From Halarchaeum grantii (lineage in GTDB: Archaea > Halobacteriota > Halobacteria > Halobacteriales > Halobacteriaceae): a stretch of 64,000 nt of DNA. Position 1 is the first letter of the stretch. Each line of letters starts with the position of its first letter. The notes under the pieces were generated by a model. It was not told where the DNA came from, did no database searches, and saw nothing but the letters and a program-made list of their open reading frames with translations. The stretch is taken from positions 186,001 to 250,000 of the forward strand of contig NZ_BMPF01000003.1 in assembly GCF_014647455.2 (NCBI RefSeq), read 5' to 3'. Positions 1 through 64,000 of the stretch are shown in pieces. A program made the translations under genes and the position numbers.

Positions 1-47
1 ACCGCGGAGATATCGAGGGCATACCGGACGGGGACTAAGAGGGAGCG

Positions 48-1592
48 TTACGTCGTCTTCGCCGTGTCCGTCGAGGCACCGTCGGGTTCGACGTCGAGTT
101 TGTCGTCGTCCTCGAACGTCGCGCCGGTTACGACAACCGTGTACGTAGTGTTGTCGACGGTCGCGACAATCACGTTGTTCGGGCCTCCGCCGGTCATGAA
201 CCTGGCGTCGGAGAGATCGATATCTCCGGTGTGGGCCGTGATCGAGAGAGAACGCTGCCCGCGTTTATCGATTTCAACGTCCGACGCAGAGAGGTTGACG
301 TCGCCAGCCGTCGCTTTGACCTCGATCGATCCTCGGGTGGAGACATCCACGGCAGGCGCGACAACCGACTCCCCAGTCATCGTTATCGTCGCGCTGTTCA
401 TCGATTTCTCGGAGTGGACCGTCACGTTACGTAGGTCGAGCGTTCCGGAGGTTGCCTCAATATCGGCAGGCCCTGAACTGGTGAGTGAGGAATCAACTGC
501 GGTCATCGTGTTCCCGGTCAGCGTGAGCGTCGGATTATTGAGCGATTTCTCGGAGTGTATTCTCGAATCCTTAACGGAGAGCTCGCCGCCCGTCGCCGTA
601 AGCTTGAGGAGACTGTCACTGATGATCTCCGAGTTGTCGCGTACTTCCACGCTCGTCCCAGTAATCGAGAGCACGGACTTCTTCGCGTCTTTCGTCTCCG
701 TCACTGTCGAGTTGCTAATAGAGACCGTGTCCGCGGCGCTGATGTCGAGGCGCCCCTTCGAGCGTACCGTCGAGTTCGTGAGTTCGACGTTCGCGCCAGA
801 GAACGTGGCCTCGGTTAGATCGCGGTCGTTCCCCACTTCCGCACCGTCGAGACGGAGACAGCCGCGTGCGACGAGCGATATGCCGGCCTTCGGCCCCTTG
901 TTCGCGTTCACGAGCGTTCCCGCGAAGTAGATTTCGTCCGCACGGATTACTGCGCCCTTATCCGGATGGATCGTCACGCTCTCCGGAACGATCAGGGGTA
1001 CCTCGGTGTCGAGTCCGGTACCCAGATCGGGCGTCGGTTCACCAGCGTCATACGCTCCGTTCCCGTTGGTGTCGAGGAACGCCTCATCCGTACCGATTCC
1101 CGACCAGTCGACCGGACAGACGCTGGTACCGCTCTCGACGTCACTGTCATCATTCGTCACGGGCGTGGTCGTGTTCGTGAAGCGCTCGACGTCGAGGACG
1201 TCGTTCTTCGGCGTGTAGACGACGTAGACCTTCGTCAGGTGGCCGTCGAGCGTGTCGCTGTAGTCGTAGTGCCACGTCGAGGCGGGGTCGAAGTCGCCGC
1301 CGCCGTCGATGGTTCCGTCGGTGAAGGGGACGCGGACGCTGTCGGTCTCGGACTTGAGGACGGCCTCGAGCGTGTCGGGGTCGAAGCTGTCGCCACCGAG
1401 GTGGACGACGTCGACGGTCGTGTCGTTCGCGCTGACGTCGACCTGCCCGACGGTGTGGCCGGCGGCGCTCCCGTCGAGCGAGTGGTCGATGTAGGCGGCG
1501 CCGCTGGCCGTCACCGTAATCGCGACGATACCCGTCAGTAGGAGCGTGGCGAGTACGCTGCTCACTCCCCGTGAATCGGTGCTGGTTCCCAT
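48..1592 (-). CDS. Archaeal type IV pilin-like surface protein with beta-solenoid-like body
   Basis: The 514-residue product starts MGTSTDSRGVSSVLATLLL, the N-terminus of haloarchaeal type IV pilins: a short polar stretch, then a hydrophobic helix (about residues 11-34) that serves as prepilin signal and filament core. Residues 36-150 look like an ordinary haloarchaeal pilin domain. A Ca-binding-like loop (DTNGNGAYDAGE, about 174-185) follows, then a Ser/Thr/Asn-rich region (about 200-490) of short beta-strand repeats, with HSEKS recurring at about 346 and 393. This resembles a right-handed beta-helix. Cysteines occur at 159 and 244. I chose the ATG at 1592 because an open frame upstream does not code for pilin-like sequence. 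The DNA for the repeat region is visibly less GC-rich than its neighbours. The pilin class is inferred from the N-terminus; the role of the body is unknown, possibly adhesion or surface coating. Confidence 0.7.
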   Translation of the reverse strand: MGTSTDSRGVSSVLATLLLTGIVAITVTASGAAYIDHSLDGSAAGHTVGQVDVSANDTTVDVVHLGGDSFDPDTLEAVLKSETDSVRVPFTDGTIDGGGDFDPASTWHYDYSDTLDGHLTKVYVVYTPKNDVLDVERFTNTTTPVTNDDSDVESGTSVCPVDWSGIGTDEAFLDTNGNGAYDAGEPTPDLGTGLDTEVPLIVPESVTIHPDKGAVIRADEIYFAGTLVNANKGPKAGISLVARGCLRLDGAEVGNDRDLTEATFSGANVELTNSTVRSKGRLDISAADTVSISNSTVTETKDAKKSVLSITGTSVEVRDNSEIISDSLLKLTATGGELSVKDSRIHSEKSLNNPTLTLTGNTMTAVDSSLTSSGPADIEATSGTLDLRNVTVHSEKSMNSATITMTGESVVAPAVDVSTRGSIEVKATAGDVNLSASDVEIDKRGQRSLSITAHTGDIDLSDARFMTGGGPNNVIVATVDNTTYTVVVTGATFEDDDKLDVEPDGASTDTAKTT

Positions 1593-1850
1593 GGTAGGTT
1601 CCGGACCCCGTCGTCCCCCGGATTCATCACTAGTTTGTAATGTAGTGACATAAGGGTTTCCTCCCGCCCGCCGAGTGCGTCCGGAGCGTGGTTCTCGACT
1701 CGTGTGCGACCCGAGCGAGTGCGTCCCGGTCGTCGGCATTCCGTGGCCGCTCGGGGAGTGGGCGGTGAATCGCCCGACTGCGGGTCGAGCGGCGTCGCGC
1801 GACCCGTGCGGCCGGTGGAGTATAAGTCGTCGGCGGGCGTAGTCGTGCGC

Positions 1851-2246
1851 GTGAGCTACACGATCGACACGCGAGTCGATGGACCGTTCGAGGATGTCGT
1901 CGCGACGACCGAGGAGGAGCTGGCCGAGGAGGGGTTCGGCGTCCTCTGCGACGTCGACGTGCAGGCGACGATGAAGGAGAAGCTCGACGCGGAGGTCCGC
2001 GACTACCGCATCCTCGGCGCGTGCAACCCGCCGCTGGCGCACGACGCTCTCGAAGCCGAACCCGGTATCGGCGCGCTCCTCCCGTGTAACGTCGTGGTCT
2101 ACGCGGACGACGGCGGCGTCGCCGTGCGCGCCGTGGACCCGGAGCGCCTCCTCGGCATCGTCGAGAACGACGACGTCGAGGCCGTCGCCACGGACGTCCG
2201 CGAGCGACTCGTGCGCGTGGTCGAGTCCGTCGAAGCGTCGTTCTGA
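1851..2246 (+). CDS. DUF302 family protein
   Basis: The 131-residue soluble acidic protein resembles the DUF302 family: an alpha/beta fold with an N-terminal strand (SYTIDTRVDGPFEDV), the conserved segment YRILGACNPPLAHDAL around residues 45-60, and the segment IGALLPCNVVVY. The GTG start at 1851 is preferred over an in-frame start near 1704 because homology begins there. A TATA-like TATAAG at about 1821 lies about 30 bases upstream, which fits a leaderless transcript. The two cysteines (ACNPP and LLPCNV) are typical of the family. Its biochemical function is not established. It sits alone between the divergent pilin gene and a small membrane protein. Confidence 0.75.
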   Translation: MSYTIDTRVDGPFEDVVATTEEELAEEGFGVLCDVDVQATMKEKLDAEVRDYRILGACNPPLAHDALEAEPGIGALLPCNVVVYADDGGVAVRAVDPERLLGIVENDDVEAVATDVRERLVRVVESVEASF

Positions 2247-2324
2247 CGTATCGCAAGCCGGACGTGACGGCCGACTAACGCGTGGCCGTCCCCTTTTTGC
2301 TCGCGGGCGCCGACGCTACGTCGT

Positions 2325-2540
2325 GTGTCGCTTCTCTCGTGGGCCGTGCGTTTCGTCGCGGCGGCCGTCGTCTGGTGTAGTCTCCTCGCCGCCGCCGTCG
2401 CGGTCACGCTCGGTGGCGTCCTCGGCGTCCACCCGGGACCGTACGAGGGTGGCGCGCTCGTGCTCGCGTGCCTCCTGCTCGCCGCGCTCGCGAGCTACGT
2501 CGCCGTGACCGGCGTGCCGGCGCGCGCGGCGGACGCTTAA
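2325..2540 (+). CDS. Small two-helix membrane protein
   Basis: This 71-residue protein consists almost entirely of two hydrophobic segments (about residues 5-30 and 44-64) joined by a short polar loop (HPGPYEG). The start is GTG at 2325. Codon third positions are strongly G/C, as in real neighbouring genes. It runs tail to tail with the next gene and overlaps it by 4 bases. I do not recognise a family. Confidence 0.55.
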   Translation: MSLLSWAVRFVAAAVVWCSLLAAAVAVTLGGVLGVHPGPYEGGALVLACLLLAALASYVAVTGVPARAADA

Positions 2541-2749
2541 CCGTCCACGGGCGGGTGGACGAACACCGCCTCGCCGATGACGGCCAGACACCCGAGACAG
2601 CCGACGGCGAGCGTCGGCATCGCGGCGAGCGGCGAGAGGACCGCCGCACAGACCGCCGCCACGAGGAGGACGGCGATCGCTCCGAGAACGGCGTCCGGGC
2701 GACCGAATCGGGTCGTGAACGTTCGCTCCGTGGCGTCTGTCTCGGGCAT
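2537..2749 (-). CDS. Small membrane protein
   Basis: This 70-residue protein has an acidic-polar N-terminus (MPETDATERTF) and two hydrophobic segments (about residues 20-38 and 42-62). Its stop overlaps the stop of the convergent small membrane protein gene by 4 bases. It lies just upstream of the CysD-like gene in transcription order only in the sense of sharing the strand: it is 3' of that gene, with about 36 bases between them, so co-transcription is possible. No family is recognised. Confidence 0.55.
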   Translation of the reverse strand: MPETDATERTFTTRFGRPDAVLGAIAVLLVAAVCAAVLSPLAAMPTLAVGCLGCLAVIGEAVFVHPPVDG

Positions 2750-2785
2750 GGAACTGTGAGTGGGTGAGTGAGTGCTCGCCGGGCG

Positions 2786-3757
2786 TTACATGTAGCCGAG
2801 GTCTCGGAGGCGCTCCATGAGGTCCTCCTTGTCCTGGGCACGGCCGGCGCGCTCGGTGGTGTTGTCGAGGTCCTGGAGCCACGCCGGCTCGTCGTCGGCC
2901 TTGTCAGTGCTCACTTCGCTGCCGAGCGAGCGGAAGCCCTTGAAGTACTTCGGGCTGACGGGGATGTCCTCGTGGGTGATGCCCTCCGGCAGGTCGTCGT
3001 AGGCCTGCGGAACGTAGCCCTCGTCGGGGTAGCCGGGCACGCTCTCGGGGACGACGTAGTGCCAGAAGGCGTCCCAGACGGCGGCCTCGTCGAACTGGAG
3101 GATCGGCTGGATGCGGTCGTGGGGCGGGTAGATGTCGGGGTCGTGGCGCGGACTGAAGAACGTCTCGTCGGCGCGCGCCTCCTGTTCGTCCCAGCGGATG
3201 CCCGAGAAGATGCCGTCGACGTCGTACTCCTCGAGGGCGTCGTTGAGCGCGACGGTCTTCAGGAGGTGGTTGCCGACGTAGGTGTCCAGCAGGAAGGGGA
3301 AGGTGTCCTCCTCGTACTCGAGGATCTCCCGAACGTGATGCTGGTTGTGCTCGGAGAGCGCGGAGATGTCGATGTCGTCGCCGGGGTCGAGGTCGTTGGC
3401 CTCGACGTAGTCACCGACGTCCTCGTTGCGGGCGTAGATGAGCTCGAACTCCCACTCGTCGGCCCAGTGCTCGGCGAAGTCGAGGAGGTCCTCGAAGTGC
3501 TGGTAGTGGTCGATGAAGATGGCGGGCGGCATCTCGTAGCCGTACTCCTCGGCGACCTCCTTCACGAAGTAGAGAGTGAGCGTGGAGTCCTTCCCCCCGG
3601 TCCACATGATGGCGGGGTTCTCGTACTCCTCGAGGCCCGTCTGGACGACGTCGACGGCCTTCTCTATCTTGTCTTCGAGGTTCGGATAGTCGGCTGGGTC
3701 TTCGCCCTCGCCGTCGCTGTAGTCGACGTCGAGGTAGTCGGGGAAGTCCGCTGGCAT
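2786..3757 (-). CDS. CysD-like / PAPS reductase-family ATP pyrophosphatase
   Basis: The 323-residue protein belongs to the adenine nucleotide alpha-hydrolase superfamily of CysD and PAPS reductases. The PP-loop is visible as WTGGKDST (about residues 52-59). Further CysD-like segments are the RWDEQEARADETFFSPR stretch and RIQPILQFDEAAVWDAF, and the C-terminus TTERAGRAQDKEDLMERLRDLGYM (about 300-323, quoted here only as a landmark) mirrors the end of CysD. CysD makes adenylylsulfate from ATP and sulfate together with the GTPase CysN; no cysN or other sulfur gene is nearby, so the substrate is uncertain. A TATA-like CTTTACG lies about 30 bases upstream of the ATG at 3757. The following 281 bases up to 4039 carry only promoter-like sequence. 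Confidence 0.75.
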   Translation of the reverse strand: MPADFPDYLDVDYSDGEGEDPADYPNLEDKIEKAVDVVQTGLEEYENPAIMWTGGKDSTLTLYFVKEVAEEYGYEMPPAIFIDHYQHFEDLLDFAEHWADEWEFELIYARNEDVGDYVEANDLDPGDDIDISALSEHNQHHVREILEYEEDTFPFLLDTYVGNHLLKTVALNDALEEYDVDGIFSGIRWDEQEARADETFFSPRHDPDIYPPHDRIQPILQFDEAAVWDAFWHYVVPESVPGYPDEGYVPQAYDDLPEGITHEDIPVSPKYFKGFRSLGSEVSTDKADDEPAWLQDLDNTTERAGRAQDKEDLMERLRDLGYM

Positions 3758-4038
3758 CGTTCTACCCGGCTCTTACCCCCCCGACACGTAAAGGATTGCG
3801 TGTGCGGTCAGGGTTCTCCGCGGCACCGAAGATCCGGCGGATATTGACGGGAACCGCCGACGTGCTTCTCTGAGGCGGGACGGACGCGTGAGTGGTGTGA
3901 AAGCGTCGATACCCACCGTCTCGTCGTTCGAGCGCGCTCGATAGCCGTCACACGTCCGGACACGGACGCCGGGGAACGGCCGCGCGGCGGCCATCGACGG
4001 GGGGAAGAACAAAGGCGGCCGGCGGCGCACCTAGGTGT

Positions 4039-4407
4039 ATGCCGACTGGGACAGTCCTCTACGTCGACGACGACCGCGACTTCGCGGAACTCGTCGAACT
4101 CCGACTCTCGCGAGACATCGACTACGCCGTCGAGAGCGTTCGGACGGGCGACGCCGCGCTCGAACGCCTCGAGGACGGCAACGTCGTCTGTCTCGTTCTC
4201 GACTACCGGCTCCCGGGGACGAGCGGCCCCGAACTACTGGCGGAGGTCACGGAGCGCCATCCGCGCCTCCCCGTCGTCTTCTTCACGGGGATGGACGACC
4301 CGGAGACGGCTTCCGAGATGCGTGAGGCGGGCGCGGCGGCGTTCGTCCAGAAGGACGTGGGGAGCTTCGGCACGCTCGCGGACGCGATCCGCGAGGCGGT
4401 CGCGTAG
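4039..4407 (+). CDS. Stand-alone response regulator receiver protein
   Basis: The 122-residue protein is a single CheY-like receiver domain. The acidic pocket is D10/D11, the phospho-acceptor is D55 (LVLDYRLPGTSG), the switch threonine is T83 (FFTG) and the conserved lysine is K105. There is no output domain, which is common among haloarchaeal receivers; these act by protein contact or as phosphate sinks. No histidine kinase is adjacent. It has its own promoter region and is followed by a PadR regulator. Confidence 0.85.
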   Translation: MPTGTVLYVDDDRDFAELVELRLSRDIDYAVESVRTGDAALERLEDGNVVCLVLDYRLPGTSGPELLAEVTERHPRLPVVFFTGMDDPETASEMREAGAAAFVQKDVGSFGTLADAIREAVA

Positions 4408-4540
4408 ACGCCCGTCAGGCGCCGGACTCGGGGGCGACGCCGCGAGTCCGCTTCCTGTGGTGGGTCTGACTACAACATTCATTTAGTCGGGCGCCGACAG
4501 TCGGGTAGAGCGCCGGCGGAGGCCGGCATCCACACCCACA

Positions 4541-4879
4541 ATGCCACGTGACGACACCACCGATGGCCGTTCGCGGTCGAGCCACCGAGAGCACGACGCC
4601 GCGATGGCCGACCTCTCCGGGTTCCAGCGCGACATCCTCTGGGTCCTCTACGAGCGCGAACCGTGCAACGGCCTCGCGACGGAGGACGCGCTGGAGTCGT
4701 ACTACGGGACGACAGTCAACCACAGTCACGTCTACACGAACCTCGATCAGCTCACGGAGTCCGGGTTCATCGACAAGCGCCCCGGTGAGGGACGGGCGAA
4801 CGAGTACCGGCTCACCGAGTTCGCGCGGCGGGCGCTGGAACGCCGCAGAGAGTGGCTGAACGACCGCACCTCGGCGTAA
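4541..4879 (+). CDS. PadR family transcriptional regulator
   Basis: The 112-residue protein has a PadR winged helix: FQRDILWVLYE (helix 1), the recognition segment TTVNHSHVYTNLDQLTESGF, and the wing with DKRPGEGRANEYRLTE. A basic-acidic N-terminal extension of about 22 residues precedes it. ATG at 4541 is used; a second ATG at residue 22 (MADLSGF) is possible. The family generally represses neighbouring genes. It lies directly upstream of the ribonucleotide reductase operon, about 190 bases away, so it is a candidate regulator of nrdAB, but this is inference. Confidence 0.8.
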   Translation: MPRDDTTDGRSRSSHREHDAAMADLSGFQRDILWVLYEREPCNGLATEDALESYYGTTVNHSHVYTNLDQLTESGFIDKRPGEGRANEYRLTEFARRALERRREWLNDRTSA

Positions 4880-4891
4880 TTCAACTCTGTT

Positions 4892-4952
4892 TGTAGTACT
4901 GAAAGGCCACTTGCAAACCTTTATTCGCACCCGGATACACAGGGTGTAGTAC
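4892..4952 (+). promoter_or_regulatory. nrdAB promoter region with dyad and direct repeat
   Basis: A TATA-like CTTTATT lies at about 4918-4924. A perfect inverted repeat TACAC-AGG-GTGTA (4936-4948) falls where transcription would start, and TGTAGTAC occurs twice (4892-4899 and 4945-4952). The start codon is at 5070, so the transcript would have an unusually long leader of about 120 bases, in which GTAGT (near 4947) can pair with ACTAC (near 4974). This looks like an operator for nrd control, but the factor is unknown. Confidence 0.4.
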
Positions 4953-5069
4953 CGCCGGAGACGGCCGAAGGGCACTACAACGGCCGTTTTCGCGGATAGA
5001 GACATCACCGCACGACCGACAGAACACACCACCAGTGGCGACGCTGTCGGGCGGCGGCGACTATCCACC

Positions 5070-7502
5070 ATGAGTCAGACACAGACCCAGACACGAGAGA
5101 CCGTACGCGACGTCCTCGAGCGCGCCCGCGAGGGCCACGGGGACGTCGTCACCGACGACACGCTCACCGACCTCGTCGACGAGGCCGCCCACGCCCTCTA
5201 CGAGGGGGCCTCCACGGAGGAGGTCTACGAGGCCGCCATCGACACCCTCACCGCGCGCGTCGAGCGCGACCCGGTCTACAAGCGGGTCGCCGCCGACGTC
5301 TTCCTGCAGAAGTACTTCCGCGAGGTGGCCGGCGAGGACGCCACCGGCTACGAGCGCGACCGGACGTATCGCGCCACCTTTCGCGAGAACATCGCGGAGA
5401 TGGTCGAACGCGACATCCTCGACGAACGCATGCTCACGCGCTTCGACCTCGAACGCCTCGCCGACTCCCTCGAACCCGACCGCGACGGCAACTTCGAGTA
5501 CATGGCGCTCGACACGCTCTACCAGCGCTACTTCCTGAAGACCGCCGACGACGAGCGCATGGAGCTCCCGCAGGCCTTCTGGATGCGCGTCGCGATGGGC
5601 CTCGCCCTCGAGGAGGACGACCCGAACGCGCGCGCCGAGGAGTTCTACGACGTCCTCTCGAAGCTCGAGTTCACGCCCTCCTCGCCGACCCTCTTCCACG
5701 CGGGTACCACCCACCCGCAGCTCTCCTCCTGCTACCTCACGACCGTTCCGGACGACCTCGAAGGTATCTTCGACGCGTACAAGGAGCACGCGACGCTCTC
5801 GAAGTGGTCCGGGGGGCTGGGCAACGACTGGACGAACGTCCGCGCCGCCGGCGCGCGCATCTCCTCGACGGGCGTCGAGTCCACGGGCACCGTCCCCTTC
5901 CTCCGCATCTCGAACGACGTCACGGGCGCCATCAACCGCTCGGGGAAGCGACGCGGCGCCGCCGCCGCCTACCTCGCGGCGTGGCACGCCGACTACCCGG
6001 ACTTCCTCGACTTGAAGCGAAATACGGGCGACGAGCGTCGGCGCACCCCCGACATGAACACGGCGGCGTGGGTGCCCGACCTCTTCATGGAGCGCGTCCA
6101 GGAGGACGAGGAGTGGACGCTCTTCAGCCCCGACGAGGTGCCGGAGCTCCACGAGACCTACGGCGAGGAGTTCCGCGAGCGCTACGAGGCCTACGAGGAG
6201 GCCGCCCGCGAGGGCGAGATCGACGAGTACGAGGTCGTGGACGCCGCCGACCTCTGGCGCAAGACCCTCACGCGGCTCTTCGAGACCGGCCACCCGTGGA
6301 TCACGTTCAAGGACCCCTGTAACGTCCGCTCGCCGCAGGACCACGCGGGGACGATCCACTCCTCGAACCTCTGCACGGAGATCACGCTGAACACGAGCGA
6401 GGAGGAGACGGCGGTCTGCAACCTCGGGAGCGTCAACTACGAGACGCACGTCGAGAACGCGGAGCTCGACCGCGAGCGCCTCGGCGACACCATCGAGACG
6501 GCGATGCGGATGCTCGACAACGTCGTCGACCTCTGCTTCTACCCGACGGAGAAGGCCGAGCGCTCGAACATGCGCCATCGCCCCATCGGCCTCGGGACGA
6601 TGGGCTTCCACGCCGCGCTCATGGAGTGCGGGATTCCGATGAACTCCTCGGAGGCCATCGAGAAGGCGAACCGCTGGCAGGAGCTCGTCTCCTACCACGC
6701 GATCCTCGAGTCCTCGCGGCTCGCGAAGGAGCGCGGCACCTACGACTCCTACGAGGGGTCGAAGTGGGACCGGGGCGTCCTCCCGCAGGATACCGTGGAC
6801 CGCCTCGAGGAGACCCGTGGCCGCGAGATCCCCACCGACCGGGAGGAGACGCTCGACTGGTTCGTCGTCCGCGAGCACGTCGACGAGCACGGGATGCGCA
6901 ACTCGAACACGATGGCCATCGCGCCGACGGCGACCATCTCCACGATCAACGGCACGACGCCGTCCATCGAGCCCATCTACTCGAACCTCTACGTGAAGTC
7001 GAACATGAGCGGCGACTTCACGGTCGTCAACGACCGCCTCGTCGAGGACCTGAAGGAACTCGACCTGTGGACCGAGGAGACGCGCGACCGCATCAAGTTC
7101 CACGACGGCTCCATTCAGGAACTCGAGGCGGTGCCCGAGGACCTGAAGGAACTCTATCGCGGCGCCTTCGAGATCGACCCGCGCCACCAGCTCGACCTCA
7201 CCGCCCACCGGGGGACGTGGATCGACCAATCGGTCTCGCACAACGTCTTCTTCCCGAGCACGGACGGGAGCCTGCTCGACGACGTCTATACGCGCGCGTG
7301 GGAGATGGGCGTGAAGACGACGTACTACCTGCGGACGCTCGGTGCCTCCCAGATCGAGAAGTCCACGCTCGACATGGACGAGTACGGGAAGACCCAGCAC
7401 CGCGACGACGACGCGACGGCCGCGACGGACGGCGGTGAGCGAACCGACGACGACACAGAGCTCTGCGCGGTCGAAGACCCGACCTGCGACGCCTGCCAAT
7501 AA
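5070..7502 (+). CDS. nrdA: Ribonucleoside-diphosphate reductase, class I large (alpha) subunit
   Basis: The 810-residue protein reduces ribonucleoside diphosphates to deoxyribonucleotides together with the NrdB partner encoded just downstream. Residues 10-90 look like a reduced ATP-cone-like region. The catalytic residues of the ten-stranded barrel are visible: C221 (LSSCYL) and C450 (AVCNLGS) form the redox pair, and N433, C435 and E437 (SNLCTEI) form the active-site triad. The phosphate-binding segment is PTATISTINGTTPSIEP. The C-terminal tail carries the shuttle cysteines C806 and C809 (CDACQ). The length fits class I NrdA. The nrdB start lies 16 bases after the stop, so the two genes form an operon. 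The family assignment is certain. Confidence 0.96.
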   Translation: MSQTQTQTRETVRDVLERAREGHGDVVTDDTLTDLVDEAAHALYEGASTEEVYEAAIDTLTARVERDPVYKRVAADVFLQKYFREVAGEDATGYERDRTYRATFRENIAEMVERDILDERMLTRFDLERLADSLEPDRDGNFEYMALDTLYQRYFLKTADDERMELPQAFWMRVAMGLALEEDDPNARAEEFYDVLSKLEFTPSSPTLFHAGTTHPQLSSCYLTTVPDDLEGIFDAYKEHATLSKWSGGLGNDWTNVRAAGARISSTGVESTGTVPFLRISNDVTGAINRSGKRRGAAAAYLAAWHADYPDFLDLKRNTGDERRRTPDMNTAAWVPDLFMERVQEDEEWTLFSPDEVPELHETYGEEFRERYEAYEEAAREGEIDEYEVVDAADLWRKTLTRLFETGHPWITFKDPCNVRSPQDHAGTIHSSNLCTEITLNTSEEETAVCNLGSVNYETHVENAELDRERLGDTIETAMRMLDNVVDLCFYPTEKAERSNMRHRPIGLGTMGFHAALMECGIPMNSSEAIEKANRWQELVSYHAILESSRLAKERGTYDSYEGSKWDRGVLPQDTVDRLEETRGREIPTDREETLDWFVVREHVDEHGMRNSNTMAIAPTATISTINGTTPSIEPIYSNLYVKSNMSGDFTVVNDRLVEDLKELDLWTEETRDRIKFHDGSIQELEAVPEDLKELYRGAFEIDPRHQLDLTAHRGTWIDQSVSHNVFFPSTDGSLLDDVYTRAWEMGVKTTYYLRTLGASQIEKSTLDMDEYGKTQHRDDDATAATDGGERTDDDTELCAVEDPTCDACQ

Positions 7503-7518
7503 CACCCACTATACCGCT

Positions 7519-8511
7519 ATGCCTGTCCTGAACCACGACGACGAGCACGACCCGAACAAGATACTGCCCATCGACTACGACTGGGCGCGCGAGTACTACG
7601 AGGCCGGCGTGAACAACAACTGGGTGCCGGAGGAGATCCCGATGCAGGACGACGTCGCCCAGTGGCAGGGCGACGCGCTCTCCGAGGCCGAACGCCAGCT
7701 CGTCGAGTGGAACCTCGGGTTCTTCTCGACGGCCGAATCCCTGACGGCGAACAACATCGTCCTCGCCATCTACGACTACGTGACGGCGCCGGAGTGTCGC
7801 CAGTACCTCCTCCGGCAGGCCTACGAGGAGGCGATTCACACGGACACCTTCATCTACTGCTGTGACTCGCTGGGCTTCGAGCCCGACTACCTCTACGGGA
7901 TGTACGACCGCATCCCCGCCATCCAGCAGAAGGACGAGTTCGTCGTCGACCTGACGCGCGCCGTCGACGACCCCGACTTCGAGTTGGAGACGGAGGATGA
8001 CGTCCGCGACCTCCTGCGCGACCTCGTCGGCTTCTACGTCGTCATGGAGGGCCTCTTCTTCTACGCGGGGTTCGCGATGATGCTCGGGCTGAAGCGCCAG
8101 AACAAGATGGTGGGCGTCGGCCAGCAGTTCGAGTACATCATGCGCGACGAGTCCCTCCACGTGGGCTTCGGCGTCGACCTCATCAACCAGATCCGCGAGG
8201 AGAACCCCGGCGTCTGGACCGACAGCTTCGACGAGGAGATCCGGGAGATGATCACGGAGGCCGTCACCCTCGAGCAGATATACGCCCGCGAGGCCTGCCC
8301 GCAGGAGGTCTTCGGGATGAGCCCCGAGCAGTTCGCGGAGTACGTCGAGTACGTCGCGGACCGCCGCTTCGGCCAGCTCGACATGGCCGAGGAGTACGGG
8401 ACGGCCAACCCCTTCCCGTGGATGAGCGAGCAGGTCGACCTGAACAAGGAGAAGAACTTCTTCGAGACGCAGGTCACCGAGTACCAGTCCGGCGGCAGCC
8501 TCGACTGGTAG
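7519..8511 (+). CDS. nrdB: Ribonucleoside-diphosphate reductase small (beta) subunit, class Ic-type
   Basis: The 330-residue ferritin-like protein provides the metal cofactor that generates the catalytic oxidant for NrdA. The metal ligands are E73 (AESL), E104 and H107 (EEAIH), E177 (VMEGLF), and E211 and H214 (DESLH). The position of the radical tyrosine of class Ia enzymes (Y122 in E. coli) is F111, and the first ligand is Glu rather than Asp. Both are hallmarks of class Ic enzymes such as that of Chlamydia, which use a Mn/Fe centre instead of a tyrosyl radical. The ATG at 7519 is chosen because an open frame upstream overlaps nrdA in another frame. Y322 near the C-terminus probably joins the radical path. 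Confidence 0.95.
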   Translation: MPVLNHDDEHDPNKILPIDYDWAREYYEAGVNNNWVPEEIPMQDDVAQWQGDALSEAERQLVEWNLGFFSTAESLTANNIVLAIYDYVTAPECRQYLLRQAYEEAIHTDTFIYCCDSLGFEPDYLYGMYDRIPAIQQKDEFVVDLTRAVDDPDFELETEDDVRDLLRDLVGFYVVMEGLFFYAGFAMMLGLKRQNKMVGVGQQFEYIMRDESLHVGFGVDLINQIREENPGVWTDSFDEEIREMITEAVTLEQIYAREACPQEVFGMSPEQFAEYVEYVADRRFGQLDMAEEYGTANPFPWMSEQVDLNKEKNFFETQVTEYQSGGSLDW

Positions 8512-8667
8512 CGAGCGCGCGGACGGCCCGCGCGCTCGGCGGTCGGCGAGCGCATCGCGGTCCGGTCGCGACCTGAGCGGTCGCCCCCCGCATCCGGTCG
8601 CGTGACGGCTCTGCGACAGATTTATCTGATAGTCCGATGACGCCTCGGCTATGTTGGGTGATAGCAG

Positions 8668-9267
8668 TTGTCGCTAGTCGACTCGACGCGGCCGGAGACG
8701 CGACGCGAGCGCTACGGGCAGATGGCGGACGCCGCCGACCGACGGTTCGCCGTCGGTGCGGTCGCCGTCCCGCTCGCGCTCCCGGTCGTCGGCTACCTCT
8801 CGGGGAGCGTGGAGTTGATGTTCGCCGTCCACCTCTTCCTCGGGGCGTTCTGGTTCGGGACGTCCGTCATCGGCGCGGTCGTCCTCGGGCCCGTGATGGG
8901 CGGCCTCTCCGAGGACGCGAACGCCGAGTTCGCGCGCGGGTTCGTGCCGAAGATGACGCTCCTCATGGAGCCGCTCTCCGTCGGTGTCATCGGCTCCGGC
9001 ATCGGCCTCGCGGCCATGTTCGGAATGTGGGCGTCACCCACGCCCGCGCTCTGGGCGGCGCTCGGCCTCGGCATCGCGCTCCTCGTCCTCGGCTTCGGGC
9101 CGCTCCACACCTTCACCATCGGGATGTTTGACGAGCTCGCCGCCGCCGACACCGACCACGAGCGCCTCGCTGAGTTGAACGCGAGGTACGGCATGCTGAG
9201 CATGGTCGAACTCGTCCTGATGCTCGCCATCGTCGCGTCGATGTCGGGGCTCCGCTGGGGGTACTGA
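8668..9267 (+). CDS. Multi-pass membrane protein, unknown function
   Basis: The 199-residue protein has about five membrane segments. One contains HLFLGAFWFGTS, reminiscent of CopD/DUF2269-type membrane proteins, but the similarity is weak. The TTG start at 8668 is supported by a Shine-Dalgarno-like GGTGAT at 8657-8662 and a TATA-like TTTATCT at about 8621; an ATG at 8722 is the alternative. It is monocistronic. The function is not recognised. Confidence 0.65.
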   Translation: MSLVDSTRPETRRERYGQMADAADRRFAVGAVAVPLALPVVGYLSGSVELMFAVHLFLGAFWFGTSVIGAVVLGPVMGGLSEDANAEFARGFVPKMTLLMEPLSVGVIGSGIGLAAMFGMWASPTPALWAALGLGIALLVLGFGPLHTFTIGMFDELAAADTDHERLAELNARYGMLSMVELVLMLAIVASMSGLRWGY

Positions 9268-9275
9268 GCGCCGGC

Positions 9276-9550
9276 GTGAACCCCGGCCGTGGACTACGGC
9301 CCTGCGCGCTCCTCGCGGCGCTCGGCGCGAGCGCGCTCACCGGGTGCTCGTTATCACGGACGACCAGCAGGAGACGACGGACGCACCGACGCCGACGCCG
9401 GACGGCGTGATGGAGAGCGAGCGGCCGGCGTGGGAGCGCGCGGACCTCCGGAGGTACGGGGTCGCAGTGCGAGTCGGCGACGAGCGCCACCGCGTGACGC
9501 GTGCGCTGACGGACGCGACGGGCGGGACGCGCCGGACGATTTCGCTCTAG
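9276..9550 (+). pseudogene. Frameshifted small lipoprotein
   Basis: From GTG 9276 one frame encodes an arginine-containing start, a hydrophobic helix and a lipobox LTGC ending at the codon for C24 (9345-9347), then runs into basic nonsense and a stop. The frame shifted by one base, open from about 9344 to 9550, continues with DDQQETTDAPTPTPDG, the Thr/Pro linker usual after a lipobox, and a short body with G/C-biased third positions. The two halves together read as one lipoprotein of about 90 residues. A one-base indel between about 9347 and 9365, or a sequencing error, would explain the break. Its end overlaps the convergent protease gene by 4 bases. Confidence 0.5.
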
Positions 9551-10683
9551 GCGGGCACGGTCACGCCGAACGCCTGCCGGGCCTGCAGGAGGCTGACGTA
9601 GTCGCTCCGGGTGACGATGCCGACGCGCTCGCCGTCGTGCTTGACGAACGCCGCGCCGACGTTCCCTTCGTTCAGGACGGCGAGCGCCTCGAAGGCGTCC
9701 GCGTCGCGCTCGACGGTCGGGAGGTCGCTGCGCATCACTTCCTCGACGTGATAGGCGTCGCGCTCGACGTCACGCACCTGCTTGAGCGCGGCCATCGCGA
9801 CGAGGCCGACGACGGCGCCGTCGCGCGTGACGGCGTACTCGGTGCGCCGGTCGGCGAGCATCCGGTCGGCGAACGACTGCACGCTCGCCTCCGCGTCGAT
9901 GGTCGGCGTGTCCGCGACGACGTCGCCGACCGTCAGGCCCTCGAGGAGGTCGTCGAGGAGCACGGTTCGGGACTCGCCGGTCGCGGCGCTGTAGACGAAC
10001 CACGCGAGCAGGAGGAAGAGCGGGCTGAAGTAGAGGACGCCGAAGACGGCGAACGCGACGGCGAACGCGACGCCGACGCGCGCGGCCGTCCGGGTGGCGA
10101 CGGCGTAGGGCCGCGAGCGCGCGAGGTAGGCGCGGAGGACGCGCCCGCCGTCCATCGGGAACGCGGGCAGGAGGTTGAAGCCCGCGAGGAGCGCGTTACT
10201 GATGGCGAGCCAGCCGACGATGAAGCCGACGACCGGGAGCGAGGCGGGGACGGCGTAGAGGCCGAGATAGCAGACGGCGGCGACGAGCAGGCTGGTGACG
10301 GGGCCGGCGAGCGCGATGGTGAACTCCTTCTCGGGCTCGCGGGGGATGTTCGAGAGGCTCGCCAACCCGCCGAGGAGCCAGAGCGTGATGGACTCGGTCT
10401 GGACGCCGTAGCGCGCCCCCGCGTAGGCGTGCCCGAGTTCGTGGAGGGCGACGCCGACGAAGAGGCCGACGGCGGCGAAGACGCCGATGAGCCACGGGTT
10501 CGAGCCCGCGTGCAGCACCTCGACGGCGAACGCCGTCGGCGCGACGGCGTTGACGATGCCGGCGTAGGCGTCGATCTGCGCCTCGGAGCCGAGGAGCCAC
10601 GCGAGGATGGGGAGGAAGACGACGAGCGAGAGGTCGATTCGGATGGGGATGTCCCACACCCGGCCGACGGTGAACTTGCGCAT
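9547..10683 (-). CDS. Site-2 protease family zinc metalloprotease with CBS domains
   Basis: The 378-residue membrane protein has the intramembrane protease zinc site HELGH (GVALHELGHAYAGARYG) in an early membrane segment and the partner motif NLLPAFPMDGGRVLRA with the third ligand Asp. The C-terminal about 140 residues form a pair of CBS domains (TVGDVVADTPTIDAEASV and the HVEEVMRSDLPTV region) that usually bind adenine nucleotides. Such proteases cut membrane-bound substrates such as anti-sigma-like or regulatory proteins. ATG at 10683 begins MRKFTVGRVWDIPIRID, the typical start of this subfamily. It is followed on the same strand by nothing close, so it is probably monocistronic. Confidence 0.9.
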   Translation of the reverse strand: MRKFTVGRVWDIPIRIDLSLVVFLPILAWLLGSEAQIDAYAGIVNAVAPTAFAVEVLHAGSNPWLIGVFAAVGLFVGVALHELGHAYAGARYGVQTESITLWLLGGLASLSNIPREPEKEFTIALAGPVTSLLVAAVCYLGLYAVPASLPVVGFIVGWLAISNALLAGFNLLPAFPMDGGRVLRAYLARSRPYAVATRTAARVGVAFAVAFAVFGVLYFSPLFLLLAWFVYSAATGESRTVLLDDLLEGLTVGDVVADTPTIDAEASVQSFADRMLADRRTEYAVTRDGAVVGLVAMAALKQVRDVERDAYHVEEVMRSDLPTVERDADAFEALAVLNEGNVGAAFVKHDGERVGIVTRSDYVSLLQARQAFGVTVPA

Positions 10684-10814
10684 CACCGGACGAACGTGGG
10701 GCGGACAGTAATAGCCACCGGCGACGGCCGCGTTCCGCTCAGCCGTCCTCGGTCGGGGCGCCGAGTGAGGCGCGCGTACGCGCGGAGGCGGTCGGCGTCC
10801 CCTCGCGCCCGCGC

Positions 10815-12026
10815 TCACTCCTTCTCCGTGCGCTCGAACCCCTCGGGTTCGTCCACGAGCCCCCACGCCGCGCCGAGCGAGTGCAGCGAGACGACGAGCG
10901 GGTAGAGCGGCACCGCGAGCAGGTGCCGGTAGCCGAGGCCGCCGTAGTAGCGCCACGCGCGAACCAGCCAGACCAGCGTGTACGCGAGCAGTCCCCACGA
11001 GAGCACGTGATAGAGCCCGCGATACGGCATCGTCCCTGGGAGCAGGCCGAGGAAGAGGAGGAGGAACGGCGCGACCGGCGAGAACGCCCACGTGACGTTC
11101 CGGAGAGCGAAGAGCGCCCAATAGCGCTTCGGGAGGACGGGTTCGTCGCGCAGCGACCCCGCGAGCCAGCGGCGGCGTTGCTCGACGAGCGCCCGGACGG
11201 ACGGGGGCGCCTGATTCCGGAAGCGGTCCGGGAGGACGACGTACTCCGCGCCGTGTTCGAGGACCGCGCGCCAGACGAAGACGGTGTCCTCGATGAGCGT
11301 CGGGTACGCCCACCCCACGTCGTCCTCGACGCTCGCGCGGACCGCGATGCCGCCGCCCCACGCGTAGAGCGGCACGCCGGGGAGCCCGAAGCCCTGCTGT
11401 TCGGCCTGATAGCCGATGCGGACGAGCTCGCACCAGAACGCGAGCGTCGAGCCGGTGTACTCGGGCCACTCGCGGAACTGGACGACGTCCGCGTCCGGGA
11501 ACCCCTCGAACTCGCGGACGTGCGTGTCCTCGTCGAGGAAGAGCACGAACTCGCGCTCGCAGGAGAGCTCGCGGCGCGCCCACTCGAGCGCGCGACCCTT
11601 GTCCGAGGCGTCGCACGTGAAGGAGTCGGGGACGACGTGCACCGTCGCGCCCGCGACGTCGATGGGCGCCTCGGCGATGACGTGTCGCTCGCCGGGCGCG
11701 ACGCCGTCCGGAATGGCGTCGACGGTCTCCTGCACGACGTCCTCGGCGTCGACGGTGAGGATGCGTATCTGGCAGGCCTCGGGCCCGTAGACGACGTCCG
11801 GCGGCTCGTACTCGCGATGGGACTGGACCAGCTCGTACGTCCAGAAGAGCGTCGCGCCGCCGTAGATGCCGAGGAAGAGCCAGAGCGCGGCGTACGCCAC
11901 GGGCTGGAGGACGGAGACGACGAACGGGTGCATCGTCTCGTGGAGGGTGAGGAACGCCGCGCTCAGGAGCGCGAGCGCGAACACGGCCGCGAGGAGGCGG
12001 TCCGGTGCGACGGGGAGCCTGCGCAT
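10815..12026 (-). CDS. Membrane family 2 glycosyltransferase
   Basis: The 403-residue protein has two N-terminal membrane helices, a cytoplasmic GT2 catalytic domain, and about four C-terminal helices, the layout of processive cellulose or hyaluronan synthase-like enzymes. Catalytic features are FLDEDTHV (metal-binding acidic cluster), the acceptor-site acid in TLIEDTVFVWR, and QRRRW (the Q/RxxRW product-binding motif). It would transfer sugars from a nucleotide donor to a glycan at the membrane. The acceptor is unknown; no polysaccharide genes are adjacent. The start ATG at 12026 precedes MRRLPVAPDR. Confidence 0.87.
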   Translation of the reverse strand: MRRLPVAPDRLLAAVFALALLSAAFLTLHETMHPFVVSVLQPVAYAALWLFLGIYGGATLFWTYELVQSHREYEPPDVVYGPEACQIRILTVDAEDVVQETVDAIPDGVAPGERHVIAEAPIDVAGATVHVVPDSFTCDASDKGRALEWARRELSCEREFVLFLDEDTHVREFEGFPDADVVQFREWPEYTGSTLAFWCELVRIGYQAEQQGFGLPGVPLYAWGGGIAVRASVEDDVGWAYPTLIEDTVFVWRAVLEHGAEYVVLPDRFRNQAPPSVRALVEQRRRWLAGSLRDEPVLPKRYWALFALRNVTWAFSPVAPFLLLFLGLLPGTMPYRGLYHVLSWGLLAYTLVWLVRAWRYYGGLGYRHLLAVPLYPLVVSLHSLGAAWGLVDEPEGFERTEKE

Positions 12027-12110
12027 CCGAGTAGTGCCACGTGTTCGGCGCGCGTCCGGATTAACCGTGCGATCGGCCGCTTCGGCCGGGTGAGCGACGC
12101 TCGGCTCGGA

Positions 12111-12548
12111 CTAGCGCTCGCGCGACCCCTCGACCACCGTCCCCTCGGCCACGGCGAAGCCCGCGCGGAGGAGGACGGCGGTGCTCACGAGGCCCGCCCA
12201 GAGGACGAGGTGGACGAGCGCGACCGACGCGCTGTCCGCGCTCACGGCGAGCGGGGCGCCGAGCGCGAACGACGCCGTCTGCGCGACGAGACCGAGACAG
12301 ACCACGGCGACGACGGCGTCCGCGAGGCGCCACGCCGTCGGCCCGTCCCCGCGTGCCGCGCGCGCCGCGAACGCGACGCCGAAGCCGAGCGTCGCCGCCG
12401 CGACGACGGCCGCCATCGCGTCGTGCGACCACCGACCGAAGAGGTCGGGCACGAGCGCGACCACCAGGAAGTACGCGCCGAACGCCCCGATGACAGCGGC
12501 TGCGACGGCCGCAGCGAACCGGCGGGAGGCGAGTGTCTGCACGTTCAC
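12111..12548 (-). CDS. Four-helix membrane protein, unknown
   Basis: The 145-residue protein has four predicted membrane segments separated by short charged loops, with G/C-biased codon third positions. The C-terminus is polar (VVEGSRER). It shares the strand with the glycosyltransferase 85 bases downstream and may be co-transcribed with it. No family is recognised. Confidence 0.6.
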   Translation of the reverse strand: MNVQTLASRRFAAAVAAAVIGAFGAYFLVVALVPDLFGRWSHDAMAAVVAAATLGFGVAFAARAARGDGPTAWRLADAVVAVVCLGLVAQTASFALGAPLAVSADSASVALVHLVLWAGLVSTAVLLRAGFAVAEGTVVEGSRER

Positions 12549-12687
12549 GGTGGACGTTGCCCCCCGCGCGGGTTAGTCCGTTCGGAACGCGCTCGCGACA
12601 GTTTCGGACCGTTCACGACCGTTTAGCGCCCGGAACGCGTCTGAACGACGCTCACGCTTTTTGGGTGTCCCCCTCCTGTCGACGCGT

Positions 12688-13083
12688 ATGACCGACTCGG
12701 AGCGGACGGTGCTCGTCGTCGACGACGACCGGGCGTTCGCGACCCTCACCGCGACCCACCTCCGCGAGGCGCTCCCGGGCGTCGACGTCGAGGTGCGCGT
12801 CGACCCGCGCGCCGCCATCGAGTCCCTCGGTCGCGCCGACGCGGTCGTGAGCGACCACGAGATGCCCGCGATGACCGGTCTCGACCTGCTGTGCGTCGCG
12901 CGGCGTCGCGCGGGCGACCTCCCCTTCGTCCTCTTCACGGGCTGTGAGTCGGCGGCCGTCCGCGAGGGTGCCGACGCGGCTGGCGCGACCGGGTACGTCA
13001 GCAAGCACGAATGCCACGCCTTCGATGCGGTGGTCCGAGCCGTCTCGGCGTCGCTCGACGCACGCGTGGAGGCGACGCCGTAG
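12688..13083 (+). CDS. Stand-alone response regulator receiver protein
   Basis: The 131-residue receiver domain has the acidic pair D12/D13, phospho-acceptor D56 (VVSDHEMPAMTG), T84 (LFTG) and K106 (VSKHE). It has no output domain. ATG at 12688 is chosen; sequence upstream in frame does not fit the fold. The HEMP motif after the aspartate is typical of haloarchaeal receivers paired with PAS-histidine kinases, but no kinase is nearby. It converges with the TFB gene. Confidence 0.85.
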   Translation: MTDSERTVLVVDDDRAFATLTATHLREALPGVDVEVRVDPRAAIESLGRADAVVSDHEMPAMTGLDLLCVARRRAGDLPFVLFTGCESAAVREGADAAGATGYVSKHECHAFDAVVRAVSASLDARVEATP

Positions 13084-13129
13084 CCGACGCTCGGGGGCGA
13101 GGAAAACGGAAGGATGCCGTCCCGCCGAT

Positions 13130-14083
13130 TCAGTCGGCCGGCTCCTGCACTTCGAGGAGCTCCTTGTAGCGCGAGCGGATGGTGACGCGCGCGACGTTCG
13201 CCACCTCGCTCACGTCCTCCTGCGTGACGGAGCGGTTCGTGAGGCGCGCGGCGGCGTAGACGGCCGCCCCCGCCATCGTCGTCGGGCTCTTCCCGCTGTG
13301 AACGTTCGCCTCGATGGCGGTGTCGAGGAGGTCGCGGGCGACGCGCACCGTCTCGCTCGGCAGGTCGAGGTCGCTCGCGTAGCGCTCGACGTACTCGCGC
13401 GGGTCCGTCGGCGGGACTTCGAGGCCGAGCTCGCGGCTCACCTGCCGGTAGGCGCGCTGGACGCGCAGGCGGTCGACCCGCGAGACGGTCGCCACCTCGT
13501 CGAGACTGCGGGGGACGCCGGCCTGCCGGGCGGCCGCGTAGACGCTCGCCGTCGCGACGGACTCGATGGAGCGCCCGCGCAGGAGGTCTTCGTCGAGCGC
13601 GCGCCGGTAGACGACGCCGGCCGTCTCGCCGACGCTCTTCGGGAGGCCGAGCGCGCTCGTCATCCGCTCGACCTCGCCGAGCGCCTGCTTCAGGTTCCGC
13701 TCCTGGTCGTCGCGGGCGCGGAAGCGCTCGTCCCACTTGCGCAGGCGTGCGAGCTGGCGGCGCTTGCGCCCGGAGAGGCGCTGGCCGTAGGCGTCCTTGT
13801 CCTGCCAGCCGATGACGGAGCTCAGTCCCTTGTCGTGCATGAGGTTCGTCGTCGGAGCGCCGACGCGGGACCGGCTCTCGTCGCCGTCATCGAACGAGCG
13901 CCACTCGGGGCCGCGGTCGACGACGTCCTCGTCGACGATGAGCCCGCACTCCCGACAGGAGACCTCCCCGCGCGCGGCGTCGCGTTCGAGCCCCGCCCCG
14001 CATTCGGGACAGACGTCCGCACGCTCGGTGGTCGTGTCGCTCGTTTCGCGTTCTCGGCCGACGGCCGTAGTCGTTGCCTGCAT
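13130..14083 (-). CDS. tfb: Transcription initiation factor TFB
   Basis: The 317-residue protein is archaeal TFB, the TFIIB homologue that joins TBP at the TATA/BRE and recruits RNA polymerase. The N-terminal zinc ribbon uses C25, C28, C43 and C46 (CPEC and CREC). The B-reader/linker segment follows (DRGPEWRSFD, then RVGAPTTNLMHDKGL). Two cyclin-like core repeats span about 120-210 and 215-310 (YAAARQAGVPRSLDEVA; YAAARLTNRSVTQEDVSEVA). Haloarchaea carry several TFB paralogues that divide promoter sets; which paralogue this is cannot be told here. Confidence 0.95.
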   Translation of the reverse strand: MQATTTAVGRERETSDTTTERADVCPECGAGLERDAARGEVSCRECGLIVDEDVVDRGPEWRSFDDGDESRSRVGAPTTNLMHDKGLSSVIGWQDKDAYGQRLSGRKRRQLARLRKWDERFRARDDQERNLKQALGEVERMTSALGLPKSVGETAGVVYRRALDEDLLRGRSIESVATASVYAAARQAGVPRSLDEVATVSRVDRLRVQRAYRQVSRELGLEVPPTDPREYVERYASDLDLPSETVRVARDLLDTAIEANVHSGKSPTTMAGAAVYAAARLTNRSVTQEDVSEVANVARVTIRSRYKELLEVQEPAD

Positions 14084-14253
14084 GATGGGTCACCCCGGTC
14101 GCGTACGTGGACCAACGGCCGGGTGTGTCATAGTACCGCAACCAGATTCCCGACTTCTGAGAATCGCAGACTGCGTCGGGGGCCGTCGGTGGCGAGGGGC
14201 GCATTGTGGCGAGCGCAACGACTATACTCCCGTGTGGGAAACCCACGGGTGCG

Positions 14254-14382
14254 ATGCCCACGTGTGACCGCTGCGGTGGCTCGCCACGACAGCTCTGGAA
14301 ACACACCGAGCGCGGGTTCGACGGCTACGTCTGCGCGGAGTGCCACCCCGCCGTCGGTGACGGCCTCACGTTCGTCTCCTGA
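14254..14382 (+). CDS. 42-residue zinc-ribbon protein
   Basis: This short frame encodes MPTCDRCGGSPRQLW at the start and YVCAECHPAVG near the end, so it has two CxxC knuckles 25 residues apart, a minimal zinc ribbon. Third codon positions are nearly all G/C. A TATA-like ACTATACT at 14220-14228 lies about 28 bases before the ATG, which fits a leaderless transcript. It is divergent from tfb. Such mini zinc-finger proteins are abundant in haloarchaea and mostly uncharacterised. Confidence 0.7.
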   Translation: MPTCDRCGGSPRQLWKHTERGFDGYVCAECHPAVGDGLTFVS

Positions 14383-14500
14383 GCGGTTTCACGACACGGT
14401 GTCGCGGTGACTGCTCGCGTTTTCGCGCCGCCGAGCGACGCGGCCGCGCTTCGACACGCACAAGCCGTCCCGCCCACGAACGCGGAGTAGAGCCACAGCC

Positions 14501-14545
14501 ATGACGTGCCCGTCAGCGTTCCGACCGGAGGGGTATCGACGATGA
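14501..14545 (+). CDS. Possible 14-codon leader ORF of the antiporter gene
   Basis: ATG at 14501 opens a 14-codon frame (MTCPSAFRPEGYRR) whose TGA overlaps the ATG of the antiporter gene as ATGA. The Shine-Dalgarno-like GGAGGGG of the antiporter lies inside it. It could act by translational coupling, but the frame is short enough to occur by chance. Confidence 0.25.
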   Translation: MTCPSAFRPEGYRR

Positions 14546-16089
14546 GTAGCGACGACCTCGACTTCGACCCGCTCTCCTACGAGGACCTCCCCGAGGAGCG
14601 CCGGCCCGCGATCTGGCAGGCGCTCGTGCCCGTCGTCGGGATGCTGTTCTTCCTCGGCGTCGGGAAGCTCGTCTTCGACCTCGACCCGCAGTTCCCCCTG
14701 CTACTGGGGATCGCGTTCACCGCGCTCTGCGCGCGCTGGTGGTTCGACCTCTCGTGGCGCGACCTCTACGACGGCGCGGCGGACAGCATCGTGATGGGCC
14801 TGCAGGCGGTGCTCATCCTCTTCGTCGTCTACGCGCTCATCGCGACGTGGATCGCGGCGGGGACGATTCCCGCGATCATGTACTACGGCCTCGGCCTCCT
14901 CACCCCCAAGGTCTTCCTCCCGGTCGCCGCAGTCCTCGCGGCCGTCGTCGCGTTCGCAATCGGCTCCTCGTGGACGACGGCGGGGACGCTCGGCGTCGCG
15001 TTCATCGGCATCGGCCACGGCCTCGGCATTCCCGCGCCGATGACCGCCGGCGCGATCCTCTCCGGCGCGTACGCCGGCGACAAGCAGAGCCCGCTCTCCG
15101 ACACCACCAACCTCGCCGCCGCCGCGACCGAGACCGACCTCTTCGAGCACGTCGACGCGATGCGCGTCGGCACCCTCATCGCGTTCGCCATCGCCGTCGT
15201 CGCCTACGCCGTCCTCGGCCTCCGCGCCGGCGGCGCCATCCCCGCCGGGCAAGTCGAGTCGATTCGCGGCGCGCTCGCCGGGAGCTACGACGTCGGCCTC
15301 TACGTCCTCCTCCCGCTCGTCATCACGTTCGCGCTCGCGCTCTACGGCATCCCCGCGCTCCCGTCGCTCGGCACCGGCGTCTTCGCGGGCATCCTCACGA
15401 CCATCGTCTTTCAGGGCAGTCCGGTCGTCACCACCGACCCGCTCGCGTTCCACCCCGGACCGATCACGCGCGCGTTCAGCATCGCACAGAGCGGGACGTC
15501 CCCCGACACGGCGTCCGACCTCGTGAACTCGCTCCTCGGCTCCTCGGGGCTCACGGGCGCGTCGTGGGTCGTCACCATCGTCCTCGCGGCGCTCGCGCTC
15601 GGCGGGATGCTCACGCGCTCCGGCGTCCTCGCCGCCGTCGCACACGCCATCGCGAAGCGCGCGCGCTCGGTCGGCTCGCTCACCGCGACGACGGCCGTCA
15701 CCGCGTTCTCCATGAACGTCCTCGCCGCCGACCAGTACATCAGCATCGTCGTCCCCGGGATGACCTATCGCGGCCTCTACGACGACTTCGGCCTCGACTC
15801 CGCGAACCTCTCACGCGCCGTCGAGGCCGCCGGCACCACGACGAGCGCGTTCGTCCCGTGGAACTCCGGCGGCGTCTACATGGCGGGCGTCCTCGGGGTC
15901 GTCCCCATCGGCCTCGACCTCACCACCTCGGGCGGCCTCGGCTTCCACGTCCTCGGCTACGCCCCCTACTACTTCTTCGGCTTCCTCAGCCCCGCCATCC
16001 TCCTCGTCATGGGCTTCACCGGGTGGCGCATCCGCACGAAGGAAGGCGTCGAGACGCCCGAACCCGGCGCGGGGACGGGCGAGCACTGA
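14542..16089 (+). CDS. nhaC: NhaC family Na+/H+ antiporter
   Basis: The 515-residue, roughly 12-helix membrane protein matches the NhaC family. Landmarks are the GSSWTTAGTLGVAFIGIG and GAYAGDKQSPLSDTTNLAAA segments (about residues 150-195), the latter being the signature of the family, and NVLAADQYISIVVPG in the C-terminal half. It would extrude sodium in exchange for protons, important in a salt-in halophile for ion and pH balance. ATG at 14542 is supported by GGAGGGG at 14527-14533; a GTG at 14506 in frame is an alternative. Some family members instead exchange organic ions such as malate/lactate, so the substrate is not proven. Confidence 0.88.
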   Translation: MSSDDLDFDPLSYEDLPEERRPAIWQALVPVVGMLFFLGVGKLVFDLDPQFPLLLGIAFTALCARWWFDLSWRDLYDGAADSIVMGLQAVLILFVVYALIATWIAAGTIPAIMYYGLGLLTPKVFLPVAAVLAAVVAFAIGSSWTTAGTLGVAFIGIGHGLGIPAPMTAGAILSGAYAGDKQSPLSDTTNLAAAATETDLFEHVDAMRVGTLIAFAIAVVAYAVLGLRAGGAIPAGQVESIRGALAGSYDVGLYVLLPLVITFALALYGIPALPSLGTGVFAGILTTIVFQGSPVVTTDPLAFHPGPITRAFSIAQSGTSPDTASDLVNSLLGSSGLTGASWVVTIVLAALALGGMLTRSGVLAAVAHAIAKRARSVGSLTATTAVTAFSMNVLAADQYISIVVPGMTYRGLYDDFGLDSANLSRAVEAAGTTTSAFVPWNSGGVYMAGVLGVVPIGLDLTTSGGLGFHVLGYAPYYFFGFLSPAILLVMGFTGWRIRTKEGVETPEPGAGTGEH

Positions 16090-16131
16090 CCACTAGCTTT
16101 CTTGTCGCCTCGCGGGCATCGTCGAAGTGCG

Positions 16132-16737
16132 ATGCCCTCCACCACCAGACGCGCCCTCCTCTGCGGCGTCGGTACCGCCGCCGTCGGCGCGCTCGCCGGC
16201 TGTAGCGCGTCCGAGACGCACAGTTCGCCGCCCGACGGCGGCACGCTCGTCACCGACTACACGGCCGTCGTCACCCGCTCGACGGGCGAGCGCGCGCCCG
16301 TCGTCGCGCCCCGCGAGGACACCGACGAGGCGGCGACGACCACGGAGCCGTTCACCATCCATTCCTTCGAGAGCGAGTCCGACGCCGAGGCGCTGGCGCT
16401 CGCGGACGACGCCTCGAACGCCGCCGCAGTCCGACGTCTCGTCGCGGAGACCGACTACGCGAGCGAGTCCGTCATCGCCTACCAGACGCGCATCGGCGAG
16501 TGCTACCGGCTGGCGGTGCAGTACGTCGCCCGCGACCCGGACGGGAGCCCGAACGTGGAGTGCTGTCGCGTCGTCCGCGACGCCCACACCGCCTGCGAGC
16601 GCCGCGAGCGCGACCACGCGGCCGCGTTCGTCCGCCTCCCCTTCACCGGTGAGGAGTACCGCGGCCTCTCCGTCGGCTCCGGCGGCGACTGCGGCCGGGT
16701 CCCCGAGCGCTACCGGAACGGGAGTGAGTCCACGTGA
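16132..16737 (+). CDS. Secreted lipoprotein, unknown function
   Basis: The 201-residue product has a signal peptide with RR (STTRRALLCGVGTAAVGALA) and a lipobox LAGC, cleaved before C24, so it is probably exported by the Tat route and lipid-anchored, as usual in haloarchaea. The mature part is acidic, with several cysteines (GECYR, VECCRVV, TACERR, GDCGR) that could form disulfides. Its stop overlaps the next lipoprotein start as GTGA, so the pair is translationally coupled. No family is recognised. Confidence 0.7.
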   Translation: MPSTTRRALLCGVGTAAVGALAGCSASETHSSPPDGGTLVTDYTAVVTRSTGERAPVVAPREDTDEAATTTEPFTIHSFESESDAEALALADDASNAAAVRRLVAETDYASESVIAYQTRIGECYRLAVQYVARDPDGSPNVECCRVVRDAHTACERRERDHAAAFVRLPFTGEEYRGLSVGSGGDCGRVPERYRNGSEST

Positions 16738-18020
16738 CGCGACGGAGTCGCCGCGCGGTGCTCGCCGCGACCGGCACCGCGCTCACCGGCGCGCTCGCGG
16801 GCTGTAGCTCCCTGAACCCGCTCTCGGGCGAGTCCAGCGTCGAGTACGACGAGTCCGCGCTCGCCGAACTCCCCGGCGACCTCCCGACGGTACTGGCCGC
16901 CGAACCCGTCGCGCCGGCGCACGAGGACCTCGTCGCGGCCCGCGAGCGCGTCCACTCGCTCCTCAACGACGCCGACGTCTCGCGCGTCCCGAACGACGTC
17001 GTCCGCGACGAACTCGCGCGCGAGCGGGAGTCGGCACGGGACGCCCTGACCGGGGACGTCGAAGCCAGCATGGACGCGCTCGCCGGCCTCACGCACCCAC
17101 GCTCGGAGGCGATGTTCGCTCACGCCGGCCTCGCGGCGTTCGACGGCGACCTCGACGCATCGGCGGTCGCCGCGCGCCGCGAGCGCCACCGCCGCGAGGC
17201 CGAGGCGTTCCTCGCCGACTACCGGTACGTCGGCCCGCCGGACGACCCGGTCGGGGCGCTCGCCGAACACGCCCGCATCGAGGGGTGGGCGCGGACCGGC
17301 GCCCGACTCATCGGGGACGCGGACCGCCGCCGGGAGTACCAGAACACCGTGCTCCACGTCGCGGAACGCGCCTCCGGCGTCGAGTGGGGGCGCGCGTACG
17401 CCGCGGACGCCCGCCGCCTCCGCGAGCGCTACGCGTCGACGCTCGACGGCCCGAGGGAGTACGGGCGGCGCTTCGCGCGCGTCTCGGGGTCGCTCGTCGC
17501 GGACGTCGAATCGCACGCGGACGCTCCCGACTGGGGGACGGTGACGAGCGGGTTCGAGCGCGACGTCGCGGGCACCCCGGCCGAGAGACTCCTCACTGAC
17601 CTCGCGCGTGACAGGTGGATCGGCGCGCGCGGCGCCGTCACACACCGGGAGGCGGGCCGGTACGCCGCCGCCGTCGTGCCGGCGATGCGCGCGCTCGCGG
17701 CGGACCGCGCGCTCGCCGACGCGGAGGCCGCCGTTGCGGAGGGCGCGTACACGCTCCCCGAGTCAGTGGATCCGATCAGCGCGGAGCGCACCGCCGCCGT
17801 CGAGGGGCTGCGCGCCCTCCTCGACACCTCGCCGACGCCGCTCGCGCGACGCCTCGCGGCCTACGTCCGCAATCCGCTCCGGAGCGCCGACCGGCACGTC
17901 CGCGAGGAACACACCTCGATGCCCGGCCGCTCCCTCTACGCGCAGTACGCCACCGCGACCCACCTCGCGGCCGCCGCGCCCGCCGTCGTCCGCCGCGTCG
18001 GGGACGCGATCGGCGGATGA
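16734..18020 (+). CDS. Secreted alpha-helical lipoprotein, unknown function
   Basis: The 428-residue product begins with a twin-arginine signal (TRRSRRAVLAATGTALTGA) and lipobox LAGC. The mature part is Ala/Arg/Glu-rich and predicted almost wholly helical, with several heptad-like stretches. The GTG start at 16734 overlaps the stop of the preceding lipoprotein by 4 bases. The two probably work together at the cell surface. No known domain is recognised. Confidence 0.7.
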   Translation: MTRRSRRAVLAATGTALTGALAGCSSLNPLSGESSVEYDESALAELPGDLPTVLAAEPVAPAHEDLVAARERVHSLLNDADVSRVPNDVVRDELARERESARDALTGDVEASMDALAGLTHPRSEAMFAHAGLAAFDGDLDASAVAARRERHRREAEAFLADYRYVGPPDDPVGALAEHARIEGWARTGARLIGDADRRREYQNTVLHVAERASGVEWGRAYAADARRLRERYASTLDGPREYGRRFARVSGSLVADVESHADAPDWGTVTSGFERDVAGTPAERLLTDLARDRWIGARGAVTHREAGRYAAAVVPAMRALAADRALADAEAAVAEGAYTLPESVDPISAERTAAVEGLRALLDTSPTPLARRLAAYVRNPLRSADRHVREEHTSMPGRSLYAQYATATHLAAAAPAVVRRVGDAIGG

Positions 18021-18099
18021 GCGGCGGCGACGGCCCTGCGCCCGTGTCGGCATATGGCAGGGGAAAGATACCTATACGCGACCAGCGTACGCTCTCTCT

Positions 18100-18684
18100 A
18101 TGACGTGTGGGGTGGCACACGGAGTGCTCGTCGTGGAGGACGACCCGGGACTGCGGGAGTTGTACGTGCACGCGCTCGGCGACGACTACGACGCGCGGGG
18201 TGCGGCGACGATAGCGGACGCGCTCGACACCGCCGACGCGTCCGTCTCGGTCGTCGTCCTCGACCGCCGGCTCCCCGACGGTGACGGCCTCGACGCCCTC
18301 TCGGAACTCGAGGACGCGACGGACGGCGCGTTCGTCGTCGCCGTCACCGCCGTCGACCCCGGCCTCGGCATCGTCGACGCCGGCATCGACGACTACCTCG
18401 TGAAGCCCGTCGGCCCCGAGCGCGTCGGCGACGCGGTCGCCGCGCTCCTCGACCGCCACAGCTACGAGGCGGCGGTCGCGCGCTACTACGCGCTCGCGGC
18501 GAAGCGCGCCGCCCTCGAAGCCGCCCACGACGCCGCCGCGCTCGCCGACGACGAGCGCTATCAGCGCCTCCTCGCGGACCTCGACGACCTCCGCGAGCAC
18601 GTCGCCCCGTCGCCGGCGCTCGTCGGCGAGCCACGCCGGGCGCGCGCGCTCTATCGGGACCTCGGCGCGGAAGCGAGCGACTAG
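18100..18684 (+). CDS. Response regulator with HalX domain
   Basis: The 194-residue protein has a receiver domain (D14/D15, phospho-acceptor D55 in VVVLDRRLPDGDG, T83, K102 in YLVKPV) followed by a C-terminal helical region of about 70 residues. That region contains YYALAAKRAALE and ERYQRLLADLDDLRE, the pattern of the haloarchaeal HalX domain. A TATA-like CTATACG at about 18072 lies 28 bases before the ATG, giving a leaderless transcript. The output function of HalX is unknown. No kinase is adjacent. Confidence 0.87.
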   Translation: MTCGVAHGVLVVEDDPGLRELYVHALGDDYDARGAATIADALDTADASVSVVVLDRRLPDGDGLDALSELEDATDGAFVVAVTAVDPGLGIVDAGIDDYLVKPVGPERVGDAVAALLDRHSYEAAVARYYALAAKRAALEAAHDAAALADDERYQRLLADLDDLREHVAPSPALVGEPRRARALYRDLGAEASD

Positions 18685-18756
18685 CGAAACAGCGGACAGG
18701 GTGGTGTCGGCGGCGACCCGTCGCGTTTTAACTTCCGAGGCGCCGTAGCCGCCCGC

Positions 18757-19260
18757 ATGTCCGATACCGTGCCGCTCGCCCGGTCGTTCACCGAGCGGAC
18801 CGAAGTGCTCATGCCGACCGACACGAACCACCTCAATCGCGCGTTCGGCGGCCGCATCCTCGAGTGGATGGACGTCGTCGCCTCCGTCGCGTGCCGGCGC
18901 TTCGCCGGCCGGCAGGTCGTCACCGCGAGCATCGACCACATCGACTTCCACGCGCCCATCGACGTCGGCGACGTCGTCACCGTCGAGTCGTTCGTCTTCG
19001 ACACCGGGCGCACGAGCGTCAGCGTCCGCGCGGCCGTCCGCGCGGAGGACCCCGAGGCCGGCGAGGAGTGGGAGGTCACCACCGCGTTCTTCACGTTCGT
19101 CGCGCTCGACGACGACGAGACCCCCGTGGAGGTCCCGGACGTCGCGTGCCCGGACGACGACCAGCGCGGCCTGCGCGACCTCGCGCTCGACGACCGCCGC
19201 GAGCACCGCGAAGCCCTCGTCGAGCGCATCGACGCCGAACAGGAGGAGGCGGACGGATGA
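18757..19260 (+). CDS. Acyl-CoA thioesterase, hotdog fold
   Basis: The 167-residue protein matches the YciA/BFIT-type acyl-CoA hydrolase family: MPTDTNHLNRAFGGRILEWMD contains the active-site Asn and Gly-rich helix start, and DHIDFHAPIDVGDVVTVE is the second conserved hotdog segment. It hydrolyses acyl-CoA thioesters; chain-length preference is unknown. A TATA-like TTTTAAC at about 18725 sits about 28 bases before the ATG. The stop overlaps the MOSC gene as ATGA, so the two are coupled. Confidence 0.88.
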   Translation: MSDTVPLARSFTERTEVLMPTDTNHLNRAFGGRILEWMDVVASVACRRFAGRQVVTASIDHIDFHAPIDVGDVVTVESFVFDTGRTSVSVRAAVRAEDPEAGEEWEVTTAFFTFVALDDDETPVEVPDVACPDDDQRGLRDLALDDRREHREALVERIDAEQEEADG

Positions 19261-20090
19261 CCGAGCGGAGTATCAGCCCGCACGTCGCCCGAATCCGCGT
19301 GTATCCGGTGAAGTCGCTCAACCCACTCGAGCGCACGCGGACGACCGTTCGGCCGGACGGGGGCCTCGGCGTCGACCGCTCGTACGCCGTCGTCGACGCC
19401 GAGGGCGAGTACGTGAACGGGAAGCGCGAAGCCGCCGTCCACCGTATCGACGCGACCTACGCGGACGACGGCGACACGCTCGTCCTCCGCGACCGGGACG
19501 GCGAGCGAGATGCGGAATCGTTCCGCCTCGCGGACGCCGACGACCGCGAGGGGGCCGCCGCGTGGCTCACCGCCCACTACGGCTACGACGTGGCGTTCGA
19601 GCACGCCGAGCGCGGGGGCTACCCGGACGACACGACCGCCTCGGGGCCGACCGTCATCTCGACGGCGACCCTGCGCGAGATCGGGTCGTGGTTCGACCTC
19701 CCGATAGGGGAGGTGCGCCGCCGCTTCCGGCCGAACCTCGAAATCGGCGGCGTCCCCGCCTTCTGGGAGGACCGCCTCTACGCCGACCGCGAGCACACGG
19801 TGCGCGTTCGCGTGGGGGATGCGGTCTTCGAGGGGACGAACCCGTGCTCGCGCTGCGTCGTCCCGACGCGCGACTCCCGGACGGGCGAGCGCGACCCCGA
19901 GTTCCAGCGGACGTTCGTTGAGAAGCGCGAGGCGACGCTCCCCGCGTGGGCGGACGAGTCGTGGTACGAGCGCGGCTACTACCAGCTCATGGTGAACACG
20001 GCCGTTCCGGAGGGGACGACCGGCGCGACGCTCACCGTCGGGGACGACGTGGAGGTGCTCGGGGTCAGTGAGGGGAACCCGCAGGGCTAG
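19257..20090 (+). CDS. MOSC domain-containing protein
   Basis: The 277-residue protein has an N-terminal MOSC beta-barrel domain (ARIRVYPVKSLNPLER, then GLGVDRSYAVVDAEGEYVNGK) and a C-terminal MOSC domain with RRRFRPNLEIGG and the conserved cysteine in TNPCSRCVVPTRD. MOSC proteins are sulfur-carrier or molybdenum-cofactor-associated enzymes, for example YcbX or mARC, that reduce N-hydroxylated compounds. The ATG overlaps the thioesterase stop by 4 bases. Its redox partner is not identified here. Confidence 0.88.
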   Translation: MTERSISPHVARIRVYPVKSLNPLERTRTTVRPDGGLGVDRSYAVVDAEGEYVNGKREAAVHRIDATYADDGDTLVLRDRDGERDAESFRLADADDREGAAAWLTAHYGYDVAFEHAERGGYPDDTTASGPTVISTATLREIGSWFDLPIGEVRRRFRPNLEIGGVPAFWEDRLYADREHTVRVRVGDAVFEGTNPCSRCVVPTRDSRTGERDPEFQRTFVEKREATLPAWADESWYERGYYQLMVNTAVPEGTTGATLTVGDDVEVLGVSEGNPQG

Positions 20091-20182
20091 ACGAGGAGGG
20101 CGAGCGCGAGCGCGACGGCGACACAGCCCCCGAGCAGGAGGACGAACGTCACCCGCGCGAGCGCGTTCGGCGGGACGTACAC
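20087..20182 (-). CDS. Possible 31-residue single-helix membrane protein
   Basis: A GTG at 20182 opens a 31-codon frame, VYVPPNALARVTFV followed by a hydrophobic helix to the end. A TATA-like TTAAGA at about 20207-20212 lies 28 bases upstream, fitting a leaderless transcript. It lies between the MFS gene and the MOSC gene and overlaps the MOSC stop by 4 bases. Its small size makes the call tentative. Confidence 0.4.
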   Translation of the reverse strand: MYVPPNALARVTFVLLLGGCVAVALALALLV

Positions 20183-20240
20183 GGTCGGCAGGTGAACGGT
20201 ACCCGTTCTTAACACTAGGGCCGGTTTCGCGCGTCGACCG

Positions 20241-21437
20241 TCAGGGCCGGACGCGACGGAGCGCGAGGGCGACGAGCGCGCCCGCGAAGAAGAAGCCGGC
20301 GACGACGGCGAACGCGGCGCCGTAGGAGAAGCCCGAGATGACGGCGCCGAGGAGGACGGGCGCGAGCGCGCCGCCGATGGGGAGACCGGTGTAGACGAGG
20401 CCGAAACTCTTCCCGGTGTCCGCCGCACCGGAGAGCGCGTTCGTGATGCGGTCGCGCGCCGGGAGCGAGACGCCGAAGCCCGCGCCCGCCACCGCCCACG
20501 CGACGACGAAGCCCGTCGACCCGGGGGCGAGCGCGAGCGCCGCCCAGAGCGCGAGCGCGGACCACGCGACGCCGCCGACGATGAGCGCGAAGACGTCGTA
20601 GCGGTCCGCGACCCACCCGCCGACGAGGACGAAGACGGCGGTGACGGCGAGGAAGCCCGTGAGCGCGCTGTTCCCGACGACCGTCGAGAACCCGAGACCG
20701 TTCACTGCGAACGCCGTCGTGTACGTCTGGAGGCCGGTGTCCGCGAGCGTCACGAGGAGGAAGAACGCGAACATCCCGGCGACGAGCGGGCGCTTCAGGA
20801 GGGCGATACTCCCGAAGCGCGACCCCGCGTCGTCCCCCGTCTCCGTGACGGACGCGCGGAGGACGCGGCGGTGGACGGGCGCGAGCGCGACGAGCAGGAC
20901 GAGCGCGTAGACGAAGCCGCCGATACCGATCGCCACGAGGGCGCTCCGCCAGTCAGCGAGCGCCGCGATGCCCGTCGTCAGCACGGGCGCGGCCGCGAAC
21001 CCGACGAAGCCGCCGAAGGAGTGGAGGCTGAACTGCCTGCCCTCGCTCGCGGCGTCACCGGCGGCGTCGAGGAGCGCGTAGTTCGCCGGATGGAACGGCG
21101 ACTGGCCGACGCCGGAGACGAACGCGCACGCGAGCACCTGCCAGTACGCCGTCGCGAACCCCGCGAGGCCGATGCTGACGCTCGTCAGCGCGAGGCCGCC
21201 GACGACGACGCGCTTCCCGCCGACCCGGTCGACAAGCTCGCCCGCCGGCACCTGACAGAGGAACTGCGCGACGAAGATGAGCGTCACGCTCACCGCGAGA
21301 CGCGTCTCCGAGACCCGAAACGTCCCCGCGATGAGCGGGAAGAGCGGCGGAAGCGCCAGCAGGAAGACGTGCGAGACGAAGTGGTCGGCGCTGACGAGCG
21401 CCGTCACGCCCACGGGACCGGACGCGCGTCGCGTCAT
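20241..21437 (-). CDS. Major facilitator superfamily transporter
   Basis: The 398-residue protein has about 12 membrane helices in two halves. The MFS signature between helices 2 and 3 reads GELVDRVGGKRVVVGG, with a related motif in the second half (GGWVADRYDVFALIVGG). It is a secondary transporter of the sugar/drug type; the substrate cannot be deduced. It begins at ATG 21437 and is probably monocistronic. Confidence 0.85.
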   Translation of the reverse strand: MTRRASGPVGVTALVSADHFVSHVFLLALPPLFPLIAGTFRVSETRLAVSVTLIFVAQFLCQVPAGELVDRVGGKRVVVGGLALTSVSIGLAGFATAYWQVLACAFVSGVGQSPFHPANYALLDAAGDAASEGRQFSLHSFGGFVGFAAAPVLTTGIAALADWRSALVAIGIGGFVYALVLLVALAPVHRRVLRASVTETGDDAGSRFGSIALLKRPLVAGMFAFFLLVTLADTGLQTYTTAFAVNGLGFSTVVGNSALTGFLAVTAVFVLVGGWVADRYDVFALIVGGVAWSALALWAALALAPGSTGFVVAWAVAGAGFGVSLPARDRITNALSGAADTGKSFGLVYTGLPIGGALAPVLLGAVISGFSYGAAFAVVAGFFFAGALVALALRRVRP

Positions 21438-21568
21438 CCCCGGGGCTGACCGGCGGGTCGTTCTTCCAGACGGGACATATCGCCCGCTACCGGCGTCCCG
21501 CGCGTAAACGTTTCCGTTTGCCGGAACCGCCTACAGCACTGAATACGGCTCGTCCGGATTGTACCAAC

Positions 21569-21585
21569 GCAGGACAGAGTCCTGC
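21569..21585 (-). terminator. Short perfect hairpin after copA
   Basis: GCAGGAC-AGA-GTCCTGC is a perfect 7-base-pair stem with a 3-base loop, 15 bases beyond the copA stop on the transcribed side. It has no T-run, so it could be a processing or termination site or a protein-binding dyad; either is inference. Confidence 0.3.
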
Positions 21586-21600
21586 TGGGCACGACAGTCC

Positions 21601-24252
21601 TCAGAGTACGTGGTACTCTTCGGACGGGTCGTACCGCCTGAACAGGAGGCTGTTCGAGAGGACGCTGACGCTCGAGAACGCCATCGCGGCGGCGGCGAGC
21701 GCGGGCATCATGAGGCCGAGCGACGCGAGCGGGATGAGGACGGTGTTGTAGCCGAGCGCCCAGAAGAGGTTCTGCTTGATCTTCCGGAGGGTGGCGTCGG
21801 AGACGTTGATGGCCTTCAGGACGTCCTCGGGGTCGTCGCGCATCAGGGTGACGTCCGCCGCCTCGATGGCGACGTCGGTGCCGGAGCCGATGGCGGCGCC
21901 GACGTACGCGGCGGCGAGTGCGGGCGCGTCGTTCACGCCGTCACCGACCATCATCGCACGCGCGCCGTCCGCCTGAATCGCTTCGACGGCGTCGGCCTTC
22001 TCGTCGGGGAGGACGCCCGCGCGGACGCCCTCGGCGGGGATGCCGAGTTCGGCGGCGACGGCGGTCGCGGTGCGCTCGTTGTCGCCGGTGAGCATCCTGA
22101 CGGTGAGGCCGCGCTCCTGGAGGCCGGCGACGGCGCGCTTCGCGCTCTCCTTCACCTCGTCGGCGGTGGCGAGCACGCCCGCGAAGTCGCCGTCGATGGC
22201 GACGAGCATCGCGGTCTTCCCCTCGGACTCGAGGCGCTCGCGCGCGTCGGCGGCGGCGTCGACGGCGACGCCCGCGTCCTCGAGGAGGCCGGGGTTCCCG
22301 ACGAGGACGTCGCGGCCGTCGACGCGGGCCCGCACGCCCTTCCCGGGGACGTTCTCGAAGCTCTCGGGCGTCGCGAGGTCGAGGCCGCGCTCTTTCGCGC
22401 CGTCGACGATGGCCTCCGCGAGCGGGTGCTCGCTCCCGGCCTCCGCGCTCGCGGCGGCGTACAGCAGGTCGGTCTCGGGGTCGGAGAGCGCGCCGTCCGC
22501 GCCGCCCTCGGTGACTGCGACGGTACCGCCGTCGAGTCGCTCGCCACCGTCGGAGCGAAGCCCCGACGTCACCCGCGACTCGTCGAGTCGCTCGCCACCG
22601 TCCGGGGCGGCCGTCCGGTCGAGCGCGACGACGTCGGTGAGGGTCATCTCGCCCTCGGTGAGGGTGCCGGTCTTGTCGAAGACGACGGTGTCGACGTCGC
22701 GGACGCGCTCGAGGACGTCGCCGCCCTTGAAGAGGATGCCGTTGGTCGCGCCGAGGCTCGTGCCGACCATCGTCGCGGCCGGGGTGGCGAGACCGAGCGC
22801 GCAGGGGCACGCGACGAGCACCGCCGAGGCGAAGACGACGACGGCGAACTCGAGGACGCTGACGGTGCCGCCGGCGACGGCGGGACCGCCCGCGACGAGC
22901 CCCCAGAGCGGGAGCCAGTCGACGACGCCCGCGAGCACCTGCGGGAACGCGTACCAGAGGAGGCCCCAGAGGAGGGCGTTCGCGATGACGGCGGGGACGA
23001 AGTAGGCGGAGATGCGGTCGGCGAGGTTCTGCACCTCCGGCTGACGGGACTGGGCTTCCCGAACGGTCTGGACGATCTGCTGGAGCGCGGTCTCGCGGCC
23101 GACCTTCGTGGCCTCGACGACGAGGCGGCCGTTCTCGTTGACGGTGCCGCCCACGACGTCGTCGCCGGGCGCCTTCTCGACGGGGACGGACTCGCCGGTG
23201 ACCATGGACTCGTCGACCGCCGATTCGCCCTCGACGACGATGCCGTCCGTCGGGACCTTCTCGCCGGGCTTGACGACGAGGCGGTCGCCCACCTCGACCT
23301 CGGAGAGGTCGACGTCCCGCTCCTCGCCGTCCTCGAGGACGCGCGCGGTGTCGGCCTCCATCTCGAGGAGGGACTCGATGGCTTTCCCGGCTTGGCTCTT
23401 CGAGCGCGCTTCGAGGAAGTTGCCGAGCGTGATGAACGTGAGGATGAAGACGGCGCTGTCGAAGTAGGTGCCGCCCGGGATGAGGGTCAGGAGGGTTGCG
23501 ACGCTGTAGAGGTAGGCGGTGGAGGAACCGAGCGCGATGAGGACGTCCATGTTCGCGGTGCGGTTCTTCACGAGCGCCGTGTAGGAGTTCGCGTAGAACT
23601 CCTTGCCCAGCAGGTACTGGACGGGCGTCGCGAGGAGGAAGCCGACGACCTCGATCGGGAGGCCCGTGCTCGGAATCGCCTCGGGGAGGAGGTCGGGAGC
23701 GAGGAGGCCCTCGAGCATCAGCGCGAAGAGCGGGACGGCGAACGCGGCACCGAAGAGCGTGAGGCGCCGCTGTCTGCGGACCTCGGCCGTCCGGGCGGCG
23801 CTCGCGGCGCTCTCGCCGTCCGCCTCGTCGCCCGTCTCGCGGACGGGCGAGTAGCCCGCGCCCTCGATGGCGTCGTGGAGGTCGTCGCGGGTGGCTTCGG
23901 CGGGGTTGTAGCGGACGCGCGCCTCGTCCGTCGCGAAGTTCACGTCGGCCTCGACGACGCCGGGAGTGTCGAGGAGGGCGTCGTGGACGGTCTGCGAGCA
24001 GTTCGCGCACGACATGTCGGTGATGGTCACCGTGACCGTCTCGTCCACCGGCGTGTAGCCCGCGTCCGCGATGGCGTCGTAGACCGCCGCGAGCGACACC
24101 ACGTCGGGGTCGTACTCGACGCTCGCTTCGTCCGTCGCGTAGTTCGCGCTCGCCGCCTCGACGCCGTCGAGGGCCGAAAGCGCGTCCTCGATGGTCGCCG
24201 AGCAGTTCGCACAGGACATCCCCTGCACGTCGATGCGCTCGGTACGGGTCAT
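21601..24252 (-). CDS. copA: Copper-translocating P1B-type ATPase
   Basis: The 883-residue pump exports copper using ATP. Two N-terminal heavy-metal domains each carry GMSCANC/DMSCANC (about residues 11-17 and 80-86). Eight membrane helices surround the CPC metal site ([14 protein letters not shown]). The actuator motif is TGES, the phosphorylation site DKTGTLT, the nucleotide site has SEHPLAEAI, and the hinge is [10 protein letters not shown]. The MxxxS membrane motif near the end ([17 protein letters not shown]) marks Cu(I)-type pumps. ATG 24252 is preferred, with GAGGAGG about 12-18 bases upstream; in-frame upstream ATGs do not encode HMA-like sequence. A repeated insert lies between DKTGTLT and the nucleotide domain. 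Confidence 0.95.
22530..22602 (-). repeat. In-frame direct repeat inside copA
   Basis: A 22-base sequence beginning CGTCGAGTCGCTCG occurs exactly at 22530-22551 and again at 22581-22602, a period of 51 bases or 17 codons. In protein it gives DGGERLD twice, joined by [10 protein letters not shown], directly after the phosphorylation domain start. It is an extra, polar insert compared with usual CopA proteins. Confidence 0.75.
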
Positions 24253-24744
24253 GGTCGTCTCTACGGCCTCCTCGTTCAATCCACTTCGCATTAGCGGCCA
24301 TAAGGATAGCCGCGACTCGACTTCGGATTCGAAAGTTGGGTGCGCGAACGCCCCGACAGCGGATCGTATAGCTAGTAGACCGCGCTCAGACCACGCAGTC
24401 ACCACCGTTTTAGCGTGCCTAACATACATTTTTGTCATAGTCGTCGGCGGCCCGTGTCGTCGCGTGCTGGTTCAGCAGTTCGTCGTCGTGTTCGTCGCGG
24501 GACTCATACCGCCCTCGGGACGGGCGTCGGGACGAGTCCGCTGTTCTAGGCACGCGACGTGCGGGCGCATCGACGTCCTCCACAGAGGCCCCACGCCGGC
24601 AGCGCCGCCCCGAACGGCCGCACGTGGCTCGCCGCCGGTACCGCGCTCGGGTTCCTCGCGATGCGCCCGCTCGTCTCCGTCCCCTGAGCCACCCGAACGG
24701 GTTCGGCCACAGATGGATGTATTTCCGGCCGGTACTGTGGGTCG
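24253..24744. other. Intergenic region between copA and globin genes
   Basis: This 492-base divergent spacer holds a TATA-like TTATGG near 24299 for copA and a GTATTT near 24718 for the globin gene. An AT-rich patch (about 24418-24437) could be another promoter. A 42-codon frame from GTG 24559 to TGA 24687 ends with RTWLAAGTALGFLAMRP, with G/C-biased third positions; it may be the 3' remnant of a lost gene or a small membrane protein, but support is weak. Confidence 0.5.
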
Positions 24745-25110
24745 ATGGCTGAGGATCAGTCTCTCTACGCGGAAATCGGTGGACAGGACGCCGTCGAAGC
24801 CGTCGTCGACGACTTCTACGACCGCGTCCTCGACGACCCCCTCCTCGAACCCTACTTCGAGGACACCGAGATGCAGGAGCTCTTTGCCCACCAGGTCCAG
24901 TTCGTCAGCGCCGTCGCGGGCGGGCCCGTGGAGTACGACGGCGACGACATGGAGGAGGCCCACGAGGGCATGGGCATCACCGACGAGGCCTTCGACCGGG
25001 TCGCCGACTACCTCGCCGAGGCGATGCGCGAGAACGGCGTTCCCGAAGCGGACATCGAGGCCGTCATCGACGACGTCGCGGCGCTCCGCGACGACGTCGT
25101 GATGGTCTAA
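24745..25110 (+). CDS. Group I truncated hemoglobin
   Basis: The 121-residue protein is a group I (trHbN-type) truncated globin. It starts SLYAEIGGQDAVEAVVDDFY, with Y25 at the B10 position that contacts bound ligand. The proximal heme ligand is H73 in EEAHEGMGIT, preceded by the family's GGPVEYDGDDM segment. Such globins bind O2 or detoxify nitric oxide in the cytoplasm. It has its own leaderless-type promoter and converges with the ECF transporter operon one base after its stop. Confidence 0.92.
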   Translation: MAEDQSLYAEIGGQDAVEAVVDDFYDRVLDDPLLEPYFEDTEMQELFAHQVQFVSAVAGGPVEYDGDDMEEAHEGMGITDEAFDRVADYLAEAMRENGVPEADIEAVIDDVAALRDDVVMV

Positions 25111-25905
25111 TTACTGCTCGCGGAGGTAGCGTCGGCCCTCGGCGACGGTGAGCGGCATCTCCGCTCGCTCGACCACTCCCTCGAAGAGTCGGACGACCGT
25201 CGGCGGCCGGAGGCCCTGCGCGTCGAGCAGGGCGCGGTCGGTGAGCACCTCGCGGACGCCGCCGTCCGCCGCGACGGTGCCGTCGGTGCCGACGAGGACG
25301 ACGCGCTCCGCGAGTTCGGGCACGACGTCGAGCGTCGGCGTGAAGACGACCGTCGCGCCGTCGTGGGCGTCGAGCAGCTCGAGGATGCGCGCCCGGTAGT
25401 GGGCGTCGACGGCGCCGAGCGGTTCGTCGAGCAGGAGGACGTCCGGGTCGAACGCGAGGACGCTCGCGACGGCCGCGCGCTGTTTCTCCCCGCCTGAGAG
25501 GCGGAAGGGCGGCCGGTCGAGGAGGTCGGTGAGGCCGAGCGCGTCCGCGAGGGCCGCGACGCGCTCGTCCGCGCGCGCCTCGGCCATCCCGAGTTGCGCG
25601 GGGCCGTACGCGATGTCCTCCCGAACGGTCGTGTTGAACAGGTAGTCGTCCGGGTCCTGCAGGAGGACGCCGAGGCGCTCGCGGACGGCTTCGGCGTCCG
25701 TCGTCTCCTCGAAGTACTCGACGCGGCCCGCGGTGGGTGTGACGAGGCCGCCGAGCGCGAGCTGGAGCGTGCTCTTCCCGCTCCCGTTCGGCCCGACGAC
25801 GGCGACGGACTCGCCCGCCTCGACGGCGAGCGAGACGTCGTCGAGCGCGCGCGTGCCGTCCGGGTACTCGTGGACGAGGCCGCGAGCGTCGATCACGCGG
25901 CCCAT
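25111..25905 (-). CDS. cbiO: ECF transporter ATPase for nickel/cobalt (CbiO/NikO)
   Basis: The 264-residue ATPase powers metal uptake with the CbiM, CbiN and CbiQ proteins encoded upstream. The Walker A motif is GPNGSGKST (38-46), the Q-loop is LLQDPDDYLF, the signature is LSGGEKQR (136-143), and Walker B ends LLLDEP (D160, E161). The H-loop, normally THD, reads TPT at 189-191, so the switch histidine is missing. The start at 25905 overlaps the cbiQ stop by 13 bases, making it the last gene of the operon. Confidence 0.92.
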   Translation of the reverse strand: MGRVIDARGLVHEYPDGTRALDDVSLAVEAGESVAVVGPNGSGKSTLQLALGGLVTPTAGRVEYFEETTDAEAVRERLGVLLQDPDDYLFNTTVREDIAYGPAQLGMAEARADERVAALADALGLTDLLDRPPFRLSGGEKQRAAVASVLAFDPDVLLLDEPLGAVDAHYRARILELLDAHDGATVVFTPTLDVVPELAERVVLVGTDGTVAADGGVREVLTDRALLDAQGLRPPTVVRLFEGVVERAEMPLTVAEGRRYLREQ

Positions 25906-26705
25906 CGGACCACCACCGAGGCGCAGAGCGAGAGCGCCGCGCAGAGCGCGAGCGCGTAGTCGCCGGCGTCGAGCGCGCGCGTCCGGCCGTAGGGCGAGGG
26001 CGCGTTCGCGCCGCCGCGCGCACGCATTCCGCGGCCGACGCGCTCGCCGCGTTCGAGCGTCCGCAGGAGGAAGGTGCCGGCGAGGTTGCGCGCGTCGCGC
26101 CATCCGCCCCGGACGTCGCCGTCGCGGGTCGTGCGGCTGTTGCGCGCGAGGACGAGGCGCCGGAGTTCGTCGAAGAAGAGGAAGAGGTAGCGGTAGGTGA
26201 CGGCGACGACCCAGACGAGCGCGACCGGCACGCGGAGCTCGCGGAGCGCGGCGACGACGCGCGAGAACGGCGTCGTCATCACGAGCAGGGAGAGGAGCGC
26301 GACGCCGACGCCGACGCGGAGGGTGAAGCGCACGACGTAGCGGACCCCGGCGTCGGTGACGGTGAGGCCGAACCCGGCGAGGAGCGCGTCGCCGGGCGTG
26401 AGGACGGCCTGCGGGAGGACGACGAGCGCGGAGGCGAGCGGGACGACGGCGGAGCGCGCGAGCAACCGCTCGAGGGGGACGTGCGAGCGCCACGCGAGCA
26501 GGAGGGCGAGCACGCCGAGCGCGCAGACCGCGGCGAGGGTGCGCGAGACGACGACGGCGAGCGAGAGCGCGGCGATGGCGAGCAGGGAGACGCGGGGGTC
26601 GCGACGCTGGAGGAAGCCGTCGCGGCGCGCGACGCTCTCGGCGGTGAAGAACGCGCGGAGGACGGCGGTGACGCGCTCGACCGAGCCGCCGACGGCGCCG
26701 CTCAC
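25893..26705 (-). CDS. cbiQ: ECF transporter T component (CbiQ/NikQ)
   Basis: The 270-residue membrane protein couples the ATPase to the CbiM substrate component. It has about six helices, and the cytoplasmic coupling helix carries the ARNSRTTRD and GERVGRGMRARGG stretches, the second matching the second Ala-Arg-Gly motif of T components. GTG at 26705 overlaps the upstream stop as GTGA. It belongs to the coupled order cbiM-cbiN-cbiQ-cbiO. Confidence 0.9.
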   Translation of the reverse strand: MSGAVGGSVERVTAVLRAFFTAESVARRDGFLQRRDPRVSLLAIAALSLAVVVSRTLAAVCALGVLALLLAWRSHVPLERLLARSAVVPLASALVVLPQAVLTPGDALLAGFGLTVTDAGVRYVVRFTLRVGVGVALLSLLVMTTPFSRVVAALRELRVPVALVWVVAVTYRYLFLFFDELRRLVLARNSRTTRDGDVRGGWRDARNLAGTFLLRTLERGERVGRGMRARGGANAPSPYGRTRALDAGDYALALCAALSLCASVVVRWAA

Positions 26706-27019
26706 GGCTCCGAGTCGCGTTCGAGGAGGCGGCCGACGCCGAGCGCGAGCGCGAGCGTGAGGCCGACGCCGACGAACGCGGAGACGAGCGTGCCGGCGGT
26801 GGCGCCGAGGCCGGGGACGTCGTAGTCGGGGAGGACGCCGGCGTGGTGGCTGACGGCGGCGTCCTCGGCGCCCGCCGCGTCGGCGGCGTTGTCGAGCGGT
26901 TCGGCGTAGCCGACGGCACCGGACGCCCACGCGAACGCGGGCGCGAGGACGGCGAGGAGGCAGACGACGGCGAGCGCGCGCCGGACCCACGGCCGGGAGA
27001 GCGAACGCGAGAGCGTCAC
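26702..27019 (-). CDS. cbiN: PDGLE/CbiN-type small component of the nickel/cobalt ECF transporter
   Basis: The 105-residue protein has two membrane helices around an external loop with GYAEPLDNAADAAG and SHHAGVLPDYDVPGLG, the PDGLE-domain pattern seen in CbiN- or NikL-type accessory subunits. The loop with paired His may contact incoming metal. GTG at 27019 overlaps the cbiM stop by 4 bases, and its own stop overlaps the cbiQ start by 4 bases. Confidence 0.85.
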   Translation of the reverse strand: MTLSRSLSRPWVRRALAVVCLLAVLAPAFAWASGAVGYAEPLDNAADAAGAEDAAVSHHAGVLPDYDVPGLGATAGTLVSAFVGVGLTLALALGVGRLLERDSEP

Positions 27020-27678
27020 GCTTCCACCTCCCGGGCGAGCGCGTCCTCGCCGACGGGCGCGCCCCCGAGGACGAGGTCGGGGCGGGCGTTCGCGACGGCG
27101 CCGTAGACGGCGGCGGTGATGGCGCCCTCGACGACGCCGAGGAGGGCGTGTCCGCCGACCATCACGGGGACGGTGACGCCGAGCCGGTAGGCGAACGCGT
27201 CGGAGGCGCCGACGCCGAGGGCGACGACGAGTGCGGAGCAGGTGATGGCGCCCCAGCCGGCGGCGAACGCCGCGCCGGTGCGGTGGAACCCACGGAGTCC
27301 ACGAAAGAGCGCGTAGCCGACGAGGACGTCCACGACGGCCATCGCGAAGAGGTTGATGCCGAGCGCGACGATGCCGCCGTCGCCGAAGACGAGCGCTTGG
27401 ATGGTGACGACGGCGGTCATGGCGAGCACGCCGAGCGAGGGCCCGAGGAGGACGCCGGCGAACGCGCCGCCGACGAAGTGCGCGCTCGTCCCGCCGGGGA
27501 TCGGCCAGTTGAGCATCTGTGCGGCGAAGACGCCGGCGGCGACCACACCGAGGAGCGGCGTGCGCTCGTCGCCGAGTTCGTCGCGGGCGCGCCGGACGGC
27601 GACGCCGATGGCGACGCCGGACGCGAGCCAGAAGAGGCCCGCGACCCACGGGTCGAGGAAGCCGTCGGGGACGTGCAT
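27016..27678 (-). CDS. cbiM: ECF transporter substrate component CbiM/NikM
   Basis: The 220-residue membrane protein binds the metal. The N-terminus MHVPDGFL is diagnostic: in this family the amino terminus and His2 are metal ligands after start-Met positioning, and further conserved residues are NWPIPGGTSAHFVGG. The gene is first in the operon and divergent from nikR, which favours nickel over cobalt. A TATA-like TATTAT lies about 28 bases upstream on this strand within the shared spacer. Confidence 0.92.
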   Translation of the reverse strand: MHVPDGFLDPWVAGLFWLASGVAIGVAVRRARDELGDERTPLLGVVAAGVFAAQMLNWPIPGGTSAHFVGGAFAGVLLGPSLGVLAMTAVVTIQALVFGDGGIVALGINLFAMAVVDVLVGYALFRGLRGFHRTGAAFAAGWGAITCSALVVALGVGASDAFAYRLGVTVPVMVGGHALLGVVEGAITAAVYGAVANARPDLVLGGAPVGEDALAREVEA

Positions 27679-27702
27679 TCGTTTCGTGTGAGCGGTGGGC
27701 AG

Positions 27703-27748
27703 GGCGATAATACTTTCGTCGCGAATCGTAATACTGGGTGTTAACTCG
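27703..27748. promoter_or_regulatory. Divergent nikM-nikR control region with direct repeats
   Basis: TAATACT occurs at 27708-27714 and again at 27729-27735, 21 bases apart, which is two turns of the helix. The first copy overlaps the cbiM TATA-like element. A GTTAACT at about 27740-27746 lies about 28 bases before the nikR ATG. The repeats are good candidates for NikR binding, giving repression of uptake when nickel is plentiful. Confidence 0.5.
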
Positions 27749-27769
27749 GCGCGGGGCGAGTCGGCGAGC

Positions 27770-28204
27770 ATGAGCGAAGACCTCGACCGGATGAGCGTCA
27801 CCCTCCCGCCGGACCTCCTCGGTGACCTCGACGGCGTCGTCGACGCCGGGGACTACGACAGCCGCTCGGAGGCGACGCGGGACGCCCTCCGCGCGTTCGT
27901 CACCGAGTTCAACCGCCAGACCGACCTCGCGGGCGCGCTCAGCGGCACCGTCGTCGTCCTCTACGACCACGACGATGCGGACGTCGCGGCGGAGATGACG
28001 AGCCTCCAGCACGAGTTCGCGGACACCATCATCGCCGTCCACCACGTCCACCTCCGCTCGCACCTCTGTCTCGAGTCCATCGCCGTGGACGGCGACGGCG
28101 CGGACATCGAGGCGCTGCTCGCCCGCCTCCGCCCGCTGAAGGGCGTCCAACAGGTGAAGCTCACCGTCGTCGAGGTCGACTCGGAGACCGATCACCACTC
28201 GTAG
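27770..28204 (+). CDS. nikR: Nickel-responsive regulator NikR
   Basis: The 144-residue protein has an N-terminal ribbon-helix-helix DNA-binding domain (MSVTLPPDLLGDLDGVV, about 8-50) and a C-terminal ACT-like nickel domain. The four nickel ligands of E. coli NikR (H76, H87, H89, C95) have exact equivalents at H81, H92, H94 and C100 (HVHLRSHLC). ATG at 27770 is chosen; upstream codons lack homology. It is divergent from the ECF operon and is expected to repress it with Ni2+ bound. Confidence 0.93.
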   Translation: MSEDLDRMSVTLPPDLLGDLDGVVDAGDYDSRSEATRDALRAFVTEFNRQTDLAGALSGTVVVLYDHDDADVAAEMTSLQHEFADTIIAVHHVHLRSHLCLESIAVDGDGADIEALLARLRPLKGVQQVKLTVVEVDSETDHHS

Positions 28205-28224
28205 GCGCGCCCGCAAGCGGTCGT

Positions 28225-29457
28225 ATGACCACACGGTCGCTCGCGCTCGCCGCCGCCGTCGTCGCGCTCGTCCTCCTCGCCGGCTGTACCGGCGTCCCCC
28301 TCCTCGACGACGGCGACGACTTCGACGCCGTCTGGCACAGCGACACGCCCGCCAACCCCGGCGGCACGCACCACCCCGCGATCGCGACGCGCATCGACGG
28401 TGAGGCGTACATCGCCACCGGCTTCGGCGACGTGGGCGCGAACCGCTCCTGTTCGTTCGTCGTGCTGAACGGCACGGGCGGCGTCCGCTGGGACGAGTCC
28501 CTGCCCGCGGACGCCTGCGGCACTCAGCCCGTCGGCGACCCCGCGTTCGGCGACGTCACGGGCGACGGCGCGCCCGAGGTCGTGTGGGCGACGCACGAGC
28601 AGCGCCTCTACGCGTCGAACCCGCGCACGGGCGCCGAGGTGCTGAACGTCTCCTTCCCGAGCGGCGTGCCGTTCGCCCAGCTCGTCGTCGTCGAGGACCC
28701 GACGCTCGTCGTCGTCCCGCTGATGGCCGGGCAGGTGCGGGCCTACCACCCGAACGGGACGCTCGCGTGGAACCGGACCTTCCCGGACTACGTTCGCGGG
28801 CAGGGCCCCGCGCTCGTCACCCGCGAGAGCGGCGCGCGCGAACTCGTCCTCGGGACGGCGGGTGGGCTCGTCGCGCTCGACCCGACGACCGGCGAGACGG
28901 ACTGGCGGACCGGGACGCCCACGCGCTTCCTCCGAACCGGCCGCCTCGGCGACACCGAGGTCGTCGTCGCGTCCGGCGCGAACGCCGCCGGAACCGCCGG
29001 CGAGGGCGACACGCACGTCGAGGCGGTCGCGGCGAACGGGACGCGGCTCTGGGAGCGCCACTACCCGGGGACGCCCGCCGTCGGCGCGGTCGGCGCGCCC
29101 GCACCCGACGCGCGAACGCTCGCGTACGCGACGAACGACGACGGCCGCCTCTACGCCTACGACCTCGTGAGCGGTCGCGAAGTGTGGAACCGGACGCTCG
29201 ACGAGGAGCGGCGCTACGTGCCGCCGCCGACGCTCGCGGACCTCGACGGCGACGGCGACGAGGAAGTCGTCGCGGCGGCCGCGTACGGCCCCGTCAGCGC
29301 GTTCAACGCCTCCACCGGCGCGCCCGTCGGGACGTGGTCGTGGGACGGCGACGCCGCTATCTGGGCGGGCCTGCGGAGCGCCGACGTGGACGGCGACGGC
29401 GACGAGGAAGCGCTGGCGGTGACGACTGACGCGCAGGTCGTCGCGCTCGGAGACTGA
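28225..29457 (+). CDS. Secreted beta-propeller (PQQ/FG-GAP-like) lipoprotein
   Basis: The 410-residue product has a signal peptide ending in lipobox LAGC (C21) and an array of propeller blades. Typical turns are TGDGAPEVVWAT, GLVALDPTTGETDWRTG, LYAYDLVSGREVWNRT and the calcium-binding-like DLDGDGDEEVV and DVDGDGDEEAL. It resembles haloarchaeal PQQ-repeat outer-surface proteins whose ligands are unknown; true PQQ binding is not implied. Many N-x-S/T sequons could be glycosylated. It starts 20 bases after nikR and may be co-transcribed with it. Confidence 0.82.
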   Translation: MTTRSLALAAAVVALVLLAGCTGVPLLDDGDDFDAVWHSDTPANPGGTHHPAIATRIDGEAYIATGFGDVGANRSCSFVVLNGTGGVRWDESLPADACGTQPVGDPAFGDVTGDGAPEVVWATHEQRLYASNPRTGAEVLNVSFPSGVPFAQLVVVEDPTLVVVPLMAGQVRAYHPNGTLAWNRTFPDYVRGQGPALVTRESGARELVLGTAGGLVALDPTTGETDWRTGTPTRFLRTGRLGDTEVVVASGANAAGTAGEGDTHVEAVAANGTRLWERHYPGTPAVGAVGAPAPDARTLAYATNDDGRLYAYDLVSGREVWNRTLDEERRYVPPPTLADLDGDGDEEVVAAAAYGPVSAFNASTGAPVGTWSWDGDAAIWAGLRSADVDGDGDEEALAVTTDAQVVALGD

Positions 29458-29460
29458 GCG

Positions 29461-29898
29461 TCAGACCGGATGCTCGGTCGCGCGAACGACGAGCACCGGG
29501 ACGTCCGCGCGCCGGAGGACGCGCTCCGTCGTGCTCCCGAGGACGGCCCGCTCGGGGCCCGTCCGCCCGTGCGTCCCCATGACGACGAGGTCGACGTCGT
29601 GCTCGTCGACGTACGCGAGGATCTCGTCGGCGGGGGTGCCCTCGCGGATCTCGGTCTCGGCGTCGAGGCCGGCCCGACTCGCCGCCCCGCCGATAGACGC
29701 GACGGCGTTCTCGGCCTCGACGCGAATGTCGTCGCTCGGCCACGCGGCCGCCGCGACCCGCCGGCGCACGCTGTCGTCGACGACGTAGAGGGCGTGGACG
29801 GTCGCGTTCGCGCGCTCGGCGATGTCGAGCGCCTGCGTCACCGAGTCCTGTACGCCGCCGCTCCCGTCCGTCGTCACGAGGACGTTCTCGTACGTCAC
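29461..29898 (-). CDS. Universal stress protein, UspA family
   Basis: The 145-residue protein is a single UspA domain. It starts TYENVLVTTDGSGG and has the ATP-binding signature VVMGTHGRTGPERAVLGSTTERVLRRADVPVLVV (a landmark spanning about 104-138; the G-x2-G-x9-G-S/T pattern is visible). The start is GTG at 29898. It converges with the propeller gene with only a few bases between stops. Confidence 0.9.
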   Translation of the reverse strand: MTYENVLVTTDGSGGVQDSVTQALDIAERANATVHALYVVDDSVRRRVAAAAWPSDDIRVEAENAVASIGGAASRAGLDAETEIREGTPADEILAYVDEHDVDLVVMGTHGRTGPERAVLGSTTERVLRRADVPVLVVRATEHPV

Positions 29899-30054
29899 GC
29901 CACATCACCGCCGTGTGTCGGCTTCACGGGCGGCGATTCGCCCGCCCGCGACAAGTAGGTTCGGCCCGCGTCCCGCTCGTCGCCCGACGGGGGCGCTGTC
30001 GGACGCGACCCCCGGTGTCGAAACCGCCATGCGGTCGCGCGCCGTAGCCGACCC

Positions 30055-30645
30055 ATGCGCGACCTCGACGAGACCGACCTCGAGATACTCCGCCTCCTCC
30101 TCGCGGACGCCAGACGGCCCTACAGCGAGATCGGCGACGTCGTCGGCCTCTCCGGGCCCGCCGTCTCCGAGCGCGTCTCGCGCCTCCGCGAGGTCGGCGT
30201 CATCGAGCAGTTCACCGTGAACGTCGACCGCTCGAAGCTCACCGAGCGCGTCCGACTCCTCGTCGACGTGGCCGTCGAACCCGGGCACGCGAGCGCCGTC
30301 TACGACGCCCTCCTCGACGCCGACGGCACCCAGCACGCCTATCGGAGCGCCGACGCGCACGTCGTCGCGCACGTCGGCCGCCCGGACGCGGACGTCGAGT
30401 CGTGGCTCGCGGACGCCGTCGACACGAGCGTCGTCGACGACTACACCGTCCGCGTCCTCGCGGAGAGCGAGTGGACGAACAGCGTCGCCGACGCCGACTT
30501 CGCCATCTCCTGTGCGGAGTGCGGGAACACCGTCACCAGCGAGGGGACGGCCGCCCGCCTCGGCGGCGAGCTCTACCAGTTCTGCTGTCCGACCTGCGAG
30601 TCGCGCTTCCGCGAGGCGTACGAGGACCTCGCCGAGGACGCCTGA
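30055..30645 (+). CDS. AsnC/Lrp-type regulator with C-terminal TRASH-like metal domain
   Basis: The 196-residue protein starts with an AsnC winged helix (LDETDLEILRLLLADARR, SGPAVSERVSRLREVGVI), followed by a RAM-like ligand domain to about 140. A C-terminal treble-clef follows with C153, C156, C177/C178 and C181 (SCAECG, then CCPTCESRFREAY), the TRASH pattern of metallochaperone-like sensors. In archaea this fusion controls copper homeostasis genes. A copper ATPase lies 6 kb away on the same replicon segment, so a copper role is plausible but unproven. Confidence 0.85.
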   Translation: MRDLDETDLEILRLLLADARRPYSEIGDVVGLSGPAVSERVSRLREVGVIEQFTVNVDRSKLTERVRLLVDVAVEPGHASAVYDALLDADGTQHAYRSADAHVVAHVGRPDADVESWLADAVDTSVVDDYTVRVLAESEWTNSVADADFAISCAECGNTVTSEGTAARLGGELYQFCCPTCESRFREAYEDLAEDA

Positions 30646-30679
30646 AAGCGTTAAGTCGCGCGCGGGCGTTCGCTCGACA

Positions 30680-30970
30680 ATGCCGACCCCGCGACAGCGC
30701 CGCGTCGTCCGCCGCCACGCCGCGCTGACGCTCGTCGCGCTCCCCGTCTTCGCCGTCGCGGGCGTGCTGACGCCCGACACCGCCGTCGTCGCCGCACTCC
30801 TCTCGTTGCTCGTCGCCGTGGTGGTCGACGCGCCCGTCCACGTCCGTCCCACGTGGCGCGCGCGCCTCCGGTGGGTGCTCCTCCTCGGCGTCGTCCTCTT
30901 CCTCGGCCTCGCCGCCCGGCACAGCTACGCGGTACTGCGCGCCCTCAGCGACGCCCTCGTCTACACCTGA
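30680..30970 (+). CDS. Small three-helix membrane protein
   Basis: The 96-residue protein has a basic N-terminus (MPTPRQRRVVRRH) and about three hydrophobic segments. A TATA-like GTTAAG at about 30650 lies 28 bases before the ATG, which fits a leaderless start. Its end overlaps the end of the convergent gene by 10 bases. No family is recognised. Confidence 0.55.
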   Translation: MPTPRQRRVVRRHAALTLVALPVFAVAGVLTPDTAVVAALLSLLVAVVVDAPVHVRPTWRARLRWVLLLGVVLFLGLAARHSYAVLRALSDALVYT

Positions 30971-31647
30971 CGGACGGTCAGCACTGCCGTGCCGTCCGCC
31001 TGCGAGAGGTCGACGGCGACGGGCGCGTCCGCGTCGGCGGCGAGCGCGACGCCGAAGAGCGACGCGACCGGGTGGTCGACGGCCGCCGGGTCGCCGACGA
31101 GACAGTCGGCGACGGCGACGCGCACGCGCGCCTCGGTGACCGCGAGCGGCGTCACGTCGTCGGCGAGTTCGAAGCGCCCGGTCGCCGCGTCCGCGAGGCG
31201 GGCGACGAGCGCCGCGCGGTCGTCCGCGCCGTCGATACCGGGGACGTGCTCGATGAGCGCCGCGCCGACGGGTTCGAGCGTTACGGCGGCGTCGTCTCCC
31301 GACGCGCCGTCGAGCGCGGTGTCGGGCGCGACGAGCGAGAGTCGGCCGTCGGGGCGGTAGACGCGGCGAACGGCGTCCGTATCGACGCGCGCCTCGACGT
31401 CCGCCGCGCGCGCGTCGTGGAGGGCGGCCGCGACGGCGTGCGGGACGGCGGTACCGGGCGAGAGGAAGACGTCGAAGACGCCCGCGACGGCGGCGACGCC
31501 GCCGAGCGCGAGGAGGAGCGTCCCCCAGACGGGCGGGCTCCACGGGACGAAGGCGGGGAGCGAGGCACCGAGCGTCCCGAGGAGGACGCCGACGAGGACG
31601 CAGAGCGCGCCCGGGAGGGCACGGTGGCGGACGCGTTCGGGGTTCAC
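30961..31647 (-). CDS. Membrane-anchored protein, unknown function
   Basis: The 228-residue protein (GTG start at 31647, VNPERVRHRAL) has two N-terminal membrane helices (about 10-35 and 42-65), then a soluble acidic domain of about 160 residues with alternating strands and helices. A longer frame is open upstream but does not look coding. No family is recognised. Confidence 0.6.
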   Translation of the reverse strand: MNPERVRHRALPGALCVLVGVLLGTLGASLPAFVPWSPPVWGTLLLALGGVAAVAGVFDVFLSPGTAVPHAVAAALHDARAADVEARVDTDAVRRVYRPDGRLSLVAPDTALDGASGDDAAVTLEPVGAALIEHVPGIDGADDRAALVARLADAATGRFELADDVTPLAVTEARVRVAVADCLVGDPAAVDHPVASLFGVALAADADAPVAVDLSQADGTAVLTVRQV

Positions 31648-31732
31648 GCTCCGAATCGACAGCCCACACCGCCTTAGAGGTGGCGTCCCGGCGGACCACC
31701 GCACTTTTGTCCGCCGCACGCGAGGGAGCAGT

Positions 31733-32728
31733 ATGTTCGGAGTCGACGGCAGACCGCGTGAGGCCGCCGACCTCCTCGGGGTCGCGTGCGGCGTGCTCCT
31801 CGCGTCCGCCGTCGCCGTCCTCCCCGTCGTCCGCGAGACGCCGCTGCGAGCGGTCGTCGCCCTCCCCGTCCTCCTCGTCGTCCCCGGCTACGCCCTCGTC
31901 GCGGCCTGCTACCCGCGCGCGTCGGCGCTGGCCGGCGACGGCGAACGCGAGGGACCCGACGATCCGCGCCTCTCCGCGCTCGGCCGCCTCGCGCTCGCCA
32001 TCGGCGGGAGCGTCACCGTCGTCGGCGCCGTCGGCCTCGGTGCCGCCGCGCTCGGCGCGTTCGGCGCACGTACCGTCCTCCCGGGCGTGAGCGCGCTGAC
32101 GCTCGCGCTCTGCGGCGTCGCGTGGTACCGCCGCCGGCGCACACACGCGGCGCTCCGCTATCGGCCCGCGCTCGGCGACGCCCGCGCGCGCCTCGCCGCG
32201 TGGTCGCACGGCAGCCGCCTCGACGCCGCGCTGACCGTCGTCGCCGTCGTCGCCGTCCTCGGTGCGGCGGGCGGCGTCTACGCGCACGACGCCGGCGGTG
32301 CCGGCGGAGCGGCCGACTCGACGCACGCCGCACTCCTGCACGCGGAGAACGGGACGACCGTCGCGGCCGACTACCCGCGCACCCTCACCGTCGACGCGCC
32401 CGCGACCTACACCGTCGCCGTCGGCGCGAGCGGGGCGACGAACGCGACGGTCGTCACCGTCATCGAACGATACGACGCGAACGCGACGGCGTCGGACGAG
32501 TCGCTGCCCGACCCGGTGTCGCGGACGGAACTCGATCGGGTAGATGTCGCCGTCCCCACCGGCGGGGAGGCGCTGGCGTCCGTGACGGTGCGCCCGGACG
32601 CGCCCGCCGAGCGCGCGCGCCTCGTCTTCCTCGTCTACCACGGCGCCGTGCCGAGCGACCCGACGGCCGCGAACGCGGACGACGAACTCCACGCATGGGT
32701 GCGAGTCGGCGGGGGGAGCGGGGCGTGA
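31733..32728 (+). CDS. DUF1616-like membrane protein of the glycan module
   Basis: The 331-residue protein has two membrane-helix pairs in the first half (TPLRAVVALPVLLVVPGYALVAACYPR is the DUF1616 landmark, about residues 36-62) and a further helix near 165-185. An external domain with several N-x-S/T sites follows. DUF1616 proteins often sit beside S-layer glycosylation or polysaccharide genes in haloarchaea. The stop overlaps the next gene start as GTGA. Confidence 0.75.
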   Translation: MFGVDGRPREAADLLGVACGVLLASAVAVLPVVRETPLRAVVALPVLLVVPGYALVAACYPRASALAGDGEREGPDDPRLSALGRLALAIGGSVTVVGAVGLGAAALGAFGARTVLPGVSALTLALCGVAWYRRRRTHAALRYRPALGDARARLAAWSHGSRLDAALTVVAVVAVLGAAGGVYAHDAGGAGGAADSTHAALLHAENGTTVAADYPRTLTVDAPATYTVAVGASGATNATVVTVIERYDANATASDESLPDPVSRTELDRVDVAVPTGGEALASVTVRPDAPAERARLVFLVYHGAVPSDPTAANADDELHAWVRVGGGSGA

Positions 32729-34560
32729 CAGCCGCGAGCGACGACGCGGTCGTCGTCGAGAAGAGCGTCGTCAGCGGCGGCTTCGTCCGTCCGGCCATCA
32801 AAATCGAACTCCGGTCGAGCGCGGACACGCCCGTCGTCGTCCGGTTCGCCGACCGCATCCCCGGCGGGCGCTACGTCGCGACGACCGAAGGCGACGCCCC
32901 GGAGCCCGCGTGGGGGCGGCTCGCCGGCGGCCGACTGGAGTCCACGGTCTCGCTCGGCCCCGGCGAGTCGCTCGCCGTCCACTACCTCCTCGACGCGGAC
33001 GCGGCCGGCCCCGTCTCCGCCGACGAGCTCCCCGCGCCCGAACTCCTCCACGTCGGCGCGCTCGAGCGCGACGCCGGGTGGCGCGTCGACCCCGCCATCC
33101 GGTGGCGCTCCCCGGACGGCGGCTGGGTGCCGCTGACGCTCGTCGACCCGTCGACGCAGGCGGGCGTGACTGACCCGGACGCCGTCCCCGGCCCCGTCGT
33201 CGGGAGCTGGGCCGCCCACGAGCGCGCGGCCGGCCCGAGCGTCTTCCACCGCCCGACGGCCGGCTCGCCCGCCGTCGGCGTCGTCGCCACCGACGCGTAC
33301 GCGGACGCCGTCTACCGGACCGTCGTCCGCGCTCGCGCGCACGGCTTCGAGACGTACGTCACCTACGTCGGCGACCCGGACGCCGAGGTCGTGCGCTTCG
33401 CCGAGCAGCTCGGTGCCGCCGTCGTCCGCCCGCCCGACGCCGCCGTCGGCGAGAGCGACGCGGAGCGCGAGCGGGCACGCCGGCGCGCGCTCTCCGCTGC
33501 GGCGCGCGCGAACGGCCACCCCGGCATCGTCTTCCAGCCCCGCTCGTGCCCGCGAATCGACTACGGCCGGACGCTCGACGCGTTCGCGAACGACGGCTGG
33601 GAGGTCGATGCCGTCCCCGAGAGCGACCCTCAGCGCGTCGACCACCCGAACGTCCTCGTCGGCATCCCCGCCTACCGCGCCGAGGCCACCATCGGCGACG
33701 TCGTCCGCGAGGCCCGCCGGTACGCGGACATGGTGCTCGTCGTCGAGGACGGCGGCGGCGACCGGACCGCGGAAGTCGCGCGCGACGCGGGCGCCGTCGT
33801 CGTCGAGCACGCCCGCAACAAGGGGTACGGCGGCGCGCTGAAGACGATCTTCCGCGAGGCCGCCGCGCGCGGCGCGGACTACACGGTGACGCTGGACGCG
33901 GACGGCCAACACGACCCCTCGGACGTCCCGAGACTCGTCGCCGCCCAGCGCACCGAGCGGGCGGACGTCGTCATCGGCAACCGCTACATGGCGGGCAGCG
34001 AGACCCACCTCCCCGCCGTCCGCGCCGTCGGTCTCGGCGTCGTCAACCTCCTCACGAACCTCAGCATGGGTCGCTTCCTCCCGCAGGACTGGATACACGA
34101 CACGCAGAGCGGCTATCGCGCCTACACGCTCGAAGCCGTCCACGTCCTCGAGGGGGCGCGCGACGTCGGGAACGGCATGTGGGCGAGCACGGACATCCTC
34201 TACGCGCTCGACCGGGAGGACTTCGCGTTCGCGGAGGTCCCGACGACCATCCGCTACGACCTCGAGGGGACGAGCACGGAGGGCGCGCTCGAACACGGCC
34301 TCGGCCTCGTGCGGAACATCGTCGGCGTCGTCGAGCACACGCACCCGATGGTGCTCGTCGGCCTTCCGGGCGCGATGAGCGTCCTCCTCGGCTCGCTCCT
34401 CGGCGTCGGCGCCCTCCAGCGCTTCCTCGCGACGGGGCTGGTCTCCGTCGGCTTCACCATCGCGACCGCCGGCTTCACCGTCGCCGGCGTCCTCCTGCTG
34501 TTCACCGCCGTGCTCATCCGCACCATCAACACCCACCCGTACTTCCGGCCGCCGGAATGA
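32725..34560 (+). CDS. Family 2 glycosyltransferase with two extra N-terminal domains
   Basis: The 611-residue protein has three parts. Residues 1-110 look like an all-beta domain. Residues 183-300 look Rossmann-like (GVVATDAYADAVYRTVVRA). From about 310 comes a dolichyl-phosphate-sugar-synthase-type GT2 domain: VLVGIPAYRAEATIGDVV, EDGGGDRTAEVA, the metal-binding DADGQHD (391-397), the DTQSGYRAYT acceptor loop, and two C-terminal membrane helices. It would move a sugar from a nucleotide donor to a polyprenyl phosphate. The GTG start overlaps the DUF1616 stop and the stop overlaps the flippase start, so it is coupled to both. Confidence 0.85.
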   Translation: MTAASDDAVVVEKSVVSGGFVRPAIKIELRSSADTPVVVRFADRIPGGRYVATTEGDAPEPAWGRLAGGRLESTVSLGPGESLAVHYLLDADAAGPVSADELPAPELLHVGALERDAGWRVDPAIRWRSPDGGWVPLTLVDPSTQAGVTDPDAVPGPVVGSWAAHERAAGPSVFHRPTAGSPAVGVVATDAYADAVYRTVVRARAHGFETYVTYVGDPDAEVVRFAEQLGAAVVRPPDAAVGESDAERERARRRALSAAARANGHPGIVFQPRSCPRIDYGRTLDAFANDGWEVDAVPESDPQRVDHPNVLVGIPAYRAEATIGDVVREARRYADMVLVVEDGGGDRTAEVARDAGAVVVEHARNKGYGGALKTIFREAAARGADYTVTLDADGQHDPSDVPRLVAAQRTERADVVIGNRYMAGSETHLPAVRAVGLGVVNLLTNLSMGRFLPQDWIHDTQSGYRAYTLEAVHVLEGARDVGNGMWASTDILYALDREDFAFAEVPTTIRYDLEGTSTEGALEHGLGLVRNIVGVVEHTHPMVLVGLPGAMSVLLGSLLGVGALQRFLATGLVSVGFTIATAGFTVAGVLLLFTAVLIRTINTHPYFRPPE

Positions 34561-36095
34561 CCGGGCGAGACGACGGCGACGGCGATCCGCGGGACGAGGC
34601 GGAGGGAGCGGGCGCGGAGGCGCGCGTCAGGCTCCCCGACGAGTCGCCGTTCGCCGCCGTCGCGCCCACGCGGCCCCGGCAGGTCGACCTCGCGCGCGCC
34701 GGCCTCCTCCTCACCGTCGTCGAGGCGCTGAACGTCCTCGTCGGCTTCGCGAGCACCGTCTACTTCGCGTGGGCGCTCGGCGCGAGCGCGCTCGGCGTCT
34801 TCTTCCTCTTCGACGCCGTCCTCAACACCGTCACGACCGTCACCGACTTCGGCCTCCGGGACGCCGTCGAGAAACGCATCAGCGAGGGCGAAGCCGGTGA
34901 CGCGACGCTCACCGCCGCCGTCTGCCTCAAGCTCGCGCTCCTCGCGCCGTTCGTCCTCCTCGCCTACCCGCTCCACCCGTACGTGGACGCCTACGTCGGT
35001 GCGCCGCTCACCCTCCCGCTCGTCGCGGGCGTCCTCGTCTACGAGTTCGGCGTCCTCACCCTCCACGTCCTCCGCGCCGAGTTGCGCGTCGAGGAGACCG
35101 CACTCCTCTCGTTCGCGCGCCTCGCCGTCTACGTCCTCGTCGCGGTCGCGCTCGTGCAGTTCGACTACGGCGTCCGCGCGCTCGTCTACGCGTTCGTCGC
35201 GAGCTACGCCGTCCTCCTCGCCGTCGGCGCGCTCCGCGTCTCCACGGGCGTCGCGCGACCCGGCCGCGCGCAGTTCCGCTCGCTCGTCCGCTACGCGAAG
35301 TACAACGGCGTCAGCGCCCTCGGTGGCTACGTCTACAACAGCATGGACCTCCTCGTCGTCGGCTACTTCCTCACGCCCGCGTTCGTCGCCGCCTACGAGC
35401 TCGCGTGGCGCGTCACCGCGATGCTCCTCCTCGTCGCGAACGTCGTCTCGAACACCGTCTTCGCGCAGCTGAGCGCGTGGCACGCCCGCGACGAACTCGA
35501 CCGGGTCCGCGCGACGCTCGCCGACGCCGTCACCGCCTCGCTCGTCCTCGTCATCCCCGCGTTCGTCGGCATCGCGCTCCTGAGCCGGGAGCTCCTCGGC
35601 GTGCTCTTCGGCCCCGCGTTCACCGTCGCCGCCGCCGCGTTCGTCGTGCTCGCCGGCGAGAAACTCGTCACCGCCGTGAACGTCGTCCTCGACGCGGGCG
35701 TTCGGGCGTTCGACCGCCCGCAGGCCGGCGCGTACGCCACCGTCGGCTCCGCGACGCTGAACGTCGCGCTCAACGTCGTTCTCGTCCCGCGCTACGGCCT
35801 CCTCGGCGCCGCGAGCGCCACCGCCGCCGCCGTCTGCCTCCACGGCGTCGTCCTCGCCGTCGCGCTCTCCCGGCTCACCCCGCTCGCCGTCGACGCCCGC
35901 GACATCGGCTGGTGCGTCGGCGCCGCGCTCGGCATGGGCGGCGTCATCGCCCTCGCTCGCGCGTTCGTCGACGCCGGCACGCTCGGCGGCCTCGCCGCGC
36001 TCGTCGCGCTCGGCGGCGTCGTCTACCTCGCGCTCGTCCTCGCCTCGGCCCGTCTGCGCGCGAAGGCCCGGGGCGTCGTCGCCAGCCTCGCGTGA
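34557..36095 (+). CDS. Polysaccharide/oligosaccharide flippase (MOP superfamily)
   Basis: The 512-residue protein has an acidic N-terminal tail of about 40 residues and about 14 membrane helices of the RfbX/Wzx type (FASTVYFAWALGASALGVFFL; TDFGLRDAVEKRISEGE). It probably moves lipid-linked glycans across the membrane. The ATG overlaps the glycosyltransferase stop by 4 bases (ATGA), completing a three-gene coupled module. Confidence 0.85.
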   Translation: MTGRDDGDGDPRDEAEGAGAEARVRLPDESPFAAVAPTRPRQVDLARAGLLLTVVEALNVLVGFASTVYFAWALGASALGVFFLFDAVLNTVTTVTDFGLRDAVEKRISEGEAGDATLTAAVCLKLALLAPFVLLAYPLHPYVDAYVGAPLTLPLVAGVLVYEFGVLTLHVLRAELRVEETALLSFARLAVYVLVAVALVQFDYGVRALVYAFVASYAVLLAVGALRVSTGVARPGRAQFRSLVRYAKYNGVSALGGYVYNSMDLLVVGYFLTPAFVAAYELAWRVTAMLLLVANVVSNTVFAQLSAWHARDELDRVRATLADAVTASLVLVIPAFVGIALLSRELLGVLFGPAFTVAAAAFVVLAGEKLVTAVNVVLDAGVRAFDRPQAGAYATVGSATLNVALNVVLVPRYGLLGAASATAAAVCLHGVVLAVALSRLTPLAVDARDIGWCVGAALGMGGVIALARAFVDAGTLGGLAALVALGGVVYLALVLASARLRAKARGVVASLA

Positions 36096-36146
36096 GGAAG
36101 CAACTCCGAAACGCGTTAGTAATCCCCACACCTCTCTCGAACGGAA

Positions 36147-37220
36147 ATGAGTGAGACAGTGCGAGTCGGAATCGTCGGCTGCGGCGGCATGGGACGGACG
36201 CACGCACACAACGCCCGCGAGCACGGCCATCACGTCGTCGCCGGCGCGGACGTCGTCGAGGACGTGCGCAACGCGTTCACCGACCAGTTCGACGCGGCGG
36301 GTTACGCGAACCACGAGCGGATGTACGACGCCGAGGACCCCGACGCCGTCATCATCACGACGCCGAACAAGTTCCACGAACCGGCCGCCGTCGACGCCCT
36401 CGAGCGCGACATCGCGGTGCTCTGCGAGAAGCCGCTCGCGCACAACCTCGACTCCGCAGCACGCATCGTCGAGGCCGCCGAGGCGAGCGACGCGTTCTTC
36501 ATGGTCGGCTTCCACAACCGCTTCACGACCCCGGCGGACGTCTTCACGACGCGCCGCGACGCCGGCGAGTTCGGCGACGTCGACCACGTCGAGGCGAACT
36601 ACCTCCGCCGGCGCGGCATCCCCGGCCTCGGCTCGTGGTTCACGAACCGCGAGCTCTCCGGCGGCGGCGCGCTCATCGATCTCGGCGTCCACGCCATCGA
36701 CCTCGCGCTCTACCTCGCGGACTACCCCGAGGTCGTCGAGGTGTCGGGCGTGACGCGCGCCGAGTTCGGCACGCGCGACGAGTACGCCGACCCGGACGGC
36801 TGGGCGGGCAACTGGGACACGAGCGAGGGCGGCTTCGACGTCGACGACTCCGTCAGCGCCTTCATCCGCTGCGCGGACGACACCACCATCTCGCTCGAGG
36901 TCTCGTGGGCGGCGAACCGCGAGCCCACCCACGAGTTCCACGTCTGGGGCACCGACGCCGGCGCGCAGTTCGAGCTCGGCGAGGAGGACCTCACGCTCCT
37001 CTCCTGCACCACCGAGGGCACCGACCAGTACGTCGACACCACGCTCGACGGCGAGATCGAGCCGAGCGGGCACGCCGCCGAGGACGAGCTCTTCCTCGAC
37101 GCCGTCGCCGCCGGCGAGGACCCCGAAATCAACACGCCCGAGCAGGGCCTGCAGGTCCAGCGCGTCATCGACGCCATCTACCGCTCCAGCGAGGAGGGCG
37201 GCGCCGTCCGCCTCGACTGA
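36147..37220 (+). CDS. Gfo/Idh/MocA family NAD(P)-dependent oxidoreductase
   Basis: The 357-residue protein has an N-terminal Rossmann domain (VGIVGCGGMGRTHAHN) and the family motif EKPLAHN with the catalytic lysine. The substrate domain has GGGALIDLGVHAIDLALY, with the usual His. It oxidises or reduces a sugar or inositol derivative. A TATA-like TTAGTAA lies about 30 bases before the ATG. It follows the glycan module and may make a sugar for it, but it is transcribed from its own promoter. Confidence 0.87.
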   Translation: MSETVRVGIVGCGGMGRTHAHNAREHGHHVVAGADVVEDVRNAFTDQFDAAGYANHERMYDAEDPDAVIITTPNKFHEPAAVDALERDIAVLCEKPLAHNLDSAARIVEAAEASDAFFMVGFHNRFTTPADVFTTRRDAGEFGDVDHVEANYLRRRGIPGLGSWFTNRELSGGGALIDLGVHAIDLALYLADYPEVVEVSGVTRAEFGTRDEYADPDGWAGNWDTSEGGFDVDDSVSAFIRCADDTTISLEVSWAANREPTHEFHVWGTDAGAQFELGEEDLTLLSCTTEGTDQYVDTTLDGEIEPSGHAAEDELFLDAVAAGEDPEINTPEQGLQVQRVIDAIYRSSEEGGAVRLD

Positions 37221-37281
37221 GGAAGGGGCCGAGCCGTCGGCGGACGCACGCCTTATCACTCGCTCGCCCGTACGCGAGCGC

Positions 37282-37908
37282 ATGACCGAAGTCACCGTCG
37301 AGGCCGTCGAGTCCGTGGGCGAGCAGACCGTCGCCCTCGCGCTCTCGACGCCCGACGCGTTCGACGCCGCGCCCGGCCAGTTCGTCCTCGTCCGCAAGGA
37401 CGCCGACGGGGACGCCGGCTACTACACTATCTCCTCGCCCGACGTCGAGGGCACCTTCGAGATAACCGTGGGCTACCCCGAGGGCGAGTCCGCCGAGGAG
37501 TCGCTGGGGACGTGGCTCGCCGACCGCGCGGTCGGCGACACCGTCGACGTCGAGGGCCCGCTCGGGCACGTCCAGTACCGCGGCGAGGGCGATGTCGTCG
37601 TCTACGCCGCCGGACCGGGTATCGGGCCCGCCGTCGGCATCGCCGAGCGCGCCATCGACGCGGGCAACGCCGCCACTGTCGTCTATCGCGGCGAGAACCC
37701 GCCCCACGAAGCGCGCCTCGCCGCGCTCCGTGAGGCCGGCGCGACCGTCGCCGTCGTCGATGCACTCGACGGCGAGCACCTCACGGGGGAGACGGCGAAC
37801 GTCTACGTCTTCGGCTTCGACGAGTTCGTCGAGGAGGCGAAGGCCGTCCTTGAGGCGGACGGCCGCGACCCGAGCGAGGCCGCCATCGAGAGCTTCGGAC
37901 CGGCCTGA
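37282..37908 (+). CDS. Ferredoxin-reductase-like FAD/NAD(P) oxidoreductase
   Basis: The 208-residue protein has an FAD-binding barrel (FDAAPGQFVLVRKD, then GYYTISSPD, the equivalent of the RxYS motif) and a nucleotide domain starting VVYAAGPGIGPAVGIAERA. It is shorter than most members and has no iron-sulfur domain. It probably passes electrons between NAD(P)H and an unknown partner. A CTTATC element lies 28 bases before the ATG. Confidence 0.8.
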   Translation: MTEVTVEAVESVGEQTVALALSTPDAFDAAPGQFVLVRKDADGDAGYYTISSPDVEGTFEITVGYPEGESAEESLGTWLADRAVGDTVDVEGPLGHVQYRGEGDVVVYAAGPGIGPAVGIAERAIDAGNAATVVYRGENPPHEARLAALREAGATVAVVDALDGEHLTGETANVYVFGFDEFVEEAKAVLEADGRDPSEAAIESFGPA

Positions 37909-37941
37909 GCGCCGCCCCGCAGCGACGGTACTTTCGGCCCG

Positions 37942-37975
37942 CCTAAAATTCGAAATCCATATACGACTGATTAGG
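37942..37975 (+). promoter_or_regulatory. Iron-box-like half sites flanking a TATA element
   Basis: CCTAA (37942-37946) and TTAGG (37971-37975) form an inverted pair around the TATA-like CATATAC (37959-37965), which is about 28 bases before the ATG of the binding protein. CCTAA/TTAGG arms are the core of DtxR/IdeR-family iron boxes, but here the spacing is wider than a single classical box. Confidence 0.4.
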
Positions 37976-37987
37976 AATACCTGAACC

Positions 37988-39187
37988 ATGGACGAAACAG
38001 GCGGCCGGCTGTCGCGGCGCGACTACCTCGTCGGTACGGGCGCGCTCGTCGGGAGCGGCCTCGTCGCCGGCTGTTCGGGCGACACCGGCGACGCGTCGAG
38101 CACGACGGGCACCGCGACCACGACGACCACGACGACGAGCGACGGCGCCTACACCGTCTCGATGTCGCCCGTCGGCGACGTCGAGTTCGACGAGGTGCCG
38201 ACGAGCGTCTTCACGATGTACAACCAGTATCAGGACATGCTCGTCGCGCTCGGCCACGAGGACGCCATCAACTCGATGTTCGTCCCGGAGATGGCGGGGA
38301 CGACGATGAACCGCTACTACGAGCGCCTCGAGGGCGTCTCCTTCGACTGGGAGGGGCTCCCGAACCCCTACGACAACTTCTCGAAGGAGTTCTTCTACAG
38401 CCTCGACAGCGACCTCCACCTCCTCGGGCCCGCGTGGGCGAGCACGCAGAAGAACTGGAGCGAGAGCGACGTCGCGGACGTCGCCGAGAACGTCGGGCCG
38501 TTCTTCGGGAACTTCTACAGCGGCACGCACGCGAACCCGCCCGAGGCCTACCGCGACGGCTACGAGTACTACACGCTCTGGGAGATCTTCGGGAAGGTCG
38601 CGCAGGTCTTCCAGGAACAGGAGCGCTACGCCGCCCTCCAGTCCGTCTACGACGACCTCATCGCGCACATCGACGCGAACCTCCCGCCGGAGGACGAGCG
38701 CCCCACGGCCGTTCGGGTCACCCTCGGCGACGGCCAGTTCTGGACCTACCACCTCAACCGCCCCGGCTTCTGGCTCGCCGACACCCGCCCGCTCGCCGCC
38801 AACGACGCCTTCGGGAGCGAGGAGTGGGACGGCCTCTGGGGCTCCGTCGGCTACGAGACGATGGCCGACGCCGACCCCGACGTCATCCTCCACCTCTGGG
38901 GGATGACGCCGCGCTACGACATGGCGAACGTCCGCGAGCAGCTGCGCTCGCACGAGGTCGGCCAGACGCTCTCGGCCGTCCAGAACGACCGCGTCTACGC
39001 ACAGGGGATGCGCTATCAGGGCCCGCTGATGAACCTCTTCCAGATCGAGATGACCGCCAAACAGCTCTACCCCGAAATCTTCGGCGAGTGGCCGGGCTAC
39101 ACGAGCGGCCAGCCCTACCCCGAGATTCCCGCCGACGAACGGCTCTTCGACCGCGAGCGCGTCGCCAGCATCGTCACCGGGAACTGA
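37988..39187 (+). CDS. Lipid-anchored metal/siderophore-type ABC binding protein
   Basis: The 399-residue product has a twin-arginine signal (GGRLSRRDYLVGTGALVGSG), a lipobox VAGC and a Thr-rich linker. The mature part matches FepB/BtuF-like class III binding proteins: VFTMYNQYQDMLVALGHED near the start and VGQTLSAVQNDRVYAQGMRY near the end. Such proteins bind Fe-siderophores, heme or cobalamin outside the cell. No permease or ATPase gene follows, so it is an orphan that must use a transporter encoded elsewhere. Confidence 0.85.
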   Translation: MDETGGRLSRRDYLVGTGALVGSGLVAGCSGDTGDASSTTGTATTTTTTTSDGAYTVSMSPVGDVEFDEVPTSVFTMYNQYQDMLVALGHEDAINSMFVPEMAGTTMNRYYERLEGVSFDWEGLPNPYDNFSKEFFYSLDSDLHLLGPAWASTQKNWSESDVADVAENVGPFFGNFYSGTHANPPEAYRDGYEYYTLWEIFGKVAQVFQEQERYAALQSVYDDLIAHIDANLPPEDERPTAVRVTLGDGQFWTYHLNRPGFWLADTRPLAANDAFGSEEWDGLWGSVGYETMADADPDVILHLWGMTPRYDMANVREQLRSHEVGQTLSAVQNDRVYAQGMRYQGPLMNLFQIEMTAKQLYPEIFGEWPGYTSGQPYPEIPADERLFDRERVASIVTGN

Positions 39188-39295
39188 CCCGGCGGCGGTT
39201 CTCGGCGTCGAGGGACACGCGTTCGCCGTCCACACTCGCGTGGCGTCCACGCCGGGAACGAAAGCCGCAAGCCCCTCGCTCGCCAGCCGTCGTGT

Positions 39296-40204
39296 ATGGA
39301 CCTCGCGGTCAAGATTCTCTACCTGCTTGCGCTTCTCGGCGTCGGCTTCGGCGCCCGGCGCGCCGGCGTCCTCACCGCCGAGCGCGCCGACGCCCTCACG
39401 ACGTTCGCGTTCTACGTCGCGCTCCCCGCGCTCGTCTTCGACTCGACGGCCGCGACCCCGCTCGAGGACGTGCTCTCCGTCGAGATGGTCGCCGCGTTCC
39501 TCGTCGTCCTCCTCGGCGTCGCCGGCATCGGCTGGCTCGTTCACCGGCGCATCCCGACGCGCGCCGCGCGCAGCGTCGCCATCGTCCAGTCCTACCACAC
39601 GAACTTCGGGTTCCTCGGCCTCCCCATCGTCGCGATGACGCTCGGGAGCGCCGCCACCGCGAAAGCCGGCATCCTCCTCGGTATCGGCGCGCTCATCCAG
39701 ATACCGATGACCGTCGTCCTCCTCACGTCCATGAACGACGCGGAGGCCTCCCTGCGCGACGAGCTCGCGGGCGTCGCGCGCAACCCCGTCATCGCCGCGC
39801 TCCTCCTCGGCCTCGGGTTCGCCGCGTTCGGCGTGCCGGTACCGGGGCCCGCGAGCACGGCGCTCGGGTGGGTGTCGACGCTCGCGCTCCCCGCCGCGCT
39901 CCTCTCCGTCGGCGCCTCGCTCACCCTCTCGCTCGACGGCGTCGACGTCCCCACCGTCGGGAGCGTCGTCGCCCTCAAAGTCCTCCTCATGCCGCTGCTC
40001 GGCCTCGCCGCGCTCTCCCTCCTCACGAGCGACATCGCGACCGTACAGGCCGGGTCCGTGATGCTCGCGATGCCGACCGCCGTCTCGACGTTCATCTACG
40101 CGAACGAACTCGGCGGCGACGCCCGCCTCGCCTCCACGAACGTCTTCGTCACCACCGTCTGCTCGCTCGGCGTCGTCTTCGTCATCCTCCGACTGCTCGT
40201 TTAG
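39296..40204 (+). CDS. AEC family (auxin efflux carrier-like) transporter
   Basis: The 302-residue protein has about ten membrane helices in two halves with the AEC pattern: FAFYVALPALVFDSTA, YHTNFGFLGLPIVA and the second-half LPAALLSVGASLTL and PTAVSTFIYANELGGD. AEC carriers export or exchange organic acids such as malate or malonate. The stop overlaps the stop of the convergent HTH gene by 4 bases. Confidence 0.87.
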   Translation: MDLAVKILYLLALLGVGFGARRAGVLTAERADALTTFAFYVALPALVFDSTAATPLEDVLSVEMVAAFLVVLLGVAGIGWLVHRRIPTRAARSVAIVQSYHTNFGFLGLPIVAMTLGSAATAKAGILLGIGALIQIPMTVVLLTSMNDAEASLRDELAGVARNPVIAALLLGLGFAAFGVPVPGPASTALGWVSTLALPAALLSVGASLTLSLDGVDVPTVGSVVALKVLLMPLLGLAALSLLTSDIATVQAGSVMLAMPTAVSTFIYANELGGDARLASTNVFVTTVCSLGVVFVILRLLV

Positions 40205-40572
40205 CGCCGCTCGACGCGCAGGGCGAACGAGCCGTCGCCGTCGACGCGCAGCGTCACCTCCTCGACGCAGCGCTCGTACTCGTTCGCGTGCCGCCCCGAG
40301 CGGCGGACGCGCGTGCGCTCGGCGAGAAAGCCCGCGTCCGTGAGCGCCTCGAGCTTCCGGTAGACCGTTGAGAGCGGGATGTCACAGCGCTCCGCGAGCT
40401 CCGACGCGGAGCGGGCGTCCGCGCTCGTCGCCTCGATGATCGCCTGACAGTCGGCGTCGTCGAGGACGTCGAGGACGTCCTGCACGGCCGCCGGGTCCGT
40501 CACGGCCGCGTCGTCGGGCGTGGCTGGCTGGCGGTGCTGCGAGCGAACGGCATCCGTCGCGGACTGGCTCAT
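40201..40572 (-). CDS. Winged-helix transcriptional regulator
   Basis: The 123-residue protein has a winged helix resembling ArsR/TrmB-type regulators (DADCQAIIEATSADARSASE, then LAERCDIPLSTVYRKLEALT, then the wing FLAERTRVRRSGRHANEYER). The wing motif RxSGRHANEY recurs in haloarchaeal regulators. ATG at 40572 is chosen over an in-frame ATG nine codons upstream. An inverted repeat sits just before the start. Confidence 0.82.
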   Translation of the reverse strand: MSQSATDAVRSQHRQPATPDDAAVTDPAAVQDVLDVLDDADCQAIIEATSADARSASELAERCDIPLSTVYRKLEALTDAGFLAERTRVRRSGRHANEYERCVEEVTLRVDGDGSFALRVERR

Positions 40573-40573
40573 A

Positions 40574-40589
40574 CTCCAGTGTAGTGGAG
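40574..40589 (-). promoter_or_regulatory. Inverted repeat before the HTH gene start
   Basis: CTCCA (40574-40578) and TGGAG (40585-40589) form an inverted repeat with a 6-base centre, one base upstream of the ATG. A TATA-like ATATAA on this strand lies at about 40630-40636, so the repeat is in the short leader and could be an autoregulatory operator. Confidence 0.35.
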
Positions 40590-40654
40590 CCAGAGCCACC
40601 AGTCTGCGCCACCGCTATCCGGGGTGGTTTATATGCTGACGGGGGAGAGGCGGT

Positions 40655-40801
40655 CTACGGGTCGTCGAGGGCGTCCTCCGAGACGGCGCTCGAGCAAAAC
40701 GGGCAGCCGCTCGCGAGGATGGCAGCGCGCGTCGCGGCGGTGAGCGGGATGGAGGCGGCGCACTCCGAGCAGGTGAACGTCCGGGTCTCGGCGTGACTCA
40801 T
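40655..40801 (-). CDS. 48-residue zinc-ribbon protein
   Basis: The frame encodes MSHAETRTFTCSECAASIP and ILASGCPFCSSAVSEDAL, giving two CxxC knuckles 18-20 residues apart. Its layout, including the central AAILASGCPFC segment, matches the zinc-ribbon protein at 42088-42225, so the two are paralogues. A TATA-like CTTTAG lies about 28 bases upstream. Third codon positions are G/C-biased. Function is unknown; such proteins may bind nucleic acid or proteins. Confidence 0.75.
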   Translation of the reverse strand: MSHAETRTFTCSECAASIPLTAATRAAILASGCPFCSSAVSEDALDDP

Positions 40802-40924
40802 ACCCGTGGGTACGACAGGCAGGACTAAAGCGACCGCGTCCGTTCTTAGCCGGTGAAAACGCCGCTAATACTCGCGCGCACATCACCGCACTCAAGTCGC
40901 TGCTCGCGCAACCACTAGCGGACG

Positions 40925-41563
40925 ATGGGGTCGGGAATCCGCGCGACGGTGTCGTTCGACGCGCCAGCCGGCTGTGCGCTCGCGGCGTTCTCCGAGCGGG
41001 CGGACGCGCCGATCACGCACGTCTCGACGAGCGTCGCGGTCGAGGGCGCCGCGAGCGTCACCGAGTTCCTCGCTGCCACCGACGCGATTCCGGACGGCGT
41101 CGAGGCCGAGCGCGTCTTCTCCTACGGTACCCAACACGCCTATCGGATCACGCACGACGACGACGCGGACTGCCCGTGCGAGCGCCTCGGCGCGTTCGGC
41201 TGTCCCGTCCACCGCTACGTCGCCGACTCCGGCGACGTCACGCTCGACTTCCACGCCGCCGACTTCGCGACGCTCCAGGACGCGATGGCCGACCTCCGCG
41301 AGCGCTTCAGCGTCGACGTCCAGCGCCTCCTCCAACCGCCCCTCGAGGGAGACCCCGAGGAGCGCGTGTTCGTCAACCCCGGCCGGCTCACCGCCCGCCA
41401 GCGCGAAGTGCTCGAAACGGCCTACGACCGGGGCTACTTCGAGCGCCCGCGTCGCTCGAACGCCACCGAGCTCGCCGCCGACCTCGGTATCGCGCAGTCG
41501 ACGTTCACCGAGCACCTCGTCGCCGCACAGGCCAAGCTCCTCGAGGACGTCCTCGGGGAGTGA
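40925..41563 (+). CDS. Bat-type HTH-10 transcriptional regulator
   Basis: The 212-residue protein has an N-terminal sensory beta domain with a cysteine cluster (CPCERLGAFGCPVHRY, about 80-95) and a C-terminal HTH-10 domain (LTARQREVLETAYDRGYF, then LAADLGIAQSTFTEHLVAAQ). This is the architecture of the haloarchaeal bacterioopsin-activator-like family. The cysteines are usual for the family and may bind metal. It probably senses redox, light or a metabolite; the target is unknown. Confidence 0.87.
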   Translation: MGSGIRATVSFDAPAGCALAAFSERADAPITHVSTSVAVEGAASVTEFLAATDAIPDGVEAERVFSYGTQHAYRITHDDDADCPCERLGAFGCPVHRYVADSGDVTLDFHAADFATLQDAMADLRERFSVDVQRLLQPPLEGDPEERVFVNPGRLTARQREVLETAYDRGYFERPRRSNATELAADLGIAQSTFTEHLVAAQAKLLEDVLGE

Positions 41564-41624
41564 GGCCTCGGCGGGCCGAGGGGAACGTCTTAAGACGGCA
41601 CGTACGCTCTGTCCGAACACGATC

Positions 41625-42083
41625 ATGGTACTCGCCGAAGAGACCGCGATGAGTGAGGGGGAGACGGACGCCTTCCTCGGGGAGATGGAGACGGGCGTCC
41701 TCTCGCTGGCGAAGACGGACGAGCCGTACGCGATCCCGGTCTCCTACGGCTACGACGCCGACGAGCGCACCGTCTACCTCCGACTCGTCTCGACGCCGGA
41801 GAGCGAGAAACGCCAGTTCCTCGCGTCCGCGCCGCGCGCGCGCCTCGTCGTCTACGAGGAGGCCGACGGCGGAACGACCTACCGGAGCGCCGTCGCCGCC
41901 GGCACGCTCGAGGAGATCGACCCGTCGACGCTGTCCCCCGAGCAGATCACGCAGTACGGCCGCGCGAAGCGTCCGCTCTTCGAGATCTGGGGCGGGTCGA
42001 AGCGCGACCTCGACATCCAGCTCTACGCGCTGAAGCCCGACGAGTTGAGCGGCCGCCACACCGAGATCGACCGCGAGGAGTGA
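41625..42083 (+). CDS. Pyridoxamine 5'-phosphate oxidase-fold protein
   Basis: The 152-residue protein has the split-barrel flavin-binding fold: FLGEMETGVLSLAKTDEPYAIPVSYGYD, with the strand TVYLRLVSTPESEKRQFLASAPRARLVVY (positions about 47-76, quoted as separate landmarks). It is close to haloarchaeal PNPOx-like proteins that bind FMN, F420 or heme. ATG at 41625 is used; an ATG at 41649 is possible. It follows the Bat-type regulator, 61 bases away, and may be its target. Confidence 0.78.
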   Translation: MVLAEETAMSEGETDAFLGEMETGVLSLAKTDEPYAIPVSYGYDADERTVYLRLVSTPESEKRQFLASAPRARLVVYEEADGGTTYRSAVAAGTLEEIDPSTLSPEQITQYGRAKRPLFEIWGGSKRDLDIQLYALKPDELSGRHTEIDREE

Positions 42084-42087
42084 CCGC

Positions 42088-42225
42088 TCAGCCGTCGACG
42101 AAGTCCTCGGCCGTGACGGCCGTCGAGCAGATCGGACAGCCGTTCGTCAGGATGGCGTCGCGCATCGGGTCGTTGACCTCGATGTGCTGGCCGCAATCGG
42201 GACAGTCGAACTCGTATTCTTGCAT
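42088..42225 (-). CDS. 45-residue zinc-ribbon protein
   Basis: The frame encodes EFDCPDCGQHIEVNDPMRDA and ILTNGCPICSTAVTAEDF: two CxxC pairs forming a zinc ribbon, closely similar in layout to the 48-residue protein at 40655-40801. ATG is at 42225. It converges with the PNPOx-fold gene, with 4 bases between the stops. Unknown function. Confidence 0.75.
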   Translation of the reverse strand: MQEYEFDCPDCGQHIEVNDPMRDAILTNGCPICSTAVTAEDFVDG

Positions 42226-42392
42226 TCGTACTCTCCGGGTCGGGCGGCGACGGGCGGTCGGGACGCCGCGATACTCGCACTCACCCGGTCTCGAACTATC
42301 AGACTGTCGGTTGTCGATGTCGGGGGTGGTTCTCAGCGCGCTGGAACCGAACCGCCACCCTATGATGTGGGCGCGTGAACACGTTCGGCCGT

Positions 42393-42590
42393 ATGCCGAC
42401 GCCACCGCCGGACGCGGACGACGCCGCGCGGACGCACGCCACGTGTGCGACCGGCCTGCTCGCGCACGTCGAGGCGACCGAGGACGGCCCCGACGCCTGC
42501 ACGCTCTTCCCCGCCGACCCCGACGACCCGCTCACCGAGTGGCTCTCCGCCTAGGAGGGGCCGTACGTCGCGCTCGCGGCGATGCGGTAG
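42393..42590 (+). pseudogene. DUF7511-like small protein with internal amber codon
   Basis: ATG at 42393 starts a 53-codon frame (THATCATGLLAHVEATEDG, then LTEWLSA) that stops at TAG 42552-42554. The same frame continues with EGPYVALAAMR and a second TAG at 42588-42590. The combined C-terminus, LTEWLSA-x-EGPYVALAAMR, looks like the conserved end of haloarchaeal DUF7511 proteins, so the first TAG appears to replace an amino-acid codon (for instance GAG). A TATA-like CCTATGATG lies about 30 bases upstream. The truncated form may still be made. Family recall is moderate. Confidence 0.5.
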
Positions 42591-42658
42591 GCGCGCCCGG
42601 TTCTCGCAACGTGAGGACCGTCTAGTCGGTATATCCCCCCTGCCCGCCTCGTCTCACA

Positions 42659-42672
42659 TGTAAGGTGTTACA
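42659..42672 (+). promoter_or_regulatory. Perfect dyad at the doxX start
   Basis: TGTAA-GGTG-TTACA is a perfect inverted repeat ending 3 bases before the DoxX start codon. A TATA-like GTATATCC lies at about 42630, so the dyad overlaps the expected transcription start and could bind a repressor. Confidence 0.4.
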
Positions 42673-42675
42673 GAA

Positions 42676-43245
42676 ATGGCAGCCAAATTCGAAACCGGCG
42701 TGAACGAACTCGAGAGCAGGGTGGGCGGCGTGACCGTCCACGCGAAAGTGCACAGTCTGTCGGCGTGGTTCGTGCTCGCGCTCCGACTCATGATGGGATT
42801 CGCGTTCGCGTACTCGGGGTTCACGAAGCTCGTGGCCGCGGAGCCGTTCGGGGCGGGCGGCTACCTCGCGAACGTCGCGGCGGCGAACGGGAACCCGCTC
42901 GCGCCCGTCTTCGCGTGGATGGGCGCGACGCCGTGGTTCGTCGAGTTCGCGAGCGTCGCCGTCCCGTGGGGTGAACTCCTCATCGGCCTCGGCCTCCTCG
43001 TCGGCCTCATGACGCGCCTCGCCGCGTTCTTCGGCGCGCTCATGATGCTCATGTTCTACTTCGGGAACTGGGAGGTCGCCCACGGGGTCATCAACGGCGA
43101 CTTCGCGTACATGCTCGTCTTCCTCTCCGTCGCCGCGTTCGCGGGCGGGCGCATCCTCGGCCTCGACCGGTACGTCGAGAACTACGACGTCGACGGCGAG
43201 ACGCTCGTCGAGCGGTATCCCGCGCTGGCCTACGTCCTCGGCTGA
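42676..43245 (+). CDS. DoxX family membrane protein
   Basis: The 189-residue protein has four membrane helices of the DoxX/TQO-small-subunit type: LRLMMGFAFAYSGFTKL, then VPWGELLIGLGLLVGLMTRLAAFFG. Archaeal DoxD proteins are subunits of thiosulfate:quinone oxidoreductase, but in haloarchaea most DoxX proteins are of unknown function in redox or stress. It is monocistronic. Confidence 0.87.
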   Translation: MAAKFETGVNELESRVGGVTVHAKVHSLSAWFVLALRLMMGFAFAYSGFTKLVAAEPFGAGGYLANVAAANGNPLAPVFAWMGATPWFVEFASVAVPWGELLIGLGLLVGLMTRLAAFFGALMMLMFYFGNWEVAHGVINGDFAYMLVFLSVAAFAGGRILGLDRYVENYDVDGETLVERYPALAYVLG

Positions 43246-43330
43246 GCCGGGTTCTTTCTCCCTCCGTCGCGCGTGCCGTCGGATAAGACGTACCGAAACG
43301 AATTAGCGAATCGCACTGGTAGAGAGTAGC

Positions 43331-43450
43331 ATGGACGATGGGCCGCTCATCGAGATGACCGACGCGAGCGAGGGCGCGGACAGTCCTTGGTTGGGCGTCG
43401 TGTTCTTCCTCCTGTTCCTCGCGCTCCTCGTGCTCCTCTACGCGCTTTGA
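43331..43450 (+). CDS. 39-residue single-helix membrane protein
   Basis: The frame encodes an acidic N-terminus (MDDGPLIEMTDASEGADSP) and one hydrophobic helix (LGVVFFLLFLALLVLLYAL). Codon bias agrees with neighbours and the ATG is preceded by AGAGAGTAG. It ends 10 bases before the stop of the convergent acetyltransferase gene. Function is unknown. Confidence 0.55.
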   Translation: MDDGPLIEMTDASEGADSPWLGVVFFLLFLALLVLLYAL

Positions 43451-43460
43451 GTCCCGAGGC

Positions 43461-43985
43461 CTACAGGTCGCGTTCGAACTCGTGCTCCGCGCCGCTCGCG
43501 ACTTCGCGGAACCCGACGGACTCGTAGAGACGCCGCGCGGCGTGGTTGCGTCGCTCGACGGTGAGCCAGACGCGCTCGATGCCGCGTTCGCGCCCGTACT
43601 CGAGCGCGGTTTCGACGAGATGCGTGCCGATCGTGGCGCGCTGGTAGTCGTGGGCGACGAAGATCGCGAGTTCGGCGCGCCCGTCCCCGATGGGGAGGAG
43701 CGCGACGTGGCCGACGACGGCGTCGCCGTGCCACGCGAGCACGTGCAGGCCGTCGTCGAGGAGGTCGTCGAGCCACGCGCGCAGCCGCGAGTCGGTGGCG
43801 GGTGGGAGACCCTGCGCGCGGTCCGTCGGCTCGAACGACGCGTACATCTCGGCGAGCGCGTCGCCCTCGCCCACGTACGTCCGGAGGGCGATGCGGCGGC
43901 CGTCGGCGTCCGTGAACCGCACGGGGAGCGCCGGACGCGGCTCGCCGCCGGAGTCGGGTTCGCCGTCGGTTGACACGGGAGACAT
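43461..43985 (-). CDS. GNAT family acetyltransferase
   Basis: The 174-residue protein has the GNAT fold: VVGHVALLPIGDGRAELAIF, then the acetyl-CoA loop region QRATIGTHLVETALEYGRERG and the end RNHAARRLYESVGFREV. It acetylates an amine or protein lysine; the substrate is unknown. ATG at 43985 is chosen because sequence upstream in the frame is not conserved. Confidence 0.87.
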   Translation of the reverse strand: MSPVSTDGEPDSGGEPRPALPVRFTDADGRRIALRTYVGEGDALAEMYASFEPTDRAQGLPPATDSRLRAWLDDLLDDGLHVLAWHGDAVVGHVALLPIGDGRAELAIFVAHDYQRATIGTHLVETALEYGRERGIERVWLTVERRNHAARRLYESVGFREVASGAEHEFERDL

Positions 43986-44171
43986 CACGCGTCCACCTAC
44001 GCGACCACCGGTGAAAGGACCGCCACCAGTTCCCGGTTTCCGAGAACCGGACGCGGCGCGCGGCGGGAGACGCCGTTCCCGTCGCGACCGGTGGCGCGAG
44101 CGAAACCGGCGAGACGTGTCGCGGACGGCCGGTACGTTCTTGCCGGAAAGTCGCATACGGTTGACCGTCCG

Positions 44172-44939
44172 ATGCACGCGATGGGGGAGATTTCGATCTG
44201 CTACGTATCGAGCGACGAGTCGGCTGGGGGGCCGACACTCGACGACCTCGACGCCGCGCGCGCGACGCCGGCGGACGTTCCCGTCGACGACGTCGACGCG
44301 GTCGTCGCGGACCCGCGACTGGCGGAGACGGACGCGCTCGGGGCGTTGCTCGAGCGGGCGCCGGAGACGCCGTGCGTCGTCGCCGACGCGGACGCCGACC
44401 CGCGCGACGTCGAACTCGCGGTTCGAACGGCGGTCCGCGAGGAGTGGACGGGCTACCCGGTTCCGATCGGCGAGTCCGAGCGCCTCGAGCGCCTCGCCGA
44501 GTACGACTTCGAGCAGCCGATGTTGAGCGCGCACCTCGACGGGTTGACGACGACGGCGCGCGAGTGCGTGGACGCGCAGGTCGGCTTCGTCGGCGTCGTC
44601 GCCGAGCAGGAGGAGGAGTTCCTCACGGCGCAGGGCGTCGAGTGGGAGACGCTCGAGCGCACGGACGCGGTCTGCTCACACGGGATCGTCGGCGACGGCC
44701 CGCTCGTCATCGACGACCTCGCTTCGGACCCGCGCGTGAGCTACGAGGCGATCACCGACGAGTACGAGTTCGAGTTCTACGCGGGCGCCCCGCTGACGTC
44801 GCCGGACGGCGAGTCGCTCGGGATGCTCTGCGTGATGGACGAAGAGACGCCGGCGTTCGACGAGGAGGACGAGCAGGCCCTCGAGTGGCTCGCCGAGCAG
44901 GTGACGCGGTACGTCGAACGGTACGGCCGCGCGAGCTGA
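44172..44939 (+). CDS. GAF domain protein
   Basis: The 255-residue protein has an N-terminal region of about 110 residues resembling a degenerate receiver-like domain (LERAPETPCVVADADAD) and a C-terminal GAF sensor domain (residues about 110-250), with LTTTARECVDAQVGFVGVV, CSHGIVGDGPLVIDDL and GAPLTSPDGESLGMLCVMD. It has no kinase or HTH output, so it would act by contact with another protein. ATG at 44172 is used; MGEIS at 44181 is an alternative. It converges with the Lrp gene. Confidence 0.82.
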   Translation: MHAMGEISICYVSSDESAGGPTLDDLDAARATPADVPVDDVDAVVADPRLAETDALGALLERAPETPCVVADADADPRDVELAVRTAVREEWTGYPVPIGESERLERLAEYDFEQPMLSAHLDGLTTTARECVDAQVGFVGVVAEQEEEFLTAQGVEWETLERTDAVCSHGIVGDGPLVIDDLASDPRVSYEAITDEYEFEFYAGAPLTSPDGESLGMLCVMDEETPAFDEEDEQALEWLAEQVTRYVERYGRAS

Positions 44940-44946
44940 GGGCGCG

Positions 44947-45402
44947 CTACTCGACGTCGAGTTCGAACTGCTCGTTCTCGGCGGCGGCGTTCAGCACGAC
45001 GGACGTCGAGGAGCCCGTGATGTCGCCGTCGGAGAGTATCTCCTTGATGCGCGCGTTCATCTCGTCCGTGTCGCGGAACTTCCCGATAGCGATGATGTCG
45101 AACTCGCCGGTGACCTCGTAGACGGAGGTGAGCTCCTTGATCTCGGTGAGGTGGGCGGTGACGTCCGGGATGGCAGATCCCTCGACGTTGAGCTGGAGGA
45201 CGGCGGTCACGTCGTAGCCGAGGCGGTCGTAGTCGATGATCGGCGTGTAGCCGGTGACGACGCCCTCCTCTTCGAGGTCCTTCAGGTGATTCGAGACGGT
45301 GGTGACGGAGACGTCGAGTTCCTCGGCGAGCGTGCGCAGACTCGCGCGCCCGTTCCCGAGCATCGCGTTGATCAGCTCCGTATCAATATTATCGTATGCC
45401 AT
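44947..45402 (-). CDS. Lrp/AsnC family regulator
   Basis: The 151-residue protein has a winged-helix domain ([20 protein letters not shown], then [19 protein letters not shown]) and a RAM ligand domain ([16 protein letters not shown]). It probably responds to an amino acid and forms octamers or dimers of dimers, as family members do. An AT-rich stretch of about 20 bases precedes the ATG, in keeping with autoregulation seen for relatives. Confidence 0.9.
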
Positions 45403-45516
45403 TATATCCCCTTATCGACTACCGATGTGATTGATTCGTATTGAACTTTCGCTCTTGGACTGACGCGCGTCCGGAAGGAGCGCGTCGTCGCTCGAAAAGT
45501 GACCGGTCGGTCGCGA

Positions 45517-47028
45517 TCAGAACCCCCAGACGACGGGGAGCCAGAACGCGACCGTCAGTGCGAGCGCGATTGCGCCGACGAGCGAGACCCAGACACCGGT
45601 GCGCGCCATCTGCGGGATGGTGAGGTAGCCGCTAGCGAAGACGACGGCGTTCGGCGGCGTCCCCACAGGGAGGACGAACGCGAACGACGCCGCGAACGCC
45701 GCGGTCGTCATCAGCGTCACCGGCGAGACGCCGAGCGAGGGGCCGAGGCTCAGCATCACGGGCATGAAGAGCGTCGCCGTGGCCGTGTTCGAGGTGACGT
45801 TCGTGAGCGCGAGGACGACGATGCCGACGAGGAACACGAGCGCGAGGAGATCGAGACCGCCGAGTCCGGCGAGCGCGCCCGCGACGACGTGATCGAGGCC
45901 GCTCCGCTGGAAGGCGCTCGCGATCGCGAAGCCGGCACCGAGGAGGAGGAGGACGCCCCACGGGACGCGGGTCGTGTCCTCCCACGCGAGGAGGAACTGG
46001 CGCTTCGAGAGGTCGACGGGGACGACGAACGTGAGGACGCCACCGACGACCGCGATGCCGGCGTCGGTGAGCAGGGGCGCGGCGTCCGCGAGGACGAACG
46101 GCCGGAGGAGCCAGCCGGCGGCGACGAGGCAGAACACGCCGAGGACGCGACGCTCGCCGCGAGACATCGCCCCCAGTTCGCCGAGTTGCCCTTCGACGGC
46201 GGCGACGTCCGCCGGGCCGAGGTCGAGTTCGGGGCGTTCGAGGCGGAGGAGGAGGAGCCACGTCGCGACGAGCATGACGGCGGCGAGCGGGACGCCGGCG
46301 AGCATCCAGTCGAGGAAGCCGATTTCGACGCCGAGGGCGGACTCGGCGACGCCGACGAGGACGGCGTTCGGCGGGCTTCCGATGACGGTGGCGATTCCGC
46401 CGATGGCGCACGCGTACGCGATACCGAGCATGAGCGCGCGCCCGAACGCGGTCTGCGGGAGCGAGTCGGGGTCGGCCTCGATACCGGGAACGATACCGCC
46501 CTCGACGGACGCTTCGGGGCTCGGCGACTGGAGCTGTGAGATGACGGACGCCGCGATGGGCACCATCAGCATCGCGGCGGCGGTGTTCGAGATCCACATG
46601 GAGAGGACGGCGGCGGCGAGCATGAACCCGAGGAGCAAGCGCGCGCTCCCGACGCCGACGGCGGTGACGACGGCGAGCGAGACGCGCCGGTGGAGGTCCC
46701 AGCGCTCGACGGCGAGCGCGATGCAGAAGCCCCCGAGCAACAGGAAGACGACCGGGTCGGCGTACGAGGTGGACACCGTACCAATCGGTGCTGCGCCGAC
46801 GACCGGGAAGAGAGCGAGCGGGAGGAGGCTCGTCGCGGGAATCGGGATGGCCTCCGTGACCCACCAGACGACGATCCAACCGGTGACCGCGAGGACGGCG
46901 CTCGCGTCCGCCGACACCTCAACCGGGTTCGTCGCGTACAGGAGGGCGAAGCAGAGCGGGCCGGCGAACAGGCCGAGCGTCCGGTACGGCGGGAGGCGAG
47001 CGACGGAGTCGCGGAGCGTCGTGCGCAC
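45517..47028 (-). CDS. DASS/SLC13 family anion:Na+ symporter
   Basis: The 503-residue protein has about 12 helices with the two SNT motifs of the family: MWISNTAAAMLMVPIAASVI in the first half and NVTSNTATATLFMPVMLSLG in the second. It imports dicarboxylates, sulfate or phosphate with sodium. A TATA-like GTTAAG lies about 28 bases before ATG 47028. Substrate is not determined. Confidence 0.88.
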   Translation of the reverse strand: MRTTLRDSVARLPPYRTLGLFAGPLCFALLYATNPVEVSADASAVLAVTGWIVVWWVTEAIPIPATSLLPLALFPVVGAAPIGTVSTSYADPVVFLLLGGFCIALAVERWDLHRRVSLAVVTAVGVGSARLLLGFMLAAAVLSMWISNTAAAMLMVPIAASVISQLQSPSPEASVEGGIVPGIEADPDSLPQTAFGRALMLGIAYACAIGGIATVIGSPPNAVLVGVAESALGVEIGFLDWMLAGVPLAAVMLVATWLLLLRLERPELDLGPADVAAVEGQLGELGAMSRGERRVLGVFCLVAAGWLLRPFVLADAAPLLTDAGIAVVGGVLTFVVPVDLSKRQFLLAWEDTTRVPWGVLLLLGAGFAIASAFQRSGLDHVVAGALAGLGGLDLLALVFLVGIVVLALTNVTSNTATATLFMPVMLSLGPSLGVSPVTLMTTAAFAASFAFVLPVGTPPNAVVFASGYLTIPQMARTGVWVSLVGAIALALTVAFWLPVVWGF

Positions 47029-47086
47029 GTGTCGTCAGCCGAGACGCGGCGACACCTCTTAACGTGATGGGACGGCGAACGCGGCG

Positions 47087-48433
47087 TTAGTGGTCGCTCG
47101 CGTCGCCGTGGTCGTGCGCCATCTCGCCGTCGTCGCCGGTGGCGTGGAGCCAGTAGAGGACGGCGAACGCGACGACCGCAAGCGCGTTCAGCACGGCCTT
47201 GTAGTTGAGCTCGATCTGGATCTCGGTGATGCGCACGGTCGCGGGGTCGGGGACGAACGTGATGCCGGTGGCGGCGTGGAGGGCGACGAAGACGACGTGA
47301 ACCAGCACGCCCGTGACGACGGCGCAGGCGAAGATGGTCACGGAGAGGATGGCCGCGAACGTCCCGCCGTAGTACTCCCGGTAGGCCTGCATGATCGGCG
47401 GGATGATGAGGTCGGCGTAGATGTAGGAGAGCACGCCGCCGAACGGGAGGCCCTCGGTGTAGAGGAGCGCGCCGAAGGGGACGTTGCCGACGGAGCAGAC
47501 GAACGTCACGATGCCGACGACGGCGCCGACGACCGCCATCGCGACGACGTAGAGGGCGTCCACGCCGAAGAGGTGGGCGTCGAAGACGGCCGTCCAGACG
47601 GACTGCGGGACGAAGCCCGCGAGGATGCCGGCGAAGACGAAGCCGAGCGCGATCTCGTCGTAGAGCATCCCCCACTCCTTGTGCTGTTTGTCCGCGAGGT
47701 CGCGCCACCCCGCGAGGCTGGTGGCGCGCTCGCGAATCGTCGTGTTCGCCGTCTCGGGGTTCCACGACTCCATGCAGGACGCCGAGCAGAAGTAGTAGGT
47801 GGTGCCCTCGACCTCGCGGGTGTACGCCGTCTCCTCGGGGTCGACGTCCATCCCGCAGTTCGGGCACTCGACGGTGTCGTCGTCCGCCGTCGCGTGCTCG
47901 CGCGCGGTTTCGAGGATCTCGTCCGGGACGAGGTAGCGAAAGACCGCCGCCATCAGGACGATGAGGACGAGCCCGCCCAGGAAGTCCGCGAGGACGAACT
48001 GCCAGCCGAGGAGGAGCCAGATGACGAAGCCGATCTCGATGACGAGGTTCGTCGACGCGAACATGAACGCGCCGAGGGACGCGCCCGCGCTCGCGCCCTT
48101 CTTGTAGAGGTTCTTCGCGGTCGCGATCGCGGAGTAACTACACGAGGAGGAGACGAACCCGAAGAAGGTGCCGAGCGCGAGCGCGCGCGGCCCGTCGCTA
48201 TCGAGGTGGTCGGCGATGTCCTCGGCGTCCACCCACGCTTCGACGCCGCCCGCGATGGCGAAGCCGAGGACGAGCGCCCACCACGTGACCCACACCATCG
48301 ACGCGGTCGTCCGCGCGGCCTCGACCGCACCGGTGAGGAGGAAGGCGTCGAGCGGTTTCGTCGTCGTCACCGCGCCGACGACGACGGTGAGTCCGGCGAG
48401 GCCGGCGAGTATCAGGTAGTCGCGTGTATCCAT
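47087..48433 (-). CDS. DUF318/ArsP-type permease with internal YHS domain
   Basis: The 448-residue protein has two bundles of membrane helices of the permease family (DUF318/ArsP). The first bundle holds the conserved FGFVSSSCSYSAIATAKNLY (C98), the second VCSVGNVPFGALLYTEGLPFGG. Between them, residues 188-225 form a YHS/TRASH-like zinc-type domain with C190, C193, C216 and C220. A His-rich tail follows. It probably exports a metal or metalloid, or an organoarsenical. The CopZ-like gene lies 107 bases upstream on the same strand. Confidence 0.85.
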   Translation of the reverse strand: MDTRDYLILAGLAGLTVVVGAVTTTKPLDAFLLTGAVEAARTTASMVWVTWWALVLGFAIAGGVEAWVDAEDIADHLDSDGPRALALGTFFGFVSSSCSYSAIATAKNLYKKGASAGASLGAFMFASTNLVIEIGFVIWLLLGWQFVLADFLGGLVLIVLMAAVFRYLVPDEILETAREHATADDDTVECPNCGMDVDPEETAYTREVEGTTYYFCSASCMESWNPETANTTIRERATSLAGWRDLADKQHKEWGMLYDEIALGFVFAGILAGFVPQSVWTAVFDAHLFGVDALYVVAMAVVGAVVGIVTFVCSVGNVPFGALLYTEGLPFGGVLSYIYADLIIPPIMQAYREYYGGTFAAILSVTIFACAVVTGVLVHVVFVALHAATGITFVPDPATVRITEIQIELNYKAVLNALAVVAFAVLYWLHATGDDGEMAHDHGDASDH

Positions 48434-48540
48434 GGATTCCCCTGTGGTGGTGGCTACTCACGGACCGTTCAGATGGGTTTCGGCCGTCACAGAAAAGCGA
48501 GAACGGCCGCGAGCTTTGGAGTCGAAAGCGGGCGTGCGAT

Positions 48541-48738
48541 TCAGGCCGAGAGCTCGTAGCCGGCCTCCGAGACGGCGTCGGCGACGGCGTCGTCGTCGGG
48601 CGCCCCCTCGACGACGAGCGTGTCGGCCTCGTTGTCCGCGGCCGCGGATTCGACGCCGTCGAGCGCACCCACGGCGTCCTCGACGCTCTGCTCGCAGTGC
48701 TCGCACGACATGCCGGTGACGGTGTACGTTTCGCTCAT
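48541..48738 (-). CDS. Heavy-metal-associated domain protein, CopZ-like
   Basis: The 65-residue protein is a single HMA domain, with GMSCEHC (residues 9-15) binding Cu(I) or Zn/Cd and the usual beta-alpha-beta-beta-alpha-beta pattern (TYTVTGMSCEHCEQSVEDAV). It is a cytoplasmic metal chaperone. It lies upstream of the YHS-containing permease and may hand metal to it, or to the copper ATPase at 21.6-24.3 kb. Confidence 0.9.
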   Translation of the reverse strand: MSETYTVTGMSCEHCEQSVEDAVGALDGVESAAADNEADTLVVEGAPDDDAVADAVSEAGYELSA

Positions 48739-49029
48739 CGCACTCGTACGAAGGAGGGGCTCGTTTACCGCGTTTGCGCTTCGGACTCCGAAGCGAGCAC
48801 CGGCGACGAGCCGGTGTATCGAAAGCGGAGGTGGCCCCGTCCACAAACACCGTCGCGTTCGTCGTGGACTGGAGCGCCGCCGGCGACGGCGAGAGCGGGC
48901 CGCGAAGCGCGTCGAGACGTTCGTCGCCGTCGCCGGACGGTACTCGGGGCGCTCGGCGTTGGCGCCGATGCCGGCGCTACCGCTCGCTCGTCGAAAGAAC
49001 CGAGAAATCGTGTGGCGCGAGAGCGGGAG

Positions 49030-49491
49030 TTACTCGACGTCGACGACTTCGATGTCGAAGACGAGCGTCTCGCCGGCGAGCTCGGGGTTGAAGTCGACCT
49101 TCACGACGTCGTCGTCGACGTGCGTGACCGTGCCGCGCTGGCCGTTCTGCGCCTGCAGCTGGTCGCCCTCCTCGGGGCGCTGGCCGAGCATCTCGACGAG
49201 CTGCTCGGTCTCGAACTCCTGCACGCGCTCGTCGGTGCGCTCGCCGTACGCCTTCTCCGGCGGGATCTCGAGCGTGTCCGACTCGCCGGCGTCGAGGCCG
49301 ACGAGACCGTCCTCCATCCCCTCGATGACCTCGCCCGCGCCGACTTCGGCGGTCAGCGGCTCGTAATCGCGGCGGTCGTCCGCGATACCCTCCTCCTCGG
49401 CGACGTCCTCGCGCGAGGTGTCGAAGGCCGTGCCGTCCTGCAGTCGTCCCGTGTACTCGAAGGTTACCGTGTCGCCATCAGAAATCGTCAT
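49030..49491 (-). CDS. FKBP-type peptidyl-prolyl isomerase, SlyD-like
   Basis: The 153-residue protein has an FKBP domain with an IF chaperone insert: DGDTVTFEYTGRLQDGTAFD, GAGEVIEGMEDGLVGLDAGE and the end FNPELAGETLVFDIEVVDV. It speeds proline isomerisation and helps folding in the cytoplasm. A TATA-like CTTATCC lies about 25 bases upstream. The spacer from 48739 to 49029 (291 bases) shows no coding frame. Confidence 0.92.
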   Translation of the reverse strand: MTISDGDTVTFEYTGRLQDGTAFDTSREDVAEEEGIADDRRDYEPLTAEVGAGEVIEGMEDGLVGLDAGESDTLEIPPEKAYGERTDERVQEFETEQLVEMLGQRPEEGDQLQAQNGQRGTVTHVDDDVVKVDFNPELAGETLVFDIEVVDVE

Positions 49492-49597
49492 ACGCTATCG
49501 AGACGCCGAAGACGGATAAGACGTCGCATCGCGGGACGTCGGCGCAACGCTCGCCGCGACGCCAGCGCTAACAACGGGGGCGAGCGCACCCGTGCGT

Positions 49598-49993
49598 ATG
49601 AGCGCTGCAGACGTCGCCGCCATCGAGCGGCTCAAGCACCAGTACTGCTACCGAATCGACGACGGCGACTACGCCGAATGGGCGACGCTCTTCACGGAGG
49701 ACGGCCGCTTCGTGATGGACGACGGCACCACCTACGAGGGCCGCGACGAACTCGAAGCGTTCGGCGCGGACGTCTTCGACGACGTCTACGACGAGACCGC
49801 ACACGTCGTCACGAACGCCGTCGTCGACGTCGACGGGGACACCGCCACCGGGCGGTGGTACCTCGAACTCTACCACGAGACGCCGGACGGCGAGCGCGGC
49901 GTCCAACAGGCCACCTACCGCGACAGCTTCGAGCGCGTCGACGGCGAGTGGCGCATCGCGGACGTCGACCTCACGTACGGCGTCGGGCTCTAG
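49598..49993 (+). CDS. SnoaL/NTF2-like protein
   Basis: The 131-residue protein has the cone-shaped alpha+beta barrel pattern: VAAIERLKHQYCYRIDDGDY, AEWATLFTEDGRFVMDDG and the closing RYRDSFERVDGEWRIADVDL type strand. Such proteins are small hydrolases, isomerases or binding proteins; the substrate is unknown. ATG at 49598 is chosen over GTG at 49592. Its stop overlaps the next, convergent gene by 4 bases. Confidence 0.85.
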   Translation: MSAADVAAIERLKHQYCYRIDDGDYAEWATLFTEDGRFVMDDGTTYEGRDELEAFGADVFDDVYDETAHVVTNAVVDVDGDTATGRWYLELYHETPDGERGVQQATYRDSFERVDGEWRIADVDLTYGVGL

Positions 49994-50277
49994 AAGGACT
50001 CCTGGGAGTCGCGCGCCGGGTTCGACGAGCGGTCGTCGTAGTCGGTGCGCCCGACGTGCTCCTCGCCGAGATTCGCGAGCACCGCGTGGTGGAGGTCGCG
50101 CGCGGAGGCGAACGAAGACTCGTCGGTGCGCGCGAGCACCGACTCGAGCGACACCGACGTGCCGTCGTCCGCGCCCACCTCGACGTCGCCCACCGCCTCG
50201 ACGACGGTCGCCCGCTCGGCCGGGAAGTGACACGACTCCGCGACGCGCTCGTAGATGTCGGCTGGCTCGAGTGGCAT
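49990..50277 (-). CDS. Small acidic soluble protein, DUF2795/DUF5789-like
   Basis: The 95-residue protein starts MPLEPADIYERVAESCHFPA and has a compact helical pattern (ERATVVEAVG, then SARDLHHAVLANLGEEHVGR) like the small haloarchaeal DUF2795/DUF5789 families, which are of unknown function. The C-terminus is disordered and polar. The assignment to the family is tentative. Confidence 0.55.
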   Translation of the reverse strand: MPLEPADIYERVAESCHFPAERATVVEAVGDVEVGADDGTSVSLESVLARTDESSFASARDLHHAVLANLGEEHVGRTDYDDRSSNPARDSQESF

Positions 50278-50583
50278 CGTGGTTCGTCTCGACGTTGTGT
50301 CGCACCACAGATAGGTCTTGAGGCCGCCGCGCCGGGCTTCGTCCGTCGCAGTCACCGCGCTCCTCCTCAGCGCACTAGTGTGGCCCCAACCCGACTGGTG
50401 GTCGTCTGTAACTGCGGACCCTCCGGTCTTACTGCTCATCATCTGATTGCTTCAACCCGACTAGGGTTCGTCTGTAACCATAGCCGTTTCGCCGGCCGTG
50501 GCGGTGCTTCGCGGGGGATGTGCTTGAATATTTTCGTCGACCCGCGATAGTGGCCGGTCCCCCGGGGGGTCGATGGTGCGGCG
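50278..50583. other. Intergenic region holding a CRISPR relic
   Basis: The 306-base region between a small acidic protein and the LLM oxidoreductase contains no convincing coding frame. Its centre is the two-repeat CRISPR-like element described separately. An AT-rich GAATATTTTCG at about 50525-50535 lies on the side where a leader would be. Confidence 0.6.
50383..50478 (-). CRISPR. Solitary two-repeat, one-spacer CRISPR relic
   Basis: On the minus strand, 50478-50449 is a 30-base repeat starting GTTACAGACGAACCC and ending GTCGGGTTGAAGC, matching the type I-B-like haloarchaeal CRISPR repeat as I recall it. A 36-base unique stretch (50413-50448), the normal haloarchaeal spacer length, separates it from a second 30-base copy (50412-50383). 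The second copy shares GTTACAGACGA and AGTCGGGTTG and differs at 5 positions (12, 14, 16, 27, 28), like the decayed last repeat of an array. No cas gene lies within the window. Confidence 0.75.
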
Positions 50584-51612
50584 TTAGCGCGGGGTGAGGC
50601 CGACGCCGTCGGCGAGGAGGCGGTGCGAGCGGAGGGCGTCGTCGTGGTCGGCGACGGCGTGCTGGATCATCACTTCCTCGACGCCGAGGCGGTCGGCGAG
50701 TTGGTCGAGGAGGCCGGCGAGCGTCTCGGGGCTGCCGGAGATGGCGCGCGGCCACTCGCCCTCGTCGAGCGTCGCGGGCGTCGGGTCGGGGACGCCGCCG
50801 AGTTCCTCGATGGCGGCCTCAACGGAGGTGATTCGGGCGGTTTCGCCGCGAGCGATGCGCGCGAACGTGGCTTCGGCGACGGCGCGGAGGCGGGCGGCTT
50901 CCTCGTCGCTGGGGGCGCAGACGGCGTTCAGCGCGACCATCGCCTCGAGCGCGTCGACGCCGCCGGCGAGCGCGGAGGCCTCGAAGTGCGCGCGGTAGGT
51001 CTCGACGGCGCGCTCGGCGAACTCGGGGCGGATGAACGCCGCGAAGCAGTACGGGAGACCGAGCTCGCCGGCGAGTTTCGCGCTGGAGGGGCTAGAGCCG
51101 AGCGCCCACGGTTTCGGTGGCGTGGCGTCCGAGCGCGGGATGGCGAGGTCGGCGTAGGGATGGCCGTCGGGGTAGTCGTCGTGGAGGTGGCTGGCGACGG
51201 CTTCGAGTTTCTCGCGGTGGTCGGCGTCGGGGTTCTCGACGCGCCGGTCGGTGCCGAGCGCGCTGTCGACGGCGGGCGAGCCGTTCGCGCGCCCGAGGCC
51301 GGCGTCGATGCGGCCGGGCGCGAGCGCGTCGAGCGCGCCGAACTGCTCGGCGACCTTGAACGGCCGGTAGTGGTTGAGGAGGACGGCGCCGCTCCCGAGG
51401 CGGATCGAGTCGGTTTCGGCGGCGAGGTGGCCGAGCAGGACCTCGGGGGTGGTGCCGGCGAGCGCGTCGCCGTTCCCGTGGTGCTCGGCGACCCAGTAGC
51501 GCGCGTATCCGAGTCGCTCGGCCTGCTGGGCGGATTCGACGGTGTTCGCGTAGGCGTCGCTCGCGGTGCCCTCGGCGGGGACGGGCGAGAGATCGACGGC
51601 GGACAACTCCAT
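50584..51612 (-). CDS. LLM class flavin-dependent oxidoreductase
   Basis: The 342-residue protein is a luciferase-like monooxygenase-type enzyme: VAEHHGNGDALAGTTPEVL, then TDSIRLGSGAVLLNHYRPFK and GRIDAGLGRANGS are typical landmarks of the MsnO8-type subfamily. These use FMN or F420; haloarchaea have F420. The substrate is unknown. ATG 51612 (MELSAVDLSPVPAEGT) is the family start; a longer upstream frame is not coding. Confidence 0.88.
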   Translation of the reverse strand: MELSAVDLSPVPAEGTASDAYANTVESAQQAERLGYARYWVAEHHGNGDALAGTTPEVLLGHLAAETDSIRLGSGAVLLNHYRPFKVAEQFGALDALAPGRIDAGLGRANGSPAVDSALGTDRRVENPDADHREKLEAVASHLHDDYPDGHPYADLAIPRSDATPPKPWALGSSPSSAKLAGELGLPYCFAAFIRPEFAERAVETYRAHFEASALAGGVDALEAMVALNAVCAPSDEEAARLRAVAEATFARIARGETARITSVEAAIEELGGVPDPTPATLDEGEWPRAISGSPETLAGLLDQLADRLGVEEVMIQHAVADHDDALRSHRLLADGVGLTPR

Positions 51613-51743
51613 ACGTCGACTCGGTGGCGTGCGGGGATACGGGTTGGTTTCCCGGCACGGCTCTCGGCGGGGTCGCGTGAGCGAGGGCACTCGCCACAAT
51701 CACAACTACCTTTGTACGTCGTCCCGGAGTAGTCGATATTCAG

Positions 51744-52865
51744 GTGGATTCCGTGACCGAGAAACGCGAATACACGGGCGACTATCCCGACAAGACGCTG
51801 TACATTCCCGGCCCGACCGAAGTCCGCGAGGACGTCATCGAGGAGATGGCCCAGCCGATGTTCGGCCACCGGATGGACCGGATGACCGACCTCTACACGA
51901 CCATCGTCGAGGACACGAAGGAGTTCCTCGGCACCGAGAACGACGTCGTCGTCCTCACGGCGTCGGGCACGGAGTTCTGGGAGGCCTCGACGCTGAACCT
52001 CGTCGACGAGAACATCCTCGTGCCGACCTGCGGGAGCTTCAGCGAGCGGCACGCGAACGTCGCCGAGCGCCTCGGGAAGGACGTCGACCGCCTCGAGTAC
52101 GACTGGGGCGACGCGGTGAAACCCGAGGACATCCGCCGGCACCTCGAGCAGAGCGAGAAGCACTACGACGTCGTCGCGTGCGTGATGAACGAGTCCTCGA
52201 CGGGCGTTCGCAACCCCATCGAGGAGGTGGGTGACGTCCTGCAGGACTACCCGGACACCTACTTCGTCGTCGACGCCGTCTCCGCCCTCGGCGGGGATTA
52301 CGTGGACATCGACGCGCACGGCATCGACGTCATCTTCGCCTCGACGCAGAAGGCGTTCGCGATGCCGCCCGGTCTCGCGGTCTGCGCGGTCAGCGAGGAG
52401 GCCTACGAGCGCGAACTCGAGAAGGACGAGGCGTCGTGGTACGGCGGCTTCCAGCGCTCGCTCGACTACTACGACCGGAAGGGCCAGACGCACTCGACGC
52501 CCGCGATTCCCGTGATGCTCGCCTATCGCAAGCAGATGAAGTACATGCTGGAGGAGGGCCACGAGGGCCGCGACGCGCGCCACCGCGAGATGGCCGAGTA
52601 CACGCGCGAGTGGGCGCGCGAGCACTTCGACATGTTCCCGGAGGCGGGCTACGAGTCACAGACGGTCTCCTGCATCGAGAACACGCAGGGGATCGACGTC
52701 GCGGCGACCATCGAGGAAGTGAGCGAGGAGTACGACTTCGTCTTCTCGAACGGCTACGGCTCCCAGCTCGGCGAGGAGACGTTCCGAATCGGCCACATGG
52801 GCGAGCACGACGTCGAGAGCATCCGGGCGCTCACGGACGCCATCGAGGACGTCGCGGACCTCTGA
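51744..52865 (+). CDS. Class V PLP-dependent aminotransferase (serine/alanine-glyoxylate type)
   Basis: The 373-residue protein starts with TLYIPGPTEVREDVIEEMA, as in alanine-glyoxylate/serine-pyruvate aminotransferases. The PLP lysine lies in IFASTQKAFAMPPGLA and the cofactor Asp in YFVVDAVSALGGDYVD. It transfers amino groups between serine or alanine and glyoxylate or pyruvate. GTG at 51744 is used; GTG at 51753 is also possible. The gene has its own promoter. Confidence 0.88.
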   Translation: MDSVTEKREYTGDYPDKTLYIPGPTEVREDVIEEMAQPMFGHRMDRMTDLYTTIVEDTKEFLGTENDVVVLTASGTEFWEASTLNLVDENILVPTCGSFSERHANVAERLGKDVDRLEYDWGDAVKPEDIRRHLEQSEKHYDVVACVMNESSTGVRNPIEEVGDVLQDYPDTYFVVDAVSALGGDYVDIDAHGIDVIFASTQKAFAMPPGLAVCAVSEEAYERELEKDEASWYGGFQRSLDYYDRKGQTHSTPAIPVMLAYRKQMKYMLEEGHEGRDARHREMAEYTREWAREHFDMFPEAGYESQTVSCIENTQGIDVAATIEEVSEEYDFVFSNGYGSQLGEETFRIGHMGEHDVESIRALTDAIEDVADL

Positions 52866-52995
52866 GCCGGCGGCCACTCGGTTCTCGGTCGGGGACGGCG
52901 ACGAGGAGCGCAGTGGCGCGGCTCCCCGTGCGTGAAACGATACCGTGGCGTGCGTGTCGCCCTCGGTGGGCGGACGCGGGAGAAGGCGGCGCGGG

Positions 52996-53253
52996 TTAGC
53001 TGGAGTTCGCGGAGCGCGTGGACTCCTCGGTCTCGACGTCGCTCGCGTCTGCGTCGGAGCCCTCGCGGATGTCCTCGAGTTCCTGGTCGATCTCCTCGCG
53101 GCCGCGCTGGAACTCGCCCATCGCCTGCCCCGTCGAGCGCGCGAGCTTCGGAATCTTGCTCGCGCCGAAGAGCAGTACGGCGATGAGGAGGACGATCGCT
53201 AGCTCCATCCCGCCGGGCATCCCACCGATGAACAGCACGCCATCAGGTAACAT
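52996..53253 (-). CDS. tatA: Sec-independent protein translocase subunit TatA
   Basis: The 85-residue protein has one membrane helix (ELAIVLLIAVLLFGASKIP) followed by the amphipathic helix KLARSTGQAMGEFQRGREEI and an acidic tail, the TatA layout. TatA forms the pore for folded, twin-arginine proteins, used for most secretion in haloarchaea, including lipoproteins like those in this window. A TATA-like CTATAA lies about 28 bases before the ATG at 53253. No tatC is adjacent. Confidence 0.92.
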   Translation of the reverse strand: MLPDGVLFIGGMPGGMELAIVLLIAVLLFGASKIPKLARSTGQAMGEFQRGREEIDQELEDIREGSDADASDVETEESTRSANSS

Positions 53254-53415
53254 GATACTCCTCTGTAGTCCGCTGGTAGTTATAGGCCTTTTCCCTCCAC
53301 AGAGCGGCGTCGCGTCGTCACGTGCCCGTGGACGCTCTCGCCTCGGCTGACACCCGAGGCGACCCGCGAGCGCGGTTGCGAAAGGCTTGTACCGCCATCG
53401 GGCGAAACGCGAGCA

Positions 53416-53625
53416 ATGGCGAGCGAGAACGACGAGCCGACGGTTCCGGTACACTGCGAGGCCTGTGAGACGACGAACCGCGTGGCGCTCTCCGATGTCG
53501 CGGCGTCCGTCGAGCGGCACAACGAGCGCGTCCACGACGGCGAGGAAATCGCGACCGTCGACCCCGACGTCGCGGACCGGCTCGCCGACCTCGTCGCCGC
53601 CGACCTCGGCCTCCTCGAGGAGTGA
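53416..53625 (+). CDS. Small acidic protein with one CxxC
   Basis: The 69-residue protein has an N-terminal half zinc-knuckle-like VPVHCEACETTNRV, then acidic helices (VADRLADLVAADLGLLEE). It has only one CxxC, with H35 and H40 as possible extra ligands. Codon bias agrees with neighbours. No family is recognised. Confidence 0.6.
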   Translation: MASENDEPTVPVHCEACETTNRVALSDVAASVERHNERVHDGEEIATVDPDVADRLADLVAADLGLLEE

Positions 53626-53767
53626 GGGGAGCGCGGGTCGGGACGGCGAGCGGGCGCGCGACCGTCGCGACCCGCGCGCCGGGTGTCGCGTCCTCGACGC
53701 GCCGGGCGAGGTCGGCGTCGCGTCGCGGCACCCGTACCTATCCGTCTCGCCGTGGAACGTCCGCGTC

Positions 53768-54796
53768 ATGAGCAAGGCGAGCGACCTCCGCGACCTCTTG
53801 GCCGACGGCGACACGCTCACGATCATCTGTCACAACAACCCGGACCCGGACTGCCTCGCGAGCGCGCTCGCGCTCGGGCGTATCGCGGCCGCCGTCGGCA
53901 TCGACGACCGGCGCATCCTCTACAGCGGCGACGTCTCCCACCAGCAGAACCGGGCGTTCGTGAACCTCCTCGACATCGACCTCCAGCCGTTCGACCCCAC
54001 GCTCGTTCGCGACCGCGAGCCGGGGTCGCTGCTCGCGTTCGTCGACCACGCGGTGCCGGGCGCGAACAACCGCGTCCCCGAGGGAACGCCCGTCGACGTT
54101 GTCATCGACCACCATCCGGCGGACGAGATCGAGGCGCGCTTCGTCGACCACCGCGAGTCGGCGGGCGCCACCGCGACGATCCTCACGGAGTACGTCCGCG
54201 AGCTCGCGGTCGAGACGGACGCCGCGCTCGCGACCGCGTTGCTGTTCGCGATCCGCCGCGAGACGCTCGGCTTCCTCCGTGGCGTGACGCGCGCGGAGTA
54301 CGATGCCGCCGGCTACCTCCACGAGCACGCGAACGACGACCTGCTCGCGCGACTGTCGACGCCGTCAGTCTCGGGGGCGACGCTCGACGCGATCGCCACC
54401 GCGATCCAGAACCGGACGGTTCGCGGCGCCGCGCTCATCTCGCACGTCGGCCGGACGACCGACCGCGACTCGCTCCCGCAGGCCGCCGACTACCTCGCGA
54501 CGCTCGAAGGCGTCGAGACGGCGGTCGTCTTCGGTATCGTCGAGGCGAGCATCCACGTCAGCGCGCGCTCGACCGATCCGCGCGTCCACATCGGTGACGC
54601 GCTCGCGGAGGCGTTCGCGGGCGTCGGGAGCGCGGGCGGCCACCGCGAGATGGCGGGCGGGGAGGTGCCGCTCGGCATCTTTGCGGATTACACGACCGAC
54701 GACACCCAACTGCTCGCCATCGTCGAGCAGATCGTGACCGCGCGCCTCGTCGCCGGCCTCAACCTCACCGAGGGGGAGGCGGGAGACGAGGAGTAG
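53768..54796 (+). CDS. DHH/DHHA1 phosphoesterase (NrnA/RecJ-like)
   Basis: The 342-residue protein has an N-terminal DHH domain with HNNPDPDCLASALAL (metal ligands), then FVDHAVPGANN and VIDHHPADEIEARFVDHRE with the DHH triad. The C-terminal DHHA1 domain has GSAGGHREMAGGEVPL. It would hydrolyse short RNA, phosphoadenosine phosphate or cyclic dinucleotides. The start ATG at 53768 is chosen because the upstream frame overlaps the preceding small gene. Confidence 0.9.
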   Translation: MSKASDLRDLLADGDTLTIICHNNPDPDCLASALALGRIAAAVGIDDRRILYSGDVSHQQNRAFVNLLDIDLQPFDPTLVRDREPGSLLAFVDHAVPGANNRVPEGTPVDVVIDHHPADEIEARFVDHRESAGATATILTEYVRELAVETDAALATALLFAIRRETLGFLRGVTRAEYDAAGYLHEHANDDLLARLSTPSVSGATLDAIATAIQNRTVRGAALISHVGRTTDRDSLPQAADYLATLEGVETAVVFGIVEASIHVSARSTDPRVHIGDALAEAFAGVGSAGGHREMAGGEVPLGIFADYTTDDTQLLAIVEQIVTARLVAGLNLTEGEAGDEE

Positions 54797-54929
54797 CGCG
54801 CCACCCGGGTACGTCGCACGGCGAGACCCGGTGTCGGTCGGCGATTCAGACACGGACGACGGCCGCGCGGACGCCTGAACGCGCGAGCGGCCCCGAGGCT
54901 TTTGTCGCTGTTCTCGGTAGGTGCAGTCG

Positions 54930-55979
54930 ATGACTCCGCTCGAGGTCGTCCTGCGACTGCTCGCCGGCGTCGGACTCATCCTCGCGAACGGCTTCTTCGT
55001 CGCCATCGAGTTCGGGTTGACGCGCGCCCGGCAGTTCAGCGAGTCCGAGTTCGTCGACGGCGATTCCGCGCTCGAGCGTGCGTGGGCGATGACGAACGAT
55101 CTCGAGATCTACCTCACGACCTGTCAGGTCGGAATCACGGCGTCGAGCATCGCGGTCGGTATCGTCGCCGAACCCGCGCTCGCCGCGCTCTTCGAGCCGT
55201 ACTTCGCGGGCACCGCGCTCGCGTCCGTCGGCGCCGGCGCGGTCCTCGCGTTCGCCATCATCAACCTCCTCCACCTCACGCACGGCGAGCAGACGCCGAC
55301 CTACCTCGGCGTCGAGCGCTCGCGGACCGTCTGTCGGTACGGCGCGACGCCGCTCTACTGGTTCAACCGGCTCATCTCGCCGCTGATCACGCTCGGTGAC
55401 GCCATCGCGAAGGGGACGCTGAAGCTCTTCGGCGTCGAGATGACGGGCGCGTGGCTCGAAACCGAGGAGGACGTCCTCGAGTCGCGCGCCGACCTCCGCA
55501 ACCGCCTCGACTCGCTCCTCACGCGCGGCGAACTCCCGGAGGAGCGCCGTGAGGAGGTGATGAACGCGCTCGACGCGGACGAGCTCGAGATCGGCGAAAT
55601 CATGGTGCCGGCCGACGACATCGTCGCCATCTCGGTCTCCGCACCCGTCGAGGAGAACCTCGAGCGCATCCGAAGCAGCCCGCACACGCGCTTCCCCGTC
55701 GTCGGTGACGACCTCACGGACTTCCGGGGCATCGTCTACTCGCCCTCCATCATCGACCACTACGAGGGGCTCACGGAGGGGACGACGTCCTTCGAGGGGA
55801 TCGCGGCGCCGCCGATGACGCTCGCGGCGGACACGAGCGTCAGCGACGCCTTCGACCAGTTCCAGGCGGAGGATCAGGAGATCGCGCTCGTCCTCCGGGA
55901 CGGCGAGGTCGTCGGCCTCCTCACCGCGACGGACGCGCTCGAAACCGTCATGGGGAACCTCGAGGACCCGCTCGACTGA
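54930..55979 (+). CDS. CNNM/HlyC-type membrane protein with CBS domains
   Basis: The 349-residue protein has an N-terminal DUF21 (CNNM) membrane domain of about 180 residues (LILANGFFVAIEFGLTRARQ; TCQVGITASSIAVGIVAEPA) and a pair of CBS domains (EIGEIMVPADDIVAIS to ALVLRDGEVVGLLTATDALE). The CorC_HlyC domain often found at the end is absent. Relatives move magnesium or cobalt. GGTAGGTG six bases upstream supports ATG 54930 over GTG 54921. Confidence 0.88.
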   Translation: MTPLEVVLRLLAGVGLILANGFFVAIEFGLTRARQFSESEFVDGDSALERAWAMTNDLEIYLTTCQVGITASSIAVGIVAEPALAALFEPYFAGTALASVGAGAVLAFAIINLLHLTHGEQTPTYLGVERSRTVCRYGATPLYWFNRLISPLITLGDAIAKGTLKLFGVEMTGAWLETEEDVLESRADLRNRLDSLLTRGELPEERREEVMNALDADELEIGEIMVPADDIVAISVSAPVEENLERIRSSPHTRFPVVGDDLTDFRGIVYSPSIIDHYEGLTEGTTSFEGIAAPPMTLAADTSVSDAFDQFQAEDQEIALVLRDGEVVGLLTATDALETVMGNLEDPLD

Positions 55980-56071
55980 CGGGTCCGGGTCGCGTCGACG
56001 ACGGCGTACACGTCGTGCACACCTGTTCGGTCGTTGACGCTAACCCGCCGGCGACGAGCGCGTTACGACGG

Positions 56072-56737
56072 ATGCCCCGCAATTCACCCAGCCGCCGCGT
56101 CCTCGCCATCGGACTCGTCGGCGTCCTCCTCCTCGCCGGTTGCTCGACGCTCCCGACCGGCGGTCTCTCGGACGCCGACGCCGTCGGCGAGCACGTCCAG
56201 CAGCGCTACGACCGCATCGACTCCTACACCGCGACCGTCACGAAGACCGTGGAGACGCCGACGACGAGTGCGTCCGTCCGCGCGACCCTCGACGTCGAAA
56301 CCGGCGAGCGCATGCGCCTCACCTACGAGTCGGGCGCGCGCGCCGGCACCACGGAGACCGTCGATCTCGCGGCGAGCGACGCCGCGCGCCCCGTCCTCTC
56401 GACCGGCCTCGAGCGCGCTGGCGACGGCCAACGCGCGTCCTACGGCGCGCTCGCGGAGACGCTCGTCCGCACGAGCAACGTCACGCTCGAGCGCACGACG
56501 GTCCTCGACGGCCACCGGACGGCCGTCGTCTCGCTCGACCCCGCGTCGGACGCGAACGCGTCGACGAGCGTCGAGCGCCGCGTCTGGATCGACACCGAGC
56601 GTCGCCTCCCGCTGAAGGTCGAGACGACGTGGACAGGCGCGGACGGCGCGACGACGACGGAGACCGTCCGCTACGCGAACGTCACTGTCCACGAGCACGA
56701 CGCGGCGTCGGGCGAGACGGGTGAGGCGACCGCATGA
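56072..56737 (+). CDS. LolA-like outer-surface lipoprotein
   Basis: The 221-residue product has a signal peptide with lipobox LAGC (C23) and a mature part with long beta strands: EHVQQRYDRIDSYTATVTKT and RRVWIDTERRLPLKVETTWT. This resembles LolA/DUF2092-type lipid-binding half barrels of haloarchaea. It is the first gene of a coupled trio; its stop overlaps the S49 protease start as ATGA. Confidence 0.78.
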   Translation: MPRNSPSRRVLAIGLVGVLLLAGCSTLPTGGLSDADAVGEHVQQRYDRIDSYTATVTKTVETPTTSASVRATLDVETGERMRLTYESGARAGTTETVDLAASDAARPVLSTGLERAGDGQRASYGALAETLVRTSNVTLERTTVLDGHRTAVVSLDPASDANASTSVERRVWIDTERRLPLKVETTWTGADGATTTETVRYANVTVHEHDAASGETGEATA

Positions 56738-57639
56738 ATCGGCGCCTCTCGACCGCCGGACGACTCGTCGTCGTCGCCGCCGTCGTCGGTTTGCTCGTCG
56801 GCGCGGTCGTCGCGCCGACCGTCTGGGACCGCACGACCGGCCCGGACGGCTCCGTCGCCGTCATCGAGATGCACAGCACCATCACCACGGAGACCGCGAG
56901 CGGCGTCGTCGACAACCTCCGCGACGCCCGACAAAACGACTCGATCGACGCGGTCGTCCTCGACGTCGACAGCCCCGGCGGTTCGGCGGCCGCGAGCGAA
57001 CAGCTCTACCTCGCCGTCAAGCGCACCCAGCAGGTGATGCCGGTCGTCGTGAGCGTCACCGGGATGGCGGCCTCCGGGAGCTACTACATGAGCGCGCCGG
57101 CGGACGCGATCTACGTCACGCCCGCGAGCAGCGTCGGGAGCGTCGGCGTCCGCGCCACCCTCCCGAGCGAGGGCGTACCGACCGGCGAAGTCGTCACCGG
57201 CCCCGACAAGGGCTCGACCGGGACGCAGACCGAAGTCAGACAGCGCGTCGAGTCCCTGCGGCGCGCGTTCGTCGGGAGCGTGATGGCCGAGCGGAACGAC
57301 TCCATCGCGCTCACGCGCGCCGAGCTCTCGCACGCGAAGGTCTACTCGGGCGTTCGCGGCGTCGAACTCGGCCTCGCGGACTCCGTCGGCGGCGTCGACA
57401 CCGCCATCGGCGACGCAGCCGGTCGCGCCGGCCTCGGCGACTACGCGGTCGTCCGCATGGAGTCACCGCAGCCCGACGTGCTGAGCCAGCTCGGACTCGG
57501 CGCCGACACAGGGTCGGAACGCGGCGCTGGCACGCACGCGACGTTCGGGTACAGCGGCACCGACACGGTCCACTACCTGATGCTCCACGGGTCGCTCGAA
57601 ACCCCCGACACGGAGGTGTCCATCAATGCAAGCCAGTGA
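56734..57639 (+). CDS. sppA: S49 family signal peptide peptidase-like protease
   Basis: The 301-residue protein has an N-terminal membrane anchor (about 8-30) and a ClpP-like domain of the SppA type: VVLDVDSPGGSAAASEQLY, the nucleophile region VTGMAASGSYYMSAPADAIY with S114, and ASSVGSVGVRA. The expected catalytic lysine is not placed with certainty. It would cut residual signal peptides or membrane proteins outside the cell. The start overlaps the lipoprotein stop by 4 bases and its end overlaps the next gene by 14. Confidence 0.85.
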   Translation: MNRRLSTAGRLVVVAAVVGLLVGAVVAPTVWDRTTGPDGSVAVIEMHSTITTETASGVVDNLRDARQNDSIDAVVLDVDSPGGSAAASEQLYLAVKRTQQVMPVVVSVTGMAASGSYYMSAPADAIYVTPASSVGSVGVRATLPSEGVPTGEVVTGPDKGSTGTQTEVRQRVESLRRAFVGSVMAERNDSIALTRAELSHAKVYSGVRGVELGLADSVGGVDTAIGDAAGRAGLGDYAVVRMESPQPDVLSQLGLGADTGSERGAGTHATFGYSGTDTVHYLMLHGSLETPDTEVSINASQ

Positions 57640-58663
57640 TCTCCGCACGCTCGTCGTACCGTTCGCCGCCGCCGTCATGCTCGTCGTCGCCGTGACCGCC
57701 GGCGCGGGCGTCGTCGCCGACTACGCCGACGGCCCGCGTTCGACGCAGCCGGACGCGCCCGCGTACGACGCGGCGACGCTCCTCGCCGACCCGGTCGCCG
57801 ACGACGGCACCGTCCCGACGCCGGACGCGAGCGAGTCGAAGACCGTCGTCGTGGACGTGAGCCACGGGAACGCCGTGAGCCGAAGCACGCTCCAGCCGCT
57901 CGTGAACGCGCTCGTCGCGGGCGGCCACGACGTCCGCTTCTACGGCGGTGGCTCCTCGCCGGTCGGCTACGCGAGCAGCGAGGGGTCGGCGTTCGCGCGG
58001 ACGCTGCAGGACGCCGACGCGCTCGTCGTCGCGAACCCCGCGAGCGCGTACAGCGGCGACGAAGTCGACACCGTCGAGGAGTTCTCGGACGCGGGTGGGC
58101 GCGTCCTCCTGCTCGCGGACACCCCCTCGAGCGCGACGAGCGCGACGTCGCTCCTCGGGCTCTCCACCGGCACGTCGAGCAGCGCGAGCGGCCAGCCCGA
58201 CGACGTCGCCGCGCGCTTCGGCCTCACCTTCGACGCCGGCTACCTCTACGACATGACGGAGAACGCGAACAACTTCCAGTACGTCTACGGGACGCCGAGC
58301 GGCGGGAGCGAGTTCGCCGGCGACGCCGAGCGCGTCGTCTTCGACGCCGCCGTCCCGGTCGTCGCCGACGACGACGTGACGACGGCCGTCGCCGTCGAGG
58401 ACGCGAGCTACTCGACCACCCGGAAGGACGGCACTTACTCGGTCGTCGTCCGCGACGGGAACGTCGTCGCGGTCGGCGACACGTGGGCGTTCTCGCCGGA
58501 CGGCGCGACCGTCGCCGACAACGAGGTGCTCGTCGGCGACACCGCCGAGTTCCTCGTCTCCGGCTCGAAGACGCCGGGCGCCCCGCAGACGGGGTCGCCG
58601 GGTTCGACCGGCGGGACGACGCTCCCGACCGGTGGCTCGACGGGCGCGAGCGCGACCGCCTGA
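57626..58663 (+). CDS. DUF4350-like secreted/membrane-anchored protein
   Basis: The 345-residue protein has one N-terminal helix (about 9-31), then a glutaminase-amidotransferase-like alpha/beta domain resembling DUF4350: KTVVVDVSHGNAVSRSTLQP, DADALVVANPASAYSGDEVD and GGRVLLLADTPSS. The C-terminus is a Gly/Ser/Thr/Pro-rich tail. It is coupled to the protease gene and probably works outside the membrane. No enzymatic activity is known for the family. Confidence 0.7.
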   Translation: MQASDLRTLVVPFAAAVMLVVAVTAGAGVVADYADGPRSTQPDAPAYDAATLLADPVADDGTVPTPDASESKTVVVDVSHGNAVSRSTLQPLVNALVAGGHDVRFYGGGSSPVGYASSEGSAFARTLQDADALVVANPASAYSGDEVDTVEEFSDAGGRVLLLADTPSSATSATSLLGLSTGTSSSASGQPDDVAARFGLTFDAGYLYDMTENANNFQYVYGTPSGGSEFAGDAERVVFDAAVPVVADDDVTTAVAVEDASYSTTRKDGTYSVVVRDGNVVAVGDTWAFSPDGATVADNEVLVGDTAEFLVSGSKTPGAPQTGSPGSTGGTTLPTGGSTGASATA

Positions 58664-58732
58664 CGCCGCGCGCGCCGCCTCTCTCGACCCGGGCCGAGAC
58701 TTTACGGGGGCCGCTGACCCAGTTTTCCTCAG

Positions 58733-60286
58733 ATGCCTTCCGCCCTCCGCGACGGCCGCCGCGTCGCGCTGAACCGCCCGCGCGTCTTCGCGTTCGCGGG
58801 CGGCGCGCTCCTCGCCGAGTGCGCCCTCCGACTCGCGCTCGCCGTCGCCCATCCCGTCCTCGCCGTCGTCTGCCCGCCCGTGGTCGCCGTCCCGGTGCTC
58901 GGCGCGGTCGCACCCACCGTCCGCGCCGCCGTCGTCGACGCGGACGCGACCCCGGACTGGCGCGTTCCCGACCGCCTCCGCGAGCGCGGCCCGCGCCTCC
59001 TCGCGCTCGCCGTCGGCTGTCACGCCGTCGCGCTCGCGCTCGGCGCCGCCGCGTTCCTCGTCCTCGACACGCCCGTCCGATACGCCGTCTACGCCGCCGG
59101 CGGCTCCGTCTCGAAGACGGTCGTCCACGTCGCGCCGCTCGTCGGCATCGCCACCGGCGCGTTCGTCGCGTGGGGCGCGCTCGCGCCCGCCATCGGGCGC
59201 GCCGCCGCCGGCGCTCCTCTCCGAGCGAGCGTCCGCGCCCCGCTATGCGCGCTCGCGGACCGGCGTCGGAGCGCCGCCGCGCTCGGCCTGCAAGCGGCGT
59301 GCGCTCTCGTCGCGCTCTGCGTGGCCGCCGCCGTCCTCCTGCTCGCTGACGCGCGCTACCCGACGCGGGACGCGGCGCTCCTCGCGCTCCTGACGCTGGT
59401 GTTCGTCGTGGCGGGGACGCTCGTCCTCCTCGCCACGCTGACGTACCCGATGCACGTCGCGCTCGCCGTCGGGTCCGAGCGGGTGGGTGCCGTCCCGGTT
59501 CGGCGCGTCGCGCTCGCCGCGCTCGTCGTCTCCGGCCTCGTCGTCGGCGCGGGCGCGATACGGGTGAGCGAGACGCGCCCCGGCGTGGGGAGCGCGGACG
59601 CGACGCTGCCGGCGAACGCGACGGACGCGTACGCCGTGGCGCGCGAGCGGACGGTCACCGGGAGCTATCGCACCGTCGCGACGGAGATACGCGACGGCGA
59701 GCGCGTCGTCGCCACGGCCGCCGTCGAGCGCGACGACCGCCGCGTCTACGTGGCGCTTCGTTACGACGACCGGACGCGGTCGGGGTACGCGGACAGCTGC
59801 GTCACCTACCGCCTCGCCGGCTTCGACCCGGCGCTGTTCGCGCTCGGCGAGCGCCGCGTCGACGGCGGCGTCGCGGTGGCGCTCCCCGGCTACTGGCAGC
59901 TGACGGACGGCGATGCCGTCACGGGCCCGGCGGGCTACGGCCTCCCCGAGGCCGACACGGGGGCGTGGACGACGGTTCGCGAGGCGAACGGGACGCGGAC
60001 GCTCGAACTGCGCGGGGGGCCGGCGGTGTTCGACGCCCTCCAGCGCGGCGAGGCGTCGAGCGTGAACGCGTCGACCGCGCGGGTACGAGTGCGCGTCGAC
60101 GAGGCGCGCGGCGTCGTCCTCGGCGGGCGCGCGCGCCTGAACGCGACGCTCGGTGACGGCGAGACCCGACTCGTCAGGAACCTCACGTACGCCGTCGAAA
60201 CGGGCGACGGGGTGGCGGTCGACCGGCCGGACGCGCTCGGGTCGCGCTCGCTCGGCGCGTGGACGTGGGACGTCTTCGCGTACTGA
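58733..60286 (+). CDS. Large membrane protein with external domain, unknown
   Basis: The 517-residue protein has about seven to eight membrane helices in its first 275 residues, followed by an external, beta-rich domain with repeated N-x-S/T sites (VREANGTRTLELRGG; EASSVNASTARVRV). A TATA-like CTTTAC lies about 30 bases before the ATG at 58733. It follows the protease trio but has its own promoter. No family is recognised. Confidence 0.65.
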   Translation: MPSALRDGRRVALNRPRVFAFAGGALLAECALRLALAVAHPVLAVVCPPVVAVPVLGAVAPTVRAAVVDADATPDWRVPDRLRERGPRLLALAVGCHAVALALGAAAFLVLDTPVRYAVYAAGGSVSKTVVHVAPLVGIATGAFVAWGALAPAIGRAAAGAPLRASVRAPLCALADRRRSAAALGLQAACALVALCVAAAVLLLADARYPTRDAALLALLTLVFVVAGTLVLLATLTYPMHVALAVGSERVGAVPVRRVALAALVVSGLVVGAGAIRVSETRPGVGSADATLPANATDAYAVARERTVTGSYRTVATEIRDGERVVATAAVERDDRRVYVALRYDDRTRSGYADSCVTYRLAGFDPALFALGERRVDGGVAVALPGYWQLTDGDAVTGPAGYGLPEADTGAWTTVREANGTRTLELRGGPAVFDALQRGEASSVNASTARVRVRVDEARGVVLGGRARLNATLGDGETRLVRNLTYAVETGDGVAVDRPDALGSRSLGAWTWDVFAY

Positions 60287-60419
60287 CGCGACGGCCGCCC
60301 CGACGGGACGAGCACGCCACAGCAGTGCGCGAGAAGGTCCCACGAGTGGGAGACGCGAGCACACGGGGTCGCCGTACCGAAGGCTTTTGACTGAATAGTT
60401 AGTAAGGACGAGCATCCAG

Positions 60420-60500
60420 ATGCGTATTATCGCTGTCACTGCGCTCTCCGATATCGCCGTCGCGTGCGACACCGCGCCATCGGTGGGGGTGTGGGGCTGA
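60420..60500 (+). CDS. Possible 26-codon leader ORF of the MATE gene
   Basis: ATG at 60420 opens a 26-codon frame (MRIIAVTALSDIAVACD) whose stop TGA shares its last base with the MATE ATG (TGATG). An AT-rich AATAGTTAG at about 60394-60402 lies about 25 bases before 60420, so a leaderless transcript would begin at this ORF and reach the MATE gene only through it. Confidence 0.4.
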   Translation: MRIIAVTALSDIAVACDTAPSVGVWG

Positions 60501-61963
60501 TGGGCGTCCGCCGGCAGGTCGAGCGGCTGTTCAAGGGCCCCGAGGAGTTCGACCTCACGTCCGGGAGCATCGGGAAGCCGCTGTTCTTCCTCTCGCTCCC
60601 CATCGTCGTCACGAACCTCTTCCAGACCGCGTACAACCTCGCGGACACCTTCTGGCTCGGCCAGTACAGCACGGACGCGCTCGCCGCCATCAGCTTCGCG
60701 TTCCCGATGGTCTTCCTCCTCATCTCGCTGGGCCTCGGCATCTCCGTCGCCGGGAGCGTCCTCGTCGCGCAGTTCACGGGCGCGGGCGCGGAGCGCGACG
60801 CCGAGTACGCCGCCTCGCAGACCGTCACGTTCGCCGGCCTCGCCTCCATCCTCCTGGGCGGCATCGGCTACTTCCTCGTCAACGACTTCCTCATGCTGAT
60901 GGGGGCGTCCACGGACGTCCTCCCGATGGCGACGAGTTACATGGAGGTCATCTCGCTCGGCCTCCTCTTCATGTTCGGCTTCGCCGTCTTCATCTCGCTC
61001 ATGCGCGGCTACGGCGACACCATCACGCCGATGCTGGTCATGTTCGGCTCCGTCGTCCTCAACATCGTCATCGACCCGTTCCTCATCTTCGGCTGGACGG
61101 TCGTCGAGAACGCCCCCCTCGTCGGCACGCTCGCGTTCCCCGAGCTCGGCATTCAGGGCGCGGCTATCGCTACCGTCTTCTCGCGCGCGCTCGCGCTCGT
61201 CGTCGGCCTCGCGATCATGTTCCGGGGGACGCGCGGCGTCCAGATCAACCTCCGCGACATGGCGCCCGACCTCACCTACCTCCGCCGCCTCGCGCGCATC
61301 GGCGTCCCCGCGTCCATCGAGGGGACGGGGCGCGCGCTCTCGATGAACCTCCTCCTCTTCATCGTCGCGTTCTTCCCGGACGCCGTCGTCGCCGCCTACG
61401 GCATCGGGACGCGCGTCTTCTCCGTCATCTTCCTCCCGGCTATCGCCGTCGCGCGCGGCGTGGAGACGATGACCGGCCAGAACGTCGGCGCGGAGAAACC
61501 CGAGCGCGCCGAGCAGGCCGCGGACCTCGCGGCGAAAGTGCTCTTCTGTGTGCTCAGCGCCGCCGGCGTCCTCGTGTTGCTCGCCGCAGAACCGATCGCG
61601 AGCGTCTTCACCACCGACCCCGCCGTCGTCGACATCTCCGTCGAATTCCTCCGCTACGTCGCGCTCACGTTCGGCTTCATCGGCGTGATGCGCGCGTACA
61701 CCGGGAGCTTCCGTGGGTCCGGCAAGACGCTCACCGCCGCCGCCATCTCCGTCGTGATGCTCGCCGTCGTGCGCTTCCCCGTCGCGTGGTTCGGCGCGGA
61801 GTCCATCGGCGAGACCGGTATCTGGGTCGCGTTCGCCGTCTCGAACGTCCTCGGCGCGCTCCTCGCGTACGCGTGGTACAAGCGCGGGACGTGGCGTGAC
61901 AGCGACCTCACGGAGGACCGCGTCGACGTCGAGGACGCGAGCGGCGCGGTGAGCGACGACTGA
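60500..61963 (+). CDS. MATE family efflux transporter
   Basis: The 487-residue protein has 12 membrane helices of the MATE/NorM type: PIVVTNLFQTAYNLADTFWL, then LISLGLGISVAGSVLVAQ and the second half IGVPASIEGTGRALSMNLLL. It exports cationic drugs or dyes in exchange for sodium or protons. ATG at 60500 is chosen, overlapped by the leader ORF. The C-terminus is acidic. It converges with the Nramp-like gene, 14 bases away. Confidence 0.9.
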   Translation: MGVRRQVERLFKGPEEFDLTSGSIGKPLFFLSLPIVVTNLFQTAYNLADTFWLGQYSTDALAAISFAFPMVFLLISLGLGISVAGSVLVAQFTGAGAERDAEYAASQTVTFAGLASILLGGIGYFLVNDFLMLMGASTDVLPMATSYMEVISLGLLFMFGFAVFISLMRGYGDTITPMLVMFGSVVLNIVIDPFLIFGWTVVENAPLVGTLAFPELGIQGAAIATVFSRALALVVGLAIMFRGTRGVQINLRDMAPDLTYLRRLARIGVPASIEGTGRALSMNLLLFIVAFFPDAVVAAYGIGTRVFSVIFLPAIAVARGVETMTGQNVGAEKPERAEQAADLAAKVLFCVLSAAGVLVLLAAEPIASVFTTDPAVVDISVEFLRYVALTFGFIGVMRAYTGSFRGSGKTLTAAAISVVMLAVVRFPVAWFGAESIGETGIWVAFAVSNVLGALLAYAWYKRGTWRDSDLTEDRVDVEDASGAVSDD

Positions 61964-61977
61964 CGGACGCAGGCCGA

Positions 61978-63309
61978 CTACGCCGCGTCGCCGCTCGTCG
62001 GACGGTCGCGTGCGTACTGCACGAGGAGGCCGAGCGTCGCGAGCGCGACGAGGACGGCGAAGACGAGGACGGCGCCCGCGAGCGGCGCGAAACCACCGGA
62101 GAGCTGTTCGCGCACGAAGTTCGCGGCGAGCGCGCCCGTGACGACGAGGAGCGCGATGCCGCCGAGGTTCGCAGCCGCCGAGTTCGACTCGGGGACGGCG
62201 TCGGAGTTGAGGAGGTAGAGGACGACCGCGATGGCGAACGGCGTGCCGACGGTGCCGAGCGCGAGCACGAGCACGAGCTGGCCGAGCACCGCCCCGCCGA
62301 CGAACGCGCCGGGCGCGGAGAGCAGCGCGACGGCGGCGAGCAGGCCGCGATAGCGGGCGTCGGAGACGTCCGTCTCCCACCCGAGTTTGTCCGCGAGGAC
62401 GAACGGCGGGACGATGGTGTTCCCGCCGAGCGTGGAGACGGCCGCACCGCCGAGTCCGAGGAGGAAGAGCCACTGGGCGTTCGCGCCGACGAGCGGGCCG
62501 AGGGCTTGAGCGGCGCCGACGGTGCCGAGGCTCGGGTCGGTGAGGACGCTCGCGGCGACGAGGAAGATGGCGACGCTGTAGACGCCGAACGCGCCGAGCA
62601 TGGAGACGCCGACGTCGAAGGTCGCGAGGCCGTAGTCCTCACGCGTCCAGTCGCGCGCACGCATCGTGTAGGAGTGCATCGTGATGAGCGTGACGTGGAC
62701 GGCCCCACCGAGGATACCGGCGGCGACGAGCGCGCTGTTCGCGGGGAGCGTGGGGACGAGGCCGGCGGCCGCCGCGCCGGGGTCGACGGGGACGACGAGG
62801 AGCGACGCGGCGAACGCGAGGACGACGCCGGCGACGAGGAGTTTCGCGACGAGTTCGAGGAGGCGGTAGCCGCGGCCGGCGAGCCCGAGCGCGAGGACGA
62901 GCGCCCAGACGACGCCCCACACCCACGCGGGCGTGCCGGTGATGGTGGCGGAGACGCTGGCGACGGTCTTCATGATGACGAGTTGGGCGACGCCGGCGGC
63001 GAGGACGACGTCGACGACGAGGAGCCACGCCCACCACTCGCCGAGGTGGTCTTCGACGACGCCGACGACGCCGCGTTCGGTGAGGAGGCCGAGGCGCATC
63101 GCGAGGTACTGGGAGAGCGCGCCGGCGACGGCCGAGAGGACGACGACCCAGAGGAGGGCGTAGTCGTAGCTCGCGCCGGCCGTCAGCAGACTCGCCATCG
63201 ACGCGGGGCCGGCGGCGATGGCGCCCGCGACCCACGACGGCCCCATCTCGGAGAGGTACTCGCGGACGCGGCCGCCCGAGACGGCGGTGATGTCGTGGCG
63301 CTCACTCAT
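61978..63309 (-). CDS. Nramp-related divalent cation transporter
   Basis: The 443-residue protein has about 11 helices and follows the Nramp pattern (MGPSWVAGAIAAGPASMASL in helix 1, AGASYDYALLWVVVLSAVAG in helix 2). In Mn/Fe transporters helix 1 has DPGN; here the place reads GPAS (34-37). In helix 6 the usual M-P-H is replaced by H-V-T (GGAVHVTLITMHSY). So the metal site is altered, as in Mg-type or other Nramp-related carriers, and the substrate may differ. ATG 63309 is used; a leader ORF overlaps it. Confidence 0.82.
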   Translation of the reverse strand: MSERHDITAVSGGRVREYLSEMGPSWVAGAIAAGPASMASLLTAGASYDYALLWVVVLSAVAGALSQYLAMRLGLLTERGVVGVVEDHLGEWWAWLLVVDVVLAAGVAQLVIMKTVASVSATITGTPAWVWGVVWALVLALGLAGRGYRLLELVAKLLVAGVVLAFAASLLVVPVDPGAAAAGLVPTLPANSALVAAGILGGAVHVTLITMHSYTMRARDWTREDYGLATFDVGVSMLGAFGVYSVAIFLVAASVLTDPSLGTVGAAQALGPLVGANAQWLFLLGLGGAAVSTLGGNTIVPPFVLADKLGWETDVSDARYRGLLAAVALLSAPGAFVGGAVLGQLVLVLALGTVGTPFAIAVVLYLLNSDAVPESNSAAANLGGIALLVVTGALAANFVREQLSGGFAPLAGAVLVFAVLVALATLGLLVQYARDRPTSGDAA

Positions 63310-63475
63310 CCGGTCGGCCCCCGTGAGCGGCGTGCGAGCGGATACGTGAGCGCGCGAGCGCGAGCGAGGACGCGGCGGGCGGCGAGCGGCCGGGCCTCAC
63401 CGGCCGCCGCGTGCGGAAGGCGCGAGACCGGCCGCGTCCGTTCCGAGTCGGGTCGTCGGTGGCGACGAACTGCAT
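63302..63475 (-). CDS. Possible 57-codon leader ORF of the Nramp-like gene
   Basis: ATG at 63475 starts a 57-codon, Arg-rich frame (MQFVATDDPTRNGRGRS) ending PDE at a TGA (63302-63304) just inside the Nramp-like gene. A TATA-like TTATTA at 63498-63503 lies about 25 bases before 63475, so transcription would start at this ORF. The basic composition is unlike an ordinary haloarchaeal protein, so a regulatory leader is more likely than a functional protein. Confidence 0.4.
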   Translation of the reverse strand: MQFVATDDPTRNGRGRSRAFRTRRPVRPGRSPPAASSLALARSRIRSHAAHGGRPDE

Positions 63476-63534
63476 ACCACGAGGTTTTACTCTCCAGTAA
63501 TAAGGCGTGTGAATTCGGGACGGCCGTCCCGTGC

Positions 63535-64000
63535 CTACTCGGTGTTCACGAGGAGCGTCCCCGCTGCGAGGAGGACGGCGCCGACGAGGAAGCCGGAAGT
63601 GAGCCGTTCGCCGAGGAACGCGACGCCGAGGAGGACGCCGACGACCGGTTGCGCGAAGAAGAACACCGCGACGGTGCTCGCGTCCGCGTACTCCATGCCC
63701 TTGTACCAGCAGTACCACGCGAGCGCGGTGCTGAAGACGCCGAGGTAGATGACGGCGCCGACGACCGGGAGTGTGAGCGGGACGGTGGCGAACGCGCCCG
63801 GAGAGAGGGCGTACTCGAAGGGGACGAACGCGCCGAAGAGCGGCACGGAGAGGACGGTGGCGTAGGTCGCCGTCTCGAGCGCGGAGTAGCGCCGGACGAG
63901 CGGTTTCGCGTAGACGGTGAACGCCGCGAAGCAGAGCGCGGACGCCAGCAGGAGGCCGACGCCGAGGAGCGTGCCGTCCGCGAGCGACGCGAGGTCGTAC
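63535..64000 (-). CDS. DMT/EamA family transporter (C-terminal part, cut by window end)
   Basis: The visible 155 residues are the C-terminal half of an EamA transporter: GVGLLLASALCFAAFTVYAK at the start of the second repeat, then GAVIYLGVFSTALAWYCWYK and the end FFFAQPVVGVLLGVAFLGER. Five helices are seen; the N-terminal half lies beyond 64000. It exports small metabolites such as amino acids. The open frame reaches the window edge with no start, so the apparent GTG near 63846 is internal. Confidence 0.85.
   Translation of the reverse strand, partial: YDLASLADGTLLGVGLLLASALCFAAFTVYAKPLVRRYSALETATYATVLSVPLFGAFVPFEYALSPGAFATVPLTLPVVGAVIYLGVFSTALAWYCWYKGMEYADASTVAVFFFAQPVVGVLLGVAFLGERLTSGFLVGAVLLAAGTLLVNTE

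Follow-up and report, generated by a model that had tools for sequence, protein, structure and literature searches.

CreA, the two-repeat antitoxin guide of haloarchaeal CreTA, is devoid of a leader, and its repeats, of which the first is the more decayed, are alike at 11-16 of 30 positions (PMC8501985, PMC9458426). Orphan arrays have been discussed either as remnants of decaying systems or as arrays used in trans (PMC9071438, PMC8616872). The locus described here lies at positions 50383-50478 of a 64,000-nt stretch of the Halarchaeum grantii genome (hereafter, the window). It is a genuine CRISPR locus that now consists of a one-spacer array without Cas proteins. Very probably, it is the remnant of a satellite type I-B array whose cas genes have been lost, i.e., an inactive but structurally near-complete fossil.

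The repeat-spacer-repeat unit and its leader

The unit begins with an intact, leader-proximal 30-nt repeat, R1 (GTTACAGACGAACCCTAGTCGGGTTGAAGC; 50449-50478, minus strand), followed by a single 36-nt spacer (AATCAGATGATGAGCAGTAAGACCGGAGGGTCCGCA; 50413-50448, minus strand) and a decayed terminal repeat, R2 (GTTACAGACGACCACCAGTCGGGTTGGGGC; 50383-50412, minus strand). R2 matches R1 at 25 of 30 positions, the five changes being located at repeat positions 12, 14, 16, 27, and 28. A first-pass annotation had described a 30-base repeat, a 36-base unique stretch, and a second 30-base copy with five changes, and this description is exact to the base. Both arrays of Halarchaeum sp. CBA1220, one of which lies beside the type I-B cas operon of that strain, have repeats identical to R1 (30/30). 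The comparison with known repeats that the annotation had proposed thus shows the 30-mer to be one of them. Moreover, the Cas6-, Cas5-, and anchor-type positions that have been reported in repeats of haloarchaea are retained in R1. Though there is just one spacer between the repeats, its length is regular and lies within the range found in CBA1220 and in the array on contig C9 of the same genome (32-50 nt, mostly 35-37).

R1 and R2 are the only sites in the window that differ from the repeat by 10 substitutions or fewer, and 60 Markov-shuffled windows of 64 kb gave nothing better than 21/30. A genome-wide search with a degenerate repeat pattern returned, besides the R1/R2 pair, only the array on contig C9, with 32 copies, and a single copy on contig C7 (26/30). 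A chance repeat is ruled out by the shuffled windows together with the genome scan. The C9 array (6249-8356, minus strand) consists of 32 perfect repeats (GTTACAGCCGAACCCTAGTCGGGTTGAAGC), which differ from the R1 repeat by one base, and possesses a full leader; it is also stranded, without cas genes found in the genome. The C7 copy (66264-66293, plus strand) is a lone repeat-like 30-mer with no partner repeat nearby, and it overlaps the 5' end of a 97-aa ORF near the contig end.

Upstream of R1, a CRISPR leader of approx. 105 nt (50479-50583, minus strand), unremarked in the first-pass annotation, was recognized by homology to other Halarchaeum array leaders. It is identical at 106 of 108 positions to the leader of the CBA1220 satellite array (this stretch takes in the stop codon of the adjacent oxidoreductase gene), and a DNA search also retrieved the C9 array at its leader end, with 76% identity across 163 bases. 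Conserved blocks are common to the leaders of this unit, the C9 array, the main and satellite arrays of CBA1220, and the main array of the relative G003. In particular, alignment of these five leaders reveals three common blocks, TCGACCCCCCGGGGG, GGTCGACGAAAAT, and GGCCATG, the last of which directly precedes the repeat. The TCGACCCCCCGGGGG block, which varies by one base among the five, is located at 50559-50573 (minus strand). The block GGTCGACGAAAATATT occupies 50527-50542 (minus strand), and GGTCGACG-AAAT within it is conserved in all five leaders. Judging from its position approx. 50 nt upstream of R1, this block (50527-50542; GGTCGACGAAAAT) is probably the archaeal BRE/TATA element of the array promoter. 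The blocks common to the five arrays thus mark a leader with a putative promoter and an integration side next to R1.

The unit is flanked by the same neighbours as in CBA1220, namely a gene of the DUF5789 family (49990-50277, minus strand; PF19102, E 2e-14) and a gene for an LLM-class flavin-dependent (luciferase-like) oxidoreductase (50584-51612, minus strand; PF00296, E 2.5e-40; 97.8% nucleotide identity). The trailer between R2 and the DUF5789 gene (50278-50382, minus strand) is 87% identical to that of the CBA1220 satellite array. As the annotation had stated, neither cas genes nor mobile genes adjoin the unit, and its neighbours are ordinary metabolic genes.

The same site in CBA1220 and the missing cas cassette

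The contig that contains the window is homologous to a 603-kb replicon. Plasmid pCBA1220-01 of CBA1220 (NZ_CP054708.1) shows the same gene order, with flanks approx. 96% identical, and carries between its DUF5789 and LLM oxidoreductase genes (approx. 212.4-214.6 kb) a satellite array in which 34 repeats enclose 33 spacers. The homology of repeat, leader, trailer, and decayed end therefore identifies the same locus in both strains, and the proposal of the first-pass annotation that the unit is a haloarchaeal CRISPR array end is borne out by the 33-spacer array, which has the same repeat, leader, trailer, and site. The annotation had also named a spacer conserved among related chromosomes as ordinary intergenic sequence as an argument against its own reading; the spacer is no such conserved intergenic DNA, since CBA1220 carries different spacers at that site. 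Indeed, the single spacer here and the 33 spacers of the satellite array have none in common, the trailer (old) end included. In six relatives (G001-G004, G006, and G008), the oxidoreductase gene is present without CRISPR or the same neighbours.

The terminal repeats are decayed in both strains and have two changes, T16C and A28G, in common. Because both strains possess these changes, the decay of the last repeat probably goes back to their common ancestor. All nine decayed positions found in the two strains fall outside nucleotides 1-11, the part of the repeat reported to bind Cas6, and the first 11 nucleotides are intact. Hairpin decay in R2 was considered as a mark of lost processing and was dropped, since a hairpin in the repeat is reported to be unnecessary for haloarchaeal Cas6.

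CBA1220 differs from H. grantii in encoding cas operons in trans, one of type I-B and one of type I-D. The I-B operon (cas6-cas8b-cas7-cas5-cas3-cas4-cas1-cas2) is located approx. 170 kb from the satellite array and adjoins a 62-repeat main array with the same repeat; operon and main array together occupy 385.8-399.4 kb. The main array itself (NZ_CP054708.1, 385.8-389.9 kb) includes two near-identical spacers (TGCTCGTCGGCCTCGCC...). The main and satellite arrays of CBA1220 have one spacer (TGTGCTCACCTCTGCCAGGCAGACACGCCCGTTCGA) in common, and for this reason they are consistent with having been served by one machinery.

On contig C3 of H. grantii, both flanks of the CBA1220 13.6-kb cassette of cas genes and main array abut at 74864/74865, with no gap and no ambiguous bases; no obvious direct repeats occur at the ends of this junction. 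Nor does the C3 stretch contain a counterpart of the CBA1220 type I-D cas locus. Genome-wide (3.02 Mb), no match was found to Cas1, Csh2/Cas7, I-B Cas6, the Cas3 HD domain, or the PF10040 Cas6 family. These searches covered four families, Cas1, Csh2/Cas7, Cas6, and Cas3-HD, and relatives or control genomes gave matches for each of them. The I-B Cas6 phmmer search had no positive control in the same search, and its negative is supported by the missing syntenic locus. The cas genes of a functional CRISPR-Cas system were thus not found, in that the searched families gave no match and the cas site is empty. Against the fossil reading, the assembly is a draft in 13 contigs with a completeness of 96.8%, and an unassembled plasmid could carry cas genes.

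In the sister genome G001 (C123:1-12000), I-B cas genes adjoin a region matching contig C3:115979-118939, a neighbourhood unlike that in CBA1220. Because the neighbours of the I-B operon differ between G001 and CBA1220, comparison of the two suggests that the cassette moves within the genus Halarchaeum. For the pair of strains considered here, we infer that the cassette was lost from H. grantii rather than gained in CBA1220, since a satellite array with a leader and a decayed end needed Cas proteins in the ancestor.

Probable reduction to a single spacer and the present state of the array

Most likely, the locus is a fossil of an immunity that was lost recently. In the ancestor common with CBA1220, I-B Cas proteins encoded elsewhere would have added spacers in trans at the satellite leader and would also have processed the transcript of the satellite array. 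In that ancestral state, the leader would drive a transcript through R1, spacer, and R2, and Cas6 would cut in both repeats to yield one crRNA with an 8-nt 5' handle. The cas operon and main array would then have been lost as a single clean 13.6-kb piece. At present, the leader could still start a short minus-strand transcript, and R2 keeps its putative Cas6-binding end; such a transcript would be left without a known processor once the Cas proteins had gone. With no Cas6, Cascade, or Cas3 found, no crRNA, interference, or new spacers would be expected.

The reduction to one spacer would most likely have occurred by deletion between repeats. Spacers are often shed from arrays when identical repeats recombine. 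A long array that contracted seems likelier than one that never grew, because the last repeat looks old. A founder array, in which one spacer was gained before the loss of cas genes while CBA1220 built its 33 independently, is a possible but less probable version of the same history. It would readily explain that the satellite arrays of the two strains have no spacer in common, even at the trailer end; on the other hand, it sits poorly with a terminal repeat that had probably acquired its two shared changes in the common ancestor, which indicates an old array, and with the frequency of spacer loss between identical repeats.

The origin of the spacer was sought as the first-pass annotation had advised, i.e., among haloviruses and plasmids, and at the sensitivities used no match was obtained. 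In particular, with up to three mismatches allowed, the spacer matches nothing elsewhere in the genome that carries it; phage and plasmid records gave no match of note, and IMG/VR gave none with three exact sub-patterns or with three further patterns in which every third base was free to vary. In control searches, the haloviruses HCIV-1, SH1, and PH1 were matched by C9 spacers, and spacers of the CBA1220 satellite array had no phage match; the null is weak because these satellite spacers likewise match no phage. With regard to the CreA trait of partial complementarity between the spacer and a linked toxin promoter, TTC+AATCAGATG (the PAM plus the 9-nt seed) has no exact site and four one-mismatch sites in the genome. 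An orphan array directed against cas genes was rejected, as the spacer has no match at up to nine substitutions in the compared loci, including the CBA1220 I-B and I-D loci and the cas regions of G001 and G003.

The first-pass annotation had left a choice between a fossil and an array served by Cas proteins in trans. The fossil is favoured; Cas1, Csh2, Cas3-HD, and Cas6 are absent from the assembly and the cas locus is missing at the syntenic site. It is quite unlikely that the mini-array still works, with one crRNA against an unsampled virus produced by Cas proteins that are encoded on a missing plasmid or were reacquired through transfer. Such activity would accord with the intact R1, leader (106/108), and 5' Cas6-binding part of R2, with the presence of a second, perfectly kept 32-repeat array, and with the draft state of the genome, yet it is opposed by the cas families not found in 3.02 Mb, the clean cas-free site, and, weakly, by the protospacer searches. 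The well-kept C9 array with its halovirus-matching spacers hints at recent activity. Moreover, the leader has not decayed (2 differences in 108), and the loss is therefore either very recent or not total.

It has also been considered that the unit owes its retention to continued use, either as a guide in regulation or defence (with Cas proteins outside the assembly or another nuclease) or through its leader serving the DUF5789 gene; this is quite improbable. On its own, the proposal that the contracted leader has come to serve the downstream DUF5789 gene as an additional promoter is very unlikely. The gene is on the same strand and now lies approx. 200 nt from R1 instead of approx. 2.3 kb, and the promoter-like leader block is conserved, but a trailer block close to the start of the gene is identical in both strains, and a promoter belonging to the gene itself is therefore probable.

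Comparison with known systems

The significance of the locus, read as a fossil, lies in the pair of close strains that possess one CRISPR locus with and without its machinery. They differ by the clean loss (or gain) of a I-B cas cassette, and a distant satellite array has been cut to one spacer while its leader is 98% unchanged. Such pairs can show the order of CRISPR decay, whether orphan arrays outlive cas genes, and how long they stay re-usable should cas genes come back. As orphan arrays in general are a familiar phenomenon, the case is useful rather than surprising.

The unit resembles CreA in having two repeats around one spacer-like stretch, whereas CreA is accompanied by cas genes as well as a toxin gene and the unit by neither. 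CreA/CreTA is ruled out by the presence of a leader, the integrity of R1, and the 25/30 identity of the repeats. A CreA-like guide RNA (for a CRISPR-regulated toxin-antitoxin or gene regulation) derived from two ectopic repeats would fit two repeats around one spacer outside an array and a degenerate second repeat; with the same three features against it and no cas operon adjoining, such a guide is exceedingly improbable. Mini-arrays of viruses and plasmids (PMC8616872) likewise carry one spacer between two host-type repeats, whereas the unit has no mobile genes and no viral spacer match, and an ordinary array occupies the same site in CBA1220. A viral mini-array was rejected on these absences and on the gene order conserved with CBA1220, even though the contig is homologous to the 603-kb replicon. 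The satellite array of CBA1220 is the same array in site, 30-nt repeat, leader, trailer, and homologous decayed last repeat, and differs in having 33 spacers instead of one. With orphan arrays, the unit shares the absence of cas genes and a length below that of cas-linked arrays; it differs from those described in that both the counterpart with cas genes and the clean junction without them are observed directly, with no Cas protein found in trans. The unit is a plain stranded CRISPR mini-array, i.e., a decaying orphan array of a known kind, for which the before-and-after pair is unusually clear.
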